From Pseudoalteromonas arctica A 37-1-2 (GTDB lineage Bacteria > Pseudomonadota > Gammaproteobacteria > Enterobacterales > Alteromonadaceae), in the NCBI RefSeq assembly GCF_000238395.3, contig NZ_CP011025.1, positions 2,542,001 through 2,606,000 on the forward strand: a stretch of DNA of 64,000 nucleotides. Reading direction: 5' to 3'. Shown one piece after another: positions 1 through 64,000 of this stretch. The notes below the pieces were generated by a model. It was not told where the DNA came from and searched no databases. It worked only from the letters and a program-made list of their open reading frames with translations. Position 1 is the first letter of the stretch. Each line of letters opens with the position of its first letter. Position numbers and translations under genes: made by a program.

Positions 1-1
1 T

Positions 2-193
2 AAACCACAAGCAACGGCAAGCACCAACCGTACTATTACATACAAAGTACGCCGTGGTGATTCACTGGCACGTATTGCGTCTAAGTTTAATCTCAGCGTT
101 AACGAAATTATTAAGTGGAATAATTTAGCCGGTCAAAAATACTTACAACCTGGCCAAAAGCTAAAACTTAAAGTAGATGTCAGAAGTAGTTAA
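2..193 (+). CDS. LysM-domain protein, C-terminal end (possibly lytic transglycosylase MltD)
   Basis: Only the last 63 codons are in the window, ending in TAA. They encode one LysM peptidoglycan-binding module, seen from YKVRRGDSLARIASKF through the NEIIKWNNL segment to LQPGQKLKL. LysM modules bind glycan strands and often sit at the C-terminus of periplasmic murein hydrolases such as MltD, but the catalytic part is outside the window, so MltD is inference. The stop codon lies directly at the edge of a small dispersed repeat. Confidence 0.75.
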   Translation, partial: KPQATASTNRTITYKVRRGDSLARIASKFNLSVNEIIKWNNLAGQKYLQPGQKLKLKVDVRSS

Positions 194-275
194 TACCAAT
201 TTTATTAAAAAACATAATCACCCTATCGCATAAAATAGATTCCAAATAGCTCACTTATTTAATGCAATTGGTATA
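191..275. repeat. Short dispersed palindromic repeat (MITE-like, family A)
   Basis: About 85 bp bounded by inverted ends TACCAATT and AATTGGTA. The right half (AATAGCTCACTTATTTAATGC) is a near match to the reverse complement of the left end of the element at 6770-6929. It starts at the stop codon of the LysM gene. It has no coding capacity. Confidence 0.65.
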
Positions 276-284
276 ATTCACTAC

Positions 285-334
285 TTAATACACACTAAAA
301 AGGAGCGCATGCGCTCCTTTTTAGTGTGTATTAA
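285..334. terminator. Perfect 50-bp palindrome, bidirectional terminator
   Basis: A perfect inverted repeat with 25-bp arms: TTAATACACACTAAAAAGG then AGCGCA, mirrored without mismatch. It lies between the convergent LysM gene and the TonB receptor gene. The A-run before and T-run after the GC-rich core make it a terminator on either strand. Confidence 0.85.
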
Positions 335-347
335 GCTAAAACAACAG

Positions 348-3300
348 TCACAGCTTGTAGCTTAAACCTAAGAATAAGCGTGGGCCGTAGTCATTCACCT
401 CACCAAGGTTACCTTCAACAAAGAAATCTTGTGATTTAGGTGCGCTGAACAAATTAATTGCTTCTGCTTTAACTCTGAAGTGCTCATCGATTTTGTATGA
501 TGCGCGCATTTCCCACACACCTACGCCATCAACATAACGAAGTCGAGTACCATTTGTAGTATATGGTTGGAAATACTCACTACGATATTTGTAAATAACA
601 GCAGTATCAAATCCACCAATTTGGTAGTAGAGCTGGCTGCTAAATACATGCTTAGAGAAACCAGGCACGGAGGCCGACTCAATAATACCATCAGTTAATT
701 GTGTAGTATTACCATCTACGTCAGTCTCAAACGTATCGCCGTATAAGCTATCTTGGAACTCAAAATCAGTGTCTGCATAGTTGTAACCAAATTTCATACC
801 GATGCCGTTATCCCAGCGGTAAGAAAATGAAGCTTCAAGACCTAGTATTTCACTGTCTTCATCTGACGTAACAGAGTTAGTAATTGGTAATGAAACTGTT
901 TCACCACCAACAGTAAAATCTTCAATTACTGTTTGTTGTTGAAAACCACCGTTGAACTGTTTGTAGTATAAGCTTAACGCTAAGATTGAATCTTCGTTAG
1001 GGTACCATTCAAACGCAGCATCATAGTTCCACGACATAAGCGGTTGAGTGTCTGGGTTACCAGAACCATTTACACCGACTAATAAATCGCTGATTGAAGT
1101 TGCTGTACCATCTTTATCTTCTTCGAACGTACGGCTGTATCCTAAATCAGATGGATCTGCACGCGACATACCACGGTATATACCTGCACGGAATAAAATA
1201 TCTTCGCTGTAATCAATAACTAGGTTAAAGCTTGGTAAGTACTTAGTGTAGTCACCACCGCTTTTTATTTTATCCAGTGAACCGTTATCAGACTCACGCA
1301 GAGAAAGTACACCTGTGTCGCTTGTTACTACGTCAAAGCTATTTCTAAAACCAATCGAAGTTACTTCTGTGTCTACAATACGAAGACCAAAGTTACCGCG
1401 AATGAATTTGCCAAACATTTCAGTATCGTAGTTAGCCATTAAGTACACTGATGTTGTTTTTTCTGTTACATCAATTGTACCCGTATTTTCATATTCAACT
1501 TCTGGGTAAGCAAACACACCATCAACGTTAGAACCAGCTACAGCTTGTGAGAAACATACGTTGTCGTATGTAGCCCATGATGAACCTGTGCCGCTAGCTA
1601 CAACGTTACCGTCGCTATCAACATTTGTTACGATATCGCCATCAGATACACTCGATAAAAAGCCTGATTCAGGGAAATCGATTTGACAACCTTGTAATAC
1701 GTCAAGCGCTTCAGTACCAGAGTCTAGTGTAAATTCGTTTCTTGAACCGTTACCTTGGCCACCACCATACTGTAGGAAGGTCATTTCAGATGTTCTAATA
1801 CCACCTTGAACACTGGTAAAAACATTGCCATCTAGCGCATAGTCAAAATCTAGTCGCGCTGAGATAACTTCGTTTTCACGAACATTTTCACGATCAAGTC
1901 GTGTTCTTAGGCTATCTGTAAAGTTTGAAATATCTGTTACGTCAAAGTCTGTCAGTGTGAAATGAGGGATCTCATCGCCCATATCCCAAGAAAAGAAAGT
2001 TTGGCTTGAGGTTCTACCACGGTTAGATATTTGAAGTTCTTCGCGTTCTGTTTTTGAGTACGCTAAATCTAAATCAACAGTTAATCTATCTGTAACTGTA
2101 TGTTCTATATTTATGCCATAACCTTGGTAGTTTTCTTCACGAGAAAATTGCTCACCCGCTGATTCAATGCGCTCTTCACCTTCCCAATGTAAAATACCGC
2201 CTACATCGTTAGTGACAAGTGTTGGTCCGGTTACACCAGGTGTTGCTCGTTTTTGTAAAAAGATTAAATCGTGGCGTGCTTCTTTTTGTGTTCTATCTGA
2301 TATTTGTGCATCAAAGTTAACATCCCAATCAGCTGACGGCTGGTACTGCAGTGCAAAAAACATTGCATCACGCTCATCTGATGTTTCGTTTTGGCGGTAA
2401 CTACGGCTACTGCCAGTCCAAGCATACGGAGTACCATCGCTTTCGGCTTTACCCGTTTGTGAATCAATTTTGGTTTGGTAGCCTTGGTTTTTTAATTTTT
2501 CGCCACTTACTTGATCTTCACAGTCGCCTGCTTTACTACGATAAAAACCTTCATTGGTATTATTTGGATCGTTTAGACACGCCCATAATGAAGAACCAGA
2601 TGGGCTAGAGCTTCTGTATTCAGCTTCTGGTTGACTAATATCTTGGCGCTGTAAACCAAAAGACACACCAACGGCTTGGCCATTATCAAATTCAAACTGG
2701 TCAACATAACTAAACGTGCCACGGTAACCCGCGTCACTTTGAAGTGAGTTATCTACATTACCTTCATCTGGGTTGTAATTTAGTTTAACTTCAGCTGATA
2801 CACGTTGTTTGCCAAAATCAAGTGGAGTTATTGTTTCAAGTGCAATAACACCTGCAACACCACCTTCAATCATTGATGCATCTTGCGTTTTATAAATTGC
2901 TACTTTTTTTACAAGTTCAGACGGAAACTGCGAAAAGTTAACTGAGCGGTCACCACTACCATTAGTCGCTTCACGACCATTGATATGCGTTGCACTTAAA
3001 AATGGACCAAGACCACGAATAGTGATTTCTGTTGCACCACCGTTTTCACGGTGAGATGCAGCACCTGTAATTGATTCCAGTGCTTCACCGATAGACAGTG
3101 CTGGTAAATCACCAATATCTTCAGATGACAGGCCATCAACTACCGTTGTTGCTTCACGTTTAATTGCTATTTGGTCTTGTATCGTTCTACGTGTACCTGT
3201 AACACTAATTATTTCAACGTCTTCTTCAACTTCTGTCGCTTTTCCCTGATCTTCCTGTGCGCTTGCTGTAAATACGCAAGAACTTGCCATACCTGCGATG

Positions 3301-3386
3301 ACCGCTGTTCTTACCCATTTTGCAACTGGGCGCATTGCAAACTGCCCTGTTGTAGAATTATTGTTATCTCGTGACTTCAACGACAT
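348..3386 (-). CDS. TonB-dependent receptor, probably for alginate oligosaccharides
   Basis: A 1012-residue outer-membrane TonB-dependent receptor. A signal peptide ends near residue 43 (TASAQ); the plug domain follows (IKREATTVVDGLSSEDIGDLP at about 75-95, then ITIRGLGP), and the C-terminal half is beta-barrel ending in the aromatic-rich strand LGLSYKL. The sequence resembles the Xanthomonas/Caulobacter-type carbohydrate receptors. The start is supported by a GGAGA ribosome site about 8 bases upstream. It is the first gene of an alginate locus and is followed, after a terminator, by fbp-fba-eda. Its substrate is inferred from the neighbouring PL6 and PL17 lyases, not from its own sequence. 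Confidence 0.88.
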   Translation of the reverse strand: MSLKSRDNNNSTTGQFAMRPVAKWVRTAVIAGMASSCVFTASAQEDQGKATEVEEDVEIISVTGTRRTIQDQIAIKREATTVVDGLSSEDIGDLPALSIGEALESITGAASHRENGGATEITIRGLGPFLSATHINGREATNGSGDRSVNFSQFPSELVKKVAIYKTQDASMIEGGVAGVIALETITPLDFGKQRVSAEVKLNYNPDEGNVDNSLQSDAGYRGTFSYVDQFEFDNGQAVGVSFGLQRQDISQPEAEYRSSSPSGSSLWACLNDPNNTNEGFYRSKAGDCEDQVSGEKLKNQGYQTKIDSQTGKAESDGTPYAWTGSSRSYRQNETSDERDAMFFALQYQPSADWDVNFDAQISDRTQKEARHDLIFLQKRATPGVTGPTLVTNDVGGILHWEGEERIESAGEQFSREENYQGYGINIEHTVTDRLTVDLDLAYSKTEREELQISNRGRTSSQTFFSWDMGDEIPHFTLTDFDVTDISNFTDSLRTRLDRENVRENEVISARLDFDYALDGNVFTSVQGGIRTSEMTFLQYGGGQGNGSRNEFTLDSGTEALDVLQGCQIDFPESGFLSSVSDGDIVTNVDSDGNVVASGTGSSWATYDNVCFSQAVAGSNVDGVFAYPEVEYENTGTIDVTEKTTSVYLMANYDTEMFGKFIRGNFGLRIVDTEVTSIGFRNSFDVVTSDTGVLSLRESDNGSLDKIKSGGDYTKYLPSFNLVIDYSEDILFRAGIYRGMSRADPSDLGYSRTFEEDKDGTATSISDLLVGVNGSGNPDTQPLMSWNYDAAFEWYPNEDSILALSLYYKQFNGGFQQQTVIEDFTVGGETVSLPITNSVTSDEDSEILGLEASFSYRWDNGIGMKFGYNYADTDFEFQDSLYGDTFETDVDGNTTQLTDGIIESASVPGFSKHVFSSQLYYQIGGFDTAVIYKYRSEYFQPYTTNGTRLRYVDGVGVWEMRASYKIDEHFRVKAEAINLFSAPKSQDFFVEGNLGEVNDYGPRLFLGLSYKL

Positions 3387-3775
3387 TTGAATTCTCCGCT
3401 GGTTGTTGTTGTGTGATTTTAGTGTGTTAGCTTGTTATGCTGATGTATATTTTATGTGACCTTTGACATTAATATACTTAAACCCAGCACGATGATCAAC
3501 CAATTTTAGATTTAAATATTACCAACAGGTATACCAATTACCACTTGCAATCATTACCGTGGTGTCAGATAGGTTTGAAGCGAAGAATACTAATAATTGA
3601 GAACAAGGAATGATTAGTAAAATTAAATCAAATAAAACTAGGTACTCGGAGCTAATAACACCCAAGTTTGAAGGATTAATTAATGCTGTTACTTAATAGA
3701 TATTTAAGAAATTAGATTCTGATACCGATTGAGTAAGGGAAGTGGATATTAGGAATGCGTTAGATAAATTGTTAA
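3387..3775. promoter_or_regulatory. Upstream region of the TonB receptor, with a candidate operator
   Basis: About 390 bp of AT-rich DNA without a credible gene. It contains GGTATACC (3528-3535) next to CAATTACCAC, similar to the TACCAATTGGTA palindrome in front of the DEH reductase operon. A shared repressor site is an inference. No regulator gene is present in the locus. Confidence 0.35.
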
Positions 3776-3806
3776 AAAGTAGGGGTTATTATCTTGCCCC
3801 TACTTT
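3776..3806 (-). terminator. Terminator downstream of fbp
   Basis: Perfect stem AAAGTAGGGG / CCCCTACTTT with an 11-base loop, about 20 bases after the fbp stop on the minus strand. Confidence 0.85.
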
Positions 3807-3827
3807 ATTTATATACTAAGTGATGCT

Positions 3828-4790
3828 TTATAAAATAGCGTTATTATAAAACTCTACAGGCTCATTTGAGCCCAAAGCAACAGGCACACGTTGATGCAAG
3901 CTAGTTGGCGCAATATCTAAAATACGCGTTCCTCTAGAGGTTGCTTTACCACCTGCGTTTTCAACTAAAAGCGCTAACGGGTTTGCTTCATAAAGCAGTC
4001 TTATTTTTCCGTTATCGTTACCACTGCGTTTATCTTGCGGATACAAAAATAACCCGCCTCGGCATAATATACGATGAACGTCGCCTACCATCGCTGCATT
4101 CCAACGCATTGAGCTTTTTTCAAAGCTTTCACAGGTGTAAAGCAATTTATCAAAATACACTTGTGTCGGTTCGTCCCAATAACGGTAGTTAGCCATATTA
4201 ACGGCAAATTCACGACTCTGCTCTGGCACACTTAACTGCTTATTTGTCAGTAGATAACCGCCATGCGTTGAGTCTAATGTATAACAACGCGTTGGACCGC
4301 CAGTACTCATTACAAGTAATGATGAAGGGCCGTATAACACATAGCCTGCACATACTTGATTTACACCAGGCTGACTAAATTGCTCGTCGCTGTCGAAGGC
4401 AACATCATCACGGGCTAAGTAAATAGTAAATATAGTGCCTATTTGCCCATTAACATCAATATTAGAAGAGCCATCTAGTGGATCAAAAGCAACAATAAAC
4501 TTACCTTCAGGGTGGCCACCTACCGCATGATCTTCTTCCTCTGATGCAACTGATCGAACGCTGCTGTCGTCAAGTAGGATGTCTTTAAGTAGTTGGTTTG
4601 CGATTACATCTAGCTTTTTTTGAACTTCACCTTGGATGTTTTCATTCAATGTTGAACCTAAAACACCGGCTAATTCACCTTGGCTTACTCGAAAAGCAAT
4701 TTCTTTACTGGTCGCTAAAATTGTGCGAATAAGTAAAATAAGATCGGTATCTACACCGTCTTCTTTTAATACTGTATTTAGTCTTTTCAT
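3828..4790 (-). CDS. fbp: Class I fructose-1,6-bisphosphatase
   Basis: A 320-residue cytoplasmic enzyme converting fructose 1,6-bisphosphate to fructose 6-phosphate. Metal-binding FBPase motifs are clear: EEEDHAVGGHPEGKF then VAFDPLDGSSNIDVNGQIGT (about residues 84-120), and the length is normal for bacterial class I enzymes. Its ATG overlaps the stop of the upstream fba gene (ATGA), so the two are translationally coupled. Placed in an fba-eda operon inside an alginate locus, its likely job is gluconeogenic recycling of the triose phosphate released by KDPG aldolase. A separate housekeeping fbp may exist elsewhere in the genome; that cannot be seen here. Confidence 0.95.
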   Translation of the reverse strand: MKRLNTVLKEDGVDTDLILLIRTILATSKEIAFRVSQGELAGVLGSTLNENIQGEVQKKLDVIANQLLKDILLDDSSVRSVASEEEDHAVGGHPEGKFIVAFDPLDGSSNIDVNGQIGTIFTIYLARDDVAFDSDEQFSQPGVNQVCAGYVLYGPSSLLVMSTGGPTRCYTLDSTHGGYLLTNKQLSVPEQSREFAVNMANYRYWDEPTQVYFDKLLYTCESFEKSSMRWNAAMVGDVHRILCRGGLFLYPQDKRSGNDNGKIRLLYEANPLALLVENAGGKATSRGTRILDIAPTSLHQRVPVALGSNEPVEFYNNAIL

Positions 4791-5869
4791 GCGCTATACC
4801 TATTTACACAATTTAGATCGTCAAAGCATTGCTCTAGTCTTGCAACCATACTTTGCTCTGAATGACGCAACCATACGCGAGGGTCATAGTATTTTTTGTT
4901 TGGCTTATCATCCCCATCAGGGTTACCAATTTGCTCTTGTAGGTATGCTTGGTTATCTTTGTAGTAGTCTAAAATACCTGTCCAACACGCCCATTGCGTA
5001 TCGGTATCAATATTCATTTTAACTACACCATAGGTTAAAGACTCTGCAATTTTATCGTACTCAGAACCACTACCACCATGAAATACAAAGTTAATTGAGT
5101 TGCTTGGTAGATTAAATTTTTCTGATACGTAAGCTTGTGAATCTTTTAAAATAGTTGGTGTAAGAACAACGTTTCCTGGCTTATATACACCGTGAACATT
5201 GCCAAAAGACGCTGCAATTATAAAGTTAGGGCTAATACGACTTAAACGTTCGTAAGCAAATGCAACATCTTCAGGCTGAGTGTATAAAGAAGAGCTGTCT
5301 AGGTGTGAGTTATCAACACCGTCTTCTTCGCCGCCCGTGCAGCCAAGCTCAATTTCAAGCGTCATACCTATTTTTGCCATACGCGTTAAGTAACGTTCAC
5401 AAATTTCGATATTTTCTTCTAAAGGCTCTTCTGACAAATCAATCATATGCGAGCTAAACAGTGGTTTGCCAGTCAGTTCAAAGTGTCTTTCACCTTCATC
5501 AAGCAAACCATCAATCCAAGGTAGTAGCTTTTTAGCTGCGTGATCAGTATGAAGCATCACTGCTACTTCATAATGTGCTGCCACTGAATGTACATATCTT
5601 GCAGCACTTACCGCCCCAAGCACTGCTGATTGTTGCTCCGGTAAAGATAAGCTTTTACCACAAAAAAATTGAGCTCCACCATTAGAAAGCTGAATAATAA
5701 CGGGCGAGTTTTTCTTTTTAGCAGCTTCTAGCGTCGCATTTATAGATGTTGTACTAACAACATTTACCGCTGGCAACGCATATTGATTAGTACGCGCATG
5801 TTCATACACAGCACTTACTTCATCGCCAACGATTACGCCTGGCAGTATTGTTGGGGCTAAATAATTCAT
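4787..5869 (-). CDS. fba: Class II fructose-bisphosphate aldolase
   Basis: A 360-residue zinc-dependent aldolase, the same length as E. coli FbaA. Characteristic segments are MLHTDHAAKKLLPW (active-site Asp and zinc His), LEIELGCTGGEEDGVDNS, NVHGVYKPG and FVFHGGSGS. It joins glyceraldehyde 3-phosphate and dihydroxyacetone phosphate in the gluconeogenic direction. It sits 14 bases after eda and overlaps fbp by four bases, giving an eda-fba-fbp order of transcription. This directly couples the Entner-Doudoroff product to hexose phosphate synthesis. Confidence 0.95.
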   Translation of the reverse strand: MNYLAPTILPGVIVGDEVSAVYEHARTNQYALPAVNVVSTTSINATLEAAKKKNSPVIIQLSNGGAQFFCGKSLSLPEQQSAVLGAVSAARYVHSVAAHYEVAVMLHTDHAAKKLLPWIDGLLDEGERHFELTGKPLFSSHMIDLSEEPLEENIEICERYLTRMAKIGMTLEIELGCTGGEEDGVDNSHLDSSSLYTQPEDVAFAYERLSRISPNFIIAASFGNVHGVYKPGNVVLTPTILKDSQAYVSEKFNLPSNSINFVFHGGSGSEYDKIAESLTYGVVKMNIDTDTQWACWTGILDYYKDNQAYLQEQIGNPDGDDKPNKKYYDPRVWLRHSEQSMVARLEQCFDDLNCVNRYSA

Positions 5870-5883
5870 TTATGAAATCCTTT

Positions 5884-6501
5884 CTATTTTAAAGCCTGGA
5901 TACAAGAATCAGTAATTGCTTGCCAATTTTCTTGTTCAACCCACTCTTTTTTCGCTATCCAAGTACCGCCAACGGCGAATACATTATTTAAAGAAAGATA
6001 GTCCATTTTGTTACTTTCGCTAACACCACCTGTAGGGCAAAAGCTGACTGCTCTAAATACTGACGACACAGCTGATACAAAAGGAGCGCCACCGGCAAGC
6101 GAAGCCGGGAATAATTTTTGCTCTTCAAAGCCATATTCAAGTGCCATTAAAATATCACCGGTGTTTGATACACCAGGAAGTACCGGCACATTACATTTAG
6201 CAAGTGCTGTAAGTAATGCAGGAGACACTGCTGGCGTTACAATAAAGTCAGAACCCGCTTCAAGTGCTTGCTCTAAAATGTCAGTATTTATGACTGTACC
6301 CGCACCGACTTTTAGCTCTGGCACTTGTGCCTTAATAGCTTTTAATGCTTCTAAAGAAGCCTCAGTTCTTAGTACTACTTCAACTAAAGTAAGGCCAGCG
6401 TTAGCCATAGCTTTCGCTATTTGAACACCTTGCTCTGGCGTATCAGCTTGAATTATAGGTAGCAGTGTTTGTCCTGACATAAGTTCAGAAAAGCGAGTCA
6501 T
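5884..6501 (-). CDS. eda: KDPG aldolase (2-dehydro-3-deoxyphosphogluconate aldolase)
   Basis: A 205-residue class I aldolase that splits KDPG into pyruvate and glyceraldehyde 3-phosphate. Visible family motifs are VEVVLRTEASLEAL (catalytic Glu), VGAGTV, FIVTPAVS, EQKLFPASLAGG (Schiff-base Lys) and FCPTGGVS. It is the first gene of eda-fba-fbp and completes the pathway alginate-DEH-KDG-KDPG encoded by the adjacent genes. Confidence 0.95.
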   Translation of the reverse strand: MTRFSELMSGQTLLPIIQADTPEQGVQIAKAMANAGLTLVEVVLRTEASLEALKAIKAQVPELKVGAGTVINTDILEQALEAGSDFIVTPAVSPALLTALAKCNVPVLPGVSNTGDILMALEYGFEEQKLFPASLAGGAPFVSAVSSVFRAVSFCPTGGVSESNKMDYLSLNNVFAVGGTWIAKKEWVEQENWQAITDSCIQALK

Positions 6502-6558
6502 AACGTTGTTCCTTTATAAAAAGTAATGCGGCCGAGGTATGGCGGCCTTTAATGTTTG

Positions 6559-6759
6559 ATTAACCTGAACTCTAGATAATAAATCTATCTCAAGCAGCTA
6601 TTTTCAGCGCTAACTGCGTTGAATTTACTTGCAATAGGCCCGCTATTGACGCGTAAATTCGCCTTGTTTTCACTGAAAATCTCTAGCTAGAGAAAATAAT
6701 TTTAAATATCACCATGATTCAATATGTTAGTAAATCTCTTAACCAGAGTTCAGGTTAAT
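6559..6759. repeat. Inverted-repeat element with 15-bp perfect ends
   Basis: The segment begins ATTAACCTGAACTCT and ends with its exact reverse complement AGAGTTCAGGTTAAT. The interior contains a second imperfect inverted repeat (CAGCTATTTTCAGCGC ... TTTTCACTGAAAAT). It lies between eda and the repeat bordering kdgK and encodes nothing. Confidence 0.6.
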
Positions 6760-6769
6760 TATTTTGTTA

Positions 6770-6929
6770 TACCAATTGCATTAAATTAATGAGCTATTAT
6801 AGCGACAAGAAAATAGCTCAATAACAAGGCTAAAATTATGATACATAGTTGTTCTATATAAATAATTTTTAACGTAGTTAGTGAGTTATTTAATACGCTA
6901 AGGTGATCATGTTTTTAATAAAATTGGTA
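6770..6929. repeat. MITE-like dispersed repeat, family A, abutting the kdgK stop
   Basis: About 160 bp with ends TACCAATT and AATTGGTA. The internal segment AGTTGTTCTATATAAATAAT is shared, with few changes, with the elements at 16190-16353 and 47025-47190. The right end touches the kdgK stop codon. Confidence 0.7.
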
Positions 6930-7862
6930 TCAGATACCAGCTTCAACCATTGCTAGCTGAAATATATCTTTTGGAGCAATAGCGCCTGGCTGTTGTATAA
7001 CCGCACCTGCTGCTTTTGCTGCAAGTTGTACAGCACTTGAAATTGATTTATCAGATAAACGAGCACCTAAATAAACACCGTTAAAAGCATCGCCTGCTGA
7101 TGTCGTATCTACAACATTCGTTACCGGTATTATAGTGTGGCTTTGAAGGGTATCGCCCTCTTTTGTCACTACCGATTCAGGGCCATTTTTAACAACAATT
7201 TCTTCAATTTGGTAAGGTTTTAAATATTCAACAACCGCTTCTACGCTATGAACGTCATAAAGTGTTGTTAAATCTTCAACGCCAGGTAGGGTAATATCTG
7301 CAAGCGTAAAGGCTAAATGATATTGCTCTTTAGTTTCCTCTACACTATTCCACAAACGCGCTCTGTAGTTAGGATCAAAAACTATTTTAACCCCAGCATC
7401 TTTGAGCTGCTCTACAACTTTCCAAAAATGCTCACGTGCACTTTCTTCAATTATTGCTAATGAAATTCCTGAAAAGAAAAACATATCACCTTGGCTAAGC
7501 TGCTCGAGTGCATCAGCATCTAAAAAATCAACAACCTTTTTAGCTGCAGAATCATTACGCCAATAAATAAAGCTACGCTCACCATGCTCATCGGTTTCTA
7601 TGTAATACATGCCGGGTACTTTGGTATCGTGAGCAAATACGAGTTGTGTATTTATTTGTTCACTTTCAAAGCGTTCTAGCATTTTTTTACTTAAATTATC
7701 TTGACCTAAAGCCGTAACAACCGAAGTAGTAACCTGCGGGAAGCAACGTTTTAAATACACTGCAGAATTATAAACATCGCCTGCAAATGATTGGTGTAGT
7801 GTGGCTGCGCTCATAGCTCTAAGCTCGACCATGCATTCACCGATAAAGTAAATATTTTTCAT
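6930..7862 (-). CDS. kdgK: 2-dehydro-3-deoxygluconokinase (PfkB family)
   Basis: A 310-residue PfkB-family sugar kinase that phosphorylates KDG to KDPG. The N-terminal signature GECMVELRA, the lid region SFAGDVYNSAVYL and the C-terminal catalytic signature DTTSAGDAFNG (general-base Asp) are intact. It is the last gene of the run reductase-PL6-PL17-cupin-MFS-kdgK. Its stop codon TGA is immediately followed by the end of a dispersed repeat (TGATACCAATTT), so the insertion may have defined the present 3' end. Confidence 0.93.
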   Translation of the reverse strand: MKNIYFIGECMVELRAMSAATLHQSFAGDVYNSAVYLKRCFPQVTTSVVTALGQDNLSKKMLERFESEQINTQLVFAHDTKVPGMYYIETDEHGERSFIYWRNDSAAKKVVDFLDADALEQLSQGDMFFFSGISLAIIEESAREHFWKVVEQLKDAGVKIVFDPNYRARLWNSVEETKEQYHLAFTLADITLPGVEDLTTLYDVHSVEAVVEYLKPYQIEEIVVKNGPESVVTKEGDTLQSHTIIPVTNVVDTTSAGDAFNGVYLGARLSDKSISSAVQLAAKAAGAVIQQPGAIAPKDIFQLAMVEAGI

Positions 7863-7936
7863 CTTGGAAGTTACCCTATGTAGTTAACTGCTATGCGCTT
7901 ATACAAAACATATTGGCATAGCAGTTATTATCTAGA

Positions 7937-9244
7937 TTATTGAGGCTTTTTAAGAGGTTCTATTTTTGGAATTAAAATCCAAACAGCTGCCATTGCTATA
8001 ATGGCTAAAGAAGCACCAATAACAAATGCTGGCGTATAGTTACCATCAGCAGTAAGAATAGGCACAAGCGATGTAAGGCCTACAGCACCAAGTTTTGCCG
8101 CCATACCAGAGAAACCTGATAATGTACCTACAGCTTTTTTGCCTAACAAATCACTTGGTAGTGTTTGCACGTTACCAATTGCAGTTTGAAAACCAAATAA
8201 TATAACAGCCATAATTAGTACCGCTGTCGTTGGTCCGCCTGGATTTGCCATTGCAAGTAACGCAGGTAACATAATTAAACAGCCCAGCGTTATAGTTAGC
8301 TTACGTGTTTTATCTGTATTCCAACCGGCTTTGAGTCGGTTTTGAGCTAATAAGCCACCAAACCAAGCACCAAACATAGCGCCAACATAAGGTACCCAAC
8401 CATATATACCAATAGACTTAACATCCATGCCGTATACTTCGTTTAGGTAAATAGGTATCCAAAAAACAAATAACCACCAAATAGGGTCAATTGCAGCAGA
8501 GGCAATAATTACACCCCAGCTTTGCTTACGAGAAAGTAACTCAGCAGTTGAAGGATTATATTCTTCTTCGTCTTCACCTGTTACATCGCCATTATCATCA
8601 ACACGTCTTTGACCTGTTAAGATATATTCACGTTCTTCGGCAGTAAGCCAAGGATGAGAGCTAGGCGGCGCTTTAACTAAAATTAACCAAGGCACTAACC
8701 AAAGAAAACCTAATACGCCCACAAAAACAAACACCATTTGCCAGCTAAAGTAGATAGTTAAATAAGCAATTAAAGGAATAGCAATAATACCGCCAATAGC
8801 AGCGCCAGAGTTAAAAATACCCTGTGCTAAGGCACGCTCTTTAGTAGGAAACCATTCAGCATTACCTTTAGCTGCACCCGGCCAGTTACCGGCTTCTGCT
8901 ACACCTAAAATTGCGCGAAAAATACTAAGGCTAAGTACACCTTGTGCAAATGCATGCGCAACTGTTGCAATAGACCAAACACCTATCGATAAAACAAAAC
9001 CGAAGCGTGTGCCTACCCAGTCAAATATTTTACCAAATATGGCCTGACCAAATGCATAAGCAAATACAAACACAATAGAAATATTAGCGTATATTTGTTT
9101 GCGTTCTAGCGCTGATTCATCAGGAAATAAATCTTCAACAATGTCCGGCCAAAGCACACTAAGTGCTTGGCGGTCGATATAGTTAATAATGGTAGCTAGC
9201 GCTATTAGCGCTATAACCCACCAACGTAAGCCTTTAAGTTGCAT
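7937..9244 (-). CDS. MFS transporter, hexuronate/DEH-type (ACS family)
   Basis: A 435-residue inner-membrane protein with 12 predicted hydrophobic segments. The first helix (WWVIALIALATIINYIDRQA), the motif FGKIFDWVGTRFG after helix 2 and the acidic central loop near residues 215-230 fit the anion:cation symporter group that includes ExuT. It is 2 bases from the upstream cupin stop. In an alginate locus the likely substrate is the unsaturated uronate monomer (DEH) or small uronates, an inference from context. Confidence 0.88.
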   Translation of the reverse strand: MQLKGLRWWVIALIALATIINYIDRQALSVLWPDIVEDLFPDESALERKQIYANISIVFVFAYAFGQAIFGKIFDWVGTRFGFVLSIGVWSIATVAHAFAQGVLSLSIFRAILGVAEAGNWPGAAKGNAEWFPTKERALAQGIFNSGAAIGGIIAIPLIAYLTIYFSWQMVFVFVGVLGFLWLVPWLILVKAPPSSHPWLTAEEREYILTGQRRVDDNGDVTGEDEEEYNPSTAELLSRKQSWGVIIASAAIDPIWWLFVFWIPIYLNEVYGMDVKSIGIYGWVPYVGAMFGAWFGGLLAQNRLKAGWNTDKTRKLTITLGCLIMLPALLAMANPGGPTTAVLIMAVILFGFQTAIGNVQTLPSDLLGKKAVGTLSGFSGMAAKLGAVGLTSLVPILTADGNYTPAFVIGASLAIIAMAAVWILIPKIEPLKKPQ

Positions 9245-9246
9245 AA

Positions 9247-9591
9247 TTAGTCCTCAAGAAAGTCTTCACGCGCTGGGCTAAAAGTATCAATCAGGATTCC
9301 GCCTGTTGGGCAGGTAGCTCCATGATCTGCAAATGGTGGGATTAAGCAGCTATCACCCGGTTTTAAGATTTTAGTTACGCCATCAATGTTAAAGTGAAAC
9401 TCACCTTCAACAACATACGTTACTTGAGAATGTCTGTGAGCATGGTTATAACCAATAGCCCCTTTCTCAAACCAAATTTTAACAGCCATTAGCTCTTCGT
9501 TATAACCTAGCATTTGACGTTTTAGACCATTTCCTAAATCTTCAACTTCGGTCTCGTTACCAAATGAAAAGTTTGCGCTTTGCTTTTGCAT
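9247..9591 (-). CDS. kdgF: KdgF-like cupin, probable linearisation of unsaturated uronates
   Basis: A 114-residue single-domain cupin. Metal ligands appear in the HAHRHSQVTYVVEGEF stretch and in the second half (FADHGATCP). KdgF proteins of this size convert 4,5-unsaturated monouronates from pectin or alginate to the linear ketouronate DEH. The gene is 5 bases after the PL17 lyase and 2 bases before the MFS gene, consistent with one transcript. Function is inferred from family and position. Confidence 0.85.
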   Translation of the reverse strand: MQKQSANFSFGNETEVEDLGNGLKRQMLGYNEELMAVKIWFEKGAIGYNHAHRHSQVTYVVEGEFHFNIDGVTKILKPGDSCLIPPFADHGATCPTGGILIDTFSPAREDFLED

Positions 9592-9596
9592 CCTAT

Positions 9597-11807
9597 TTAC
9601 TCCTGATTATTGTTCATCATATAAACGGCTAATCGGCCATTTAAAGTGAACTCTTTATTTTGATAATTGAATGTGTTTTTAGCTGAGGTTGGTGCTTTAT
9701 TAATAGCCACTAAATATGACTTGCCTTTAATATCAAGTTCAACAAGTGTTAAATCGCCCTGCTGACTATATTCAAGCTTTGTAACTCTACTAACAGCTTC
9801 TAACGTATATTCTTTACTTGGATTGTATTCACCGTGAGGCTCTAATACAGATATAAATTTATGATGCTTTTGACCCTCAACACGACGAATAAAACCGTTT
9901 TCGTTGCGTAAGTTAAAATCAGGGTCGTTTGCGCCTATTTGAGTAAACAAAAAAGACTCATCACCTTTAACCAAACTCGTTTGCGTATAAAAGCGACCAT
10001 TTTCGTTTAACCACGTTACTTTAGCTAAACCACTTTGAGGTTGCGCTTGAGCTTTAAGCCATAGATGCTGGTAGCCATTTTTAGTACCTAATGCAGACAG
10101 TTGTGTTGCATTCGCTTTTAGCTCAAAGCTGGTATCTATAAGCTGACCTTTATAATGCAAAGGCAAATCAAGCTGATGTGCTTTATTTGCTGCAACATCA
10201 AATATATCAAGTGCAACTGTGCTTTGTAGTTCAGGTAAGTTAATAAGTGCAAGCGTACGCTCAAGATCAACGCCTTTATAAGCTGTGCTTATTTCGCCGC
10301 TTGAAACCGTGCCGTATTCATTCGTTTCGAAAAAGTTAAGTGTAGGGTAATTACTATTTCCTACTTCAACATTTGCATTAAAATGCGTTGTTTCGTCAAC
10401 CACTACCGTATTGTGCGCAACAGTGTGTTTAGCGTAAGTTTCGTTTTCAGGTAAATAACGACCGCCGTATTTAGCTTCTACATTTAAAAAACGGGCAGCG
10501 CCATAATCAGATACAATTTCATTACCGTGGTCGTAAAACTGCCATGTTAGTTTATCAAAATGACCGTGACCTAAGCCTTGTGCAGCAGGTTTAAATAGCA
10601 GTGCTTGATCGCCACCTACCTGCGTTCTCATTACAACTAGAGCACCTTGTTTACCGTCATTACCATCGCCGAAGGCAACAGATTTAAACGAATAAGGTTT
10701 TGCCATGTTGTTATCAAGTGCTTGAGCTACTTTTAGTCCATCACCAGAGAGAATTATTTGGTCTTGTTGCTTAGCAATATCTAAATAACCCGCATCGTTG
10801 GTTAAGCCATATGCTGCCGTTACACCATTAACTAACTCAATGGTATCAATACCTTTACTTTTTATTGCATCGTTAATTGGGAAAAACAAACCGTTGTAGC
10901 TAAGTTGAATCGTCGTATCAATCGCTTTTAATAATATGCCATCGCGATATTCAAAGATTTTTCGTTGTGGTTCGTTGTTTTCAATCGCTTTAGCAAACGT
11001 AACAAAGGGTAATAGTGCAAAGCGTTGATAGTAAGGACCTTCGTTATAGTAACCTTGTGGTGAAAACAGCATCTCTAGCTGCTTAATAAAGCCACCTTTA
11101 CCCGACTTTTCTAAATCGTATAATGATTTTTCTACCCACTCAGGTTCACCTAATACATACCCTGCCATGCCAACACCCGCTGTTGCCCATGTTCCATGGT
11201 TATGTACTTTATTAAATGTAGAGGGTTGGCCTACTGATGTGAACAACGAAACAGGACGTAGTAAGTCATCCTCGATTGTTTTAATGTTATCGGCATTTAA
11301 CGAGTCATGAATTAGATCATAAGCTTGTATTGTGTACACAAGCCACATTGCTTCATTTAGGCTTTGCCAAAAAAACTTACCTGGATTTTGCGAGTCCATT
11401 TTACGTTTTGGATGCAGACCAAGCGTTGGGTATAATTTTGCATACTCAAGCAACATATCACGCACGTAATTTGCATATTTATCATCTTGGCTTAGTTGAT
11501 AAATGATGCCTGCGTTATACATAAGCTGATAATTTTTTTTGTGGCGTTCATGTGTATAACCACCACCACCATCTTTTGGTACAGGTACCGCAATTGGTTG
11601 AGCTATTTGTTCGTCTACTTGCGCTTTTAATAGCTCAAACGCAGTAGAAAATTTACCTTCGCTGCCTATTGCTTGGCGCATATGACTTACGTCATCAGTA
11701 GTAATTACTAAGTTTGGGTGCGCTGCATGCGCACCCAATGATGTAAGTAATGTAAGTGCTGCTACAGCCGCTATTTTAAAACCTGTTTGGCATTTTAATA
11801 AGTACAT
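9597..11807 (-). CDS. Alginate lyase, polysaccharide lyase family 17 (oligoalginate lyase)
   Basis: A 736-residue exolytic lyase. A signal peptide ends near GAHAAH (about residue 29). The N-terminal helical domain carries Asn203-His204 in VHNHGTWATAG and the tyrosine pair in YNEGPYY (about 259-260); the beta-sandwich part includes GLGHGHFDKL (His416). These match the catalytic residues described for PL17 Alg17c of Saccharophagus. It would release unsaturated monouronates from oligoalginate in the periplasm. It is 5 bases downstream of the PL6 gene. Confidence 0.92.
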   Translation of the reverse strand: MYLLKCQTGFKIAAVAALTLLTSLGAHAAHPNLVITTDDVSHMRQAIGSEGKFSTAFELLKAQVDEQIAQPIAVPVPKDGGGGYTHERHKKNYQLMYNAGIIYQLSQDDKYANYVRDMLLEYAKLYPTLGLHPKRKMDSQNPGKFFWQSLNEAMWLVYTIQAYDLIHDSLNADNIKTIEDDLLRPVSLFTSVGQPSTFNKVHNHGTWATAGVGMAGYVLGEPEWVEKSLYDLEKSGKGGFIKQLEMLFSPQGYYNEGPYYQRFALLPFVTFAKAIENNEPQRKIFEYRDGILLKAIDTTIQLSYNGLFFPINDAIKSKGIDTIELVNGVTAAYGLTNDAGYLDIAKQQDQIILSGDGLKVAQALDNNMAKPYSFKSVAFGDGNDGKQGALVVMRTQVGGDQALLFKPAAQGLGHGHFDKLTWQFYDHGNEIVSDYGAARFLNVEAKYGGRYLPENETYAKHTVAHNTVVVDETTHFNANVEVGNSNYPTLNFFETNEYGTVSSGEISTAYKGVDLERTLALINLPELQSTVALDIFDVAANKAHQLDLPLHYKGQLIDTSFELKANATQLSALGTKNGYQHLWLKAQAQPQSGLAKVTWLNENGRFYTQTSLVKGDESFLFTQIGANDPDFNLRNENGFIRRVEGQKHHKFISVLEPHGEYNPSKEYTLEAVSRVTKLEYSQQGDLTLVELDIKGKSYLVAINKAPTSAKNTFNYQNKEFTLNGRLAVYMMNNNQE

Positions 11808-11812
11808 AGTAT

Positions 11813-14071
11813 TTACCCTGCCTTATTTAAAATGTTGTTATTTTTTAATACTGCTGTATGTGGGCCTTTAACTCTTAACTCTTTAACACTTGGTGCTTTA
11901 GTTGCATCAAATGTATTACCTGAGATTTCAGTTTTAGGCTCGCCTACTGTGTGCTCTACAACAATAGGAGCAGATTTAACAAATTTATTATCTTTGATAT
12001 TAGTAACCTGAACACCGTGAACATAAATGCTCGCTTGCTCTTTGTTACGCTTACCAAGGCCAACGTTATTAAGCGTGTTATTTGTCATTTCAAAATGAGG
12101 GCCAAATGTACTTTCATCAGTACCACCACGGTAAAGCTTAAGTACACCGCCTTCTACATCATTAAATGTATTATTATTTACAATAACGTATTCCGCGTTA
12201 TAAACACCTAAGTCTTCAATTTCAGTATTTAGACGTAAAATGTCACCTGTTACTGTATTAAAGGTATTACCTGTAACAATAATTTCGTCAGCCATTGCAC
12301 CTTTACCAGTGATAAAGAAATGGAATGAATGATTAATATCTAAAGCATTTAACTCTGAGTTGGTCATTACAAAGCGGTAATTATCAACCATACCCCATTT
12401 TTGCGTACGAACAATGCTGTTACCTATTGCATCTGGCGCGTTTTCACCTGAAATAGATAAACCATCTAGTTTTAAGCTGCCGCCATCATGTATTTCAAAC
12501 AAGGTAGAGCGTTGAAAAGTAAGTTTAGACTTTGTGTTCTGCTTTGCTTTAATTGTCAACGTTTTATCAATTTTAACCAGTTTAGAAACATCATACTGGC
12601 CAGGCGCTAGTTCTAGAACATCACCCGACTCTGCATTATCTATAGCGTCTAGTAATGCACTTACATCAGCTTTAACAGAATGTGTCTTACCAGAATCAAA
12701 ATCAACTAAAGCAGGTACTTTTGCATACCAGCTAACACCGGTATCTTCTTTTTTAAGTACTTTTAAATCGCGCTTTGCACCTACATTTAAACTTTTAGAT
12801 GTTGGGTAAAGTAGACCATTACTTGCTTTTTTAAGCGTGATTTTTTCTTTTTTTACACCGTACGTTAGCTCAGAAAGTACTTTTGTATCAGCAATGTTGT
12901 TACTTAGTACCAGCCCGCTTACATCATCAAATGTTGTAAATGGCTGTTCACCATCTTGATTTATGATTAAGTTGTTTTTCATTACGCTATCTTTAGGTGC
13001 AGCGCTACGCTCAGCATCGCTACCAGCGGCAAGTTGAATATGACGCACATTTATAAATGTGTTGTTTTCAATTGTCGCATTTTCAACTTGGTGATAACGA
13101 TTTATAGATGAATTTGGTACGCCGTTCATCACAGTAAAGCCACTGCCAAAACGATACCCTGTTAGACCTTGTAGGTAGTTATTTCTTACAATTTGGTCTT
13201 TATTGATAACGCGAATACCACCTGTGTGGTCAACACCATTACCAATAAAAATATTTTCTTCTATAAGGTTACCGTTACCATGGCGCAGCGTTAATGTACC
13301 GCGCGCTTCATAAAATACGTTATTACGAAGAATGTTTTTGCCTGACTTAACCGAAACAATTTCTACTTCACCATTGGTGCGTTCAAAATAGTTATTTTCT
13401 ACCAATGTATGTGAATCAGTTAATGAGTAATGGCTGGTGCCAACACGCAGGGTTTCACCACCGTTCGAACCAAAAGTTGGACGGTAGCCAAAATAGTTGT
13501 TGTCTATGCGGTGATAGTTTTCCTGACTTGCTTGAGTGTTTAAACGAACAGCAACTGTCACACCTTTATTTCGTTTGCCAACTAAATGACTATGATCAAA
13601 GCGGTTATGTTGTCCATATAATGCAACCCAATAATCAGACTCTCGTTTGTCTGGATTACTGTAATTATCGATTACTGTTTGAGTAACTCGTGAATTGTAG
13701 GCTAATTCATTTTTATTTTTACGAAACTCTATTACAGCTGAGCTCGGTGTGTAGCCGTCTTTAAATACTAAACCTGAGGCTTCAAGGTATTTACCTGCAA
13801 GTCTTAGATTCGATTGACCCGATAAAATTACTTTACCGTTAGTTTCAGCGGTCAATAAAATAGGAGAGTTTTTTGTACCTTGGCCTTCAAGTAGGATTTC
13901 GAAGTCAGACCAAGTACCATTTTTAAGTACTACTTTGTCGCCAGCAACTAGATTAGCTGCGATATCATTAAAAGCTTGTTTACTTTCTACAAAATAATCT
14001 TTGGCCGCTATTTGTGTGGATATGCAACCGATGAGAACTAGACTAAGCTTTATTGTGTTAATCAAACGCAT
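11813..14071 (-). CDS. Alginate lyase, polysaccharide lyase family 6
   Basis: A 752-residue secreted lyase with a signal peptide (LVLIGCISTQIAAKD). Two parallel beta-helix regions are evident from repeated NNxF/NNVF turns. Lys242 in EIVSVKSGKN and Arg263 in TLTLRHGNGN correspond to the catalytic Lys-Arg pair of PL6 AlyGC; NGGETLRVG lies just before them. The two-domain length matches AlyGC-type enzymes. It probably depolymerises alginate ahead of the PL17 enzyme encoded next. Confidence 0.92.
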   Translation of the reverse strand: MRLINTIKLSLVLIGCISTQIAAKDYFVESKQAFNDIAANLVAGDKVVLKNGTWSDFEILLEGQGTKNSPILLTAETNGKVILSGQSNLRLAGKYLEASGLVFKDGYTPSSAVIEFRKNKNELAYNSRVTQTVIDNYSNPDKRESDYWVALYGQHNRFDHSHLVGKRNKGVTVAVRLNTQASQENYHRIDNNYFGYRPTFGSNGGETLRVGTSHYSLTDSHTLVENNYFERTNGEVEIVSVKSGKNILRNNVFYEARGTLTLRHGNGNLIEENIFIGNGVDHTGGIRVINKDQIVRNNYLQGLTGYRFGSGFTVMNGVPNSSINRYHQVENATIENNTFINVRHIQLAAGSDAERSAAPKDSVMKNNLIINQDGEQPFTTFDDVSGLVLSNNIADTKVLSELTYGVKKEKITLKKASNGLLYPTSKSLNVGAKRDLKVLKKEDTGVSWYAKVPALVDFDSGKTHSVKADVSALLDAIDNAESGDVLELAPGQYDVSKLVKIDKTLTIKAKQNTKSKLTFQRSTLFEIHDGGSLKLDGLSISGENAPDAIGNSIVRTQKWGMVDNYRFVMTNSELNALDINHSFHFFITGKGAMADEIIVTGNTFNTVTGDILRLNTEIEDLGVYNAEYVIVNNNTFNDVEGGVLKLYRGGTDESTFGPHFEMTNNTLNNVGLGKRNKEQASIYVHGVQVTNIKDNKFVKSAPIVVEHTVGEPKTEISGNTFDATKAPSVKELRVKGPHTAVLKNNNILNKAG

Positions 14072-14169
14072 AGTTAACTCTTTTTCGTTGTGACTGAAAG
14101 TAGTGCTTCATCAGAATTTAAAAAAGCTGACATTGCACAAAGACTTTAGTCAATTGGTGTCATGTGTGT

Positions 14170-14201
14170 TAAAGCGCCTTAAGCCAAAAGCTTAAAGCGC
14201 T
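14170..14201 (-). terminator. Hairpin between DEH reductase and PL6 genes
   Basis: Inverted repeat AGCGCTTTAAGC / GCTTAAGGCGCT read on the minus strand with a short loop and a weak T-run. It could be a leaky terminator or processing site between the reductase gene and the lyase genes. Confidence 0.55.
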
Positions 14202-14219
14202 CAATAAGGTCGAGAAGTA

Positions 14220-15098
14220 TTACTTTTCTAGCTTTTTGAAGTAATCAAAAATTTCAGGAACGTTACCTTGACCCATACCAGCGTCAAACGCTGCTTGTAG
14301 GTTAGCTGATGAACCTTCAGCGATTTTTGATTCAGTACCTAGGTCTTCTACCATTTGTAGGAAGTAGCCTAAATCTTTGTTTGCATTAGCAATCGAGAAA
14401 CCAAGGTCGCTAACATTATCAACTGCATAGTTTTTACAAAATTGCATAAACGGTGAATTAGATGGACCAGTCGACATGATGTCAAAAAGTTGTTGACGGT
14501 CAACACCAGCAAGCTCTGCAACTGCAAATGCTTGTGACATAGCACATACTGTAGTCATGCCCATGAAGTTGTTGATAAGCTTAGTTGTATGACCTGCACC
14601 TAGCTCGCCAAGATGGAAAACGTTTTCACCTTGATCTTCTAGTACTGGTTTAACTTTATTGAATGTATCAATATCGCCTGCAGCCATGATGTTTAAAAGG
14701 CCGTCTTTAGCATGTGCTGGTGTACGACCAAGAGGAGCATCAATCATGCCTGCGCCTTTAGCTGCTAAATCAGCACCAATTTTTTTAGTAGATGATGGAA
14801 TAGAAGTACCAAAATCAACTAGTACTGCACCTTCTTTAATACCCGCTAGGATACCGTCTTCTGCATAAATGATTTTTTCTACAACGGCAGAAGTTGTAAG
14901 ACAAAACATAACAATATCTGAACCTTCAGCTAGCTCTTTAGCAGTGCTTGCTGTTTTTGCGCCTCTAGCGACACATGCTGCAACCGCATCTTTGCTAAGG
15001 TCCATAACAATTAGCTCATAGCCTTTGTTTTGTAAATTTTCGGCCATGTTGCCGCCCATTAAGCCTAAGCCGATGAAACCGATGACTGGTTTTGACAT
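14220..15098 (-). CDS. NAD(P)-dependent DEH reductase, beta-hydroxyacid dehydrogenase family
   Basis: A 292-residue member of the 3-hydroxyisobutyrate/tartronate-semialdehyde reductase family. It has the Rossmann motif IGFIGLGLMGGNMAENL at residues 5-21, the substrate loop DAPLGRTPAHAKDG and the catalytic lysine in GHTTKLINNFMG. Proteins of this family in alginate loci reduce DEH to 2-keto-3-deoxygluconate, which KdgK then phosphorylates. It heads the lyase-transporter-kinase run behind a 650-bp regulatory region. GarR-like tartronate-semialdehyde reductase is the alternative reading. Confidence 0.88.
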   Translation of the reverse strand: MSKPVIGFIGLGLMGGNMAENLQNKGYELIVMDLSKDAVAACVARGAKTASTAKELAEGSDIVMFCLTTSAVVEKIIYAEDGILAGIKEGAVLVDFGTSIPSSTKKIGADLAAKGAGMIDAPLGRTPAHAKDGLLNIMAAGDIDTFNKVKPVLEDQGENVFHLGELGAGHTTKLINNFMGMTTVCAMSQAFAVAELAGVDRQQLFDIMSTGPSNSPFMQFCKNYAVDNVSDLGFSIANANKDLGYFLQMVEDLGTESKIAEGSSANLQAAFDAGMGQGNVPEIFDYFKKLEK

Positions 15099-15749
15099 GA
15101 ATAACTCCTAAATATGTGGCGCATACTTTTATAAGAACAAGTAAAATCTACTTTAAAATACGCTGTGTCTTTGTTTCAATTTGTAGAGTAACTTTAAGCT
15201 TGAGTTATTTATAAATTAACCTGTGCAAAACGTAACTCTGATTAATTACCAATACATTGTATTCACTCAAACCAAGCAACTTACCAATTGGTATGCAAAA
15301 ACTGTATTACCATACGCCTTTTTTGTCAACCAATAAGTTAACCAAGTAAATCCCATATTTTTACAAATTACATACAAATAAATTTAATATCAATTAAAAA
15401 CAAACAGTTAGATATCAAAAACCCAATCAGGCATAGGTTAACTTTTGTTGAACAATCAGTAACTTTTTTTATACTAATAGGTTGACCAATAATTGAGTGT
15501 TCTTTATTTAAATATGCAAAATTCAATAAAATGGTTCATTAATTGGTAATTTACAATTGATGTTATTGGTAAAATTATAAGGATCATACGTCAACAGCTT
15601 CCAACTCTAAATGGTATTGAGGTTGTGATTTGTACGTAACGCCTACATATATGGCTAATACATATAAAAACCACAAAATGCGCTTACGCTTAATAATAGC
15701 GCTTAGTTAAATATACTGAACTTTGAAAAATCACTAAAGGAACTGAATA
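15099..15749. promoter_or_regulatory. Divergent control region with a TACCAATTGGTA palindrome
   Basis: A 651-bp AT-rich region between the minus-strand DEH reductase and the plus-strand glyoxalase-like gene. It contains the perfect 12-bp palindrome TACCAATTGGTA at 15282-15293 and several half sites (TTACCAA, CAACCAATAA, ATTGGTAA). Similar sequence lies upstream of the TonB receptor. A GntR- or LacI-type regulator would be a reasonable guess. No gene is seen here. Confidence 0.4.
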
Positions 15750-16151
15750 ATGCGTTTATTACATACTATGCTGCGTGTAGCGGATTTAGACAAATCAATT
15801 GCTTTTTATACTGAAGTATTAGGTATGAAAGAATTACGCAGAGCTGATAACAGTGAATACAGATACACTCTTGCCTTTATTGGATATGGCGACGAAGCAG
15901 ATAATACAGTATTAGAGTTAACTTATAACTGGGACGAGGATAGCTACGACCTGGGTAATGCTTATGGCCATATAGCCATTGAATTTGATGATATTTACAA
16001 AACATGTGCTGATATTAAAGCAGCCGGTGGTAATGTTAGTCGTGAACCTGGACCAGTAAAAGGCGGCACTACTGAAATTGCTTTTGTAAAAGACCCTGAT
16101 GGTTATTCAATAGAACTTATTCAGAAAAAAGATGACATGAGTAAATTTTAA
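15750..16151 (+). CDS. gloA: Glyoxalase I-like VOC protein (lactoylglutathione lyase)
   Basis: A 133-residue protein with two beta-alpha-beta-beta-beta VOC modules and the GloA pattern: [20 protein letters not shown] (metal His5), TVLELTYNW (Glu), [13 protein letters not shown] (His) and [11 protein letters not shown] (Glu). Length is that of E. coli GloA. It would convert the hemithioacetal of methylglyoxal and glutathione. A ribosome site AAAGGAAC precedes the ATG. It may be relevant that triose-phosphate-producing alginate catabolism lies next to it, but no operon links them. Confidence 0.92.
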
Positions 16152-16189
16152 ATTACTTAACAACTAGTTCAAGTTATAACAATTTGCTT

Positions 16190-16353
16190 AATGCCAATCT
16201 GCTTATATATGGGGTCTATTTAACGTTAAGAAAATTACGCTAGGACTAGGCAATAATTTTTGTATCTAGTTGTTCTAAATAAAAAATTTTTAACGACGTT
16301 ATAGTGCAATTTAATTCGTTAAATTGATCAAAGATTTATGCTGGTTGGTATAA
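16190..16353. repeat. MITE-like dispersed repeat, family A
   Basis: About 164 bp with inverted ends TAATGCCAATCTGC / GCTGGTTGGTATAA. It is nearly identical over its whole length to 47025-47190 and related to 6770-6929. It follows the glyoxalase-like gene. Confidence 0.8.
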
Positions 16354-16378
16354 CTATGGAGGGGTTTAATTTTATATA

Positions 16379-16408
16379 TTGTTCAAATATTTATGCAGGT
16401 TGGTATTA
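16379..16408. repeat. Right-end fragment of the family A repeat
   Basis: The stretch TTCAAATATTTATGCAGG then TTGGTATTA repeats the right end of the family A element (as at 47163-47189), 26 bp downstream of a complete copy. Confidence 0.6.
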
Positions 16409-16411
16409 AAT

Positions 16412-16437
16412 AAAAAGGTGCTTTTCAGCACCTTTTT
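16412..16437. terminator. Bidirectional terminator overlapping the DksA-like stop codon
   Basis: Stem AAAAAGGTGCT / AGCACCTTTTT with a four-base loop. The T-run of the plus strand overlaps the stop codon of the minus-strand gene. Confidence 0.85.
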
Positions 16438-16702
16438 AACGCAACTGACTATCTTTACTGCCACGTCTATTAAACGATTTAGCGCTAGCACCATTACCTT
16501 CAATTGCAGCTTGGCATACAACACAGTAGCGCACTCCTGGTAACGCAAGCCTTCGTGCTTGTGGGATTTTCTCATCGCACTCATCACATAACTCTGCACT
16601 TGCGCCAGATATTAAATTGCTTCTTGCATACTGTACGGCGTCATTAACACTCGCATCAATTTGATCTTGAATTGCACCGTCTCGTGCCCATCCACTTGCC
16701 AT
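16436..16702 (-). CDS. Small DksA/TraR-family C4 zinc-finger protein (YbiI-like)
   Basis: An 88-residue protein with the four-cysteine zinc finger CDEC ... CVVC (about residues 39-62) and the conserved EKIPQARRLALPGV between the pairs. It lacks the long coiled coil of DksA and matches the short YbiI/TraR-like class thought to act at the RNA polymerase secondary channel or to bind zinc. A good AGGAGG ribosome site precedes the ATG. It lies downstream of a minus-strand tRNA-Ala/Glu cluster, with an 8-bp tandem repeat beginning 66 bp upstream of its start. Function is not established for this class. Confidence 0.85.
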   Translation of the reverse strand: MASGWARDGAIQDQIDASVNDAVQYARSNLISGASAELCDECDEKIPQARRLALPGVRYCVVCQAAIEGNGASAKSFNRRGSKDSQLR

Positions 16703-16768
16703 AAATCCTCCTAATAAAGTTGGATGTTTAAATTTATGCTACCAAATCGAATCTTTATAAGTACTGAA

Positions 16769-16950
16769 GATTTTTGGATTTTTGGATTTTTGGATTTTTG
16801 GATTTTTGGATTTTTGGATTTTTGGATTTTTGGATTTTTGGATTTTTGGATTTTTGGATTTTTGGATTTTTGGATTTTTGGATTTTTGGATTTTTGGATT
16901 TTTGGATTTTTGGATTTTTGGATTTTTGGATTTTTGGATTTTTGGATTTT
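16769..16950. repeat. 22.75 copies of an 8-bp tandem repeat (GATTTTTG)
   Basis: Twenty-two exact copies of GATTTTTG (16769-16944) plus six bases of the next. No interruption is visible. Because 8 is not a multiple of 3, every plus frame reads the same eight-residue repeat DFWIFGFL, which explains spurious long open frames here. The tract ends 18 bp after it would reach the -35 region of a minus-strand promoter for the DksA-like gene. Confidence 0.98.
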
Positions 16951-16989
16951 ATCTTAATAACACTACACTTCACTATTAAAAATAGTAAG

Positions 16990-17065
16990 TGGCGTCCCCA
17001 AGGGGATTCGAACCCCTGTTACCGCCGTGAAAGGGCGGTGTCCTAGGCCTCTAGACGATGGGGAC
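16990..17065 (-). tRNA. tRNA-Glu(UUC), copy 3 of the transcript
   Basis: 76 nt, cloverleaf beginning GTCCCCATCGTCTAGAGG and ending GGGGACGCCA. Anticodon loop CTTTCAC gives UUC; the CCA end is encoded. Identical to the two copies upstream. Confidence 0.98.
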
Positions 17066-17157
17066 ACATAAATGTGTCACTAGGACAACTGAATTTTTAA
17101 ACTCGTTTCAGGCGAGCTTTCTTAATAACACTTCACTTTCCTATTAAAATAAGTAAG

Positions 17158-17214
17158 TGGCATCCCCAAGAGATTAGTACTCTTGATAACGTCGTGCATA
17201 GAGAGTGCGGTGTC
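17158..17214 (-). pseudogene. Decayed tRNA-Glu copy
   Basis: The plus-strand text TGGCATCCCCAAGAGATT then TAGTACTCTTGATAACGTCG aligns to the 3' two thirds of the neighbouring tRNA-Glu genes, with many substitutions and loss of the anticodon and acceptor 5' side. It lies between the second and third intact copies at the spacing expected of a tandem unit. Confidence 0.7.
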
Positions 17215-17246
17215 ACACTGCTTTACACAATACTTAAAATAGTAAG

Positions 17247-17322
17247 TGGCGTCCCCAAGGGGATTCGAACCCCTGTTACCGCCGTGAAAGGGCGGTGTCC
17301 TAGGCCTCTAGACGATGGGGAC
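17247..17322 (-). tRNA. tRNA-Glu(UUC), copy 2 of the transcript
   Basis: 76 nt, identical to the copy at 16990-17065; anticodon UUC, encoded CCA. Confidence 0.98.
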
Positions 17323-17466
17323 ACATAAATGTGTCACTAGGACAGTTGATAAGTTTAACTCACATCATGAGCTTTAAGGTAATTGCGTTTAATACAAGTA
17401 AAGACTCGAGCTTTAATTGTGACGCTATTTTCTCGGTAAAACCGCCTTTAACTAATAAAAGTTAAG

Positions 17467-17542
17467 TGGCGTCCCCAAGGGGATTCGAACCCCTGTTACC
17501 GCCGTGAAAGGGCGGTGTCCTAGGCCTCTAGACGATGGGGAC
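17467..17542 (-). tRNA. tRNA-Glu(UUC), copy 1 of the transcript
   Basis: 76 nt, identical to the other two; anticodon UUC, encoded CCA. It follows tRNA-Ala by 37 bp on the minus strand. Confidence 0.98.
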
Positions 17543-17579
17543 ACAGAAAACTGCTACCCTAGGACAAAACACTAATTTT

Positions 17580-17655
17580 TGGTGGAGCCATGCGGGATCG
17601 AACCGCAGACCTCTTCACTGCCAGCGAAGCGCTCTCCCAGCTGAGCTATGGCCCC
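17580..17655 (-). tRNA. tRNA-Ala(GGC)
   Basis: 76 nt, starting GGGGCCATAGCTCAGCTGGG and ending GGCTCCACCA. Anticodon loop CTGGCAG gives GGC. It is the first gene of the Ala-Glu-Glu-Glu transcript. Confidence 0.98.
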
Positions 17656-17711
17656 AACTTAATCAATACCCGTCGTGATAAACACATCGTGTATCGCTTA
17701 GTGCGGGGCGC

Positions 17712-17740
17712 ATTCTATGCACCACCCAAAATAAAGTCAA
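17712..17740 (-). promoter_or_regulatory. Promoter of the tRNA-Ala/Glu operon
   Basis: On the minus strand TTGACT (17735-17740), a 17-bp spacer and TAGAAT (17712-17717), followed by the GC-rich discriminator GCGCCCCGC typical of stable-RNA promoters under stringent control. Confidence 0.8.
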
Positions 17741-18164
17741 CAGTTTTTTACCTAGCTTTATTTAAATGGTTTAATTTTCAACAAACTGGCTATCAAGCGT
17801 GCTAAAAAATACAATTTGAATAAGATTCTAGCCCTACTGCTTATAATAACATCACTATATCGCAGCGAATACTTAACAACACCCTACTCCCCTATTTAAT
17901 GCAACAAAATTGCATCAAAGCAAAGGTATACATTTATATGCAAATTGAACTTATCTAAAAACTACCAATTAAGGCCCCGCCAATCGCCTTAATCTTTTAA
18001 AAGTTACAATTGCTTATAATAACCAAAACTTAAATGTGGATTTGAGAGTACCCGCAGCCTTTACTTGCTTATTAACCAGCGTCACTCGTACTAAAAACTC
18101 GATTATTGTTTGAAGAACATTTTTTAAAGAGCATTGTAGCTTCGTAATTCTATCTACAAAACTT
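17741..18164. other. Intergenic, no gene seen
   Basis: AT-rich DNA with no convincing open frame or RNA gene between the divergent tRNA operons, before the palindromic repeat. Confidence 0.6.
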
Positions 18165-18331
18165 TAGGGCGTGCTGATCTTTGGTGGGTGAATTTTCAGC
18201 AGTATGTTTGGTTTTTAGGCAAGGCAGAGCCTATGTAGTGTGGTTATTCCCCATGAATAGGCGATTATTCCGCATAAATACCAAACATGCGCTGCCCTTT
18301 GGGTTCAATCCACAAAGGTCAACACGCCCTA
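18165..18331. repeat. Long palindromic dispersed repeat (family B, GGGCGTG ends)
   Basis: A 167-bp element bounded by TAGGGCGTGCTGATCTTTGG and its imperfect inverse ending CAACACGCCCTA, with further inner pairing (ATGTTTGGT / ACCAAACAT). The inner part AGGCAAGGCAGAGCCTATG recurs in changed form at 41044-41145. Similar palindromes are known to me from related marine genera, but I cannot search. Confidence 0.75.
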
Positions 18332-18752
18332 GTTATATGTGATCTATTTAGTCTTAATCCGAAGGCTATTAGTGAAGTATGAGTATTTACGATTTGGCTA
18401 GGTTGGCTTATAAAAATAAAGTAAGTACAAAAATAGAGTTTAGAATGCTGAAAATAGCATTTGTTTTGGGAAGTTTAGATTAAATTCATTTTTAAAGGAC
18501 CGCTCTATTCACTAAATAACTCGCCCTAATATTAATCCATCTTGCTCATAATCATAAAAACGACTCCAGTAAAAAAACAATAAGTATCGTGAAGCTAAAT
18601 TTAAGATTAATAAAATACGATTCCCTACTCACTTTTAGGAGCTTATTTGGTGCTTAATTGAACTGCAATATCAAATTTGATGATAAAATAGACTTCAACC
18701 ATATCCTATTGTTTATAAAACCTTCATTCAGCACATTTTTATCATTCAAGTG
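18332..18752. other. Intergenic, no gene seen
   Basis: About 420 bp of AT-rich sequence upstream of the tRNA-Val promoter. No open frame with a ribosome site or RNA structure could be supported. Confidence 0.6.
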
Positions 18753-18780
18753 TTGACACATTTTCAACTCTATCTATAAT
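18753..18780 (+). promoter_or_regulatory. Promoter of the tRNA-Val array
   Basis: Consensus TTGACA (18753-18758) and TATAAT (18775-18780) separated by 16 bp, followed by the GC-rich discriminator AGCGCCCC and the first tRNA about 40 bp on. It is the only strong promoter I see for the array, implying a transcript of at least 2 kb. Confidence 0.88.
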
Positions 18781-18822
18781 AGCGCCCCACAACAACGCAG
18801 CAATGCAATGTTGTTTAGATGT

Positions 18823-18898
18823 GGGTGATTAGCTCAGTTGGGAGAGCATCGCCCTTACAAGGCGAGGGTCACTGGTTCAAGTCCAGTATCACCCACCA
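18823..18898 (+). tRNA. tRNA-Val(UAC) 1, acceptor type GGGTGAT/ATCACCC
   Basis: 76 nt with encoded CCA. Anticodon loop CTTACAA gives UAC. Acceptor arms GGGTGAT and ATCACCC pair fully. Confidence 0.98.
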
Positions 18899-18934
18899 CT
18901 TTTTAATTAAAGTGTTCACATCTAAATTCTATAT

Positions 18935-19022
18935 GGGTCCTAAGCTCAATTAGAAAATAGAGAGCATTACCGCTACTTACAAGTAACGGCGAAGTTCACT
19001 GGTTAAAGTCCAGTACTATTTA
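18935..19022 (+). pseudogene. Degenerate tRNA-Val-like sequence A
   Basis: Begins GGGTCCTAAGCTCAATTAG, keeps TTACAAG at the anticodon and GTTCACTGG then TTAAAGTCCAGTACTAT at the T arm, but has an A-rich insertion in the D arm and cannot pair its acceptor ends. Confidence 0.8.
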
Positions 19023-19051
19023 TTTTAATAGTAGCGTTTTAATTTATATGT

Positions 19052-19127
19052 GGGTGATTAGCTCAGTTGGGAGAGCATCGCCCTTACAAGGCGAGGGTCA
19101 CTGGTTCAAGTCCAGTATCACCCACCA
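19052..19127 (+). tRNA. tRNA-Val(UAC) 2, acceptor type GGGTGAT/ATCACCC
   Basis: 76 nt, identical to copy 1; encoded CCA. Confidence 0.98.
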
Positions 19128-19176
19128 CATATAAAACCTATTATTATATAATAGTCGTGTTTTAAAATTGTAATAT

Positions 19177-19265
19177 GGGTCGTTAGCTCAGTTACAAGAA
19201 AAGAGAGCATCACCGCCTTTTATAAAAGATGGCGAAGTTCACTGGTTAAAGTCCAGTACTATCTA
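19177..19265 (+). pseudogene. Degenerate tRNA-Val-like sequence B
   Basis: GGGTCGTTAGCTCAGTTAC then an A-rich insertion, an expanded anticodon arm (CCGCCTTTTATAAAAGATGG) with no valine anticodon at the expected place, and a T arm with TTAAAG in place of TTCAAG. Confidence 0.8.
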
Positions 19266-19287
19266 TATAGGTAGTAGCATGTAATAT

Positions 19288-19363
19288 GGGTCGTTAGCTC
19301 AGTTGGGAGAGCATCGCCCTTACAAGGCGAGGGTCACTGGTTCAAGTCCAGTACGACCCACCA
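19288..19363 (+). tRNA. tRNA-Val(UAC) 3, acceptor type GGGTCGT/ACGACCC
   Basis: 76 nt; body identical to copies 1 and 2 but with compensated acceptor changes (GGGTCGT with ACGACCC). Encoded CCA, followed by the small hairpin CCATTCTTAGAATGG. Confidence 0.98.
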
Positions 19364-19399
19364 TTCTTAGAATGGTGCATATTACAAGAAAATCTAAAT

Positions 19400-19487
19400 G
19401 GGTCGTTAGCTCAGTTAGAAAAAAGAGAACATTACCGCTATTTACAAGTAACGGCGAGGTTCACTGGTTAAAGTCCAGTACTATTTA
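19400..19487 (+). pseudogene. Degenerate tRNA-Val-like sequence C
   Basis: Starts GGGTCGTTAGCTCAGTTAG, then AAAAAAGAGAACATTACCGC, TATTTACAAGTAACGGCGAG and a T arm ending CAGTACTATTTATTT. Its body is identical to copies D, E and F. Confidence 0.85.
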
Positions 19488-19516
19488 TTTCAATAGTAGC
19501 GTTTTAATTTATATGT

Positions 19517-19592
19517 GGGTGATTAGCTCAGTTGGGAGAGCATCGCCCTTACAAGGCGAGGGTCACTGGTTCAAGTCCAGTATCACCCACCA
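19517..19592 (+). tRNA. tRNA-Val(UAC) 4, acceptor type GGGTGAT/ATCACCC
   Basis: 76 nt, identical to copy 1; encoded CCA. Confidence 0.98.
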
Positions 19593-19641
19593 CATATAAA
19601 GCCTATTATTATGTTAATAGTCGCGTTTTAAAATTTAATAT

Positions 19642-19717
19642 GGGTCGTTAGCTCAGTTGGGAGAGCATCGCCCTTACAAGGCGAGGGTCACTGGTTCAAG
19701 TCCAGTACGACCCACCA
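19642..19717 (+). tRNA. tRNA-Val(UAC) 5, acceptor type GGGTCGT/ACGACCC
   Basis: 76 nt, identical to copy 3. It has no degenerate partner after it; only 32 bp separate it from copy 6. Confidence 0.98.
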
Positions 19718-19749
19718 TTCCTAGAATGGTGCATATTAAAATGTAATTT

Positions 19750-19825
19750 GGGTGATTAGCTCAGTTGGGAGAGCATCGCCCTTACAAGGCGAGGGTCACT
19801 GGTTCAAGTCCAGTACGACCCACCA
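19750..19825 (+). tRNA. tRNA-Val(UAC) 6, chimeric acceptor GGGTGAT/ACGACCC
   Basis: 76 nt with UAC anticodon. The 5' arm is of one type and the 3' arm of the other, so positions 5-68 (G-G) and 6-67 (A-C) do not pair. It marks the left end of the 222-bp amplified block. Function may be impaired. Confidence 0.9.
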
Positions 19826-19861
19826 TTCTTAGAATGGTGCATATTACAAGAAAATCTAAAT

Positions 19862-19949
19862 GGGTCGTTAGCTCAGTTAGAAAAAAGAGAACATTACCGC
19901 TATTTACAAGTAACGGCGAGGTTCACTGGTTAAAGTCCAGTACTATCTA
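19862..19949 (+). pseudogene. Degenerate tRNA-Val-like sequence D
   Basis: Identical in body to C, E and F; 3' end reads CAGTACTATCTATATAGG. No CCA end and no full acceptor stem. Confidence 0.85.
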
Positions 19950-19971
19950 TATAGGTAGTAGCATGTAATAT

Positions 19972-20047
19972 GGGTCGTTAGCTCAGTTGGGAGAGCATCG
20001 CCCTTACAAGGCGAGGGTCACTGGTTCAAGTCCAGTACGACCCACCA
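19972..20047 (+). tRNA. tRNA-Val(UAC) 7, acceptor type GGGTCGT/ACGACCC
   Basis: 76 nt, identical to copy 3; second 222-bp unit. Confidence 0.98.
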
Positions 20048-20083
20048 TTCTTAGAATGGTGCATATTACAAGAAAATCTAAAT

Positions 20084-20171
20084 GGGTCGTTAGCTCAGTT
20101 AGAAAAAAGAGAACATTACCGCTATTTACAAGTAACGGCGAGGTTCACTGGTTAAAGTCCAGTACTATCTA
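20084..20171 (+). pseudogene. Degenerate tRNA-Val-like sequence E
   Basis: Identical to D; second 222-bp unit. Confidence 0.85.
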
Positions 20172-20193
20172 TATAGGTAGTAGCATGTAATAT

Positions 20194-20269
20194 GGGTCGT
20201 TAGCTCAGTTGGGAGAGCATCGCCCTTACAAGGCGAGGGTCACTGGTTCAAGTCCAGTACGACCCACCA
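20194..20269 (+). tRNA. tRNA-Val(UAC) 8, acceptor type GGGTCGT/ACGACCC
   Basis: 76 nt, identical to copy 3; third 222-bp unit. Confidence 0.98.
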
Positions 20270-20305
20270 TTCTTAGAATGGTGCATATTACAAGAAAATC
20301 TAAAT

Positions 20306-20393
20306 GGGTCGTTAGCTCAGTTAGAAAAAAGAGAACATTACCGCTATTTACAAGTAACGGCGAGGTTCACTGGTTAAAGTCCAGTACTATCTA
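20306..20393 (+). pseudogene. Degenerate tRNA-Val-like sequence F
   Basis: Identical to D and E; third 222-bp unit. Confidence 0.85.
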
Positions 20394-20415
20394 TATAGGT
20401 AGTAGCATGTAATAT

Positions 20416-20491
20416 GGGTCGTTAGCTCAGTTGGGAGAGCATCGCCCTTACAAGGCGAGGGTCACTGGTTCAAGTCCAGTATCACCCACCA
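20416..20491 (+). tRNA. tRNA-Val(UAC) 9, chimeric acceptor GGGTCGT/ATCACCC
   Basis: 76 nt with UAC anticodon and CCA. It is the reciprocal chimera of copy 6: position 5-68 is C-C and 6-67 is a G-U wobble. It marks the right end of the amplified block. Confidence 0.92.
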
Positions 20492-20552
20492 AATTACATC
20501 AAGCGGTTAATTGATAGCAAAGAATTAAATAACAGGCATACCTATTATATGT

Positions 20553-20628
20553 GGGTGATTAGCTCAGTTGGGAGAGCATCGCCCTTACAAGGCGAGGGTC
20601 ACTGGTTCAAGTCCAGTATCACCCACCA
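20553..20628 (+). tRNA. tRNA-Val(UAC) 10, acceptor type GGGTGAT/ATCACCC
   Basis: 76 nt, identical to copy 1; last intact copy. Confidence 0.98.
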
Positions 20629-20725
20629 CATATAAACACCATCAGACAACCTCTCTAGTAATAACTCTTTCTTCGCATATTAAATACATTTAAGAACTTT
20701 ATAAAAACTCAATATATAAATTGTA

Positions 20726-20814
20726 TGTAATTAATTTAGCCGTAAGAAAAAGAGCATCGCCACCCTTTCAAATAATGGCGAGGGTCACTGGTTCAAGTCC
20801 AGTATCACCCACCA
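20726..20814 (+). pseudogene. Degenerate tRNA-Val-like sequence G
   Basis: The 3' half (GGCGAGGGTCACTGGTTCAA to ATCACCCACCA) is intact but the 5' acceptor, D arm and anticodon are ruined. The following 75 bp (ACATATAAATACCATCAGAC and on) duplicates the sequence after tRNA 10 at 20628-20700, so it arose by duplication of the end of the array. Confidence 0.85.
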
Positions 20815-21106
20815 CATATAAATACCATCAGACAACTTCCCTAGTAATAACTCTTTTCCCATATTAAATACGTTTAACTCCTCTTTTTACCTTAAATACA
20901 TTTCATATTTTTATTAAAATCTAAATTTCCATATCAAAGCACTCATCAAATATAGCGTTATCAATTTTACTTATTTAGTTTTTAATTATGTTATTCGGCT
21001 CAGTACCTTCGTAGTTAGATAAACGTATTAGGCAAAGTTAAGTACCTAATAAATACAGCTATCATTTAAATTCCCTTGTAAGGAGTTAAACTGTTGATTA
21101 TAGTCT
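20815..21106. other. Intergenic between tRNA array and TPR protein
   Basis: AT-rich. It begins with the duplicated tail of the array and contains AAGGAG at 21080-21085. No convincing rho-independent terminator for the tRNA transcript was seen. Confidence 0.5.
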
Positions 21107-22780
21107 GTGTTAAATACAATTACGCTTAAGCCAATGCCAACTAAGATCTATTCAAAAGCCAAAATACTTATAGTAGAGGAGCAGCCACTTGCTCAAAGCT
21201 ATATGAAACAATCGTTAGAAAGGCTTGGCTTTCGGCAGTTGCGCTTTGCTGATCATGCAAATTCTGCGAAAGAGCAGTGTTTAAGTGAAGAATTTGATCT
21301 AATCGTTTGCTCATTCAACTTAAATAAACACCAAGATGGCTACCAGCTTTATGAAGAGCTACGTGTAAAGCAACTCATAAAAAGCTCGACTGGCTTTATT
21401 TTTATCTCAGCAGAAACAAGCGGCTCACTCGTTCATAGTGTTCTTGAGCTGCAACCTGATGACTTTTTAGTTAAACCTTTTACAGTACAAGAGCTTAAAA
21501 TACGCATTGAACGAATCTTAAAGCGTAAACACGACTTGCAAACAGTGTATTCATTAATTGATGATGGTAACGATTCAAAAGCTATTAAGTTTATTGATAC
21601 CGCTCTGGATAAAAAAAATAATAATTACAGCCCTATCCTACTTCGTTTAAAAGGTGATGCCTTACTTCGCTTAAAGCGCGCTCAAGATGCGAAAGACTTT
21701 TTTAAGTCTGTTCTCGACATTCAAAAATTTGCTTGGGCAAAAGTAGGCTTAGTAGAAGCACTTATAGCGAATAACGAACATATTTTGGCGCAGCGAATGC
21801 TCAAGACAATGTTAGAGCGCCAAGAAACTCGTTTAGTAGCCCTTGATTTGTTGGGCAGATTAGAAATAAAGCTAAATCAGTTTGAGCTAGCACAAAGCTT
21901 TTTAAGCCAAGCTGCAGAAATTGCACCGCGAAATATCACACGCCAAAAATCGCTAAGTAATGTGTCGCTAATTAATCACGACTACGAAAAAAGCTATTTA
22001 ACTCAAAAAGATATAGCCACCTTTGCAAAACACTCAATACACGACCACCCCGATGTATATTTGAATGCAGCACGTGCAGGTATCGACTTTGCGCTAACGA
22101 CTGATCAAACCGATCAAATTCAACGAATTTCTAGGCAAACCAATCAGTACATTAATGATTTAAAAAAACAGTTTCCTAATAATACAAATCAAGCTCAAAT
22201 TGATGTACTTAATGCACGACTCCATTACTTAAAAGACGAGCATCAAAAAGCGAAAAAGCTAATTGAACAACTTGATGATGACGATACTCATATCCGATCG
22301 GTTGATGGCGCACTTGATAAAGCAAAAGCATTTCATGAACTGGGGTTTCATCAAAAGGCGCAAACCTTATTCACACAAATAATTAGCCACTGTGAAAGAC
22401 ATCCCGCAGTTAGCGACACAACTTACTTACGTTATATTCAGCAGCAACAAAGTGAGCGACGCGATATTAAAATGGGTCCAAAAGAGCTTAATAACCATGC
22501 CGTTAGTCAATTTAATAAAGGCCAATTAAATACTGCGTTGGAAGCTTTTACACAAGCGTTTAGAGTCATGCCTCGTAATCAAAGTATCGCACTTAATTTA
22601 TTACAGTGCCTATTTGATTCAACTAAGCAATCTGGCAGCTCATTTAATATGGATCTTGCTAGAAGGTGCTACGCCCTTCTTGATAAAACTAAATTACAAG
22701 CAGATCAGACGCAGCGTTTAGATAAGATTTTGCACATAGCAAAAGAAATGAATTTAGATATTCAAAGCGCTAGTAAATAA
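21107..22780 (+). CDS. TPR protein with an N-terminal pseudo-receiver domain
   Basis: A 557-residue cytoplasmic protein. Residues 18-135 are receiver-like (KILIVEEQPLAQSYMK ... FIFISAE ... DFLVKPF), followed by TPR-type helical repeats to the end. The acidic pair is EE instead of DD and the expected phospho-acceptor aspartate, after FDLIVC, is Ser69, so phosphorylation is unlikely. The switch Ser and Lys (VKPF) remain. The start is uncertain: GTG at 21107 has AAGGAG 21 bases upstream; ATG at 21134 is an alternative. Related receiver-TPR proteins are common in Alteromonadales and Vibrio; partner and role are unknown. Confidence 0.85.
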   Translation: MLNTITLKPMPTKIYSKAKILIVEEQPLAQSYMKQSLERLGFRQLRFADHANSAKEQCLSEEFDLIVCSFNLNKHQDGYQLYEELRVKQLIKSSTGFIFISAETSGSLVHSVLELQPDDFLVKPFTVQELKIRIERILKRKHDLQTVYSLIDDGNDSKAIKFIDTALDKKNNNYSPILLRLKGDALLRLKRAQDAKDFFKSVLDIQKFAWAKVGLVEALIANNEHILAQRMLKTMLERQETRLVALDLLGRLEIKLNQFELAQSFLSQAAEIAPRNITRQKSLSNVSLINHDYEKSYLTQKDIATFAKHSIHDHPDVYLNAARAGIDFALTTDQTDQIQRISRQTNQYINDLKKQFPNNTNQAQIDVLNARLHYLKDEHQKAKKLIEQLDDDDTHIRSVDGALDKAKAFHELGFHQKAQTLFTQIISHCERHPAVSDTTYLRYIQQQQSERRDIKMGPKELNNHAVSQFNKGQLNTALEAFTQAFRVMPRNQSIALNLLQCLFDSTKQSGSSFNMDLARRCYALLDKTKLQADQTQRLDKILHIAKEMNLDIQSASK

Positions 22781-22784
22781 AATA

Positions 22785-23225
22785 TTAGAGCTTTTTCATT
22801 GATGCGGCATTAACGCAATAACGTAAACCCGTTGGTAATGGACCATCTGGAAAAATATGGCCTAAGTGCGAATCGCACACGTTACAAACCACCTCTATGC
22901 GCTCCATACCATGACTTGTATCGCTTACATAGCCAATCGCTTCAATTGTCGCAGGTTGCGTAAATGACGGCCAACCAGTACCACTATCAAACTTCTCATC
23001 AGCATCAAACAATAGATTATCACAGCAAATACACACATACTTGCCAGGTTCGAGTAATGTACAACTACCCGAGCTACCTGGGCGCTCTGTTCCCTTTTTA
23101 CGTGTTACGTAATATTCATCTTCTGATAGTTGCATCCGCCACTGCTCGTCAGTTTTGACTACTTTTTCACTTGGGGTAGGGTTGCCATTGGTGGCAAAGT
23201 TAATAACATCATTCCACTTCAACAT
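22785..23225 (-). CDS. msrB: Peptide-methionine (R)-S-oxide reductase
   Basis: A 146-residue MsrB. Zinc cysteines appear as CICC and CNVC, the substrate region as FDSGTGWPSFTQP, and the catalytic cysteine in GLRYCVNAASM near the C-terminus. It reduces methionine R-sulfoxide in proteins using thioredoxin. It converges on the TPR gene with only 4 bp between the stop codons. Confidence 0.96.
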   Translation of the reverse strand: MLKWNDVINFATNGNPTPSEKVVKTDEQWRMQLSEDEYYVTRKKGTERPGSSGSCTLLEPGKYVCICCDNLLFDADEKFDSGTGWPSFTQPATIEAIGYVSDTSHGMERIEVVCNVCDSHLGHIFPDGPLPTGLRYCVNAASMKKL

Positions 23226-23372
23226 AATAGCCTCATTGAATAGTTGATTAGCTATACTTTATAAAGTCATAAAAAGTACGGCTAATTATTACGTTATTTA
23301 ATACACTAAAGATCAGCTAAGGAGTGTTGACCGTTTAAGACTAAAACTCGTTCAATCTTAAAGGTAATTTTC

Positions 23373-23813
23373 TTAGCTAAAGGTAATATTTTGTTTTTCT
23401 GAGTCGGTAAGTATTCGTTTAATAAAACTATCTAGCTCTGCTTTTTTTACAGGTAAACTAACACTCATTTGGCGCTCGTTATTACTGTAAATTATTAGCT
23501 CATCATCCTTTGTCGTTATACGTTCAATACTCTCAATAACTAACCAATCTGGACCGTGCTTTTTATCAAAAAATCCCATCAAACTAAAAAGTAATAAGTG
23601 TTGGGCGTCTCGCTGAATAAAATCCTCTAACCTGTTTCTTGATTTAAATAAAGGCGTTAACCTATAAACGCTTGAGCAAAAAACAAATACCCATAACCCA
23701 AATAACGCTTTAAACCACATAAACTCTAAAAGCTCAGTGCTAATCATTAAAATAATAAGCACAAAGCCTATTATCGATATAGCTATCGCTATTTTTTTAT
23801 TTACGGCGTCCAC
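23373..23813 (-). CDS. Small membrane protein of unknown function
   Basis: 146 residues with two N-terminal hydrophobic helices (about 8-26 and 32-48), then a soluble region containing ITTKDDELIIYSNNERQ, which resembles a PH-like or DUF beta segment. It begins 2 bases after the stop of the DUF2919 gene, suggesting co-transcription downstream of ligA. I do not recognise the family. Confidence 0.65.
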   Translation of the reverse strand: MDAVNKKIAIAISIIGFVLIILMISTELLEFMWFKALFGLWVFVFCSSVYRLTPLFKSRNRLEDFIQRDAQHLLLFSLMGFFDKKHGPDWLVIESIERITTKDDELIIYSNNERQMSVSLPVKKAELDSFIKRILTDSEKQNITFS

Positions 23814-23815
23814 AA

Positions 23816-24340
23816 CTAATCCCTTTTAAGTCGCTTTTTTTCTTCTGATGCCTTTTCTGTCGGCTCAGGCCAATCATTAAAGAAAACAGTTAAATAGCGG
23901 CTTTTCACCAAATACCATAATACCCATAAAACAATCATCATTTGTACTGCTAAAAATGATGAAAATCGATAATGGCTATGCGCTGCTTGAACACTTAACC
24001 ATGTTAAATCAACAACTGCACATAAAATAAGAGGCCAGCGCATATGTCGCCATATTCTTGCTAACCTGTTGCTTGCACTGTGTGAATCTCGTGGTCTGCG
24101 TAAACAAAATAAAATAGTCGGTATTATTGCAATACTTCCAATCGTTATTGCGATAAAAAAATCATTTTTATTTTTAAAAAATAACGACATTAAATCTAGT
24201 TCAGGCCTGCGGCTTAAAGCCGCAATAACCCAAATAAAATAACTGCGTAATAGCACAAGCACACTTAAATGAAATGCAATAGGCGTACGGTAACTTCCGT
24301 ACTTATCCCAGTATTCTGGCCCATATCGGCTCATTGTCAT
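23816..24340 (-). CDS. DUF2919 (YfeZ-like) inner-membrane protein
   Basis: 174 residues with four hydrophobic segments. The N-terminal pattern YWDKYGSYRTPIAFHLSVLV with LLRSYFIW fits DUF2919, and the C-terminus is charged. It follows ligA by 4 bases. Function unknown. Confidence 0.7.
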   Translation of the reverse strand: MTMSRYGPEYWDKYGSYRTPIAFHLSVLVLLRSYFIWVIAALSRRPELDLMSLFFKNKNDFFIAITIGSIAIIPTILFCLRRPRDSHSASNRLARIWRHMRWPLILCAVVDLTWLSVQAAHSHYRFSSFLAVQMMIVLWVLWYLVKSRYLTVFFNDWPEPTEKASEEKKRLKRD

Positions 24341-24344
24341 TTTC

Positions 24345-26363
<2,019 letters not shown>

Positions 26364-26381
26364 TTAAACCTCAATAAACAT

Positions 26382-26419
26382 AAAAAAAGCCACTTTGACG
26401 ATTCACCGTCCAGTGGCTT
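26382..26419 (-). terminator. Terminator between zipA and ligA
   Basis: On the minus strand AAGCCACT ... AGTGGCTT followed by seven T residues. It lies after the zipA stop, so ligA probably has its own promoter or relies on read-through. Confidence 0.8.
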
Positions 26420-26443
26420 ATAAAAATATAATGTATGCGTTAT

Positions 26444-27211
26444 TTACGCTGAAAAAGAACGAACCTGCTCAACATATTGTCTTACGCGATCTACTGTCAT
26501 TTCATTTCGCTCAGCATCTAAAATTTGCGCACCAAATTCATCCGCTAACTTTTTAGCTGCGCTGTGTAACATATTAAATGCAGCTAGACCATCGCCGTCG
26601 CACGGTAATGTCATAAATAAGCTTACCCCAGCGGTACTAAACTGTTCCATATTATCAATATCAAACGTACCTGGGTTGTACATATTTACTAATCTAAATA
26701 AAACAGGGCCTTGGCCAGCCGGATCTAAGTGGCGATTAAAAAAGCCTTCCTCAGAATATTTAAAACCTAAAGTGTTAACTGCTGGCAATAATTTACTGCC
26801 CTGCATGCTAAGCTCTTCTGGCATTTGAATATGTACGATAACAAAGTCAGACATTTGAGCAGGTGCTTCTTCAGCGCTTTGCTCTTTTGCTTCTAGGTCA
26901 TCAACTATTTCTAGGTCATATTCAATCGGCACTTCTGGCACGCTTGTATCTATTTGCGGCTCATTTGCATCAAAGTTAAGCTCGCCAAACTGTGGCTCAT
27001 CACGTTCGTCTTGCATTGGCTCTTTTGGTTCAGCCTCAGCTCGAAACGGTTTAGATGAAGCTGATGCGCTTTCTTGTAATGGCTCAACCCGCTCGTTATC
27101 AGATACTTCTGGGCGGTCTTTTTTTCTCACAGACCACAATCCATGTATTAATAAACCACCAATGACAACTACACTGATAATGATTAAAACCCATCTTAAT
27201 TGTTCGGCCAT
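26444..27211 (-). CDS. zipA: Cell division protein ZipA
   Basis: 255 residues: an N-terminal membrane anchor (WVLIIISVVVIGGLLIHGLW), an acidic Pro/Glu-rich linker (about 35-115) and the C-terminal FtsZ-binding domain (FVIVHIQMPEELSMQGSKLL to the end). The linker is short compared with E. coli ZipA (328 residues). It ties FtsZ filaments to the membrane. It lies between smc and ligA. Confidence 0.95.
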   Translation of the reverse strand: MAEQLRWVLIIISVVVIGGLLIHGLWSVRKKDRPEVSDNERVEPLQESASASSKPFRAEAEPKEPMQDERDEPQFGELNFDANEPQIDTSVPEVPIEYDLEIVDDLEAKEQSAEEAPAQMSDFVIVHIQMPEELSMQGSKLLPAVNTLGFKYSEEGFFNRHLDPAGQGPVLFRLVNMYNPGTFDIDNMEQFSTAGVSLFMTLPCDGDGLAAFNMLHSAAKKLADEFGAQILDAERNEMTVDRVRQYVEQVRSFSA

Positions 27212-27285
27212 CCCCTCACCTTTTATTATTTGATATGCCTAAAACCTGTATATTAATTAAAAACTAATACACTTGTTATAAAAAT

Positions 27286-30200
27286 TTATGCATGTGCAAG
27301 TTGCACAGCTTGCTCTATATCTACAGCAACCATACGCGATACGCCAGGTTCTGCCATAGTAACACCTGTTAATCTACCAGCCATTTCCATCGCAATTTTA
27401 TTATGACTAATATAAATAAACTGCACTGATTGTGACATTTCTTCAACCAAACGGCAAAAACGCACAACGTTGGCATCATCTAATGGTGCATCTACTTCGT
27501 CCAGCATACAGAAAGGAGCTGGATTGAGCCTGAATATAGAAAACACTAATGATAATGCGGTCAGCGCTTTTTCTCCACCACTTAACAAATGAATTGTTGA
27601 ATTTTTCTTACCCGGTGGTCGTGCCATTATACTAACACCACTTTCGAGTAAATCGTCACTGGTTAATTCTAAATACGCACTACCACCACCAAAAACTTTA
27701 GGAAATAGCTCTGCAAAGTCTTCGTTAACTTGATCGAACGTCGCTTTAAAGCGTGTTTTGGTCTCACTATCAATTTTACGAATTGCACCTTCAAGGGTAC
27801 TTAACGCTTTTGTTAAATCATCTAATTGACTATCAAGATAATCACTACGAGCTTTAGCTAAATCAAATTCTTCAATTGCCGCTAAGTTTACTGCACCTAA
27901 TTTATCTAACTGATTAGTAAACCCGGTTAACTGATTTTGCGCTGCACTTAAATTCAATGAATCAGGTAATTCATCAAGTATTGCTTTTAAGCTTTGCTTT
28001 AGCTCTTCTAATGGTTCGAGCGCAACTTGCGCTTTTATTAGTAAGCTTTGCTCTTCAATTGTTAGCTTTTGATGCTGCTCTTGCAAGCCCACCAGCTCAC
28101 CTTGTGAGTTTTTAAGACTTGCTTGCTTGGTGTTTAAACTTTCTTTAGCGTGAGCTAATTCTTTTTGTAGCACTACTAGTGCCTGCTCGCCTTTTTGATG
28201 CTGCGCTAAAAACTGCGTTATTTTATCGCTAAGCTCTTGCTCTGGGATCAGCAGCTCTTCTATTTCATTGAGTAGTTCTTGCGCACCTTCAGATGCACTA
28301 ACGTGCTCCTGCTCTGCATGGCTCAATTTGGTTTGGCTTAACTGCCATTCACTGCGTGCCTTTTGCTCTGAGAGCGTTGCCTTATGCGCTTGCGTTTTAT
28401 ATTGCTCAAGCATGCTTAATGCTTCGCTATAACTTTTATCACTTTGTGAGCGCAGGCTATTTGCAGCGTCTACCTCATCCGCTAAGTTAAGTTGCTGCTC
28501 ATTTAACACTTCAAATTGCTCTGTTTGCTCATCAAGCACGTTATTTAATTGCAAAAGCGCAGTGGTTAATTGCTGTTTTTGTTGCTGTAGCTTTTCTAGT
28601 TGAAGCTTAAAGTACGCTACTTGCTGTTTGAGCATATCGCTGCGTGTACCGGCTACTGCTATATTTTGCGCAAGCTCATGTATGGCTTCTTTTAGCTCGC
28701 TTTGCTCGTTAATTAACTTTACTTGCTCGGCTGTATGTCCATCACGAGTGTGTGTTACTTGTTTTAGCTCACCCTCGGCATTGGTTAACTGCTGAGCTTT
28801 ATCCTGCAATTGCTTATGTTTTAAAAGTAATGAGTTTTCGGCATTTCGATCGGCACTTACATGCCAGTTACGACCATATAAAGCACCGTTTTTATCCATA
28901 ACGGCTGTATAATAAGCATCTTTTAACAGCGTTAGATCACCGCTCTCGCTATAAGCAATGCGCGTTAAATGATCTGGGTACACGCCGCTTGTTATGAATG
29001 CCGCTAAGCTATTTTCAGCAATGTGCTTACCACTAATTGGCCACACACTATTATCAGCTTGCTGCTCACTTACATTTAAGTGCTCTAGCGATTTAAGTGC
29101 TTGCTCTATTAAGGGCTCAAAGCCTTCTTTAACACTTAGCTGATTAAACAAACCATTAGTACTTTCACTTTCTTCATCAAACCCTAATGTACTTTTAAGC
29201 CCCGTTATACTGGCTTTTAACTCATTTATTGTTTGAGTAAGCGTCGAATATTGCTTTTGTGAGTTATTAACACGCTCATTTTGCACTTCAAGCTGAGCAC
29301 TGCACTGCGTGTGCGCTGTTTGTTTAGCGGCAAGTTCTTGGGTTAATGTTTGTGTTTGCTGTGTTTGCTGCGTTAATTGTTGTTCTACATCGCTACTTTG
29401 TAAGTCAGTAAGCTGCGCATTTAACTGATCAATTTGCTCGTTAACGTGGCTTATTTGCTGCTGAGTTTGTTTAATGTGACTGCTATGCAGTTGCGCATTA
29501 TTATTAAGTTGTTGCTGTTGCTCACACAAAGTTTGCCAGTGTATATTGTGGCGCTGCTTCAGTGCTAATAATTCCTCAAGCTCATGCGTTAACTTCCTAA
29601 CTTGCTCTTCGCACATTAACGCGTTTTCACTTGCCTCTTGCAGGGCTTCATTTAGTTGCTCACACACAATTTGCTGCTGCGTTTTAACTTCAGTGCTATG
29701 GGTTTGGCGTTGCTGTAATTTAATTAAATTTTGTTTAAGCGTTTGAGTTTGTTGCTTTACATTTATTTGCTGTTGCTCAGCGCGGGTAAGCTCGGTGTGT
29801 ATTACATGTTGCTGATGCTGTGCATCGCTTAGTTTATCTTGCTGAGCTTGTACTTGCCCTTCTAAGCTTGCAAGTACATCGTCATGCCCTGAGTTAGCGG
29901 TTTTAAAAAAAGAAATTTGATCGTTCAGTTTTTTAATTAGAGTACTTTTTTCAAGTTGCTGCTGATGTAACTTTTGCCATTTTAAAACCGCAATTTGCCC
30001 TTTTAACGTTCGCTCTTGCGCTTTTAACTCGCGGTATTTTTTTGCATCAACCGACTGCACAGCCAATTTATCTAATTGGCTTTGCAGCTCTTTACGCACA
30101 TCTAACAAACGCTCAAGGTTTTCGCGGGTGCTTTTAATGCGTGTTTGTGTTTCACGGCGGCGCTCTTTGTACTTAGAAACGCCAGCGGCTTCTTCTAAAA

Positions 30201-30687
30201 ATACGCGTAATTCTTGTGGTTTACTTTCTATTAAGCGCGAGATCATCCCTTGCTCAATAATTGCGTAACTACGCGGACCAAGACCTGTACCTAAAAATAT
30301 ATCGGTAATATCACGCTTACGGCATTTACTGCCATTTAAAAAGTACAGCGATAGCCCGTCGCGCGTTACTAAGCGTTTAATTGCAATTTGGTTTCGATCA
30401 GCAAATGTGTTTGAAGGACTACCTTTATCGTTATCAAAAACAAGCTCTACAGAAGCTTGTGATATGGCTTTACGATTAGTTGAGCCATTAAAAATAACGT
30501 CGGTCATGGCATCGCCACGCAGGTTTTTAGCAGAGCTTTCACCTAGCACCCATCGTACTGCATCAATAACGTTAGATTTGCCACAGCCATTAGGGCCTAC
30601 AACACACGTCATTTGATCAGGAAATGGAATTTTAGTGGGCTCTACAAACGATTTAAAGCCCGCTAATTTAATAGTGCTTAAGCGCAT
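27286..30687 (-). CDS. smc: Chromosome partition protein SMC
   Basis: 1133 residues with Walker A GPNGCGKSN at about 32-40, two very long coiled coils rich in Gln, Glu and Leu, a hinge near residues 500-610 and the C-terminal signature LSGGEKALTALSL with Walker B CMLDEVDAPLD. It forms condensin-like rings with ScpA/ScpB. The coiled coil is strikingly glutamine-rich (QTQQTQTLTQEL and similar). The gene lies upstream of zipA. Confidence 0.97.
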   Translation of the reverse strand: MRLSTIKLAGFKSFVEPTKIPFPDQMTCVVGPNGCGKSNVIDAVRWVLGESSAKNLRGDAMTDVIFNGSTNRKAISQASVELVFDNDKGSPSNTFADRNQIAIKRLVTRDGLSLYFLNGSKCRKRDITDIFLGTGLGPRSYAIIEQGMISRLIESKPQELRVFLEEAAGVSKYKERRRETQTRIKSTRENLERLLDVRKELQSQLDKLAVQSVDAKKYRELKAQERTLKGQIAVLKWQKLHQQQLEKSTLIKKLNDQISFFKTANSGHDDVLASLEGQVQAQQDKLSDAQHQQHVIHTELTRAEQQQINVKQQTQTLKQNLIKLQQRQTHSTEVKTQQQIVCEQLNEALQEASENALMCEEQVRKLTHELEELLALKQRHNIHWQTLCEQQQQLNNNAQLHSSHIKQTQQQISHVNEQIDQLNAQLTDLQSSDVEQQLTQQTQQTQTLTQELAAKQTAHTQCSAQLEVQNERVNNSQKQYSTLTQTINELKASITGLKSTLGFDEESESTNGLFNQLSVKEGFEPLIEQALKSLEHLNVSEQQADNSVWPISGKHIAENSLAAFITSGVYPDHLTRIAYSESGDLTLLKDAYYTAVMDKNGALYGRNWHVSADRNAENSLLLKHKQLQDKAQQLTNAEGELKQVTHTRDGHTAEQVKLINEQSELKEAIHELAQNIAVAGTRSDMLKQQVAYFKLQLEKLQQQKQQLTTALLQLNNVLDEQTEQFEVLNEQQLNLADEVDAANSLRSQSDKSYSEALSMLEQYKTQAHKATLSEQKARSEWQLSQTKLSHAEQEHVSASEGAQELLNEIEELLIPEQELSDKITQFLAQHQKGEQALVVLQKELAHAKESLNTKQASLKNSQGELVGLQEQHQKLTIEEQSLLIKAQVALEPLEELKQSLKAILDELPDSLNLSAAQNQLTGFTNQLDKLGAVNLAAIEEFDLAKARSDYLDSQLDDLTKALSTLEGAIRKIDSETKTRFKATFDQVNEDFAELFPKVFGGGSAYLELTSDDLLESGVSIMARPPGKKNSTIHLLSGGEKALTALSLVFSIFRLNPAPFCMLDEVDAPLDDANVVRFCRLVEEMSQSVQFIYISHNKIAMEMAGRLTGVTMAEPGVSRMVAVDIEQAVQLAHA

Positions 30688-30755
30688 CTTATTGTTATTA
30701 CCAATTTATTATTGTTATTTGTCATAAACAATTTAACCCATAATTTACTAATAGA

Positions 30756-31487
30756 TTAAGCTTGTCGTTTAAAGTTATCTAAAATAATACCGGTCGCCAT
30801 TGCAACATTAAGTGACTCTGCTCCACCAAAAGCGGGAATGGTGATTTTATTGGTCACTAACTTTGCACATGTCTCGCGTATACCATGCGACTCACTGCCC
30901 ATTAGCAAAACGCCTGAGCCCGTAAATTGGGTTTTATGTACACTTTGTCCATCTAAAAAAGCACCGTAAACAGGTAAATTTAAAGACTGTAAGTAATCAG
31001 GTAAATCTACTTGGCTTACCGATACCCTTACAAATGAGCCCATTGTGGCGCTAATTGTTTTAGGGTTGTAAGCGTCTGCGCTGTCGGTGCTAGTTACTAT
31101 ATGTTTAATACCGTACCAATCAGCTACTCTAATTATTGTGCCTAAGTTACCAGGGTCTGATACGCCATCAAGCGCGAGTATTAAGCCATTTGCTTGTGGT
31201 AAAGCTGCCTTTGGCATATCAACAATAGCAATGGCTGCATTATTGCTAACTAGCGTGCTCGCTTTAGTGAGGGTCTCTTCATCCGCTTCAATAAAATTAG
31301 CGTGCTGATACTCACCTTGGTACGCATTTATAAATTCGTTTGTAGCAAAAATATTAACCGCATTTAATGGGCTGTTTAATAACTCAAGTACGTTTTTTTC
31401 ACCCTGTACAAGGTATTGATTATATTGCTTTCGGTACTTTTTTTGGCCAAGTTGGCGAATAAGTTTGAGTTGGTTTTTTGAAATCAT
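30756..31487 (-). CDS. TrmH/SpoU-family RNA 2'-O-methyltransferase
   Basis: 243 residues with an N-terminal RNA-binding part (LIRQLGQKKYRKQYNQYLVQ) and a SPOUT knot: LALDGVSDPGNLGTIIRVAD, LLMGSESHGI and AESLNVAMATGIIL. Substrate may be rRNA or tRNA; the protein is shorter and different from RlmB at its N-terminus, so I leave the symbol open. Confidence 0.88.
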   Translation of the reverse strand: MISKNQLKLIRQLGQKKYRKQYNQYLVQGEKNVLELLNSPLNAVNIFATNEFINAYQGEYQHANFIEADEETLTKASTLVSNNAAIAIVDMPKAALPQANGLILALDGVSDPGNLGTIIRVADWYGIKHIVTSTDSADAYNPKTISATMGSFVRVSVSQVDLPDYLQSLNLPVYGAFLDGQSVHKTQFTGSGVLLMGSESHGIRETCAKLVTNKITIPAFGGAESLNVAMATGIILDNFKRQA

Positions 31488-31563
31488 AACAGCCCCATAA
31501 AATTATCCAGCAAGTATAACAGATTTCGTTATAACATCTGAACTCGAAAAGCAGCGAATAGGG

Positions 31564-33600
31564 CTAATTTATCTTACTCGCACTTCTTTCAAAGGTCAGA
31601 TTAATGCGAATAAACATCCCTTTTATTGCCTCTAATTGGTTTGAATCACCAACAGATAAGGCTAATTCGTTATAAAGATTATCAGACGCTTGCTTAAAGT
31701 TTTCATCAAACTTACCTTTGGTAGCCAGCATAAATGCATCAGCCAACGTGCGTTGCCACTCATTTAAGTATTTTAGCTTTGTGTCACCAGCAAGGTTTTC
31801 GCAAATTGAGTTTAATCGCACTGAAGCATGCCCTAAGTTTAGACCGGTAAGAGCCATATCGGTAATAGCGCGTGAGTGTGAGCCCTGATCGTAATTAGTT
31901 AAGCGTATTAACCTATCTGCCATGCGGCGGTTGTACCAAATACTCGGAGTTTGATGGGTATTTATTTCGAGTAAATCTTTATAGGTAGCCTTAAAAACAC
32001 GATGAACAAGTAACTGAACACTTGGCCCTGTAAATAACTGAAAAATCCAAAATAAAATACTCACGCCAGCAAAAATAGCGATTGCAGAGCTGAGTGTATA
32101 ATCAATTGAAAACGCAAGGCTCATATCTGTGCTGGGTCTAACCAAAATAGTAAATGGAATACAAAACCCTAAGCCGTATGGCAGCGTTTGTTGATCAGCG
32201 AGTAACAGCAAACCCAAAAAATACGGACCAGCTAATACAAGCAATAATATTTCTAATTGCCCACCACTTTGCGACAGTAAATTTAACGCATAAAAAATAG
32301 TCACAAAAGTAGCAACAATTATACCTGCTAATAAACGTTTAATTACAACCTGTAAAATAGCCAAGGGTATTCGCGCCAGCATTATCGAAAATATGACCGG
32401 TAAAATCATAATTAATAATGCAGCAGAAGAGCCTGTATTAATCCAAATAAATGCGCCGATAGAAAACACCAAAGCAGTTCTAAATCCAACAATAATGCCA
32501 GCTAATGGGTCACGATATGTAAGCATACTGGGTGCATTTAATAATGTTTTATCGCGTTGTTCTAAAGATCTGTATGCGCGTAGTAAAATTGTTAAGTCGG
32601 CTGCCACTTCTAAGCTTACGTTGAGCATGTGAGATTCAAATGGCGAATCACACACCGTATTTGCTCTATAGTCGGTTAGCTCTTTACGCAGCGTTTTAAC
32701 TTGTTCGGCGCAGTAATCAAAATCGTCAGATTCTTTAATTTGCGCGAATACGTGTTTAAGTTTACTTATTAATTTGTCTAATGTGGGAGTAATAAGGTCT
32801 GCGTGGTTTCGTTGCAGGCGACCAATTATTTGAATTGAAGCCAGTAAAGAAAGTACTTTTTGCGACAATTGATTTGCAGCACGTGAGCGCCCTGGACCTT
32901 TTGGCCCTTCGTACCTTACTGCGCTAGAGTCTTCGTTTATTGATCCTAATGTTGCCATAATGCCATCTATTTGCTGATGGCGATTTTCGTGCGAGCCTTT
33001 AGAATCAAGCTCAGTTACTAAATAATCTAACGTTTGGTTTATAACCGACCGCGCTTGTACTTGCAGTAAGTGTTTAACTTTTACAGGCCAAAACAAATGG
33101 CTCACAAGGCCTGCACATATTGAGCCTATTACTATTTCACTCACGCGCGCTTGTGCAATATCAAATATGCTTTGGCTGCTCACCATTGCCGGAGTAACCA
33201 TGACTAAAAGTACAATAATAGCGGCTGTTACACCTGCCATAGCAAACGCATAAACAAAGTTTGCTTGGCGTACCATTGCCGATAACGCAGAGTTCACCCC
33301 TAACCATAATGCAAGTGCACCAAGCGCTAAATAAGGGTAGAGAATTAGCTGAGTTAAAAGCAATATGCCAAATAAACCACCCACTATGGTGCCTATTATT
33401 TGGCAAATTGCTTTTTCAATAACTAATCCGCTTTGCGGGCGTAATTGCAAAAATATAGCCGAGACTAACGCCCAATAAGGTCTTTCAAGATTAAGCCACA
33501 TAGCAATAGTAAGCGCCATTACCATGGCTATAACGCCCTTAGTCGCAAAAATAATTGCCTGTTTTTTAGGAAAAAACAAATTTTGTAATACAACGCCCAC
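31564..33600 (-). CDS. FUSC-family inner-membrane efflux protein (AaeB/YccS-like)
   Basis: 678 residues with two blocks of about six membrane helices (about 20-165 and 370-520), each followed by a soluble helical region, the FUSC/aromatic-acid exporter layout. The motif NLERPYWALVSAIFLQLRP is typical. It follows an HlyD-type adaptor by 10 bases and a DUF1656 protein, giving an AaeXAB-like operon that probably exports aromatic acids or related anions. Confidence 0.88.
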   Translation of the reverse strand: MGVVLQNLFFPKKQAIIFATKGVIAMVMALTIAMWLNLERPYWALVSAIFLQLRPQSGLVIEKAICQIIGTIVGGLFGILLLTQLILYPYLALGALALWLGVNSALSAMVRQANFVYAFAMAGVTAAIIVLLVMVTPAMVSSQSIFDIAQARVSEIVIGSICAGLVSHLFWPVKVKHLLQVQARSVINQTLDYLVTELDSKGSHENRHQQIDGIMATLGSINEDSSAVRYEGPKGPGRSRAANQLSQKVLSLLASIQIIGRLQRNHADLITPTLDKLISKLKHVFAQIKESDDFDYCAEQVKTLRKELTDYRANTVCDSPFESHMLNVSLEVAADLTILLRAYRSLEQRDKTLLNAPSMLTYRDPLAGIIVGFRTALVFSIGAFIWINTGSSAALLIMILPVIFSIMLARIPLAILQVVIKRLLAGIIVATFVTIFYALNLLSQSGGQLEILLLVLAGPYFLGLLLLADQQTLPYGLGFCIPFTILVRPSTDMSLAFSIDYTLSSAIAIFAGVSILFWIFQLFTGPSVQLLVHRVFKATYKDLLEINTHQTPSIWYNRRMADRLIRLTNYDQGSHSRAITDMALTGLNLGHASVRLNSICENLAGDTKLKYLNEWQRTLADAFMLATKGKFDENFKQASDNLYNELALSVGDSNQLEAIKGMFIRINLTFERSASKIN

Positions 33601-33610
33601 TGTCTTCCCC

Positions 33611-34471
33611 TTAACGTGTAGCGAGATGTATTGTGGCGGTCATTCCTGCGCTTAACTGTGTATCTTCGGGCAATGAATCTAATTTAATATCAACAGGAAT
33701 ACGTTGCGATAAACGTACCCAATTAAATGTTTGTTGTACTTGTGGTAAAAGCTGTCCGTTACTTTGTGTATTCGTATTTGCAATTGCTTTACCTACACTC
33801 ACTACATGCCCCGTTAATTGCTTACCACCGCTTAGAAGCGCTATTTTAGCTTTTTGATCAGGATAAATAAGCGGTATTTTACTCTCTTCAAAGTAACCCG
33901 TTACGTAAAATGAATCTGACTGCACGATAGCAAACACAGGTGTGCCTTGAGCTACATAGTTACCTTGGCGTAAATTCAGATTAATTATTTGTCCCGATGC
34001 AGGCGCAACAATTTTAGTTCTATCAACATTTAATTGCGCAATTGTTTGCTCTGTTTTAGCTAGGTTATAATTTGCCTCAGCAATTTTAGTATTGATACGT
34101 GTTGATTCTAGCGTTTCTTCACTTATTGCCTGTTGAGTGTTTAGCTCAACACGTCTTTCGTATTTATGTTTAGCAAGCTCCCATGTATATAGCGTATTTT
34201 CTGTATTGGCTTTACTTTTATCAAGCGCTGCTTGGTAACGCTTTTGATCAACATTAAAAAGTACTTCGCCTTTTTGTACGTTTTGACCATCTTTAATGTT
34301 TAAAGTTGTAACCCAACCCGACACGTCTGGAGCAACTGTAACTATGTCTGCTCGAATGCGACCGTCGCGCGTCCAAGGAGTATGCATGTAGTCAGTCCAT
34401 ACCCAACGCCCAGCAAAAACCGCAGCTATAACAACCAATATAGTAAAAGTAATACGCAGATATTTAATCAT
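33611..34471 (-). CDS. HlyD-family periplasmic adaptor (AaeA-like)
   Basis: 286 residues: an N-terminal membrane anchor (ITFTILVVIAAVFAGRWVW), the lipoyl half-motifs APDVSGWVTTLNIKDGQNVQ and VAPASGQIINLNLRQGNYV on either side of a short helical hairpin, and a beta-barrel region. It connects the FUSC transporter to an outer-membrane channel. Confidence 0.92.
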   Translation of the reverse strand: MIKYLRITFTILVVIAAVFAGRWVWTDYMHTPWTRDGRIRADIVTVAPDVSGWVTTLNIKDGQNVQKGEVLFNVDQKRYQAALDKSKANTENTLYTWELAKHKYERRVELNTQQAISEETLESTRINTKIAEANYNLAKTEQTIAQLNVDRTKIVAPASGQIINLNLRQGNYVAQGTPVFAIVQSDSFYVTGYFEESKIPLIYPDQKAKIALLSGGKQLTGHVVSVGKAIANTNTQSNGQLLPQVQQTFNWVRLSQRIPVDIKLDSLPEDTQLSAGMTATIHLATR

Positions 34472-34476
34472 TCAAT

Positions 34477-34680
34477 TTATCTTCCACTTAGTAAATAGAC
34501 GGCCAGTGCCAAGTAACAAACAAATAGTGACACTTCAAACCAAGCCACTTTCCAAATACGGTCATGCCAATCTAGTCGATGCAAAGCAAAACGAGTCAGC
34601 GCTGTTAAAATAAACGCAATTGGGAAGTAAACAATCAGCGGGCTAAACTCTAATCCCCCTAACACGACTGCTTGAAACAT
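34477..34680 (-). CDS. DUF1656 small membrane protein (AaeX-like)
   Basis: 67 residues with two membrane helices; EFSPLIVYFPIAFILTALTR and the following HRLDWH match DUF1656/AaeX. It is the first gene of the efflux operon, 5 bases before the adaptor gene. Confidence 0.88.
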   Translation of the reverse strand: MFQAVVLGGLEFSPLIVYFPIAFILTALTRFALHRLDWHDRIWKVAWFEVSLFVCYLALAVYLLSGR

Positions 34681-35059
34681 AATAAATATCCTAATGTTAT
34701 TTAAAGCGGTGATAAAAGCTGTAAAACCTAAATAAATTTACATCCCCACTACTCTTACAATCTATTATTTTGGCATATAAATCAATTAGCTTAATTGTAC
34801 GTAGGTGTGCTTAATACATAATTAATGCCATTACATTTAAGCAGCATTAACTATGTATAGTAGCTAAATCGCATATTAAAAAGCTAAAGATCCCAGTTAC
34901 CAGCCAAATAAATAAAACCAGCGAGGTTTATTTATAAAAAAGTATTAGAGTATTTAACTCAATACTTAAAACGCCTATTTATAGCTGTTTACAGAAGGGT
35001 GAGATAATTATAAACATTGAATTTTGCACTAAAAATGGGTAAATTAACAAAAAAACAAC
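34681..35059. promoter_or_regulatory. Divergent promoter region
   Basis: 379 bp between the efflux operon and the DUF898 gene. It includes an imperfect hairpin (AAATAAAACC ... GGTTTATTT, 34909-34934). No LysR-type regulator gene lies beside the efflux operon, unlike the E. coli aae locus. Confidence 0.4.
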
Positions 35060-36184
35060 ATGGATATAATTTTAATGGAATCAATACACCCTACCCCATC
35101 TGAAACAACCCCACCAATAAATGAGCCTGCTGAACCAATTTTTAGCGGAAAAGTGCAGTTTAGTGGTAAAGGCGGTGAGTTTTTTGGAATTTGGATTGTA
35201 AATATATTACTTAGCGTTATTACGCTTGGCATATACTCAGCGTGGGCTAAAGTACGTACGCATCGCTATTTTTACGGCCACACCCGCATAGATGGTCATA
35301 GTTTTGACTACCTAGCAACGCCAATACAAATTTTAAAAGGTCGGATTTTAGCGGTTATTGTATTTTTTATTTATACATTTTCTATTAGCTTTATGCCTAT
35401 TTTAGGCCTGTTTATTGCTCTTGGTTTTATCTTTTTAATGCCATGGATTATTAACCAAGGTTTACGTTTTAATCTGCGTATGACCCGCCATCGTAATGTT
35501 CGCTTTGCTTTTAAAGGCAGCTATGGCGAAGCCTTTGTTAACTTTATACTTTTACCTATTGCCAGCATATTTACGCTTTATTTATTAATGCCTTACGTTA
35601 TAAAACGTATTGATAGCTATATCCATAGCAATATTAGTTATGGCGACAAACCGCTTACTGTAAATCTAAAAGGCGAAACCTATTACTTAACAGCGCTTAT
35701 TTGCTTTGTAGTGAGCTCTATCACCATGGTGGTATTTATGGGGATTTTAGGATTATTTGGCCTCAACTTATTAGATGTTGAAAATGCACAAAATTTAGAA
35801 AACTCCCCTGCTATGGTTATGCTTCCTATCTTTATGATGATTGCCTATGTGCTAATGATTGCCATTGTTTCTGCTGTATGGCACGCCGCTATTAGAAATC
35901 ACATTTTTGATAACAGCTATTTTGAAGGCGTTGCTACATTTAAATCAGAGCTAAAACCAATTCCTTTCGCTGTTTTACTATTAACTAATATGTTGGCTAT
36001 TGTATTTTCTTTAGGCCTTGCATACCCATGGACAAAAGTACGTACATCAAAAATGCTCGCTGATGTAACTAACGTCACTATTTATCCTGGTGCATTAAAC
36101 CTAATTGATACCGCGCAAGAACAGCAATCATCATTTGCTGAAGAAGCTGCAAACGTATTTGATATTGACCTTTCTCTAACTTAA
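35060..36184 (+). CDS. DUF898 (YjgN-like) membrane protein
   Basis: 374 residues with about eight hydrophobic helices and the DUF898 features KVQFSGKGGEFFGIWIVNI, AWAKVRTHRYFYGHT and a second AYPWTKVRTSKML near the end. ATG at 35075 is an alternative start, since neither has a strong ribosome site. It is followed after 9 bp by an M48 protease gene, a pairing that suggests joint work at the membrane. Function is not known. Confidence 0.88.
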   Translation: MDIILMESIHPTPSETTPPINEPAEPIFSGKVQFSGKGGEFFGIWIVNILLSVITLGIYSAWAKVRTHRYFYGHTRIDGHSFDYLATPIQILKGRILAVIVFFIYTFSISFMPILGLFIALGFIFLMPWIINQGLRFNLRMTRHRNVRFAFKGSYGEAFVNFILLPIASIFTLYLLMPYVIKRIDSYIHSNISYGDKPLTVNLKGETYYLTALICFVVSSITMVVFMGILGLFGLNLLDVENAQNLENSPAMVMLPIFMMIAYVLMIAIVSAVWHAAIRNHIFDNSYFEGVATFKSELKPIPFAVLLLTNMLAIVFSLGLAYPWTKVRTSKMLADVTNVTIYPGALNLIDTAQEQQSSFAEEAANVFDIDLSLT

Positions 36185-36193
36185 GAGCTCACT

Positions 36194-37216
36194 ATGCATG
36201 TAAAGGGACATTTTTTCCCCATCGCATCGAGTAACTATCAAGTGTGTGTTGCAACTATTAGCGACACACACATTGAAGTTATCAACGATGAACACGTTAT
36301 AGCTCGCCACGCAATCTCAAGTCTAAAATTAAGTTCGGGGATGGCAGGACTTGCCGACGAACTAAACTTTGAAGATGGCAGTCGTTTTATTCCTCAAGAT
36401 GTAAGTTACAGATGGCCATTTAAAGAAAATAACCATCACATAATGGAGCGCCTTGAAAAAAGTAAATGGGCAATTTTAGCCGCAGTCATATTTACGCCAC
36501 TTTTTATGTGGTTAGTACTTTATAAAGCGGTACCGGCTATTGCTGTTTACAGTGTTGATACCCTGCCACGTAATGTTGTGGAACAAATGGGGGAGCAAAG
36601 CTTTACACTTATTAAAAAGATTGCGCTTGACCCAAGTGAGCTGCCCGCAGAGCAGCAAACTAAAGTACAAGCACATTTTACAAATATGCTTAATGCGTTA
36701 TCGCTTGATCAATCGGTTTATAGATTATCGTTTTATAAATCAGACAGCTTTGGTGCTAACGCGTTTGCACTACCCCATGGCCGTATCGTGGTCACAGATG
36801 ATTTAGCAAATTTACTTGCCGATAAACCCAATGCACTAAAAGCGGTATTGCTACACGAAATGGGCCATGTAGTCCACCAGCATAGCGTACGTATTACAGC
36901 ACAATCTGCCGCAAGTACGATTGTGCTAGCGGTTGTATTTGGTGATTTAGAAGGGGTTGCAGAGGTTGCATTAGGTACGGGTGCATCGTTTGCTCAGCAA
37001 GGGTTTTCACGAGATATGGAACGCGAGGCAGATACCTTTGCACTCACTCAATTAGAGTCGCTTGGGTATTCGAGTAATGACTTTGCTGATGCAATAGAAG
37101 CCCTACAAGAAAGCCATACCAGCGAAAACGAGCACCTCGAAAAAGTAAATGACTTTTTAGAGTACTTATCTAGCCACCCAAGTGCACAAGAGCGTATTGA
37201 CAATGCTAGGAAATAA
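36194..37216 (+). CDS. M48-family zinc metalloprotease, membrane-anchored
   Basis: 340 residues. An N-terminal domain of about 75 residues is followed by one membrane helix (WAILAAVIFTPLFMWLVLY, 92-110) and an M48 catalytic domain with HEMGH (221-225) and the third-ligand region SRDMEREADTFAL. The usual sequence ALPHGRIVVTDDL precedes the active site. It resembles the YcaL/BepA/HtpX group in its catalytic part. It is probably co-transcribed with the DUF898 gene and overlaps the DoxX-like gene. Confidence 0.92.
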   Translation: MHVKGHFFPIASSNYQVCVATISDTHIEVINDEHVIARHAISSLKLSSGMAGLADELNFEDGSRFIPQDVSYRWPFKENNHHIMERLEKSKWAILAAVIFTPLFMWLVLYKAVPAIAVYSVDTLPRNVVEQMGEQSFTLIKKIALDPSELPAEQQTKVQAHFTNMLNALSLDQSVYRLSFYKSDSFGANAFALPHGRIVVTDDLANLLADKPNALKAVLLHEMGHVVHQHSVRITAQSAASTIVLAVVFGDLEGVAEVALGTGASFAQQGFSRDMEREADTFALTQLESLGYSSNDFADAIEALQESHTSENEHLEKVNDFLEYLSSHPSAQERIDNARK

Positions 37217-37601
37217 TCGCGGTTATATTCAACTTGCTCGCTACATAGTGAGTTTAAGTTGGATATATCATGGCTTTTTTCCAAAGCTTTATCATATTGC
37301 ACCACTTGAAAAATTAATGACTGGCAGTGCTGGTTTTTCAGCAGAAGTGTCTGACTTAATTACACGTTCGGCGGGTGTTGGCGAAATTATATTTGGATTG
37401 TGTTTATTTGTGTTTTATAAAAATAAACACTTAGTAATTTTAAATATTTTAGCATTAATTGGCCTTTTACTCGCTGTAGTTGCAATGCAGCCACAATTAC
37501 TTATTGAAGCATTTAACCCTGTTACTACTAACCTGCCTCTTATTGGGCTAAGCGTTATTTGGTTAAAGGAAATTAAGCTGCAGAATAATCGATACCTCTA
37601 A
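37203..37601 (+). CDS. DoxX-like small membrane protein
   Basis: 132 residues starting at the ATG (MLGNNRGY) that overlaps the protease gene by 14 bases. Four hydrophobic helices with ARYIVSLSWIYHGFFPKLYH and the Glu of VGEIIFGLCLF fit the DoxX-like (DoxX_3) family. An upstream ATG at 37182 is less likely because it overlaps the protease further. Role unknown. Confidence 0.78.
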   Translation: MLGNNRGYIQLARYIVSLSWIYHGFFPKLYHIAPLEKLMTGSAGFSAEVSDLITRSAGVGEIIFGLCLFVFYKNKHLVILNILALIGLLLAVVAMQPQLLIEAFNPVTTNLPLIGLSVIWLKEIKLQNNRYL

Positions 37602-37603
37602 CT

Positions 37604-37634
37604 AAAAAGGATATGCAAGCGCATACCCTTTTTT
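37604..37634. terminator. Bidirectional terminator
   Basis: Stem AAAAAGGATATGC / GCATACCCTTTTTT between the converging DoxX-like and speB genes. Confidence 0.8.
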
Positions 37635-37654
37635 GTAGTACTTAAGTTATATAA

Positions 37655-38578
37655 TTAGTACTTATTTTTATGCGTCCACAAATGCAGTAATTCGCTCGCA
37701 ATGGTTGCTGCGGCAATAGCGGTAAGCTCACTTTGGTCGTACGAAGGTGATACTTCTACCACATCCATACCTACCATGTTTATGCCTTTTAGTGCACGCA
37801 GTACTTTAAGTACTTTATCTGACGTTAAACCACCGCACACAGGAGTGCCTGTACCAGGCGCAAACGCAGGGTCTAAACAATCTATATCAAACGTTAAGTA
37901 AACAGGTAGGTCACCTACTCGTTCAAGTATTTGCGCTGCAATATCATTTGCATGTAAATCGTTGGCTTGCATTGCATCAATCACAGCAAACTCATGTTTG
38001 CTTTGATCAAAGTCGGTACGAATACCTATTTGTATACTGTGCTCAACATCAATTAGCCCTTCCATTGGTGCATGATAAAACATAGTGCCGTGATCAAATC
38101 GCGAGCCGTTGCTATAGGTATCTGTGTGCGCATCAAAGTGCACTAACGCCATTTTGCCATGTATTTTTGCATGAGCGCGTAATAGCGGAAGCGTCACAAA
38201 GTGATCGCCCCCTAAACCTAATAGCGTTTTACCTTGGAGAAGTATTTGCTCAGCAGCCATTTCTAGTTGCGCAGTAAAATACTCAGGATCGCCAACGGGG
38301 TAAGTAAAGTCCCCTGCGTCTGCCACTTTTAAACGCTCAAATAACGGGAACGTCCACGGGTACTTAGTGTCTTCCCATGCTAAATGAACCGATGCACGAC
38401 GAATTGCATCAGGGCCTAAACGTGCACCAGGGCGACCCGATGTCGCTAAATCAAACGGTAAGCCTAAAACGACTACGTCAGCATCAATTGCATTAATATT
38501 TTGCACCATAGGACGACGTAAAAACGTCATCCCATTTGAGTACAATGAGTGATCTGCGTGACCAAACAATGTCGACAT
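37655..38578 (-). CDS. speB: Agmatinase (ureohydrolase)
   Basis: 307 residues with the binuclear manganese motifs [26 protein letters not shown] and [19 protein letters not shown]. It hydrolyses agmatine to putrescine and urea. It follows speA by 3 bases, so the two steps from arginine to putrescine are encoded together. Confidence 0.95.
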
Positions 38579-38581
38579 TGC

Positions 38582-40495
38582 TTATAACTCTTCTAAATAA
38601 GTGTAGCCATCAAGGCCGCTTTGCAACTCGTCTAAAACGCTTTGCTGTTCGTGTTTTTCAATTTTAGTGCTTACTAACTGCTCGTATGATTGCTGAAAAC
38701 TTTCAACATCTAAATGTACATAGCGCATCATATCGGCAACAGTGTCACCTTGGTTTATCTCGGTAATACTTGCAACGCCTTGCTCATCCATATTAACAAT
38801 TGCGCTGTGCGTATCGCCAAACAAGTTATGCATGTCACCTAAAATTTCTTGATAAGCACCCACCAAGAAAAAGCCCATTAAATAAGGTTTATCAGCGCTA
38901 AACTCTGGTACAGGTAGTGTGCTTTCAATGCCTTGTCCATCTACGTAATGCTCAAGTGCACCGTCTGAATCACAGGTTATATCAAGTAATACAGCACGTT
39001 TTTTTGGTGCTTCAGTTAAGCCACTTAATGGCAATACCGGAAACACTTGATCAATGCCCCATGCATCTGGAAGCGATTGAAATAACGAAAAGTTTACAAA
39101 AAACTTATCGGCTAAACGTACGTTTAACTCGTCAATAATAGGACGATGAAAACGGTTTTTGTTATCCATGTGCTTGTTAAGTTCATAACAAATACGAATA
39201 TTAATTTGTTCAGCCCACGCACGCTGCGCTAAGTCTAATAAACCGAGTGCAAATTGGTTATGCGCTTCAGCTAAATCACCTTGGCTGTCGTGATAAATTT
39301 CAATTAATGCACGGTCATCCGTTAAATCAGTTAATTGTACAAACGATGCCCACATGTTTTTTAATAAAAGTGGTGCATCTGCCGCTGGCGCTACTAACTC
39401 TTCTGGCGTGTAACTTTCAGTACCAATAACATTAGAAATAAGCACAGCATGATGCGCTGTAAGCGCACGACCCGACTCAGAAATAATAGTCGGCATTGGT
39501 TGCTCATATTGCTTACATGTATCACCAATGGTGTACACAATGTTATTTGCATATTCAGCTAAGCTGTAATTCATAGAGTTATGCGACTGGCTACGTGTAC
39601 CGTCGTAATCAACAGCTAAACCACCACCTACATCAAGGCAATCAATTTCTGCGCCTAATTTACGTAGCTCACAGTAAAAACGCGCCGCTTCGCTTACACC
39701 TAAACGTACGTCACGAATGTTCGCCATTTGTGAGCCTAAGTGAAAATGTACTAGCTGAAGTAAATCAAGCTGGTTTGCGTCTTTTAAACGATTAACTACG
39801 TGTAAAACTTGCGATGCAGATAAACCAAATTTTGATTTTTCGCCGCCACTCGCTTGCCATTTACCTTTACCTTGCGACGCTAAACGTACACGAATACCAA
39901 TGCGTGGTTTTACGTTAAGCTCTTTTGCTTGGCTAAGCACCATGTCTAGCTCAGAAAGCTTTTCAAGTACGATATACACTTTATGACCTAGCTTTTCGCC
40001 AATAAGTGCTAAACGTACGTATTCTTTATCTTTGTAGCCATTACATACAATAACGGCGCTGGTTTTTTCAGCTAGTGCTAGTACTGTAAGTAGTTCAGGC
40101 TTGCTGCCTGCTTCTAAACCAAGTTGCTTTTTTTCTACTTGTGCTTGGCTTGCTACTATTTCCTCAACCACTTCACGTTGTTGGTTTACTTTTATTGGGT
40201 AAACTAATAGGTAGTCTTTAGGGTAACCATAGTTTTCAATCGCAGTATTAAATGCGCCGCATAAGCTGTGTACACGATGGTGTAAAATTTGCGGAAAACG
40301 AACTAAAGCAGGTAAGCTTAAACCTTTATCTTGTAGTTGCTTTGCGATATCAGTTAATGCAATGGTTTGCTCTGGGGCATGAGCCTTGGGCGCAACATAC
40401 ACATCACCTTGATCATTAATACCAAAAAAACCTTGGCTCCAATGACGAACATTGTAGCTCGTACGAGCTTGTTCTAGTGATGTTGTTTCTTTCAT
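38582..40495 (-). CDS. speA: Biosynthetic arginine decarboxylase
   Basis: 637 residues, PLP-dependent fold III enzyme. The PLP lysine lies in [18 protein letters not shown] (about 101), the glycine-rich phosphate site in [18 protein letters not shown], and the active-site cysteine in the region [15 protein letters not shown]. The length matches E. coli SpeA (658). It makes agmatine for SpeB. Confidence 0.96.
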
Positions 40496-41043
40496 TTATC
40501 TTTCTCTTTTATTTAATTAATGCCGACTCGGCTAGTGCCGCGCATTAAAAGAAAAATAGAGATTTAAGTCCAACAAGTATTTTTACTCGTAACGAGTGAT
40601 TTTTAATGTTGATAAAACAACCAATCACGTATTGCTCGCTAGCGTATATAAAATAGGACTTTGATGATTATTAAAGATAAGAAAAGTTGTAAAAAATGGC
40701 TGTTTTTAAATGACTCATTATAAATTTTATTAGCAAAAATGAGTTAGCTCATTCACTAAAATTAATCTGAGTTACTTTGTTTATAGAATTTACTTTTGAT
40801 GGATTAGAGCAAGGCGCTCTCAACGCCTCAAATTACTGCTATTTAGCCAACGTGTTGTGTTTAAGTAATACCTATGTATTTTTAAATTGAATATAATTTG
40901 CGCTTCTAAAACGCTCAGCATAACATCCACCAGCTTCAATAGTTGCTTGGCACATATGTAGCGTTAGGTACTACCTGTCGTACTGAAGTTGTTATATTTT
41001 ATTGGCAGTTTGAAAATAATCGAGGTAGGGCTTTAAATAGCAC
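40496..41043. other. speA leader region and spacer, no gene seen
   Basis: 548 bp, AT-rich. The only open frame (near 40943) has no ribosome site or recognisable product. Short inverted repeats such as ATGACTCAT ... ATGAGTTA occur at about 40710-40750. Confidence 0.5.
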
Positions 41044-41145
41044 TAGGGCGTGTTTATCTTTGGAGGTAGAAATTGCAGCTGTGCATTTAGTTTTTAGCCA
41101 AGGCAGGGCCTATATGTGGTTCCCCCTATAAATAGGCGCTTTTTA
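41044..41145. repeat. Diverged copy of palindromic repeat family B
   Basis: TAGGGCGTGTTTATCTTTGG, AGCCAAGGCAGGGCCTATA and the CCCCTATAAATAGGCG core match the 18165-18331 element in order. The right inverted end is missing. Confidence 0.6.
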
Positions 41146-41164
41146 TTTATTGGGTATGAGCCAG

Positions 41165-41497
41165 CTATGCACTTTTTGGTGCGAACATAATTATTGCCAT
41201 ACCTAGCAGTGCAACTAAACCACCGATAATATCCCACATAGTAAGCTTTACGCCATCAACAACCCATAACCATAATAGCGCAACGCAAATATATACGCCG
41301 CCATAAGCTGCATACACGCGCCCTGCTGCAGTAGGATGTAAAGATAGCAACCATGCAAATAGTGCCAAACTTAAAGCCGCAGGAATTAAAAGTAAAATAC
41401 TTTTATCTTGCTTAAGCCAAAGGTAAGGCAAATAACAACCCACTATTTCTGCTAAGGCTGTAATAGTAAAAAGTGCGATTGTTTTTAGTTCAAACAT
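41165..41497 (-). CDS. ynfA: YnfA/UPF0060 small membrane protein
   Basis: 110 residues from the ATG at 41497 ([20 protein letters not shown]), preferred because GTGGAG precedes it; an upstream in-frame ATG would add nine residues. Four membrane helices and [24 protein letters not shown] are diagnostic of UPF0060. It resembles small multidrug transporters in topology. Function is unproven. Confidence 0.9.
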
Positions 41498-41574
41498 AAT
41501 GCTCCACGCTAAGATAACAAGCATAACAATCTATATAAATTGTTATGCTTAGTATTTGTTATGAATCTGCGTTG

Positions 41575-42444
41575 TTATTCGCTAAGCGCCATAGTGGCAA
41601 GCTTCATTGTGCTTTCAAACGACTTAGTGCCCGCTATAAATAAGCCATTGTGACAGAACACAGCGTCATCAATACCGGTTTCATCTACAAACGCTTGATC
41701 AGATAAACCTGACCATGCTTTAGGAAGCGGTTTTCTATCTTCAAACGAGCCAGGCTCAACGGGTACTGTTTGTAATATCCATTGCCCAGAATGCGATGGG
41801 TAAACCATGTATAGCGCATCGCTTGATAAAATATGCACTGTTTTTTTCCACGGTGTGTATTTTTTAAGCACTATAACTCTGGCATCTTCTGCATTTTCGA
41901 TTGCTTTAGCAACGATCGCCTTTGCATTTACACTACCGTGAGCTGAGGCGATAAAACGAATGAGCATGCGAGCTGCAAATTCAACAGCTTCATCAAAACA
42001 GGTATCAAAGTTACTCTCTTCTTCCCACGTAGGGTTAAACATTGAGATTGTTTGGCTCAAGCTTATTCCTTTTGATACGCCTTCAACATGACCACAATCA
42101 ATGGCATCAATGGTTGAAACTAAGCCTGAATCCACTCTATCAGCCACGGCTTGGTTATCATCACACAGCGCTAAGCCGTATTTTTTCCACACTAAACCAA
42201 ATGATGAAAAAGGAATGCCATTTTCTCGCTCGCCTGCACCACCGCGTTGGTGATGATCAAAGCGATTAGTTTCAGGATCGTATTCGCCACCTACATCAAT
42301 TACAAAGTCGGCACTCTCTATAAGCGCTTTATCGCGAGTACGTACCAGTTTAAACGTTGGCAAAACATGTTTAAGTACCGCAATACTAAAAACGTCATCT
42401 GCATGAAAATTACCATTGTGGGTTACTACTGTTATTTCGCTCAT
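41575..42444 (-). CDS. MYG1/UPF0160-family metal-dependent hydrolase
   Basis: 289 residues with the N-terminal motif THNGNFHADDVFSIAVL, the DHH-type motif RFDHHQRGGAG and C-terminal WSGLSDQAFVDETGI. Eukaryotic MYG1 is a 3'-5' RNA exonuclease of the DHH fold; the role of bacterial members is not settled. Confidence 0.88.
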   Translation of the reverse strand: MSEITVVTHNGNFHADDVFSIAVLKHVLPTFKLVRTRDKALIESADFVIDVGGEYDPETNRFDHHQRGGAGERENGIPFSSFGLVWKKYGLALCDDNQAVADRVDSGLVSTIDAIDCGHVEGVSKGISLSQTISMFNPTWEEESNFDTCFDEAVEFAARMLIRFIASAHGSVNAKAIVAKAIENAEDARVIVLKKYTPWKKTVHILSSDALYMVYPSHSGQWILQTVPVEPGSFEDRKPLPKAWSGLSDQAFVDETGIDDAVFCHNGLFIAGTKSFESTMKLATMALSE

Positions 42445-42637
42445 TTGTTTATTGCTACTTTTAGAAAAGATAAAAATTCTCGCTTTGTAAGTTAGTCACT
42501 AATTATCGAGGCAGATTTTATACGAAGACAGGTGTTAAAAACAGTGAAGTATTTTTTGCATCACTATAAAAGCTGCTTTTATAGTTAATAGTTTGAGTAT
42601 GACTTTTATTACAAGGTAATAATGAGGCCAGATATTT

Positions 42638-42666
42638 ACGACATATTAAGCTTTAACATGTCGTAG
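42638..42666 (-). terminator. Possible hairpin after the GNAT gene
   Basis: CGACAT ... ATGTCG with an internal AAGCTT palindrome, 12 bp beyond the GNAT stop; no good T-run, so weak. Confidence 0.35.
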
Positions 42667-42677
42667 CGTTAATAAGC

Positions 42678-43154
42678 TTATTGGCTAAGCCCTAACTCCA
42701 TAAATACACTTTGTGGATTATCTACATATGAGCCAAAACTGCTACAGCGTTTAAAGCCTAAATTTTCATATAAATTGATTGATTTTATTTGTTTTGGACC
42801 TGTTTCTAAACGTATTAACGGGATTTGCTTTTCGCCAGCTTGATGTAATAAAATCTGCATAATGCGTCTTGATAGCCCTTTACCACGATGACTTGGTTTT
42901 ACATATAAACGTCTTATTTCGCCATAAGGCTGAGTATCAAATTTCTCTACAATCGCACCACAGGCAATAATACCTTCATCAGTTTTTAAACCAATAGCAT
43001 ACACATTAGGTAAGGTTAATTCGTTTAACTCCAGAGACTGCGCTGTAGCAACAGGGTATAAAGAATTTATAAGTCGGTCTATATCGTCAAATACATTTAC
43101 TACATCGGGATCATTAGGGTTCAAATCGACTAACTGCATAAAGCTTCCATTCAT
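42678..43154 (-). CDS. GNAT-family N-acetyltransferase
   Basis: 158 residues. The acetyl-CoA site is RRLYVKPSHRGKGLSRRIMQ, followed by IRLETGPKQIKSINLYENLGFKR, the usual GNAT motif B. An internal ATG six codons in (MQLVDLN) is an alternative start. The substrate cannot be told. Confidence 0.88.
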   Translation of the reverse strand: MNGSFMQLVDLNPNDPDVVNVFDDIDRLINSLYPVATAQSLELNELTLPNVYAIGLKTDEGIIACGAIVEKFDTQPYGEIRRLYVKPSHRGKGLSRRIMQILLHQAGEKQIPLIRLETGPKQIKSINLYENLGFKRCSSFGSYVDNPQSVFMELGLSQ

Positions 43155-43368
43155 TGTTATAAGTTTATTAAGCTTTAAATAATATATTCAAGCGGGCATA
43201 GCTTAGCATTGTTTAACCAAAAAATCTTTAGTCCTTATTTAGCATATAGTTTGGGGAATTTTAGCAGCTAGAAAAAGTAAAATGACTTTGCATATGGGGA
43301 GTTTTTGTTAGGTTATTACCAATTAGTAAATATTGGCCTTTAGGTAATTAAGCTCTAAGAGCATTTCG

Positions 43369-43440
43369 TACCAATTTGCTCAATTAAATGATCTATTTTG
43401 AGATAAGAAAATCGTGTCGATAACAAGGCAGAATTTTTTA
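43369..43440. repeat. Left-half fragment of the family A repeat
   Basis: TACCAATTTGCTCAATTAAA, AGATAAGAAAA and GATAACAAGGCAGAATT follow the left half of the element at 6770. The rest of 43155-43482 is AT-rich with nothing recognisable. Confidence 0.5.
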
Positions 43441-43482
43441 ACACAGTTACCACCAGATTTAATCCCTCTAATTGATTAAGTA

Positions 43483-45741
43483 TTATTGCGGATTGCTATT
43501 AGCACTATGCCATTTTAAATAACGTTCTTTATCCATCGGCTTTGCAACTAAGTAGCCTTGCATAGTGTCAATATTCATTTTTTTAAGTAAGTCATACTGC
43601 TCTGTTGTTTCTACGCCTTCTGCAACAACCACTAAGTTTAAGCTTTTTCCTAAACTGATAATTGTTTGCGCGATATTAAAACCAATCTCATTATCTAAAA
43701 TTTTATCAATAAAGCTTTTATCTATTTTTAATTCTTTAACAGGAAACGCACTTAAGTAAGCTAAGCAAGAGTATCCAGTTCCAAAATCGTCAATCGAAAA
43801 TAAAAAGCCAGCCGCAATGAGCTCTTTCATTTGCCTAATTGTATAATCTATATCACTAGAGAGCATTGACTCGGTTATTTCTAACTTAATTTGTGATGCT
43901 CGAATATCAAATTCATTGATAGTGTTGAACAGCTCACCTTTTAAATTTGATGAATTGAACTGACTTTGACTAATATTAATTGAAACACTAAACGAGTCGT
44001 CAATGATAGCGCTTGCTTTAAGCTCGTTAATTAAAATACATATATCATGCAAAACAATATTTTGTAGTTTTTGAATAAGTCCGTATTGCTCTGCAATAGG
44101 TATGAATTCGTTTGCTGTTATCAGCCCTCTTTGAGGATGGTTCCACCTAATAAGTGCTTCAGCACCAACAACATCACCCTGCGTATTAACTTGTGGCTGA
44201 AAGTAAGCACAAAACTCATTAGACGCAATTGCTCTCACTATGTCGGTTTCTAGCTCTGTTTGCTTTTCAAGTAGTGTTTGCAAGGCTGGGTCGTAAAAGC
44301 TGCTGCTATTACCCCCTTTATTTTTAGAACAATACATAGCAGTATCTGCAAATTTTAATATATTGTCAGCCTGTGCGTTTACGCTATCAATTAGGCAAAT
44401 ACCGATGCTACAGCTTACTTGAAATGCAAGGTTGCCCACTTCAAACTTATCATGAAAAGCTCTTTGAATTTCTTTAGCAACGGCTTTACATTCTAGAATT
44501 GCCTGCTTTGTATTTTGCCCTATGTGTTTAAGCAAAATAATAAATTCATCACCACCCGCTCTGGCCAGTGTATCTGAGCCTTTTATTATTGCGCTTAACC
44601 TTTTTGATAATTCCACAAGTACTTCATCACCCTCACTGTGCCCAAGTGAATCATTAATACGCTTAAAGTTATCTAGGTCTAAAAATAATAATGCCCCTAT
44701 ATTTTTGTTACGCTTAACACTCTCTACACATCGGCTTAACTTGTCGCTAAGCATCCTTCTATTTGGAAGATTCGTTAATGGATCGTAAAATGCGAGCTTA
44801 TGAACTTCTTGCTCAGCCTTTTTCTTTATTGAAATATCTCTGGCCATCCACACTACATGTCTTTTTGTAGGACTACTGGGATTGTAATGATCTAGAGCGG
44901 CAGCTCGTCCCTCAAAAACTATGCCCCCTTTGGGAACATTTAATTCATATTCAAATATTTGCATCTCGTTAGTCGAGAGTGTTGTTTCGATGACATCCAT
45001 TATCATCTGCGCATCTTTTTGAGGAAGTAGGTCTTTAACATTTTCGCCAATAAGATCCGTGGTCGAATCAAGCAGTAACTCATTAGAGGTACCATAAACA
45101 TCGGTATATGTGCCATCCTCACTTAAAATGAGGATGAGATCGGGCATTACTTTGGTGAAGGCTTTAAATTTTTCATTACTGTGCTGTAAATGAAAGACAA
45201 GCTGTTTTGCCTTCTCAAATTCGTTACTTTTCTCAAGAGCAATACTTGAAAAGTGTACAAAAAAATCTATTAGTTCTAAATCTTGCTCTGATGGGGCTTT
45301 AGGGGTGCTGTGATAAATAGCAAAGGTGCCTAACAAATCAGCTTGAGTTGAAAAAATAGGTGTTGACCAACATGACTTAAGATCAAACTTTAGCGCTAAA
45401 TCTTTAAAGTCCTCCCAAAGCGGTGAGGTTTCAATATTTTCTACAATTGTGCGCGATTTCGAAAATGCTGCAGTACCACATGAACCTACTTTTGGCCCTA
45501 TGTGAACTCCATTAAGCAAACTACAGTACTCTGGGTGAATATTAGGGGCTGCGCAATGAAAAAGCTGATCGCCTTTAACTGATAAAATAGAACACCTAGC
45601 AGACTCATCATTAATAATCTGCTCTATTGATAAACAAATTTCAGTAAGCACCTCATTTAAAGGTACCCCTAATGCAATTTTAGATAAAATGCCTTGCTGG
45701 TGAGATAATAACTTTTTTAACCTATCCGTACCCATTTTCAC
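43483..45741 (-). CDS. GAF-PAS-GGDEF-EAL c-di-GMP turnover protein
   Basis: 752 residues: a GAF domain (about 15-165), a PAS domain (about 190-310), GGDEF (about 320-480, with ARAGGDEFIILL) and EAL (about 495-745, with GAEALIRWNHP and the downstream IDDFGTGYSCL). Both catalytic signatures look intact. The allosteric I-site position reads KGSD rather than RxxD, so product inhibition may be lost. No signal peptide or membrane helix, so it is cytosolic. It lies alone between a repeat fragment and the rearranged cysZ region. Confidence 0.93.
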   Translation of the reverse strand: MKMGTDRLKKLLSHQQGILSKIALGVPLNEVLTEICLSIEQIINDESARCSILSVKGDQLFHCAAPNIHPEYCSLLNGVHIGPKVGSCGTAAFSKSRTIVENIETSPLWEDFKDLALKFDLKSCWSTPIFSTQADLLGTFAIYHSTPKAPSEQDLELIDFFVHFSSIALEKSNEFEKAKQLVFHLQHSNEKFKAFTKVMPDLILILSEDGTYTDVYGTSNELLLDSTTDLIGENVKDLLPQKDAQMIMDVIETTLSTNEMQIFEYELNVPKGGIVFEGRAAALDHYNPSSPTKRHVVWMARDISIKKKAEQEVHKLAFYDPLTNLPNRRMLSDKLSRCVESVKRNKNIGALLFLDLDNFKRINDSLGHSEGDEVLVELSKRLSAIIKGSDTLARAGGDEFIILLKHIGQNTKQAILECKAVAKEIQRAFHDKFEVGNLAFQVSCSIGICLIDSVNAQADNILKFADTAMYCSKNKGGNSSSFYDPALQTLLEKQTELETDIVRAIASNEFCAYFQPQVNTQGDVVGAEALIRWNHPQRGLITANEFIPIAEQYGLIQKLQNIVLHDICILINELKASAIIDDSFSVSINISQSQFNSSNLKGELFNTINEFDIRASQIKLEITESMLSSDIDYTIRQMKELIAAGFLFSIDDFGTGYSCLAYLSAFPVKELKIDKSFIDKILDNEIGFNIAQTIISLGKSLNLVVVAEGVETTEQYDLLKKMNIDTMQGYLVAKPMDKERYLKWHSANSNPQ

Positions 45742-46028
45742 TTGCTCGCATTATTTATACATATTGATACAACAAAAAGCCTCTGGCAGATGCTTTTTTC
45801 TACGTAGTAAAGTTCAGTATAGTCATGATTAGTAAGTTCATTCTTTTATTAATAAAAAACTAACCGGGTCTACATTGATTAATCATAATTGCATATTACT
45901 AAACACCTGTAGTTACTATATAACCAAAACCGCAACATTAAAGCTAACACTTTGTTACTTAAAGTTACTGTTCAAAATTACTCAGCTATTTATACTGTCA
46001 CTAATGGTGAATATTTTTTGAGGTTACA

Positions 46029-46683
46029 GTGCAGATCACACAAGGTATGGAATATTTTTTTTCAGGATTTAAATTAATTAGCCAAAAAGGGTTAAAGCGT
46101 TTTGTACTTACCCCGCTTTTAATTAATATTTTGCTATTTGGTAGCTCGTTGTTTTTTATCTTACTGGTTAAGCGACTGTTTTAGCTACACAAATAATATA
46201 CTATCCGGGTAATTAAGCTGGTTTGAGTGGTTAATGTGGCCAATCGCAGTTTGGTCGTATTATTTGGCTACAGCATGCTATTTACTATAATCACTAATTT
46301 TATTGCAGCCCCATTCAATGCTTTATTTAACGGGCCAAAAAATTAGCGATGACGGCTTTTCTGAATTAGTTAAAGATGTACCTGGAATGCTTGCCCGTGA
46401 GTGAACAAAGCTGTGCTACTCCCCTCTATGCACTATTGGCTTTTTTATATTACTTTGGGTTTTGCCGGTCATTGGCCAAGTATTATGGGGTTTATTTACG
46501 TGTTGGATGCGTGCGGTGCAATACAAAGACTATGCATTTGATAACCACAAAATTGACTTTAAGCAGATGAAAGACGATTTAAAAGCTAAGTAAGGTTTAT
46601 CGTACGGATTTGGTTTTGCTGTTATGTTATTAACCGCTATACCATTTATAAACTTAATCGTTATGCCTCTTTGCTATGTGATT
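46029..46683 (+). pseudogene. Decayed duplicate of cysZ
   Basis: It aligns almost base for base with the intact cysZ at 52543-53271, including about 90 bp of upstream sequence. Disabling changes include a frame-breaking deletion near 46165, loss of about 24 bp where the intact gene has the segment encoding LSEKVEL, a TGG to TGA change (CGTGAGTGAACAAAG, about 46400) and a CAA to TAA change (AAGTAAGG, about 46590). Homology stops at about 46675, where the sequence runs in frame into a TauE/SafE fragment. Confidence 0.92.
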
Positions 46684-46932
46684 ATGCTCACCGAGCCTTT
46701 AATTTTAATCCTTGCTTTAACCCTTATTGCTGGTGCTGCTGCACTGCAAAGTTTACTTGGTTTTGGCTTCGGGGTTATTGCTACACCAATTTTAGTATTG
46801 ATTGATCCTGCTTTTATACCCGCCCCTATTTTGCTTCTAGGACTAGGCTTATCGCTATTAAGTGCACTAAATAATAAAAAGAACATACAGATTAGTCGTA
46901 TTAGCATTACTTTATGCGGGCGTTTTAGGTAG
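46684..46932 (+). pseudogene. N-terminal fragment of a TauE/SafE-type transporter
   Basis: About 82 codons reading MLTEPLILILALTLIAG, LQSLLGFGFGVIATPILVL and LLLGLGLSLLSALNNKKN, which matches the start of sulfite-exporter (TauE/SafE) proteins, normally about 250 residues. It ends in a premature TAG. It is in frame with the end of the cysZ pseudogene, so an earlier deletion joined the two. Confidence 0.75.
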
Positions 46933-47024
46933 ACGTTACCCTAGCTATAGCAGCGGTGTAACCAACTTAATAACCACTGATGACAAGCAAGCGTTAACCA
47001 TTATTTGTTGTTCAAGGGTCGATT

Positions 47025-47190
47025 TAATACCAATCTGCTTATATACGGCGTCTATTTAACGTTAAGAAAATTACGTTAGAACTAGGCAAAAATTTTTGTA
47101 TCTAGTTATTCTAAATAAAAAATTTTTAACAACGTTATAGTGCAATTTAATTCGTTAAATTGATCAAATATTTATGCAGGTTGGTATAAC
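47025..47190. repeat. MITE-like dispersed repeat, family A
   Basis: 166 bp with inverted ends TTAATACCAATCTGC / GCAGGTTGGTATAA, nearly identical to 16190-16353. It lies between gene remnants in the rearranged region. Confidence 0.8.
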
Positions 47191-47380
47191 TACCTCACTT
47201 CAAAGTGATAACAGTTATATGATTAGCGCTGAAAAAATTGAAAAAAACAAAAATCACTCAGTTAATCATGAGATCGGAATTGACGAAGATATTTGGCTAA
47301 AAATAAATTATCTCGGTGTGGGGGTCTTGGTAGAAAACCCCGACCACTCTAGACTCGATGCAGGGGGCGCTAACCTATAA
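47191..47380 (+). pseudogene. Remnant open frame of unknown origin
   Basis: An open frame entering from the repeat encodes about 62 residues (SLQSDNSYMISAEKIEKN ... WLKINYLGVGVLVENP). Its only ATG lies inside the repeat and there is no ribosome site. It is probably the 3' end of a gene whose front was lost or displaced by the repeat. I do not recognise it. Confidence 0.4.
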
Positions 47381-47422
47381 ATAAGATTGATTACCTCACG
47401 TTGGGCAATCAATCCTTTATTT
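47379..47422. terminator. Terminator after the BCCT gene
   Basis: AAATAAGATTGATT / AATCAATCCTTTATTT, a stem with A/T tracts on both sides, 18 bp beyond the BCCT stop. Confidence 0.75.
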
Positions 47423-47440
47423 AGCTTTAATACCTATTGC

Positions 47441-49000
47441 TTATAAACCTTGCTCAGTAGCCATTTTTTTCGCAATTTGTGGGGCAGTCCAAAGTGATGG
47501 TAACAACACAAATGATACAGGTACTGCGGTTACTACAATAAACGACTGCAGTGCAGAAATACCACCTGAACCTATCGAAATTAATATTGCTGCCATGACC
47601 CCCATCATAATGCCCCAAAACACTCTAACGGGTGTTTGCGGATGATCGTTACCCGTCATTACCATAGATACAGAGTAGGTCATGGAGTCACCCGTGGTTG
47701 CTACAAATATTGTGGTTAAAATTAAAAACAACACCGATATAACAAAGCCCATAGGCAGCTGCTCAGTAATGGCCAACAGTGCAGCGGGTAAATTTAAGCC
47801 CGCAAAGGGTTCTGAAATAACACCCGGGTTTGCTAACTCAAAAAATATACCTGAACCACCCACTATCGTAAACCAAAAACAAGTAATAACAGGAGCAATT
47901 ATTGAGATAAGCGTGATCATTTCACGAATAGTACGGCCGCGTGAAATTCGTGCAACAAACATAGCCATTAAAGGTCCATAACCTAGAAACCAGCCCCAAA
48001 AGAATACCGTCCACCAGTCTAACCAGGCGGTATCGGCACGAAACGTGGCCATAGGAATAAAGTTATTAATATAAAGCCCAAACGAATGAATATAGCTATC
48101 AAAAATAAAAGCTGTAGGCCCCATCAGCAAAATAAACAGCATTAACGCTACGGCTAAAATTACATTAAAGCGACTGAGTAATTGAATTCCTTTAGTGACG
48201 CCACTTACAGCAGATAGAGTATAAATTGCAATTAAACCAAATAAAATAGCCACTTGAGTGGTGTAAGTATCTGGAATACCAAATAGCTTTTCTAAACCAA
48301 AACTTACTTGCAACCCTAAAAAACCAATAGGGCCTACCGTGCCTGCTACTACAGCTATAACACAACACGAATCGACAATAGCACCAAATGCGCCTTTCAT
48401 TACGCGCTCACCAAATACCGGATACAACAAAGTACGTGGCTTAAGCGGTAAACCTTTTTCATAATGTAAATGCATATAAACTATGCCTGTAAGGCTGCCT
48501 AAAATAGCCCAGGCTAAAAACCCCCAATGCATAAAGCTTTGCGCTAAAGCATTAAATGCAGCCTCTTTAATCCCTGACTCACCACCAAAAATTGGCGGCG
48601 GCGAAATAAAATGCGCCATGGGCTCAGCAGCAGCCCAAAACACCCCACCACCAGCAAGGAGTGTACACATAATAATGCTGATCCACTTAAAGGTGTTAAT
48701 CTCTGGCTTTTTTAAACCACCTAATACCACTTTTCCGGTACGTCCAAAGGCTAAAAACAACCCAATTATAAAGGTCGAAAGCAATAATATTTGCCAAAAG
48801 GCACCAAACGTCTTAGTAGAAAAAGCAAAGGCGGTATTGATCCAACTCGACATCAAATCAATATCATAAAGTGCTAGCACAGCAAATAGCACAAGAATGC
48901 CACCACTGATTAAAAATACCGGTATATCTACCCCTGCCAAATACTTTATTGTAGATGAATGCTCATCCTCATGTTGTTTTGTTACTCCAGTAGTGCTCAT
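47441..49000 (-). CDS. BCCT-family transporter (betaine/choline/carnitine type)
   Basis: 519 residues with 12 membrane helices. The substrate-helix signature WWTVFFWGWFLGYGPLMAMF and the following ARISRGRTIREMI are diagnostic, and GGGVFWAAAEPMAHF matches the first aromatic-box region. It would take up a trimethylammonium osmolyte or a related compound using a Na+ or H+ gradient. The substrate is not determinable here; salt adaptation in a marine bacterium is a fair guess. Confidence 0.93.
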   Translation of the reverse strand: MSTTGVTKQHEDEHSSTIKYLAGVDIPVFLISGGILVLFAVLALYDIDLMSSWINTAFAFSTKTFGAFWQILLLSTFIIGLFLAFGRTGKVVLGGLKKPEINTFKWISIIMCTLLAGGGVFWAAAEPMAHFISPPPIFGGESGIKEAAFNALAQSFMHWGFLAWAILGSLTGIVYMHLHYEKGLPLKPRTLLYPVFGERVMKGAFGAIVDSCCVIAVVAGTVGPIGFLGLQVSFGLEKLFGIPDTYTTQVAILFGLIAIYTLSAVSGVTKGIQLLSRFNVILAVALMLFILLMGPTAFIFDSYIHSFGLYINNFIPMATFRADTAWLDWWTVFFWGWFLGYGPLMAMFVARISRGRTIREMITLISIIAPVITCFWFTIVGGSGIFFELANPGVISEPFAGLNLPAALLAITEQLPMGFVISVLFLILTTIFVATTGDSMTYSVSMVMTGNDHPQTPVRVFWGIMMGVMAAILISIGSGGISALQSFIVVTAVPVSFVLLPSLWTAPQIAKKMATEQGL

Positions 49001-49481
49001 TTATCGTCTCTTGATGGATTTTTAGTTACCGACATAGCGACATACCACAACACCCACCCTAAATACGAAATGAAGCGACGCGAATCAAAAGGTTAAATTA
49101 TCTTTCGATCTTACTTTATTCCGAGTTTAGAAAATGCCATAACAAATATCTTAACTGCCAACTTGTAAATATTTTACCCTTTTCAGCCACCTAATCCAAC
49201 GGTACTCTAATTATTAATAGTGAATTTACACAATAGTAAAGCCTTGCTTACAGCTATTTTTAATAACAAACAAATATAAAACAACAATTTTGAAGGGGTT
49301 AGGAAAACAGAAATAGCAATATAAATAAAGAGATGGAAAGTACAGCGATAGAACAAGATACATAATTAATCTCGCAATATATTTAATATGTATTGATAGT
49401 ATTTTTGTAAAAATAACTAAGATAATATTTTGGGTAAATTTATTGATAGTTTTTAAATTATTAGCAACGCGTATAACACAC
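49001..49481. other. AT-rich intergenic, no gene seen
   Basis: 480 bp upstream of the BCCT gene. One low-complexity open frame on the minus strand (49226-49528) overlaps a terminator and is judged spurious. Confidence 0.55.
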
Positions 49482-49507
49482 ATAAAAAAAGCGCTGAATA
49501 AGCGCTT
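49482..49507 (-). terminator. Terminator after the ykgJ-family gene
   Basis: On the minus strand AAGCGCT TATTC AGCGCTTTTTTT, 25 bp beyond the stop codon. Confidence 0.85.
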
Positions 49508-49531
49508 AATTACTTTAATAAATACCAATAC

Positions 49532-49792
49532 TTATACTAATACTTGACGCGTGTTTGCTATAAAGTGATGTACTTCGCGCTCAATTTTAGGGTCAACAGG
49601 CTCATCTGGTCGACGATCATTAGGGCAAGGCATTCTTGGCGTAGTACCAAATAAGCGACAAATTAATGGGCGCTCGTCATATACAGTGCAGCCATTGGGG
49701 CCAAGATGCACACAATTGAACTCGTTTAACGCCGCTTCATGCTCCGCATCTGTTTTTACCGGTAAGTGCGACATTTCCTCTGAAGACGTTGT
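49532..49792 (-). pseudogene. C-terminal part of a ykgJ-family gene interrupted by an IS
   Basis: Encodes TTSSEEMSHLPVKT onward to the C-terminal VHHFIANTRQVLV, including the cysteines of NCVHLGPNGC and RPLICRLFG of the YkgJ zinc/iron-chelating family. The first CxxxCxxCC cluster is missing. It is found on the other side of the IS at 52117-52208; joined through a shared TGTT, the two parts give a 117-residue protein reading GPVTTSSEEM across the junction. The internal ATG at 49774 could still give an 80-residue fragment. Confidence 0.92.
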
Positions 49793-49876
49793 TGAACTAA
49801 GCCGCTACGCGGAGATCCTATTCTGACCATTTGAGCCACACTTACCTTGGGGTTATCCCATATTTGGAGGTAAGTC

Positions 49877-50710
49877 ATGAATACACTCATTGAACAAGTC
49901 AAAATTGAAATAGCCTACCGTGGTTATTCACAAAGTACCTGTAAAAGTTACTGCGAGCATTTACTTAAACTCAGCCATTATTTTAATAAACCACTCGATT
50001 TAATTACTGATGATGAGCTGAATATCTTTTTTAAAGATCCCGCCATTCGCAAGCTCTCCAGAGCGAGTCAAAAAATACAAATAAACAGCATTTGGTTTTT
50101 GTTTAAGAATATTTTACACCGCCCACTGAACTTAGACATAGCCTTGCCTAAAGCAAAACCTCGGGCACCTACTTATTTATCGCGTGATGATATTCGACGA
50201 CTTATAGAAAGTTGCACGGATATGCGCTTAAAAACATTGATAGTGGTGTGTTATGGATGTGGTTTGCGTATTGGCGAACTGCTGCGCATCAAAGTGCAAG
50301 ACATCGATGGACAGCGTAAAACCATTTTAATTGAACATGGTAAAGGAGATAAGTCACGCTATGTTGTTGTATCAGATAGCGTGCTAAATCAATTACGTTG
50401 CTATTGGAAAATGTATCACCCAACGGGCTGGATGTTTTATTCACGATGGTTAATGGATAAACCTATGTCACCCTCAAGCTTCAGAAAGGCATTGAAAAAA
50501 CATGCACAAATGTGTGGTTTAAAGCACTGTAATCCACATGTATTACGCCATGCTTATGCAACACATCAACTTGAGTTAGGGATGCCGCTTCATCAACTTC
50601 AACATCAGCTTGGTCACAGTGACATTAGAACCACGCAAAGTTACTTACACTGGTTACCTGAATTAGGGCATGGTGGTATTGATTTACTCGCAAGTTGGGG
50701 AAACCAATGA
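49877..50710 (+). CDS. Tyrosine recombinase of the IS91-like element
   Basis: 277 residues with an N-terminal SAM-like DNA-binding domain (YRGYSQSTCKSYCEHLLKLS) and a catalytic domain containing Arg in GCGLRIGELLRI, HVLRHAYATHQLE, the HQLGHSDIRTTQSY segment and the nucleophile Tyr in TQSYLHW. All R-H-R-H-Y residues appear present. Its stop overlaps the transposase start (ATGA). Accessory recombinases of this kind accompany some IS91-family elements. Confidence 0.93.
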   Translation: MNTLIEQVKIEIAYRGYSQSTCKSYCEHLLKLSHYFNKPLDLITDDELNIFFKDPAIRKLSRASQKIQINSIWFLFKNILHRPLNLDIALPKAKPRAPTYLSRDDIRRLIESCTDMRLKTLIVVCYGCGLRIGELLRIKVQDIDGQRKTILIEHGKGDKSRYVVVSDSVLNQLRCYWKMYHPTGWMFYSRWLMDKPMSPSSFRKALKKHAQMCGLKHCNPHVLRHAYATHQLELGMPLHQLQHQLGHSDIRTTQSYLHWLPELGHGGIDLLASWGNQ

Positions 50711-51798
50711 GAGGCTTGCACCTCGCTGATATTTTAAATTCTGGCCTTGGGAATTATCGGCAGCACCACATAATGAGTTATCAGCAGTTACGAGTCTGCC
50801 AACACCTTCAATCATGCAGAACGGGTCAGCTCGGTTATCAAGCATGGCAATGTGATAACTGTAGTGAAGTACAACAAATTGGGTGTAGTTGTCGAGACCG
50901 TCATTGCCCACGTTGCCAAGGGATGGCTACGGCTAAATGGGTGCAAAGACAACAAGAGGATTTATTATCGTGTCGCTATTTCCACCTTGTTTTTACGCTC
51001 CCGCATGAGTTAAATATCATTGCGCACTACAACCCAAACGCGTTGTATCACTGTTTATTTAAAGCTGCATGGCAAACGCTGTGTAAATTTGCGAAACGAA
51101 AGAGGCATGGCCAGTTAGGCATGACAAGCGTACTGCATACGTGGGGGCAGAACTTAAGTCAGCATATTCACCTGCATTGCTTGATACCCGCAGGCGCGCT
51201 TGATAAAGCGCACTGGCATGAAATAAAAAAAGGCTATTTATACCCCGTTAAAGCATTATCAACAGTGTTTAGAGGGAAAATGCTCGCGGCGCTCAATGAA
51301 TGCGATAGTTCATTCGCGAAGGTAAGCACACCAACCAAATGGTGCGTGTATAGCAAAGCCTGTTTAACGTACAGTGAAAAGCTAGTTAGTTACCTTGCTC
51401 GTTATACCCGAAAAGGCGTGATGTCAGAATCGCGATTAGTGTCAGCGACTGAAGAAACAGTGAGCTTTAAATACCGCGATTATGCAGATAACAACCGCGA
51501 TAAAGTCATGACTCTGAGTTGTGATGAATTTTTACGGCGCTACTTACAACATGTATTGCCCAAAGGGTTTATGCGCATTCGTCACTATGGCTTTTTAGCT
51601 AATGCGTGTCGCAAGCGAAAGTTAGGGTTAATAAAGGCTCAAGTATCAGCAACCCCATGCAAAGCGGTGAAGCCGAAGGTAGAGCAAGAACGATTAATAC
51701 CCCATTGGTCTTGCCAGTCATGCAAGACGGGTACCTTACGATTTATTGGTGTGATGAATTTAGATGAGGCGACAAATAAAATAGCGCGAACGAGTTAG
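50707..51798 (+). CDS. IS91-family Y2/HUH transposase
   Basis: 363 residues from the ATG overlapping the recombinase stop. An N-terminal cysteine-rich zinc-binding region (CDNC ... CSCRDRHCPRC) precedes the HUH motif HIHLHCLIPAG and the tyrosine motif SYLARYTRKGVM. A further CxxC (CQSCKTG) is near the C-terminus. It initiates rolling-circle transposition. The reading frame is intact, so the element may be active. Confidence 0.95.
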   Translation: MRGLHLADILNSGLGNYRQHHIMSYQQLRVCQHLQSCRTGQLGYQAWQCDNCSEVQQIGCSCRDRHCPRCQGMATAKWVQRQQEDLLSCRYFHLVFTLPHELNIIAHYNPNALYHCLFKAAWQTLCKFAKRKRHGQLGMTSVLHTWGQNLSQHIHLHCLIPAGALDKAHWHEIKKGYLYPVKALSTVFRGKMLAALNECDSSFAKVSTPTKWCVYSKACLTYSEKLVSYLARYTRKGVMSESRLVSATEETVSFKYRDYADNNRDKVMTLSCDEFLRRYLQHVLPKGFMRIRHYGFLANACRKRKLGLIKAQVSATPCKAVKPKVEQERLIPHWSCQSCKTGTLRFIGVMNLDEATNKIARTS

Positions 51799-52116
51799 CA
51801 GCCTTGCTTGCTGCATCAAATCAATAAGTTAACCTGCTTAATTGCTCAGGCTAATAGCGACTGTGCGAGCGAAAAATATCCTTGCTTAACGGTTAAACAT
51901 TCGGTTTAATGAATAGATAATAAACGCTGAGCAATGCAGGGAAAGCTTAAATTATAATAGGTAAGCTTATTAAATTAGCTGATTTAGCTAGAGCCTCTAA
52001 AAAGCAAATTCCCATAGCATAAACAACACCAACTCTGACACACCGAGCAGGTAGCGCCTCAGTCCAACAAGCGATTATGCAACACAAACTGCGTGTCGCA
52101 TAAATACTAAAGTGTT
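51799..52116 (+). other. Non-coding right end of the IS91-like element
   Basis: 318 bp between the transposase stop and the host junction. It starts with a short hairpin (GCAGCCTTGCTTGCTGC) and ends with the terminal hairpin at 52075-52103. Confidence 0.7.
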
Positions 52117-52208
52117 ACTGGCCCGCAGCAGTCGTGGCATCCTTTTACGCATTCAAACGCTGGAATATTAGCGCGCAATCGTAAAATTACTTCCTGATTT
52201 TTGTACAT
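52117..52208 (-). pseudogene. N-terminal part of the ykgJ-family gene
   Basis: From the ATG at 52208 it reads MYKNQEVILRLRANIPAF then ECVKGCHDCCGPV, the first cysteine cluster of YkgJ proteins, and runs into the IS after the next Thr codon, ending at a TAG inside the IS. It is too short to be found by length-filtered gene callers. It pairs with 49532-49792. Confidence 0.92.
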
Positions 52209-52542
52209 CACTATTAATACCCTTTATTTTTGCAACGCACTGACGCGGCAACTTTACTAATTTCTCCACAATGCATCAAAACGATGCCTAAGCCTAGAGT
52301 GGCTAGATCAGCTATAGTACGCTTTGCACTGCCAAAAAATCAAGCTAAGTTAGCGCTTAGTTACGCCATAGTGCCAATATATACAGCTTGAAAACTAATT
52401 GTCGCTTATTAAGCTGGGAGGAGAAAATAGTAAACTGGCCGTTGTTATTATTTAACTTAAACACTTTGTTACCTAAAAATACTGTTTAAAATTATTAAGC
52501 TATTTATACTATAACTAATGGTAAATATTTTTTGAGGTTACA
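52209..52542. promoter_or_regulatory. Divergent region between ykgJ and cysZ
   Basis: 334 bp. The last 90 bp (from about AACACTTTGTTAC) is duplicated at 45942-46028 in front of the cysZ pseudogene, so it probably holds the cysZ promoter. No other feature is seen. Confidence 0.5.
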
Positions 52543-53271
52543 GTGCAGATCACACAAGGTATGGAATATTTTTTTTCGGGATTTAAATTAATTAGCCAAA
52601 AAGGGTTAAAGCGCTTTGTACTTATACCGCTTTTAATTAATGTTCTGCTATTTGGTAGTTCGTTGTTTTTCTTATTTGGATGGCTAAGTGATAGCTTTAG
52701 CTACATCAGTAACATGCTACCAGAATGGTTAAGCTGGCTTGAATGGCTAATGTGGCCAATTGCTGTATTAGTCGTATTATTTAGCTACAGTATGCTATTT
52801 ACTATAATCACTAATTTTATTGCAGCCCCATTCAATGCTTTATTAAGCGAAAAAGTTGAGCTTTATTTAACGGGTCAAAAAATTAACGATGATGGTTTTT
52901 CCGAATTAGTTAAAGATGTACCTAGAATGCTTGCCCGTGAGTGGACGAAGTTGTGCTATTACCTTCCTCGCGCTATTGGTTTTTTCATACTACTTTGGGT
53001 TTTACCTGTCATTGGCCAAATACTATGGGTTTTGTTTACCTGTTGGATGTACGCGGTGCAGTATGAAGACTATGCGTTTGATAACCATAAAATTGGCTTT
53101 AAGCAGATGAAAGACGATTTAAAATCTAAGCAAGGTTTATCATACGGGTTTGGTTTTGCTGTTATGTTATTAACGGCTATACCCTTTGTAAACTTAATAG
53201 TTATGCCTGTAGCTGTATGTGGTGCAACACGTTTGTGGGTCGATAATTATCGACCAAAATACCGTAGTTAA
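52543..53271 (+). CDS. cysZ: CysZ, sulfate channel/transporter
   Basis: 242 residues starting at GTG with TGAGGT upstream. The family features GMEYFFSGFKLI, FIAAPFNALLSEKVE, PRMLAREWTKLCYYLPRAI and the C-terminal FVNLIVMPVAVCGATRLW are all present, with about four membrane helices. It imports sulfate for cysteine synthesis in the cytoplasmic membrane. It is the intact partner of the decayed copy 6.5 kb upstream. Confidence 0.95.
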   Translation: MQITQGMEYFFSGFKLISQKGLKRFVLIPLLINVLLFGSSLFFLFGWLSDSFSYISNMLPEWLSWLEWLMWPIAVLVVLFSYSMLFTIITNFIAAPFNALLSEKVELYLTGQKINDDGFSELVKDVPRMLAREWTKLCYYLPRAIGFFILLWVLPVIGQILWVLFTCWMYAVQYEDYAFDNHKIGFKQMKDDLKSKQGLSYGFGFAVMLLTAIPFVNLIVMPVAVCGATRLWVDNYRPKYRS

Positions 53272-53320
53272 TTAAGAGGTTGCTGATTTTTCAATATTCA
53301 AAGGTCACGGCACCCGAGAT

Positions 53321-53345
53321 AAAAAAGCACCTAAGGTGCTTTTTT
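53321..53345. terminator. Bidirectional terminator
   Basis: AAAAAAGCACC TAA GGTGCTTTTTT between the converging cysZ and lipoprotein genes. Confidence 0.9.
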
Positions 53346-53865
53346 AATCTATTTTTAAAGCAATAAACTCAAGCGATGCACGCCTTGGTAATGCGACACT
53401 TTGTTTATCTACTTCTTCAAATTTTTTAATCAAAATACTAAAGCGCTGATTGTTAAAATTAACGGCTGTAACTTCACCAATTTTTATACTGTAGTTTTGC
53501 TGCTGATCAAACAGCTTTAGTGTTCGCCCTTTTATACGCTCTACGAATAAGTAAGGTGTTTGGTCTGGCATCTTTAAACGGATAACATTGATTTTACTTA
53601 ACTCATGTACCGCCACCCAATTTTGACTCTGCATTAACGTATTATAACTACTAATGCCTTCAGGCTGATAAACAACATCTTGGTCTATAACGCATGTCTT
53701 ACAGCCCTTTACTGATTCAACTCGCCAGTCAATAGCTATATTTTTGTAATATAAATTGTCATTTTTTAGTAACCATTCACGTGCATTGTTAGTATCGCTA
53801 CACGCTATTAGTAAGCTTAAAAAACTACTACAAACAATAAACTTAATACTTAACCCTAGTTTCAT
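53344..53865 (-). CDS. Putative lipoprotein of unknown function
   Basis: 173 residues with a type II signal peptide; the lipobox is LLIAC with Cys22. The mature part has a CKTC pair (VKGCKTCVI, about residue 55) and beta-rich sequence, without a family I recognise. It starts 1 base after the stop of the large metzincin-like lipoprotein gene, so both are probably made and exported together. Confidence 0.75.
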   Translation of the reverse strand: MKLGLSIKFIVCSSFLSLLIACSDTNNAREWLLKNDNLYYKNIAIDWRVESVKGCKTCVIDQDVVYQPEGISSYNTLMQSQNWVAVHELSKINVIRLKMPDQTPYLFVERIKGRTLKLFDQQQNYSIKIGEVTAVNFNNQRFSILIKKFEEVDKQSVALPRRASLEFIALKID

Positions 53866-53866
53866 A

Positions 53867-56800
53867 CTATTGCTCTTTAATTGCTTTTAACTCAGCAATA
53901 ATTGCACTACTTGGCTGCGCTTCTTTTATATAACTGGGCAGCGTTTCAATATTAGTAGGTGAGCTTTGTAAATTATACACCTTACTATTATTAGTATTTG
54001 GCACGCCAAATCGATTACCTGCACTTTGCATATAAAACTGCAAATTAAGCATGCTCCACTCATTTACATCACTAAGTATTGATATTGTATTATCTTGGTT
54101 AGTATCAAAGCTGGTTAAGCTTTCGGTGTTAATTGCATTACAGTTAAAATCAACAGGTAGTGAGCCATTTCGATTTAGCCCCTGTGCTTCAAGTATTGTG
54201 CTCTCATTTAAATCTGCTGAACTACCACTTGAATAATCAATAATAAAATCATCTGTAGAGCCTAAATGACTATTAGTATTTGGTGTAATATCGCAGCTAG
54301 CATTGCCGGGATAAAAACGCTCATAATAACGATCGCCTTCGTTATTACCTATTGTTGATAAACCCGCTAATTGATATAAATAATTCATAGAGCTTAAATG
54401 ATTAGGCTTAAAGTTAACCTCTTCATCGCCACCATGGTATAAGCCTAAGTTATGGCCTAGCTCATGAAAGATAGTTGATGCTTGATAATTATAAGTTACA
54501 TTGGTTGCTATTTGCGTATCGAGCGTTAAGCCCCAGCCGCCCATAGTTACCATTAAATCATTACCGCTGATCTCAGCAATACCCGACCCACTAATACTGC
54601 CATCTTCATTTCCACTACTTGCCATTAATAAGTAATGAAAGATGGGTCTGCGGGTTATATCGGTATATTCCATTTTATAAGCAAACAAATTAGGGCTACT
54701 TAAATCGTACTCAAACGGAGTATAACTATTAAAAGGGACAACATTTCCGCCACCTAAATCAAAGTTTTGCGGCGCAATATCGCTATTTTGATCAAATAAG
54801 TCACCTACATCAAAATGAACGGTATAGCCTTTACTTGCAAATACACTAACAATTTTTTCAAGTGCAGTTCGATGAGGCGTTATTCCAACATCACTACTAT
54901 CCATATAATCTATTTCAATAAATATATCTTTTTGTGAAGTACGCGCTCCCCATTCATATAAAGGCAGCCCACCAAATGTTGCCCCCTCTACCTCTGCGCA
55001 ATCTGGAATACCGTCTTCATCATCATCTATTGAGCAAGTTATATCATTAGGCCCTGCCGGAGTATTGAATACTGAGTAGTTCCAGTCTGTATTTTGGTTA
55101 GTATCGGTTGCGCCGAGCGTACGCTTTAAGCTGGCGCCCTGCTCTGGCGGTATTTGTGCAGCATTTTCGCCTTGCCACTGCGAGGCTGTTACAGGCTCTT
55201 GGGTTGAATTTCCAAACTTAACAAAGTCGATAGTTTGTGTACCCGCACTATTAAGTAATTCTGCAAAACCATTTATGTACCAATAAGGCCTAATTTGATC
55301 ATTCGCGCTACCAACAAGCACAAGCTTAGTGTTATTTAATGACGCACTTGCTAAAAAGTCATCGCCAAAGCGGCTTTGTAAAATAATATAGGCGCCATTT
55401 AAAAGCTCTTTATTAGGCAGCGTAAATACTTGCTCATCACTCAACGTACTATCAGACATATTAATACTGCGAGCTTTAAGAGAGTAGTCTTGTAAATTTA
55501 CTGTCGCACCGGTGCCGTTATAAAGTTCAATCCAAGGTAAGTCATTACTAAATTGCACAGATGAAAGCTCTGTTATTTTTATATCTTGGCTAGAAGTTGT
55601 AAACGAGGTGGCAGTTTGCGCCAAAATAGTTGTGCTATCAAAATTAGCTAAATCAGCTGTAACACGAACAATATATTGAGTGTCTTCATCAAAGCTTGCG
55701 CTTAAATTTACAGTATGAAAATAAGTACTTGTGTCGCTGGTAGTACCCGACAAACTTTCAATAGTTAAGGCCAAGCAAGTAGTAAAATTATCTGCTGACA
55801 CTTGTACGCTTCCAGTACAAGTACCACTGCTAGAGTTAACGGCTAAAGTACTCACGAGCATAATATCTGAAAATGTAATGCTAACAGGGCTATCTACAAA
55901 TACTGGTTCATTACTATTTTGGGGCGTTACATTACTAATTGTAGCGGGCGTTGAATCAACAACGGTAACATTCAATACAAATTCAGTTGTGTCTTTTGTA
56001 TCAGTCGCCTTTAACGTATAGCTTTGTGGAGTGATACTGTTTGCAGGAGGTGTGTAACTAAAACGTAAGGCTTGGTCATCAATAACACTGATTTGCGCTC
56101 CATTTAAATCATCACCAAAGTCAATCTGTACGCTATCGTTATCCGCGTCGCTAACCACTAAGCTAAATTCTGTGGCTTGGTTATATTGCACATTTATATT
56201 TACATCATCGGCAGTCGGTGGGTTATTTGGGGCTAATATTACAACTATTTTCTGGGCGTTATTTGTAGCGTTATCGTCATCGGTAACAGTTACTACAAAC
56301 GTTACATTGGTATTTTGCGCAACAGTGGGCGCATTAAAGCTAATACTTGTTTCTGTTTGGGTAAGTTCAACTACAGGGCCACTTGTTTGCTGCCAGGTTA
56401 TGCTATTAATACTACCATCGCTGTCTTGTGCATCTGCAACTAGGGTTACACTGTCATCTTTTTCAGCTTTTTCTGGGCCTGTAACAATGACTGTTGGCGC
56501 GCTATTTACTTGATTAATTAAAACCGTTTTACTCGCTTGAGCGCTTTTACCAGCATTGTCAGTTACGGTTACGCTAAAGCCTAGCGTTGTATTTTCAGAT
56601 ACATTGGGGGCAGTAAAACTAAGTACACCATCTGATTGGCTAAAATCAACATTATCTCCCGCAGACTGAATCCAACTAATAGTGCTTATGGTTCCATCTG
56701 TATCTTGAGCGTTAGCAACTAAGCTTACTTGTGTGTTAGCAAGTGCACTACTTGGGCCTGTAATATTAACTGTAGGTGCATTATTTTGAGAAGTGATAGT

Positions 56801-57175
56801 GCCTGAAAATACTTGTTGTACAGTAGCACCTGAATTATCAGTAACAGTAACTGAAAAACTAAAGGTCGTGTCAGTGGTTACACTCGGTGCAGTAGCTGTA
56901 AGCGTATTGCCATTAACAATAAATGTAAATTCAGGACCACTAAGTTGTTGCCATTGATAATTGGCTATTTGCCCGTCACTATCACTTGCAAGCGCAGTAA
57001 TAGTAAACGATTGGTTAGAGACAATAACGTTACTACTAACAGAGAGCGTAACACTGGGCGCAGCGTTACCAGAGGGCGTAGTTGAATCACTACCTTCTCC
57101 GCCGCCGCCACAACCTGTGATTAAAAGTGATAAAAAAAGTAAACTTAGCCATTTATTAATATTGTTTTTTACCAC
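53867..57175 (-). CDS. Large lipoprotein with PKD/Ig-like repeats, lamin-tail domain and metzincin motif
   Basis: 1102 residues with lipobox LLITGC (Cys22) and a Gly/Ser linker. Three or four similar modules of about 90-95 residues follow (ALASDSDGQIANYQWQQLSG, VANAQDTDGTISTISWIQSA, VADAQDSDGSINSITWQQTS), then a cadherin-like module and an Ig-like domain. Residues about 529-640 resemble a lamin-tail domain (ITELSSVQFSNDLPWIELYN). A zinc-protease motif HELGHNLGLYHGG at about 902-914 has the metzincin HExxHxxGxxH form. It is probably anchored in the outer membrane. The substrate is unknown. Confidence 0.85.
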   Translation of the reverse strand: MVKNNINKWLSLLFLSLLITGCGGGGEGSDSTTPSGNAAPSVTLSVSSNVIVSNQSFTITALASDSDGQIANYQWQQLSGPEFTFIVNGNTLTATAPSVTTDTTFSFSVTVTDNSGATVQQVFSGTITSQNNAPTVNITGPSSALANTQVSLVANAQDTDGTISTISWIQSAGDNVDFSQSDGVLSFTAPNVSENTTLGFSVTVTDNAGKSAQASKTVLINQVNSAPTVIVTGPEKAEKDDSVTLVADAQDSDGSINSITWQQTSGPVVELTQTETSISFNAPTVAQNTNVTFVVTVTDDDNATNNAQKIVVILAPNNPPTADDVNINVQYNQATEFSLVVSDADNDSVQIDFGDDLNGAQISVIDDQALRFSYTPPANSITPQSYTLKATDTKDTTEFVLNVTVVDSTPATISNVTPQNSNEPVFVDSPVSITFSDIMLVSTLAVNSSSGTCTGSVQVSADNFTTCLALTIESLSGTTSDTSTYFHTVNLSASFDEDTQYIVRVTADLANFDSTTILAQTATSFTTSSQDIKITELSSVQFSNDLPWIELYNGTGATVNLQDYSLKARSINMSDSTLSDEQVFTLPNKELLNGAYIILQSRFGDDFLASASLNNTKLVLVGSANDQIRPYWYINGFAELLNSAGTQTIDFVKFGNSTQEPVTASQWQGENAAQIPPEQGASLKRTLGATDTNQNTDWNYSVFNTPAGPNDITCSIDDDEDGIPDCAEVEGATFGGLPLYEWGARTSQKDIFIEIDYMDSSDVGITPHRTALEKIVSVFASKGYTVHFDVGDLFDQNSDIAPQNFDLGGGNVVPFNSYTPFEYDLSSPNLFAYKMEYTDITRRPIFHYLLMASSGNEDGSISGSGIAEISGNDLMVTMGGWGLTLDTQIATNVTYNYQASTIFHELGHNLGLYHGGDEEVNFKPNHLSSMNYLYQLAGLSTIGNNEGDRYYERFYPGNASCDITPNTNSHLGSTDDFIIDYSSGSSADLNESTILEAQGLNRNGSLPVDFNCNAINTESLTSFDTNQDNTISILSDVNEWSMLNLQFYMQSAGNRFGVPNTNNSKVYNLQSSPTNIETLPSYIKEAQPSSAIIAELKAIKEQ

Positions 57176-57191
57176 TTTTAGCCTCTACATA

Positions 57192-58277
57192 TTAACTATA
57201 CAAATTTTGTGGCACCTTAGTAACGTTTAAATGAACGGTTATTTCCTCACGATCATGATAGAGATGTTTAGCTTGTAACTCGTAATTAATGCTATGTTTC
57301 TCAAGCTCTTTTCTTATCATCGAAAGACATTCATAAACACTATCAAAGCGTTTTTTCATAGGTAGTTTTAAGTTAAATATAAACTCTTTTGCGTATGCAT
57401 TTACTGCCCAGTCAATCATTAGCGTAGTCACTTTGGTTGGTTTTTCCACCATATCGCACACTAACCAAGTAATATTTCTTTTTTCTGGGCGATATTTAAA
57501 ACCATCGGCTCTAAAATGTTTAACTTGACCCGTTTGCATTAAATCGTCATTCATTGGGCCGTTATCAATCGCACTTACAAACATACCTCGGCGTACAAGC
57601 TGATAAGTCCAACCACCCGGGCATGCACCTAAATCAACACTGCGCATACCTGCTGCCACGCGTGATTCACGTTGTTGCTCAGGAATAAATACATTAAACG
57701 CTTCGTCGAGTTTTAACGTTGAACGACTCGGTGCATCGCTTGGCATACGAAGGCGTAAAATACCCATGAAAAATGGAGAATTATTAAAGCTATACGAGTA
57801 ACCAACATAAGCCGTATTGTTTGTTAAAAACATGACATGCATTACTGGGCGGTTTGCTTTTGGCTCACGCAGTACTGTATTTTGTTTTTCGAGGGCTTTT
57901 TTAAGCGGCGTTGATATTTTTTTACAGAACGTTAAAAGCTCTTTGCCTTCATTTGTATCTGGCGTTTCTACGCGCAGCTCTGAGCACAATGTAAAATCTT
58001 TAGCAGCTTCAACTACTGCACTTACACGGTCCTCTACTGGCATGTTTTCAAGTAATGTACCGGCAAACCATTGGCGTGCAAACACCATATTTTTAAAATC
58101 GACTTTTTTGATTATTTCGTCGCTGTGATGCGCTTCAAAACATTCGTAAACAACATAACCTGTATTTGGCTTTGCTTTTACATACCCTGCAAAACCCTGC
58201 TCTGCAGCATGAAACGTTATTTCAGCAGCGGCATCGCTTTCAAAACCACTACGACAATAAATCACAACACTAGACAT
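57192..58277 (-). CDS. rlmM: 23S rRNA (cytidine-2498 2'-O)-methyltransferase
   Basis: 361 residues. The N-terminal THUMP-like domain starts VVIYCRSGFESDAAAEITFH, and the Rossmann-type domain has the SAM-site motif VDLGACPGGWTYQLVRRG and VCDMVEKP. Length agrees with E. coli RlmM (366). Confidence 0.95.
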   Translation of the reverse strand: MSSVVIYCRSGFESDAAAEITFHAAEQGFAGYVKAKPNTGYVVYECFEAHHSDEIIKKVDFKNMVFARQWFAGTLLENMPVEDRVSAVVEAAKDFTLCSELRVETPDTNEGKELLTFCKKISTPLKKALEKQNTVLREPKANRPVMHVMFLTNNTAYVGYSYSFNNSPFFMGILRLRMPSDAPSRSTLKLDEAFNVFIPEQQRESRVAAGMRSVDLGACPGGWTYQLVRRGMFVSAIDNGPMNDDLMQTGQVKHFRADGFKYRPEKRNITWLVCDMVEKPTKVTTLMIDWAVNAYAKEFIFNLKLPMKKRFDSVYECLSMIRKELEKHSINYELQAKHLYHDREEITVHLNVTKVPQNLYS

Positions 58278-58294
58278 ATTAACCCTTAAACTCT

Positions 58295-58663
58295 TTAAAA
58301 CTTAAATCGTGCGACTTGCACTAAAATAACAATCCAACCAATAATAAAGCACAATCCACCAAGCGGTGTTATCGGCCCTAGCCACTTCATATCTGTTAGA
58401 GCGAGTAAATATAAACTGCCACTAAAAAGTAGTGTGCCCGTTATAAAAAAGCCACCAGCCCAACTCAGGTTTATGCCCCATTTAATTAAAATAGCGACCG
58501 CAATAAGTGCAAGGCCATGCACCATTTGATACTCAGCAGCAGTTTTAAAAACCCCTAATGAATACTCCGATAAACGGCTTTTTAAACCATGGGCAGCAAA
58601 TGCACCTAACATAACCGAGAGCATACAAAAAATACTGCCGGCCATTAAAAATAATTTAATCAT
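58295..58663 (-). CDS. DUF423 membrane protein
   Basis: 122 residues with four helices; MLGAFAAHGLKSRL, FKTAAEYQMVHGLALI and ITPLGGLCFIIGW are diagnostic of DUF423 (YgdD). It follows the hydrolase gene and precedes rlmM, the usual neighbour. Function unknown. Confidence 0.92.
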   Translation of the reverse strand: MIKLFLMAGSIFCMLSVMLGAFAAHGLKSRLSEYSLGVFKTAAEYQMVHGLALIAVAILIKWGINLSWAGGFFITGTLLFSGSLYLLALTDMKWLGPITPLGGLCFIIGWIVILVQVARFKF

Positions 58664-58682
58664 CTAATCCCCTAATCGAGTC

Positions 58683-59318
58683 TTAACACATCTCTACTTG
58701 TTGCTTAATAAATTCAACGGCACTTAACGCTGCTGTTTCTCTATTTTGCAGTTCAGTTACGCCACTTTTTTTACGTGGTTTTAATGAATGATCGCCATCA
58801 GTCAGCCATGTGAGTAAAGGCTGTTTTGGCATTTCCATAGTAAGCAGTTCTTCACGTGTACCAAATGTATCTCGCTCGCCCTGTAATACTAAAAAAGGGC
58901 AAACAATATCAGCAAAATGATCGGTGCGTAACTTTTCTGGCTTACCCGGCGGATGAAATGGATAACCAAATGCAATAACACCCGAAAGTCTTTGCTCTGT
59001 GCTGCACGCAAGCATTGATGCCATGCGTCCGCCCATCGATTTACCGCCTATAAATAACGGTAAATCTGGCTGCGCCTGACCAAGCACTTGCTCATAATAA
59101 ATAAGTAGCTTTGGCGCTCGCTCAGGAGGCCTACGTTTATTAGTTTGTTTAGCAATTTGCATATATTCAAAATCAAATAAACCAACATCAACACCTTGCT
59201 CGCTTATTAATTTTGCCATATGTTGCATAAAGTCAGAATCGCTACCGGCACCTGCACCATGCGCAAATATAAACTGTGCAATTGCAGGTTGTGCGGTGCT
59301 TTTAAACCATTCAATCAT
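58683..59318 (-). CDS. Alpha/beta-hydrolase of the KANL3/Tex30 type
   Basis: 211 residues. Motifs FIFAHGAGAGSDSDFM, the nucleophile elbow FIGGKSMGGRMAS (Ser) and LQGERDTFGTREEL then TDGDHSLKPRK (His) fit this hydrolase group. Substrate unknown. It is 2 bases after the LysR-type gene. Confidence 0.88.
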   Translation of the reverse strand: MIEWFKSTAQPAIAQFIFAHGAGAGSDSDFMQHMAKLISEQGVDVGLFDFEYMQIAKQTNKRRPPERAPKLLIYYEQVLGQAQPDLPLFIGGKSMGGRMASMLACSTEQRLSGVIAFGYPFHPPGKPEKLRTDHFADIVCPFLVLQGERDTFGTREELLTMEMPKQPLLTWLTDGDHSLKPRKKSGVTELQNRETAALSAVEFIKQQVEMC

Positions 59319-59320
59319 TA

Positions 59321-60232
59321 TTAATACTCATGTTCTTGCTCATGCTCTACTAAGCTCAGCATCCACTCTTTAAACGAAACTATTTTACCAAGCTCTGTTT
59401 GCGATTCGCGAAGCACTAAGTAATATGCATTTTTACTTTCTAGACTGTGATTAAACGGAATAACCAAACGCCCTGCATCTATGTCGGGTTTAGCTAATAC
59501 ACTATTACCAATTGCCACACCTTGCCCATGTACTGCAGCTTGTAACACCATTGATGAGTGACTAAATATAGGTCCTTGATTTACCTGAATGTTACGCACG
59601 CCTGCAGTTTTCATCCACGTTTTCCAGTTTTTACGTGTGGTGTCATGCAATAAGGTGTGATGCGCTAAATCACTAGGTTGATCAAGCGGCTTTAATCCGC
59701 TTAATAACATAGGACTACAAAGTGGTACTAAATACTCGGTATGAAGTTTGTACGCTTGTACGCCATTCCAATGACCTCTTCCGTAGTAAATAGCAATATC
59801 TACGTCATCAGTCAGTGAGTTTTCATCTTGATCTTGTGCTTTTATTCGCACGTCTATCTCTGGGTGTAACTCATTAAACAAACTCAAACGAGGCACTAAC
59901 CACTGAATAGCAAAACTTGGTGTTAGACTAACTGTTAATGAGCCCTTAGCACCACGGGCTAATAGCTTTTCAGTTGCATCAATAAGCTGAGTAAAAATCT
60001 CTTTTATATCTAAAAAATAGCCTTGGCCTTCTTCAGTTAATAATAATGAGCGGTTTTTACGTAAAAACAACTTTAAACCTAAATGCTCTTCAAGTGTTTT
60101 TATTTGATGACTTACTGCCGCCTGCGTTACATAGAGCTCTTCTGCAGCCTTAGTAAAACTTAAATGACGCGCAGCCGCTTCAAAGGCTTTTAATGCGTTT
60201 AATGGAGGTACCCGTCTTGACATAATAACCAA
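59321..60232 (-). CDS. LysR-family regulator, GcvA-like
   Basis: 303 residues. The winged-helix N-terminus reads PPLNALKAFEAAARHLSFT then AAVSHQIKTLEEHLGLKLF, which is the GcvA type, and a periplasmic-binding-like effector domain follows. The start may be the third-codon-further ATG (MSRRVPP at 60223). GcvA controls glycine cleavage genes in E. coli; none are here, so the target is open. Confidence 0.9.
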   Translation of the reverse strand: MVIMSRRVPPLNALKAFEAAARHLSFTKAAEELYVTQAAVSHQIKTLEEHLGLKLFLRKNRSLLLTEEGQGYFLDIKEIFTQLIDATEKLLARGAKGSLTVSLTPSFAIQWLVPRLSLFNELHPEIDVRIKAQDQDENSLTDDVDIAIYYGRGHWNGVQAYKLHTEYLVPLCSPMLLSGLKPLDQPSDLAHHTLLHDTTRKNWKTWMKTAGVRNIQVNQGPIFSHSSMVLQAAVHGQGVAIGNSVLAKPDIDAGRLVIPFNHSLESKNAYYLVLRESQTELGKIVSFKEWMLSLVEHEQEHEY

Positions 60233-60302
60233 GCTTAGAATTAGTTTTTCTTATGCGTGAGATTATATACATCATATAAGTTTGTGTATATTAAAGGCAT
60301 AA

Positions 60303-60326
60303 AAAAAGCGACCTGAGTCGCTTTTT
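60303..60326 (-). terminator. Terminator after kdsA
   Basis: Stem AAAAAGCGAC CTGA GTCGCTTTTT just beyond the kdsA stop and upstream of the LysR gene. Confidence 0.88.
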
Positions 60327-60344
60327 AATAAACATCATGCTTAA

Positions 60345-61199
<855 letters not shown>

Positions 61200-61208
61200 T
61201 TAAATTCC

Positions 61209-62462
61209 TTACGGTGCAACTGCTTGCATCATTAATCCACAAATATAAGCCATATAAGTACCCACACCATAGCCCAGTACAGCTAACAGGACACCAACAG
61301 GCGCAAGCGAAGGGTGAAATGCTGATGCTACAACAGGTGCAGACGCTGCACCGCCCACATTAGCCTGCGAGCCCACTGCCATATAAAATAACGGTGCTTT
61401 AATTAGTTTAGCTACTACTAACATTATGCTTGCATGCACTAACATCCAAATGGCACCAACTAAAAATAACCCTGGGTTATTAAAAATAGCGGTTACATTC
61501 ATATGCAAACCAATCGATGCAACTAAAATATACAAAAAGCTAGAGGCTACTTTTGAAGCGCCAAACGCTTCTATTTGTCTAACTTTAGTAAACGATAAGC
61601 CTATGCCAATCGTTGTTGATATAACGATTAGCCAAAAGAATTTACTGTTTAAGCTGTACTCTTTTGCCCACTCATAAGTAGTGCCAAAGTACGGACCTAA
61701 AAAGTCAGCACAAAAATGCGCTAAACCGGTTATACCAAATGCAATTGCAAGCAGCGTCATGTAATCGTTAAGAGTAGGAATACGTGCGTGTTCAGCATGA
61801 TAGGCTTCAACACGTTTTTTTAAATCTTCAATTGCGCTTGTATCAGCACCCGTAGCTGCATCAATCTTTTTATGGTTTGCTGCCATTAACAATAAAACAG
61901 CCATCCAAATATTCGCGACTATTACATCTACTGTAATCATTACAGAAAATATATCACCACCCACTTCAAACATCTCTTTCATTGATGCTTGGTTAGCACC
62001 ACCGCCAATCCAGCTACCCGCAACGGTTGTCATACCGCGCCATACTGCATCGGGCCCATGACCACCAACAATACTTGGGTCAAATGCACTCACGACTAAA
62101 ATAGCTAATGGCCCACCAATAACAATGCCCAATGTACCCACTAAAAACATAATGAGCGCTTTAGGGCCTAAGTTAATAATAGCTTTTAAATCAATACTAA
62201 TGGTAAGCAGTATTAAACAAGCAGGCAGTAAGTAGCGCGAAGCCACATAATAAACATTGGATTTATTACCATCTACAATACCAAAGGTATTTAATAACGA
62301 AGGTAAAAAGTAACACAGTAGTAAAGCAGGTACGTATTTATAAAATCGTTTTAAAGCTGGACGCTCACTATTTGAGGTTTTAAAAATAAACCCCAAAATA
62401 ATAGCAAGCAAACCAAGCACAACGGCATCATTTGTAATTAATGCGCTTTGAGTTTCAACCAT
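61209..62462 (-). CDS. DUF819 membrane protein (YjcL-like)
   Basis: 417 residues with about ten membrane helices. ASRYLLPACLILLTISIDLK, AGSWIGGGANQASMKE and AVGSQANVGGAASAPVVASA are DUF819 motifs with inverted-repeat transporter character. A charged loop lies at about 200-225. It sits 10 bases upstream of kdsA and 15 bases after sirB1. Its substrate is unknown. Confidence 0.9.
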   Translation of the reverse strand: MVETQSALITNDAVVLGLLAIILGFIFKTSNSERPALKRFYKYVPALLLCYFLPSLLNTFGIVDGNKSNVYYVASRYLLPACLILLTISIDLKAIINLGPKALIMFLVGTLGIVIGGPLAILVVSAFDPSIVGGHGPDAVWRGMTTVAGSWIGGGANQASMKEMFEVGGDIFSVMITVDVIVANIWMAVLLLMAANHKKIDAATGADTSAIEDLKKRVEAYHAEHARIPTLNDYMTLLAIAFGITGLAHFCADFLGPYFGTTYEWAKEYSLNSKFFWLIVISTTIGIGLSFTKVRQIEAFGASKVASSFLYILVASIGLHMNVTAIFNNPGLFLVGAIWMLVHASIMLVVAKLIKAPLFYMAVGSQANVGGAASAPVVASAFHPSLAPVGVLLAVLGYGVGTYMAYICGLMMQAVAP

Positions 62463-62476
62463 AATTATTCCTATTC

Positions 62477-63304
62477 TTAATGGTGCGTTTTATTATTATC
62501 TTCTAGTTCTTCTATTTGGTGTTGAATTATCTCTATTGCAGGATCATCCGGACACTCATCGACAAAAAACTGTAAATCATCACGTGCCATTTTAGGGCAA
62601 CCGAGCTGATTTAATAAGTAACCTCTGTCGCGTCTCTCATACGGGTCGTCGCCTATTAGCTCCATTAGCATCTCTACACAGGTCAAAGCATGACCAAATT
62701 TGTTTTCGCTAATGAAAGACCATTTTTGCTGAGCTAAAAATAGCTTATATACTTCGTCATCAAAAATTAACTCTAAAGGTTCTTGTTCTTGCCCATCATC
62801 TTCATCTGCGTTTTCAGGGATGATATACCAGCTTTGTTGCCCGCTGCTTGGCTCAATTATGTAGCCCTCTTCATCACTTATCGCCACATGAACACCAACA
62901 TCACCCAGCGTAAGACTAAGATTTGCATCAAAGTTAGCTTGTTGTAAAAAGTGACAAAGTATAATTGCAAGCGTTGTTGGTGAGCCACTACGCATAGAAA
63001 GCGTATAGCTTAATGTATTTAATTTGTATTCTGGCACTTTTAAGCCTGAGGCACTAAATAGCCAATCGCTGTAAAACATATCTAATAATTTTTCGAAGCG
63101 ATCGTGCTCATCACTCACTTTTAAACACAGCGCTGAAATTTGCTGTTCAAAGTCAGTTAAAGTTTCATAACATGGTGTTAAATCTATCTGAGGGTCCCAT
63201 TTTGATTCTGCTTTAATACAGCGGTAAATCGCTGGAGGTGTAAATTCATCGTAAGCATCATCAAGATAAGATTCATCGTGTTCGTCAAACCCGAGGGTAG
63301 TCAT
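62477..63304 (-). CDS. sirB1: SirB1-family transglutaminase-like/TPR protein
   Basis: 275 residues. The transglutaminase-like part has SMRSGSPTTLAIILCHFLQQ and GVHVAISDEEGYIIEPSSGQ; the C-terminal part is TPR-like (YERRDRGYLLNQLGCPKMAR). An acidic insert occurs around 170. The gene is usual next to sirB2 and kdsA. Molecular role unproven. Confidence 0.88.
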   Translation of the reverse strand: MTTLGFDEHDESYLDDAYDEFTPPAIYRCIKAESKWDPQIDLTPCYETLTDFEQQISALCLKVSDEHDRFEKLLDMFYSDWLFSASGLKVPEYKLNTLSYTLSMRSGSPTTLAIILCHFLQQANFDANLSLTLGDVGVHVAISDEEGYIIEPSSGQQSWYIIPENADEDDGQEQEPLELIFDDEVYKLFLAQQKWSFISENKFGHALTCVEMLMELIGDDPYERRDRGYLLNQLGCPKMARDDLQFFVDECPDDPAIEIIQHQIEELEDNNKTHH

Positions 63305-63405
63305 TAATACTGCAACATTTTAGAAAACGAAGGCGTAGTTTACCTAACTTTAAAGCTATATACCAATATAGAGATGTTTTTGAATATTTTCTGAGAGGGA
63401 GTCGT

Positions 63406-63440
63406 ATTTGAGCTTTATAAAACAACTATAAAGCTCAAAT
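63406..63440 (-). terminator. Hairpin between sirB2 and sirB1
   Basis: Perfect 14-bp stem ATTTGAGCTTTATA / TATAAAGCTCAAAT with a seven-base loop, after the sirB2 stop on the minus strand. Confidence 0.7.
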
Positions 63441-63453
63441 AGTCAGGTATTAC

Positions 63454-63828
63454 TTAAAGCAAAAAAGCTGATTTAGACGTCGCTAAATAACCTATCGCTA
63501 AAATAACAGCAGTGTTAACTAAAACGTAAGCAACTTTAGCCGTCATTTTAGTTTGTCTGGCGCTTTTAGCCCCAATACCAATGTATATAACCACTAAAAC
63601 TATTTTTTCTAATAGCCAATATTGTTCAAACGGGTTAATTTTAGCCATAAATATAAGCGTAAGTGCAGACACTAATAGCAAAGTATCTATACTATGACTA
63701 CCAATCATTACCGCTTTATTTTTTGCTAATTTACCACTGCCCATTCGCGAAAATGCGCGAACATAAAATAAAATCACACTCAACATCGCAATTGCCATGT
63801 GTGAATGCTTTACTGCTAAATAATCCAT
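63454..63828 (-). CDS. sirB2: SirB2-family membrane protein
   Basis: 124 residues with four hydrophobic helices; HSHMAIAMLSVILFYVRAF and IDTLLLVSALTLIFMAKINP fit SirB2 (DUF). It precedes sirB1. Confidence 0.88.
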   Translation of the reverse strand: MDYLAVKHSHMAIAMLSVILFYVRAFSRMGSGKLAKNKAVMIGSHSIDTLLLVSALTLIFMAKINPFEQYWLLEKIVLVVIYIGIGAKSARQTKMTAKVAYVLVNTAVILAIGYLATSKSAFLL

Positions 63829-63857
63829 ATGCCCCTGTACTTCTGTTTTATAAAAAT

Positions 63858-64000
63858 TTAATCAGGAAAACGGTTAAGAACCGCTTCTAACTCATCAAGC
63901 TTCTCGTTAAATACTTCAACCAATTTTGGTTCAAAGTGTGTGCCTTTTTGAGCGTTAATTTCATCAACTACGTTTTGCAGTGTCCAAGGTTCTTTATAGC
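63858..64000 (-). CDS. C-terminal end of an HD-GYP-type protein (partial)
   Basis: The last 47 codons read EPWTLQNVVDEINAQKGTHF then EPKLVEVFNEKLDEL and end in TAA at 63858-63860. The pattern with KGTHF+P and a following aliphatic helix is the usual end of HD-GYP c-di-GMP phosphodiesterases. The HD motif itself lies outside the window, so the assignment is by this tail only. Confidence 0.65.
   Translation of the reverse strand, partial: YKEPWTLQNVVDEINAQKGTHFEPKLVEVFNEKLDELEAVLNRFPD

Follow-up and report, generated by a model that had tools for sequence, protein, structure and literature searches.

Dead tRNA-Val gene copies with a covarying non-tRNA fold in a tandem tRNA-Val(UAC) array of Pseudoalteromonas arctica A 37-1-2

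The tRNA-Pro/tRNA-His repetitive cluster of Photobacterium phosphoreum, studied by Giroux, Beaudet and Cedergren, reportedly contains tRNA-like pseudogenes among its repeated tRNA genes. Another point of reference is rtT RNA (Rfam RF00391), whose repeats lie in spacers of the tyrT operon transcript of E. coli and include part of a tRNA 3' end. Long runs of repeated tRNA genes are mentioned for Pseudoalteromonas haloplanktis and other psychrophiles in a passage of PMC3820357. In precursor tRNAs, according to PMC9433436, pairing of the leader with the 3' RCCA inhibits a binding step of RNase P.

The window analysed here is a 64,000-nt stretch of the P. arctica A 37-1-2 genome. It contains ten tRNA-Val(UAC) genes of 76 nt each (ARAGORN) on the plus strand from 18823 to 20628; ARAGORN and Rfam RF00005 agree on all ten, confirming the initial annotation in their number and shared UAC anticodon. 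The single consensus promoter that it had described (TTGACA, 16 bp, TATAAT) was also recovered, as a perfect sigma-70-type match (12/12) and the sole plus-strand promoter-like site in a consensus scan of 18650-20950. Tandem isoacceptors behind a single promoter, assigned by consensus match and unmapped, make this a repetitive tRNA array, and we infer from the promoter scan that the whole array is transcribed as one precursor RNA. Six degenerate copies lie in the interior (spacers 1, 2, 3, 6, 7 and 8) and one beyond the last tRNA gene, giving the order T p T p T p T T T p T p T p T T p (T, tRNA; p, copy). The seven copies reported earlier are present, but their alternation with the genes is not strict, as spacers 4, 5 and 9 (3/9; 49, 32 and 61 nt) are copy-free. 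Bit scores of the interior copies (psi) below refer to the covariance model R1, which was built with the window's own copies included, so that these scores are self-inclusive.

18753..18780, plus strand: promoter-like site TTGACA-16-TATAAT with a GC-rich stretch (GCGCCCC) downstream
18823..18898, plus strand: tRNA-Val(UAC) 1, acceptor type A (ARAGORN, RF00005)
18927..19038, plus strand: psi1, four-hairpin copy with slot-2-like leader (131.3 bits)
19052..19127, plus strand: tRNA-Val(UAC) 2, type A (ARAGORN, RF00005)
19169..19281, plus strand: psi2, slot-3 leader TTGTAAT pairing with D-loop GTTACAA, H1 outer stem of 7 bp with one G-U (121.1 bits)
19288..19363, plus strand: tRNA-Val(UAC) 3, type B (ARAGORN, RF00005)
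19392..19503, plus strand: psi3, slot-4 leader, TCTAA pairing with D-loop TTAGA (132.9 bits)
19517..19592, plus strand: tRNA-Val(UAC) 4, type A (ARAGORN, RF00005)
19642..19717, plus strand: tRNA-Val(UAC) 5, type B (ARAGORN, RF00005)
19750..19825, plus strand: tRNA-Val(UAC) 6, chimera joining 5' type A to 3' type B, 5/7 acceptor pairs (60.6 bits)
19854..19965, plus strand: psi copy, spacer identical to the following two psi spacers (127.9 bits)
19972..20047, plus strand: tRNA-Val(UAC) 7, type B (ARAGORN, RF00005)
20076..20187, plus strand: psi copy (127.9 bits)
20194..20269, plus strand: tRNA-Val(UAC) 8, type B (ARAGORN, RF00005)
20298..20409, plus strand: psi copy (127.9 bits)
20416..20491, plus strand: tRNA-Val(UAC) 9, chimera joining 5' type B to 3' type A, 6/7 acceptor pairs including one G-U (64.1 bits)
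20553..20628, plus strand: tRNA-Val(UAC) 10, type A (ARAGORN, RF00005)
20751..20814, plus strand: terminal copy of a different kind, with enlarged anticodon loop (score 94, z 25.4)

The genes occur in two acceptor types, GGGTGAT..ATCACCC and GGGTCGT..ACGACCC. Eight of the ten have 7/7 acceptor pairs and are intact, as had been claimed for all ten, but in the recombinant tRNA 6 and tRNA 9 the acceptor stems contain mismatches; the RF00005 scores of these two, 60.6 and 64.1, compare with 71.9-72.1 bits for the other genes. A 222-nt unit repeated 3.4 times at 99% identity spans 19741-20491 and probably reflects a recent amplification, the exact unit number in A 37-1-2 being that of the assembly. 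An assembly artefact is unlikely as the cause of the copies, which are present in 27 species-level genomes. Among the arrays listed across the genus, 28/36 contain seven genes, a number found also in arrays without interior-type copies.

All seven copies are homologous to tRNA, with z of 13.5 to 25.4 in Smith-Waterman comparisons against the genome's 36 distinct tRNAs (30 shuffles), and have lost tRNA features, so that they rank as pseudogenes of a tRNA in the same array. RF00005 reported none of them at E≤1 while reporting all ten genes, in agreement with the earlier view that they cannot form a tRNA. Besides the ten genes, the Rfam list at E≤1 contains sub-gathering matches only. Some lie on the minus strand over tRNA genes, another minus-strand match (32 bits, gathering 59) overlaps the terminal copy, and a single plus-strand match (18.5 bits, gathering 209) extends from tRNA 1 into psi1. 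No known Rfam family gave the copies an identity at this threshold, and rtT RNA RF00391 had no match in the array at E≤1. The interior copies cover tRNA positions 1-67 and no longer contain the 3' acceptor strand. The terminal copy aligns to positions 21-76 and keeps the T-arm, the 3' acceptor strand and CCA, and the 35 nt downstream of it repeat those downstream of tRNA 10 (identity 0.91). Base 56 of the T-loop, counted over 78 distinct interior copies from Pseudoalteromonas, is A in 72, C in 4, G in 1 and T in 1, thus non-C in 74/78, and is A in all six interior copies of the window; the D-loop GTTGG is kept in 2/78. Most interior copies lack the elbow bases of a tRNA, GG in the D-loop and C56. 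Two of the four copies with C56, the base of the live tRNA, are good copies, and the four suggest exchange with live genes.

At the level of sequence, the interior copies descend from tRNA-Val genes. The leaders of psi2 and psi3 are identical to those of the congeners' live genes 3 and 4, the psi1 leader is identical to that of gene 2 in genome G011 and similar to that of gene 2 elsewhere, and in G005 and G019 the slot-4 leader is followed by a live gene. This leader order assigns psi1 to the slot of a former gene 2 and psi3 to that of a former gene 4. In addition, a duplicated 3' flank was found in 13/26 arrays.

A chain of four consecutive local hairpins, a fold unlike that of tRNA, is common to the interior copies. 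H1 comprises the leader, the 5' acceptor strand, the 5' D strand and the former D-loop, and its inner stem can also form in an intact tRNA. H2 consists of the 3' D strand, the enlarged anticodon arm and the variable region, H3 is the T-arm, and H4 is a new hairpin in place of the 3' acceptor strand. An A-rich linker between H1 and H2, seen in the 28 aligned copies, is unpaired in the fold. Two alignments were analysed with identical copies counted once (28/30 kept in A1, 78/83 in A2) and with the H1 outer stem excluded from the paired-cell and two-sided counts. In the structure-fitted alignment A2, 97.3% of cells are paired compared with 27-53% in slid versions, and two-sided changes occur in 14/29 pairs against 4.0 (sd 1.4) after shuffling (0/500); the unfitted MAFFT alignment A1 gave 97.0% paired cells and two-sided changes in 5 pairs versus 2.0 (2/500), and its extra pair types were not above shuffles (289/500). 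Because the copies are closely related and evolve in concert, these shuffle counts overstate independence. The folding energy is under the random-decay mean in 27/27 copies and at the 5% tail in 11; these energies and the two-sided pairs of A2 point towards constraint, although neither is corrected for phylogeny. The sequences of H1, H2 and H4 differ between copies with compensation, whereas the T-arm stem ACTGG/CCAGT is invariant in 77/78 copies and gives no covariation readout for H3. The comparisons support a covarying non-tRNA fold of the interior copies, and not merely random decay.

The H1 outer stem is formed by the leader and the former D-loop, and matches in 59/60 copies typed on both sides. 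The types were counted in 70 distinct copies of a 75-copy set that was found via a T-arm motif containing A56, so that copies with other bases are missing, and that omits L116 and L118 (5' D strand unrecognised) and copies with the 5' part beyond the search range: TCTA:TAGA occurs in 34, TGTA:TACA in 23 and TAGA:TCTA in 2, the mismatched combinations TCTA:TACA and TGTA:TAGA in none, and 10/70 lacked a type on at least one side. The sixtieth typed copy (TGTA/CAGA) pairs in its own way, TTCTG:CAGAA. With the best of 16 offsets taken, the stem is shorter than 5 bp in 6/75 copies. An earlier test on 25 distinct of 30 pairs found a leader/D-loop match of at least 5 nt in 24/25 own combinations, compared with 234/538 swapped ones.

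Covariance model search detected R1 matches of at least 80 bits in 27/108 Pseudoalteromonas genomes, and none at E≤1e-6 in 21 genomes outside the genus. An 80-bit copy is absent, under stricter filters, from 81/108 genus genomes, indicating that the interior copies are dispensable. Arrays contain from none to six interior copies. In a relative (L129, MAG M30B23) genes and copies alternate without exception, T p T p T p T p T p T p T, although such order patterns likewise miss non-A56, L116/L118-like and 5'-cut copies; the relatives thus do not carry only random decayed, non-alternating copies, the outcome that the initial annotation had named as a refutation of its reading. A mobile element was rejected, as all six R1 matches of the own genome (E≤1e-6) lie inside the tRNA-Val array. 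Outside Pseudoalteromonas the DNA pattern matched once, on an 8-kb stretch of a Campylobacteraceae MAG that contains no tRNA, and this match was taken as chance.

The live genes were compared by the match length of leaders and trailers, with the following elements in tRNA 1 and tRNA 3.

18814..18822, plus strand: leader of tRNA 1, TTTAGATGT, Watson-Crick complement of the same gene's trailer over 9 nt (6 for the best of the other trailers)
18918..18926, plus strand: trailer of tRNA 1, ACATCTAAA, complementary to the leader
19280-19287, plus strand: leader of tRNA 3, TGTAATAT (match-length test)
19379-19386, plus strand: trailer of tRNA 3, ATATTACA (match-length test)

Live-gene leaders show a tendency towards complementarity with the trailer of the same gene. 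The own match is longest in 5/10 window genes (2 ties, 3 worse), 58/112 genes of congeners (26 ties) and 30/89 of the own genome (20 ties), in a test with shorter windows chosen after the weak outcome of a first one based on duplex energy and 45-nt trailers (own best in 67/203 genes, masked locus L075 included). Spacer and leader swaps were folded with 180-nt flanks, giving a predicted acceptor pairing of 0.227 with native spacers versus a mean of 0.062 with shuffled spacers, of which 1/10 sets reached 0.216; five leader permutations caused no consistent drop (0.166-0.300 vs native 0.227). With H1 disrupted in every one of the six psi, the predicted ten-gene mean dropped only from 0.227 to 0.205. 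For tRNA 3 the predicted acceptor folding, natively 0.368, averaged 0.213 after replacement of the psi2 D-loop complement by 40 random 5-mers (38 distinct); none of them exceeded the native value and two came within 0.001 of it. The initial annotation mentions neither the leader/trailer pairing nor the chimeric tRNAs, nor remnants in the genome's other arrays.

We propose, with slightly less than even confidence, that the six interior copies are dead tRNA-Val genes retained as structured, self-contained spacers of the precursor RNA. The long-range acceptor pairing of the cloverleaf is lost and four local hairpins take its place; with the elbow contacts mostly gone (base 56 usually A, D-loop GG usually missing), a copy would not be mistaken for a tRNA. 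In a dead copy, which has no trailer, the leader is held by its own D-loop instead, and this self-pairing would keep the copies from binding trailers or 3' halves of the nearly identical genes next to them. Such insulation may protect the folding and maturation of the live tRNAs, and the unpaired A-rich H1-H2 stretch may double as an RNase E-like cleavage site. It is conceivable, but on balance doubtful, that the copies represent a locus-bound class of structured RNA from dead tRNA genes, a folding insulator between identical live tRNAs that complements their leader/trailer 'barcode'.

Plain birth and death would make the copies non-functional remnants, co-duplicated and homogenised by recombination, with stems composed of leftover tRNA stems and AT-rich flanks. 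The chimeric tRNAs, the 222-nt repeats at 99% and the C56 copies, as if swapped with live genes, are in line with this, as are remnants in many other arrays of the own genome (19/87 segments overall, seven belonging to the tRNA-Val array) and in two other genera (2/59 segments in G025, 5/35 in G032). Structure is uneven among the other remnants, some of which show no excess of it: z is ≤ -2 in 9/16 tested spacers and near 0 in three, with a mean of -1.32 in 17 remnant-free spacers. The pattern of a tRNA-Tyr corpse is present in 1/107 genomes. However, the H1 outer stem and H4, both foreign to tRNA, pair in most copies with compensating changes, which argues against plain decay, and every one of the 27 copies is more stable than the simulated random-decay mean; we regard plain birth and death as a serious but rather improbable account. 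Recombinational birth and death, one of two ideas raised in the initial annotation, fits the leader order, the chimeras, the 222-nt repeats and the duplicated 3' flanks, but the interior copies show more than decay in their partial conservation across the genus, their alternation with tRNAs in relatives and their covarying fold. The other, that the copies could serve as processing or regulatory RNAs, likewise has some support, and neither is sufficient alone.

Stable small RNAs acting in trans, e.g. a tRNA mimic binding a tRNA enzyme or another RNA, would suit a T-arm stem that is kept while other helices vary with compensation, and the multiple copies per transcript. This role is nonetheless quite unlikely: the T-arm constancy may stem from exchange with live genes, the sequences of H1, H2 and H4 vary among copies, and none to six interior copies per array would be odd for a regulator. 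RNase E prefers A/U-rich single strands near hairpins, and the A-rich linker resembles this preference. The hairpins might therefore be processing signals around an unpaired stretch, cut by endonucleases to separate the tRNAs. Yet psi-less spacers need processing too, and arrays without interior-type copies also carry seven genes, so that we give this reading little credence.

Tandem identical tRNA genes pose a folding problem, as halves of different copies can pair, and the proposed structured spacers suggest a testable answer, namely leader/trailer pairs together with self-contained dead copies. The locus is also a well-sampled case of the fate of tRNA genes after death, in which none to six dead copies per array provide a natural experiment in one genus. 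Searches of open-licence literature, a scope outside which most subscription papers fall, listed no title or abstract opening that describes refolded dead tRNA spacers. Similar to what is reported of the P. phosphoreum cluster, the array combines repeated tRNA genes and tRNA-like pseudogenes in one cluster. The likeness to rtT RNA is strongest for the terminal copy, whereas the interior copies differ from it in their span of tRNA positions 1-67 and their lost 3' acceptor strand. P. haloplanktis belongs to the same genus and also has many tRNA genes in repeated runs (104 tRNA gene matches genome-wide here); the passage on it makes no mention of degenerate partners, a fold or leader/trailer pairing as found here (PMC3820357). 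As in the precursors described in PMC9433436, where it bears on RNase P and ordered processing, leader pairing extends past the acceptor stem. Unlike in those precursors, tandem genes here have differing leader/trailer pairs, and the D-loop stands in for the trailer in the dead copies.

The degenerate tRNA-Val copies are embedded in an array with the following features:

18753-18780, plus strand: perfect promoter-like site TTGACA-16-TATAAT, upstream of the ten tRNA-Val(UAC) genes
18823 to 20628, plus strand: ten tRNA-Val(UAC) genes

No second plus-strand promoter-like site was found in 18650-20950. Six spacers (1, 2, 3, 6, 7 and 8) contain a degenerate copy, hereafter interior copy, with an alignment covering tRNA positions 1-67, and a seventh, the terminal copy, lies 3' of the last gene and aligns over positions 21-76; spacers 4, 5 and 9 carry no degenerate copy. 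Spacers 6, 7 and 8 are mutually identical, and a 222-nt unit (3.4 copies at 99%) spans 19741-20491. Two acceptor-stem types occur among the tRNA-Val genes of the window, GGGTGAT..ATCACCC and GGGTCGT..ACGACCC. Genes 6 and 9 combine the two types as chimeras, with 5/7 and 6/7 acceptor pairs, respectively, and their Rfam scores are below those of the other tRNA-Val genes. Similar to these two genes, several of the 11 Val genes in each of two congeneric arrays (L115 and L132) have imperfect acceptor stems, mostly with 5/7 or 6/7 pairs and one with 2/7.

The terminal copy (within 20629-20850 and at the equivalent place in congeners) retains CCA and the acceptor strand on the 3' side. Of the 26 arrays examined, in which two genomes count twice, 13 have such a copy. 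The 35 nt that follow it tend to duplicate the last-gene flank, with an identity of 0.84 within vs 0.65 between species and of only 0.54-0.69 in four of the 13 arrays. Similar duplicated 3' flanks, some terminator-like, were judged by eye to follow Thr, Met and Ser arrays.

When 41 genomes were searched at the DNA level, the interior copy was found at an identity of at least 80% in eight congeners and the own genome. Of the 18 stretches obtained by public scanning with a 21-base T-arm pattern, 17 belong to 15 named Pseudoalteromonas genomes, including P. haloplanktis ATCC 14393, P. arctica, P. distincta and P. prydzensis. A covariance model built from 28 copies gave matches of at least 80 bits in 27 of 108 genus genomes, leaving 81 without, and of at least 60 bits in 30; these counts follow stricter filters, weaker matches down to 52 bits being uncounted. 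No match at E ≤ 1e-6 was found in 21 genomes outside the genus. Seven live genes are present in 28 of the 36 arrays listed, regardless of the number of dead copies, and one array shows strict alternation with six dead copies.

In three congeners lacking interior copies of this kind (G001, G012 and G009), the gene leaders stand in similar order. At genes 3 and 4, these congeners carry the same leaders (TGTAATAT, ATCTAAAT) as psi2 and psi3, the interior copies in spacers 2 and 3, G009 having a close variant at gene 4. The leader of psi1, in spacer 1, is identical to the second leader of G011 and similar to the second leaders of G001, G012 and G009. The slot-4 leader precedes a live gene in G005 and G019 and a dead copy in other species. 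Judging by this leader order and these live slot-4 genes, the dead copies seem to stand where genes once were, besides having arisen as later duplicates.

Among 78 distinct interior copies, A occupies T-loop position 56 in 72, C in four, and G and T in one each; the D-region GTTGG is kept in two and the T-stem ACTGG/CCAGT in 77. Two of the four C56 copies score above 117 bits, which makes exchange between interior copies and live genes likely. The copies are predicted to fold into four hairpins: H1 (leader, 5' acceptor, 5' D strand and former D-loop), H2 (3' D strand, enlarged anticodon arm and variable region), H3 (the nearly invariant T-arm) and H4, a new hairpin at the place of the 3' acceptor strand. 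RNAalifold on 28 copies recovered H2, H3 and H4 and did not recover H1, which appeared additionally in most single-sequence folds. This structure paired 97.0% of cells in an unfitted alignment and 97.3% in the model-fitted alignment (78 distinct copies, 29 genomes), and pairing fell to 25-53% when partners were slid. In the model-fitted alignment, two-sided changes occurred at 14 pairs vs 4.0 in shuffles (0/500 as high); since the copies are related, independent events are fewer than the counts given here for pairing, covariation, outer stem and stability. The psi T-arm followed by ACTATTTATT gave terminator-like calls on the plus strand at 18998-19014 and 19463-19479; together with four minus-strand calls in psi copies, these make six vs 1.6 in shuffles.

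Because its register shifts, the H1 outer stem (leader : former D-loop) was scored apart. Among 70 distinct copies, it reads TCTA:TAGA in 34, TGTA:TACA in 23 and TAGA:TCTA in two; one more, typed TGTA/CAGA by the script, actually pairs TTCTG:CAGAA, ten lack a type on one or both sides, and none shows the mismatched combinations TCTA:TACA or TGTA:TAGA. The stem has at least 5 bp in 69 of 75 copies and is shorter in six (G-U counted, best of 16 offsets). In a cruder control, leader/D-loop matches of at least 5 nt were found in 24/25 own vs 234/538 swapped pairs, a high background due to the A-rich loops.

In a comparison with shuffles, the copies proved more stable, with z averaging -2.83 (n = 28, range -5.06 to -1.31). 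Random decay of a tRNA was also simulated, and all 27 copies compared lay on the stable side of the simulated mean, 11 of them at the 5% tail. Two of the four stems are new relative to tRNA and covarying. It is for this reason, and not for a demonstrated function, that we prefer constrained structural spacers to plain decay as a reading of the dead copies.

Insulation by such spacers was tested in local partition-function folds, with a program that includes neither tRNA modifications nor proteins. Mean predicted acceptor pairing of the ten genes was 0.227 natively. Ten sets of shuffled spacers averaged 0.062, and one of them reached 0.216. With the leaders permuted in five ways, the mean ranged from 0.166 to 0.300; this calculation therefore does not support exact leader matching being required. 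With the H1 outer stems all broken, the mean fell no further than 0.205, a drop owed mostly to gene 3 (0.37 to 0.20); this is the gene for which the insulation idea predicts an effect, as psi2 and gene 3 have the same leader. Random replacement of the psi2 complement (n = 40) gave gene 3 a mean of 0.213 vs 0.368 natively, with none above the native value and two within 0.001. The gene 3/psi2 result is one favourable folding-program prediction for insulation.

The own genome has 104 tRNA matches in 4.72 Mb, and 19 of 87 segments (spacers or flanks of at least 45 nt) in its tandem arrays resemble its own tRNAs at z > 5. Seven lie in the tRNA-Val(UAC) array, and the rest resemble Val-GAC, Arg, Thr, Phe, Gly, Glu, Met and Tyr tRNAs. 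Arrays of two other genera contain remnants in 2/59 (G025) and 5/35 (G032) segments. When 16 other remnant-bearing spacers were folded whole, z was at most -2 in nine and near zero in three; 17 remnant-free spacers had a mean z of -1.32, four being below -3. By these predictions, structure is not universal among remnants.

Several individual remnants were also observed. The last spacer of the tRNA-Glu array (window 16990-17655), at 17066-17246, holds a minus-strand degenerate copy (z 8.5) and is more stable than shuffles (z -2.97); just beyond this array, at 16769-16950, lies the 8-base repeat GATTTTTG in 22.8 perfect copies. Between tRNA-Thr and tRNA-Gly (L020/L135, own-genome contig C1:129895-129982), a tRNA-Tyr copy with an enlarged T-loop (GGTTCGAATCCAAATCCAGC) is missed by ARAGORN and scores 40.3 bits with Rfam. 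Its exact pattern occurs in one of 107 genus genomes, the own one, and it is perhaps a recently dead gene. In the Gly arrays of the own genome (L017) and of G032 (L112), partial tRNA-Gly copies precede genes, the first one included, and the copies of the two arrays differ in sequence.

Live genes also show complementarity between leader and trailer. In Val arrays of 16 congeners, own matches of at least 7 nt were found in 85/112 genes vs 78/664 crossed and 38/560 shuffled pairs, and in 18 own-genome stretches in 26/89 vs 32/458 and 15/445, respectively. The own trailer beats all others in 58 of the 112 congener genes (26 ties), 30 of the 89 own-genome genes (20 ties) and five of the ten window genes (two ties, three worse); the match is thus not always private to its gene. 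In the own-genome Asp (L011) and Arg (L014) arrays, complementarity of at least 7 nt was seen in 5/7 and 4/4 genes. Own vs crossed matches in the other genera were 14/73 vs 16/466 (G025) and 4/45 vs 1/222 (G032). Pairing of a leader with the 3' RCCA is reported (PMC9433436) to inhibit one step of RNase P binding.
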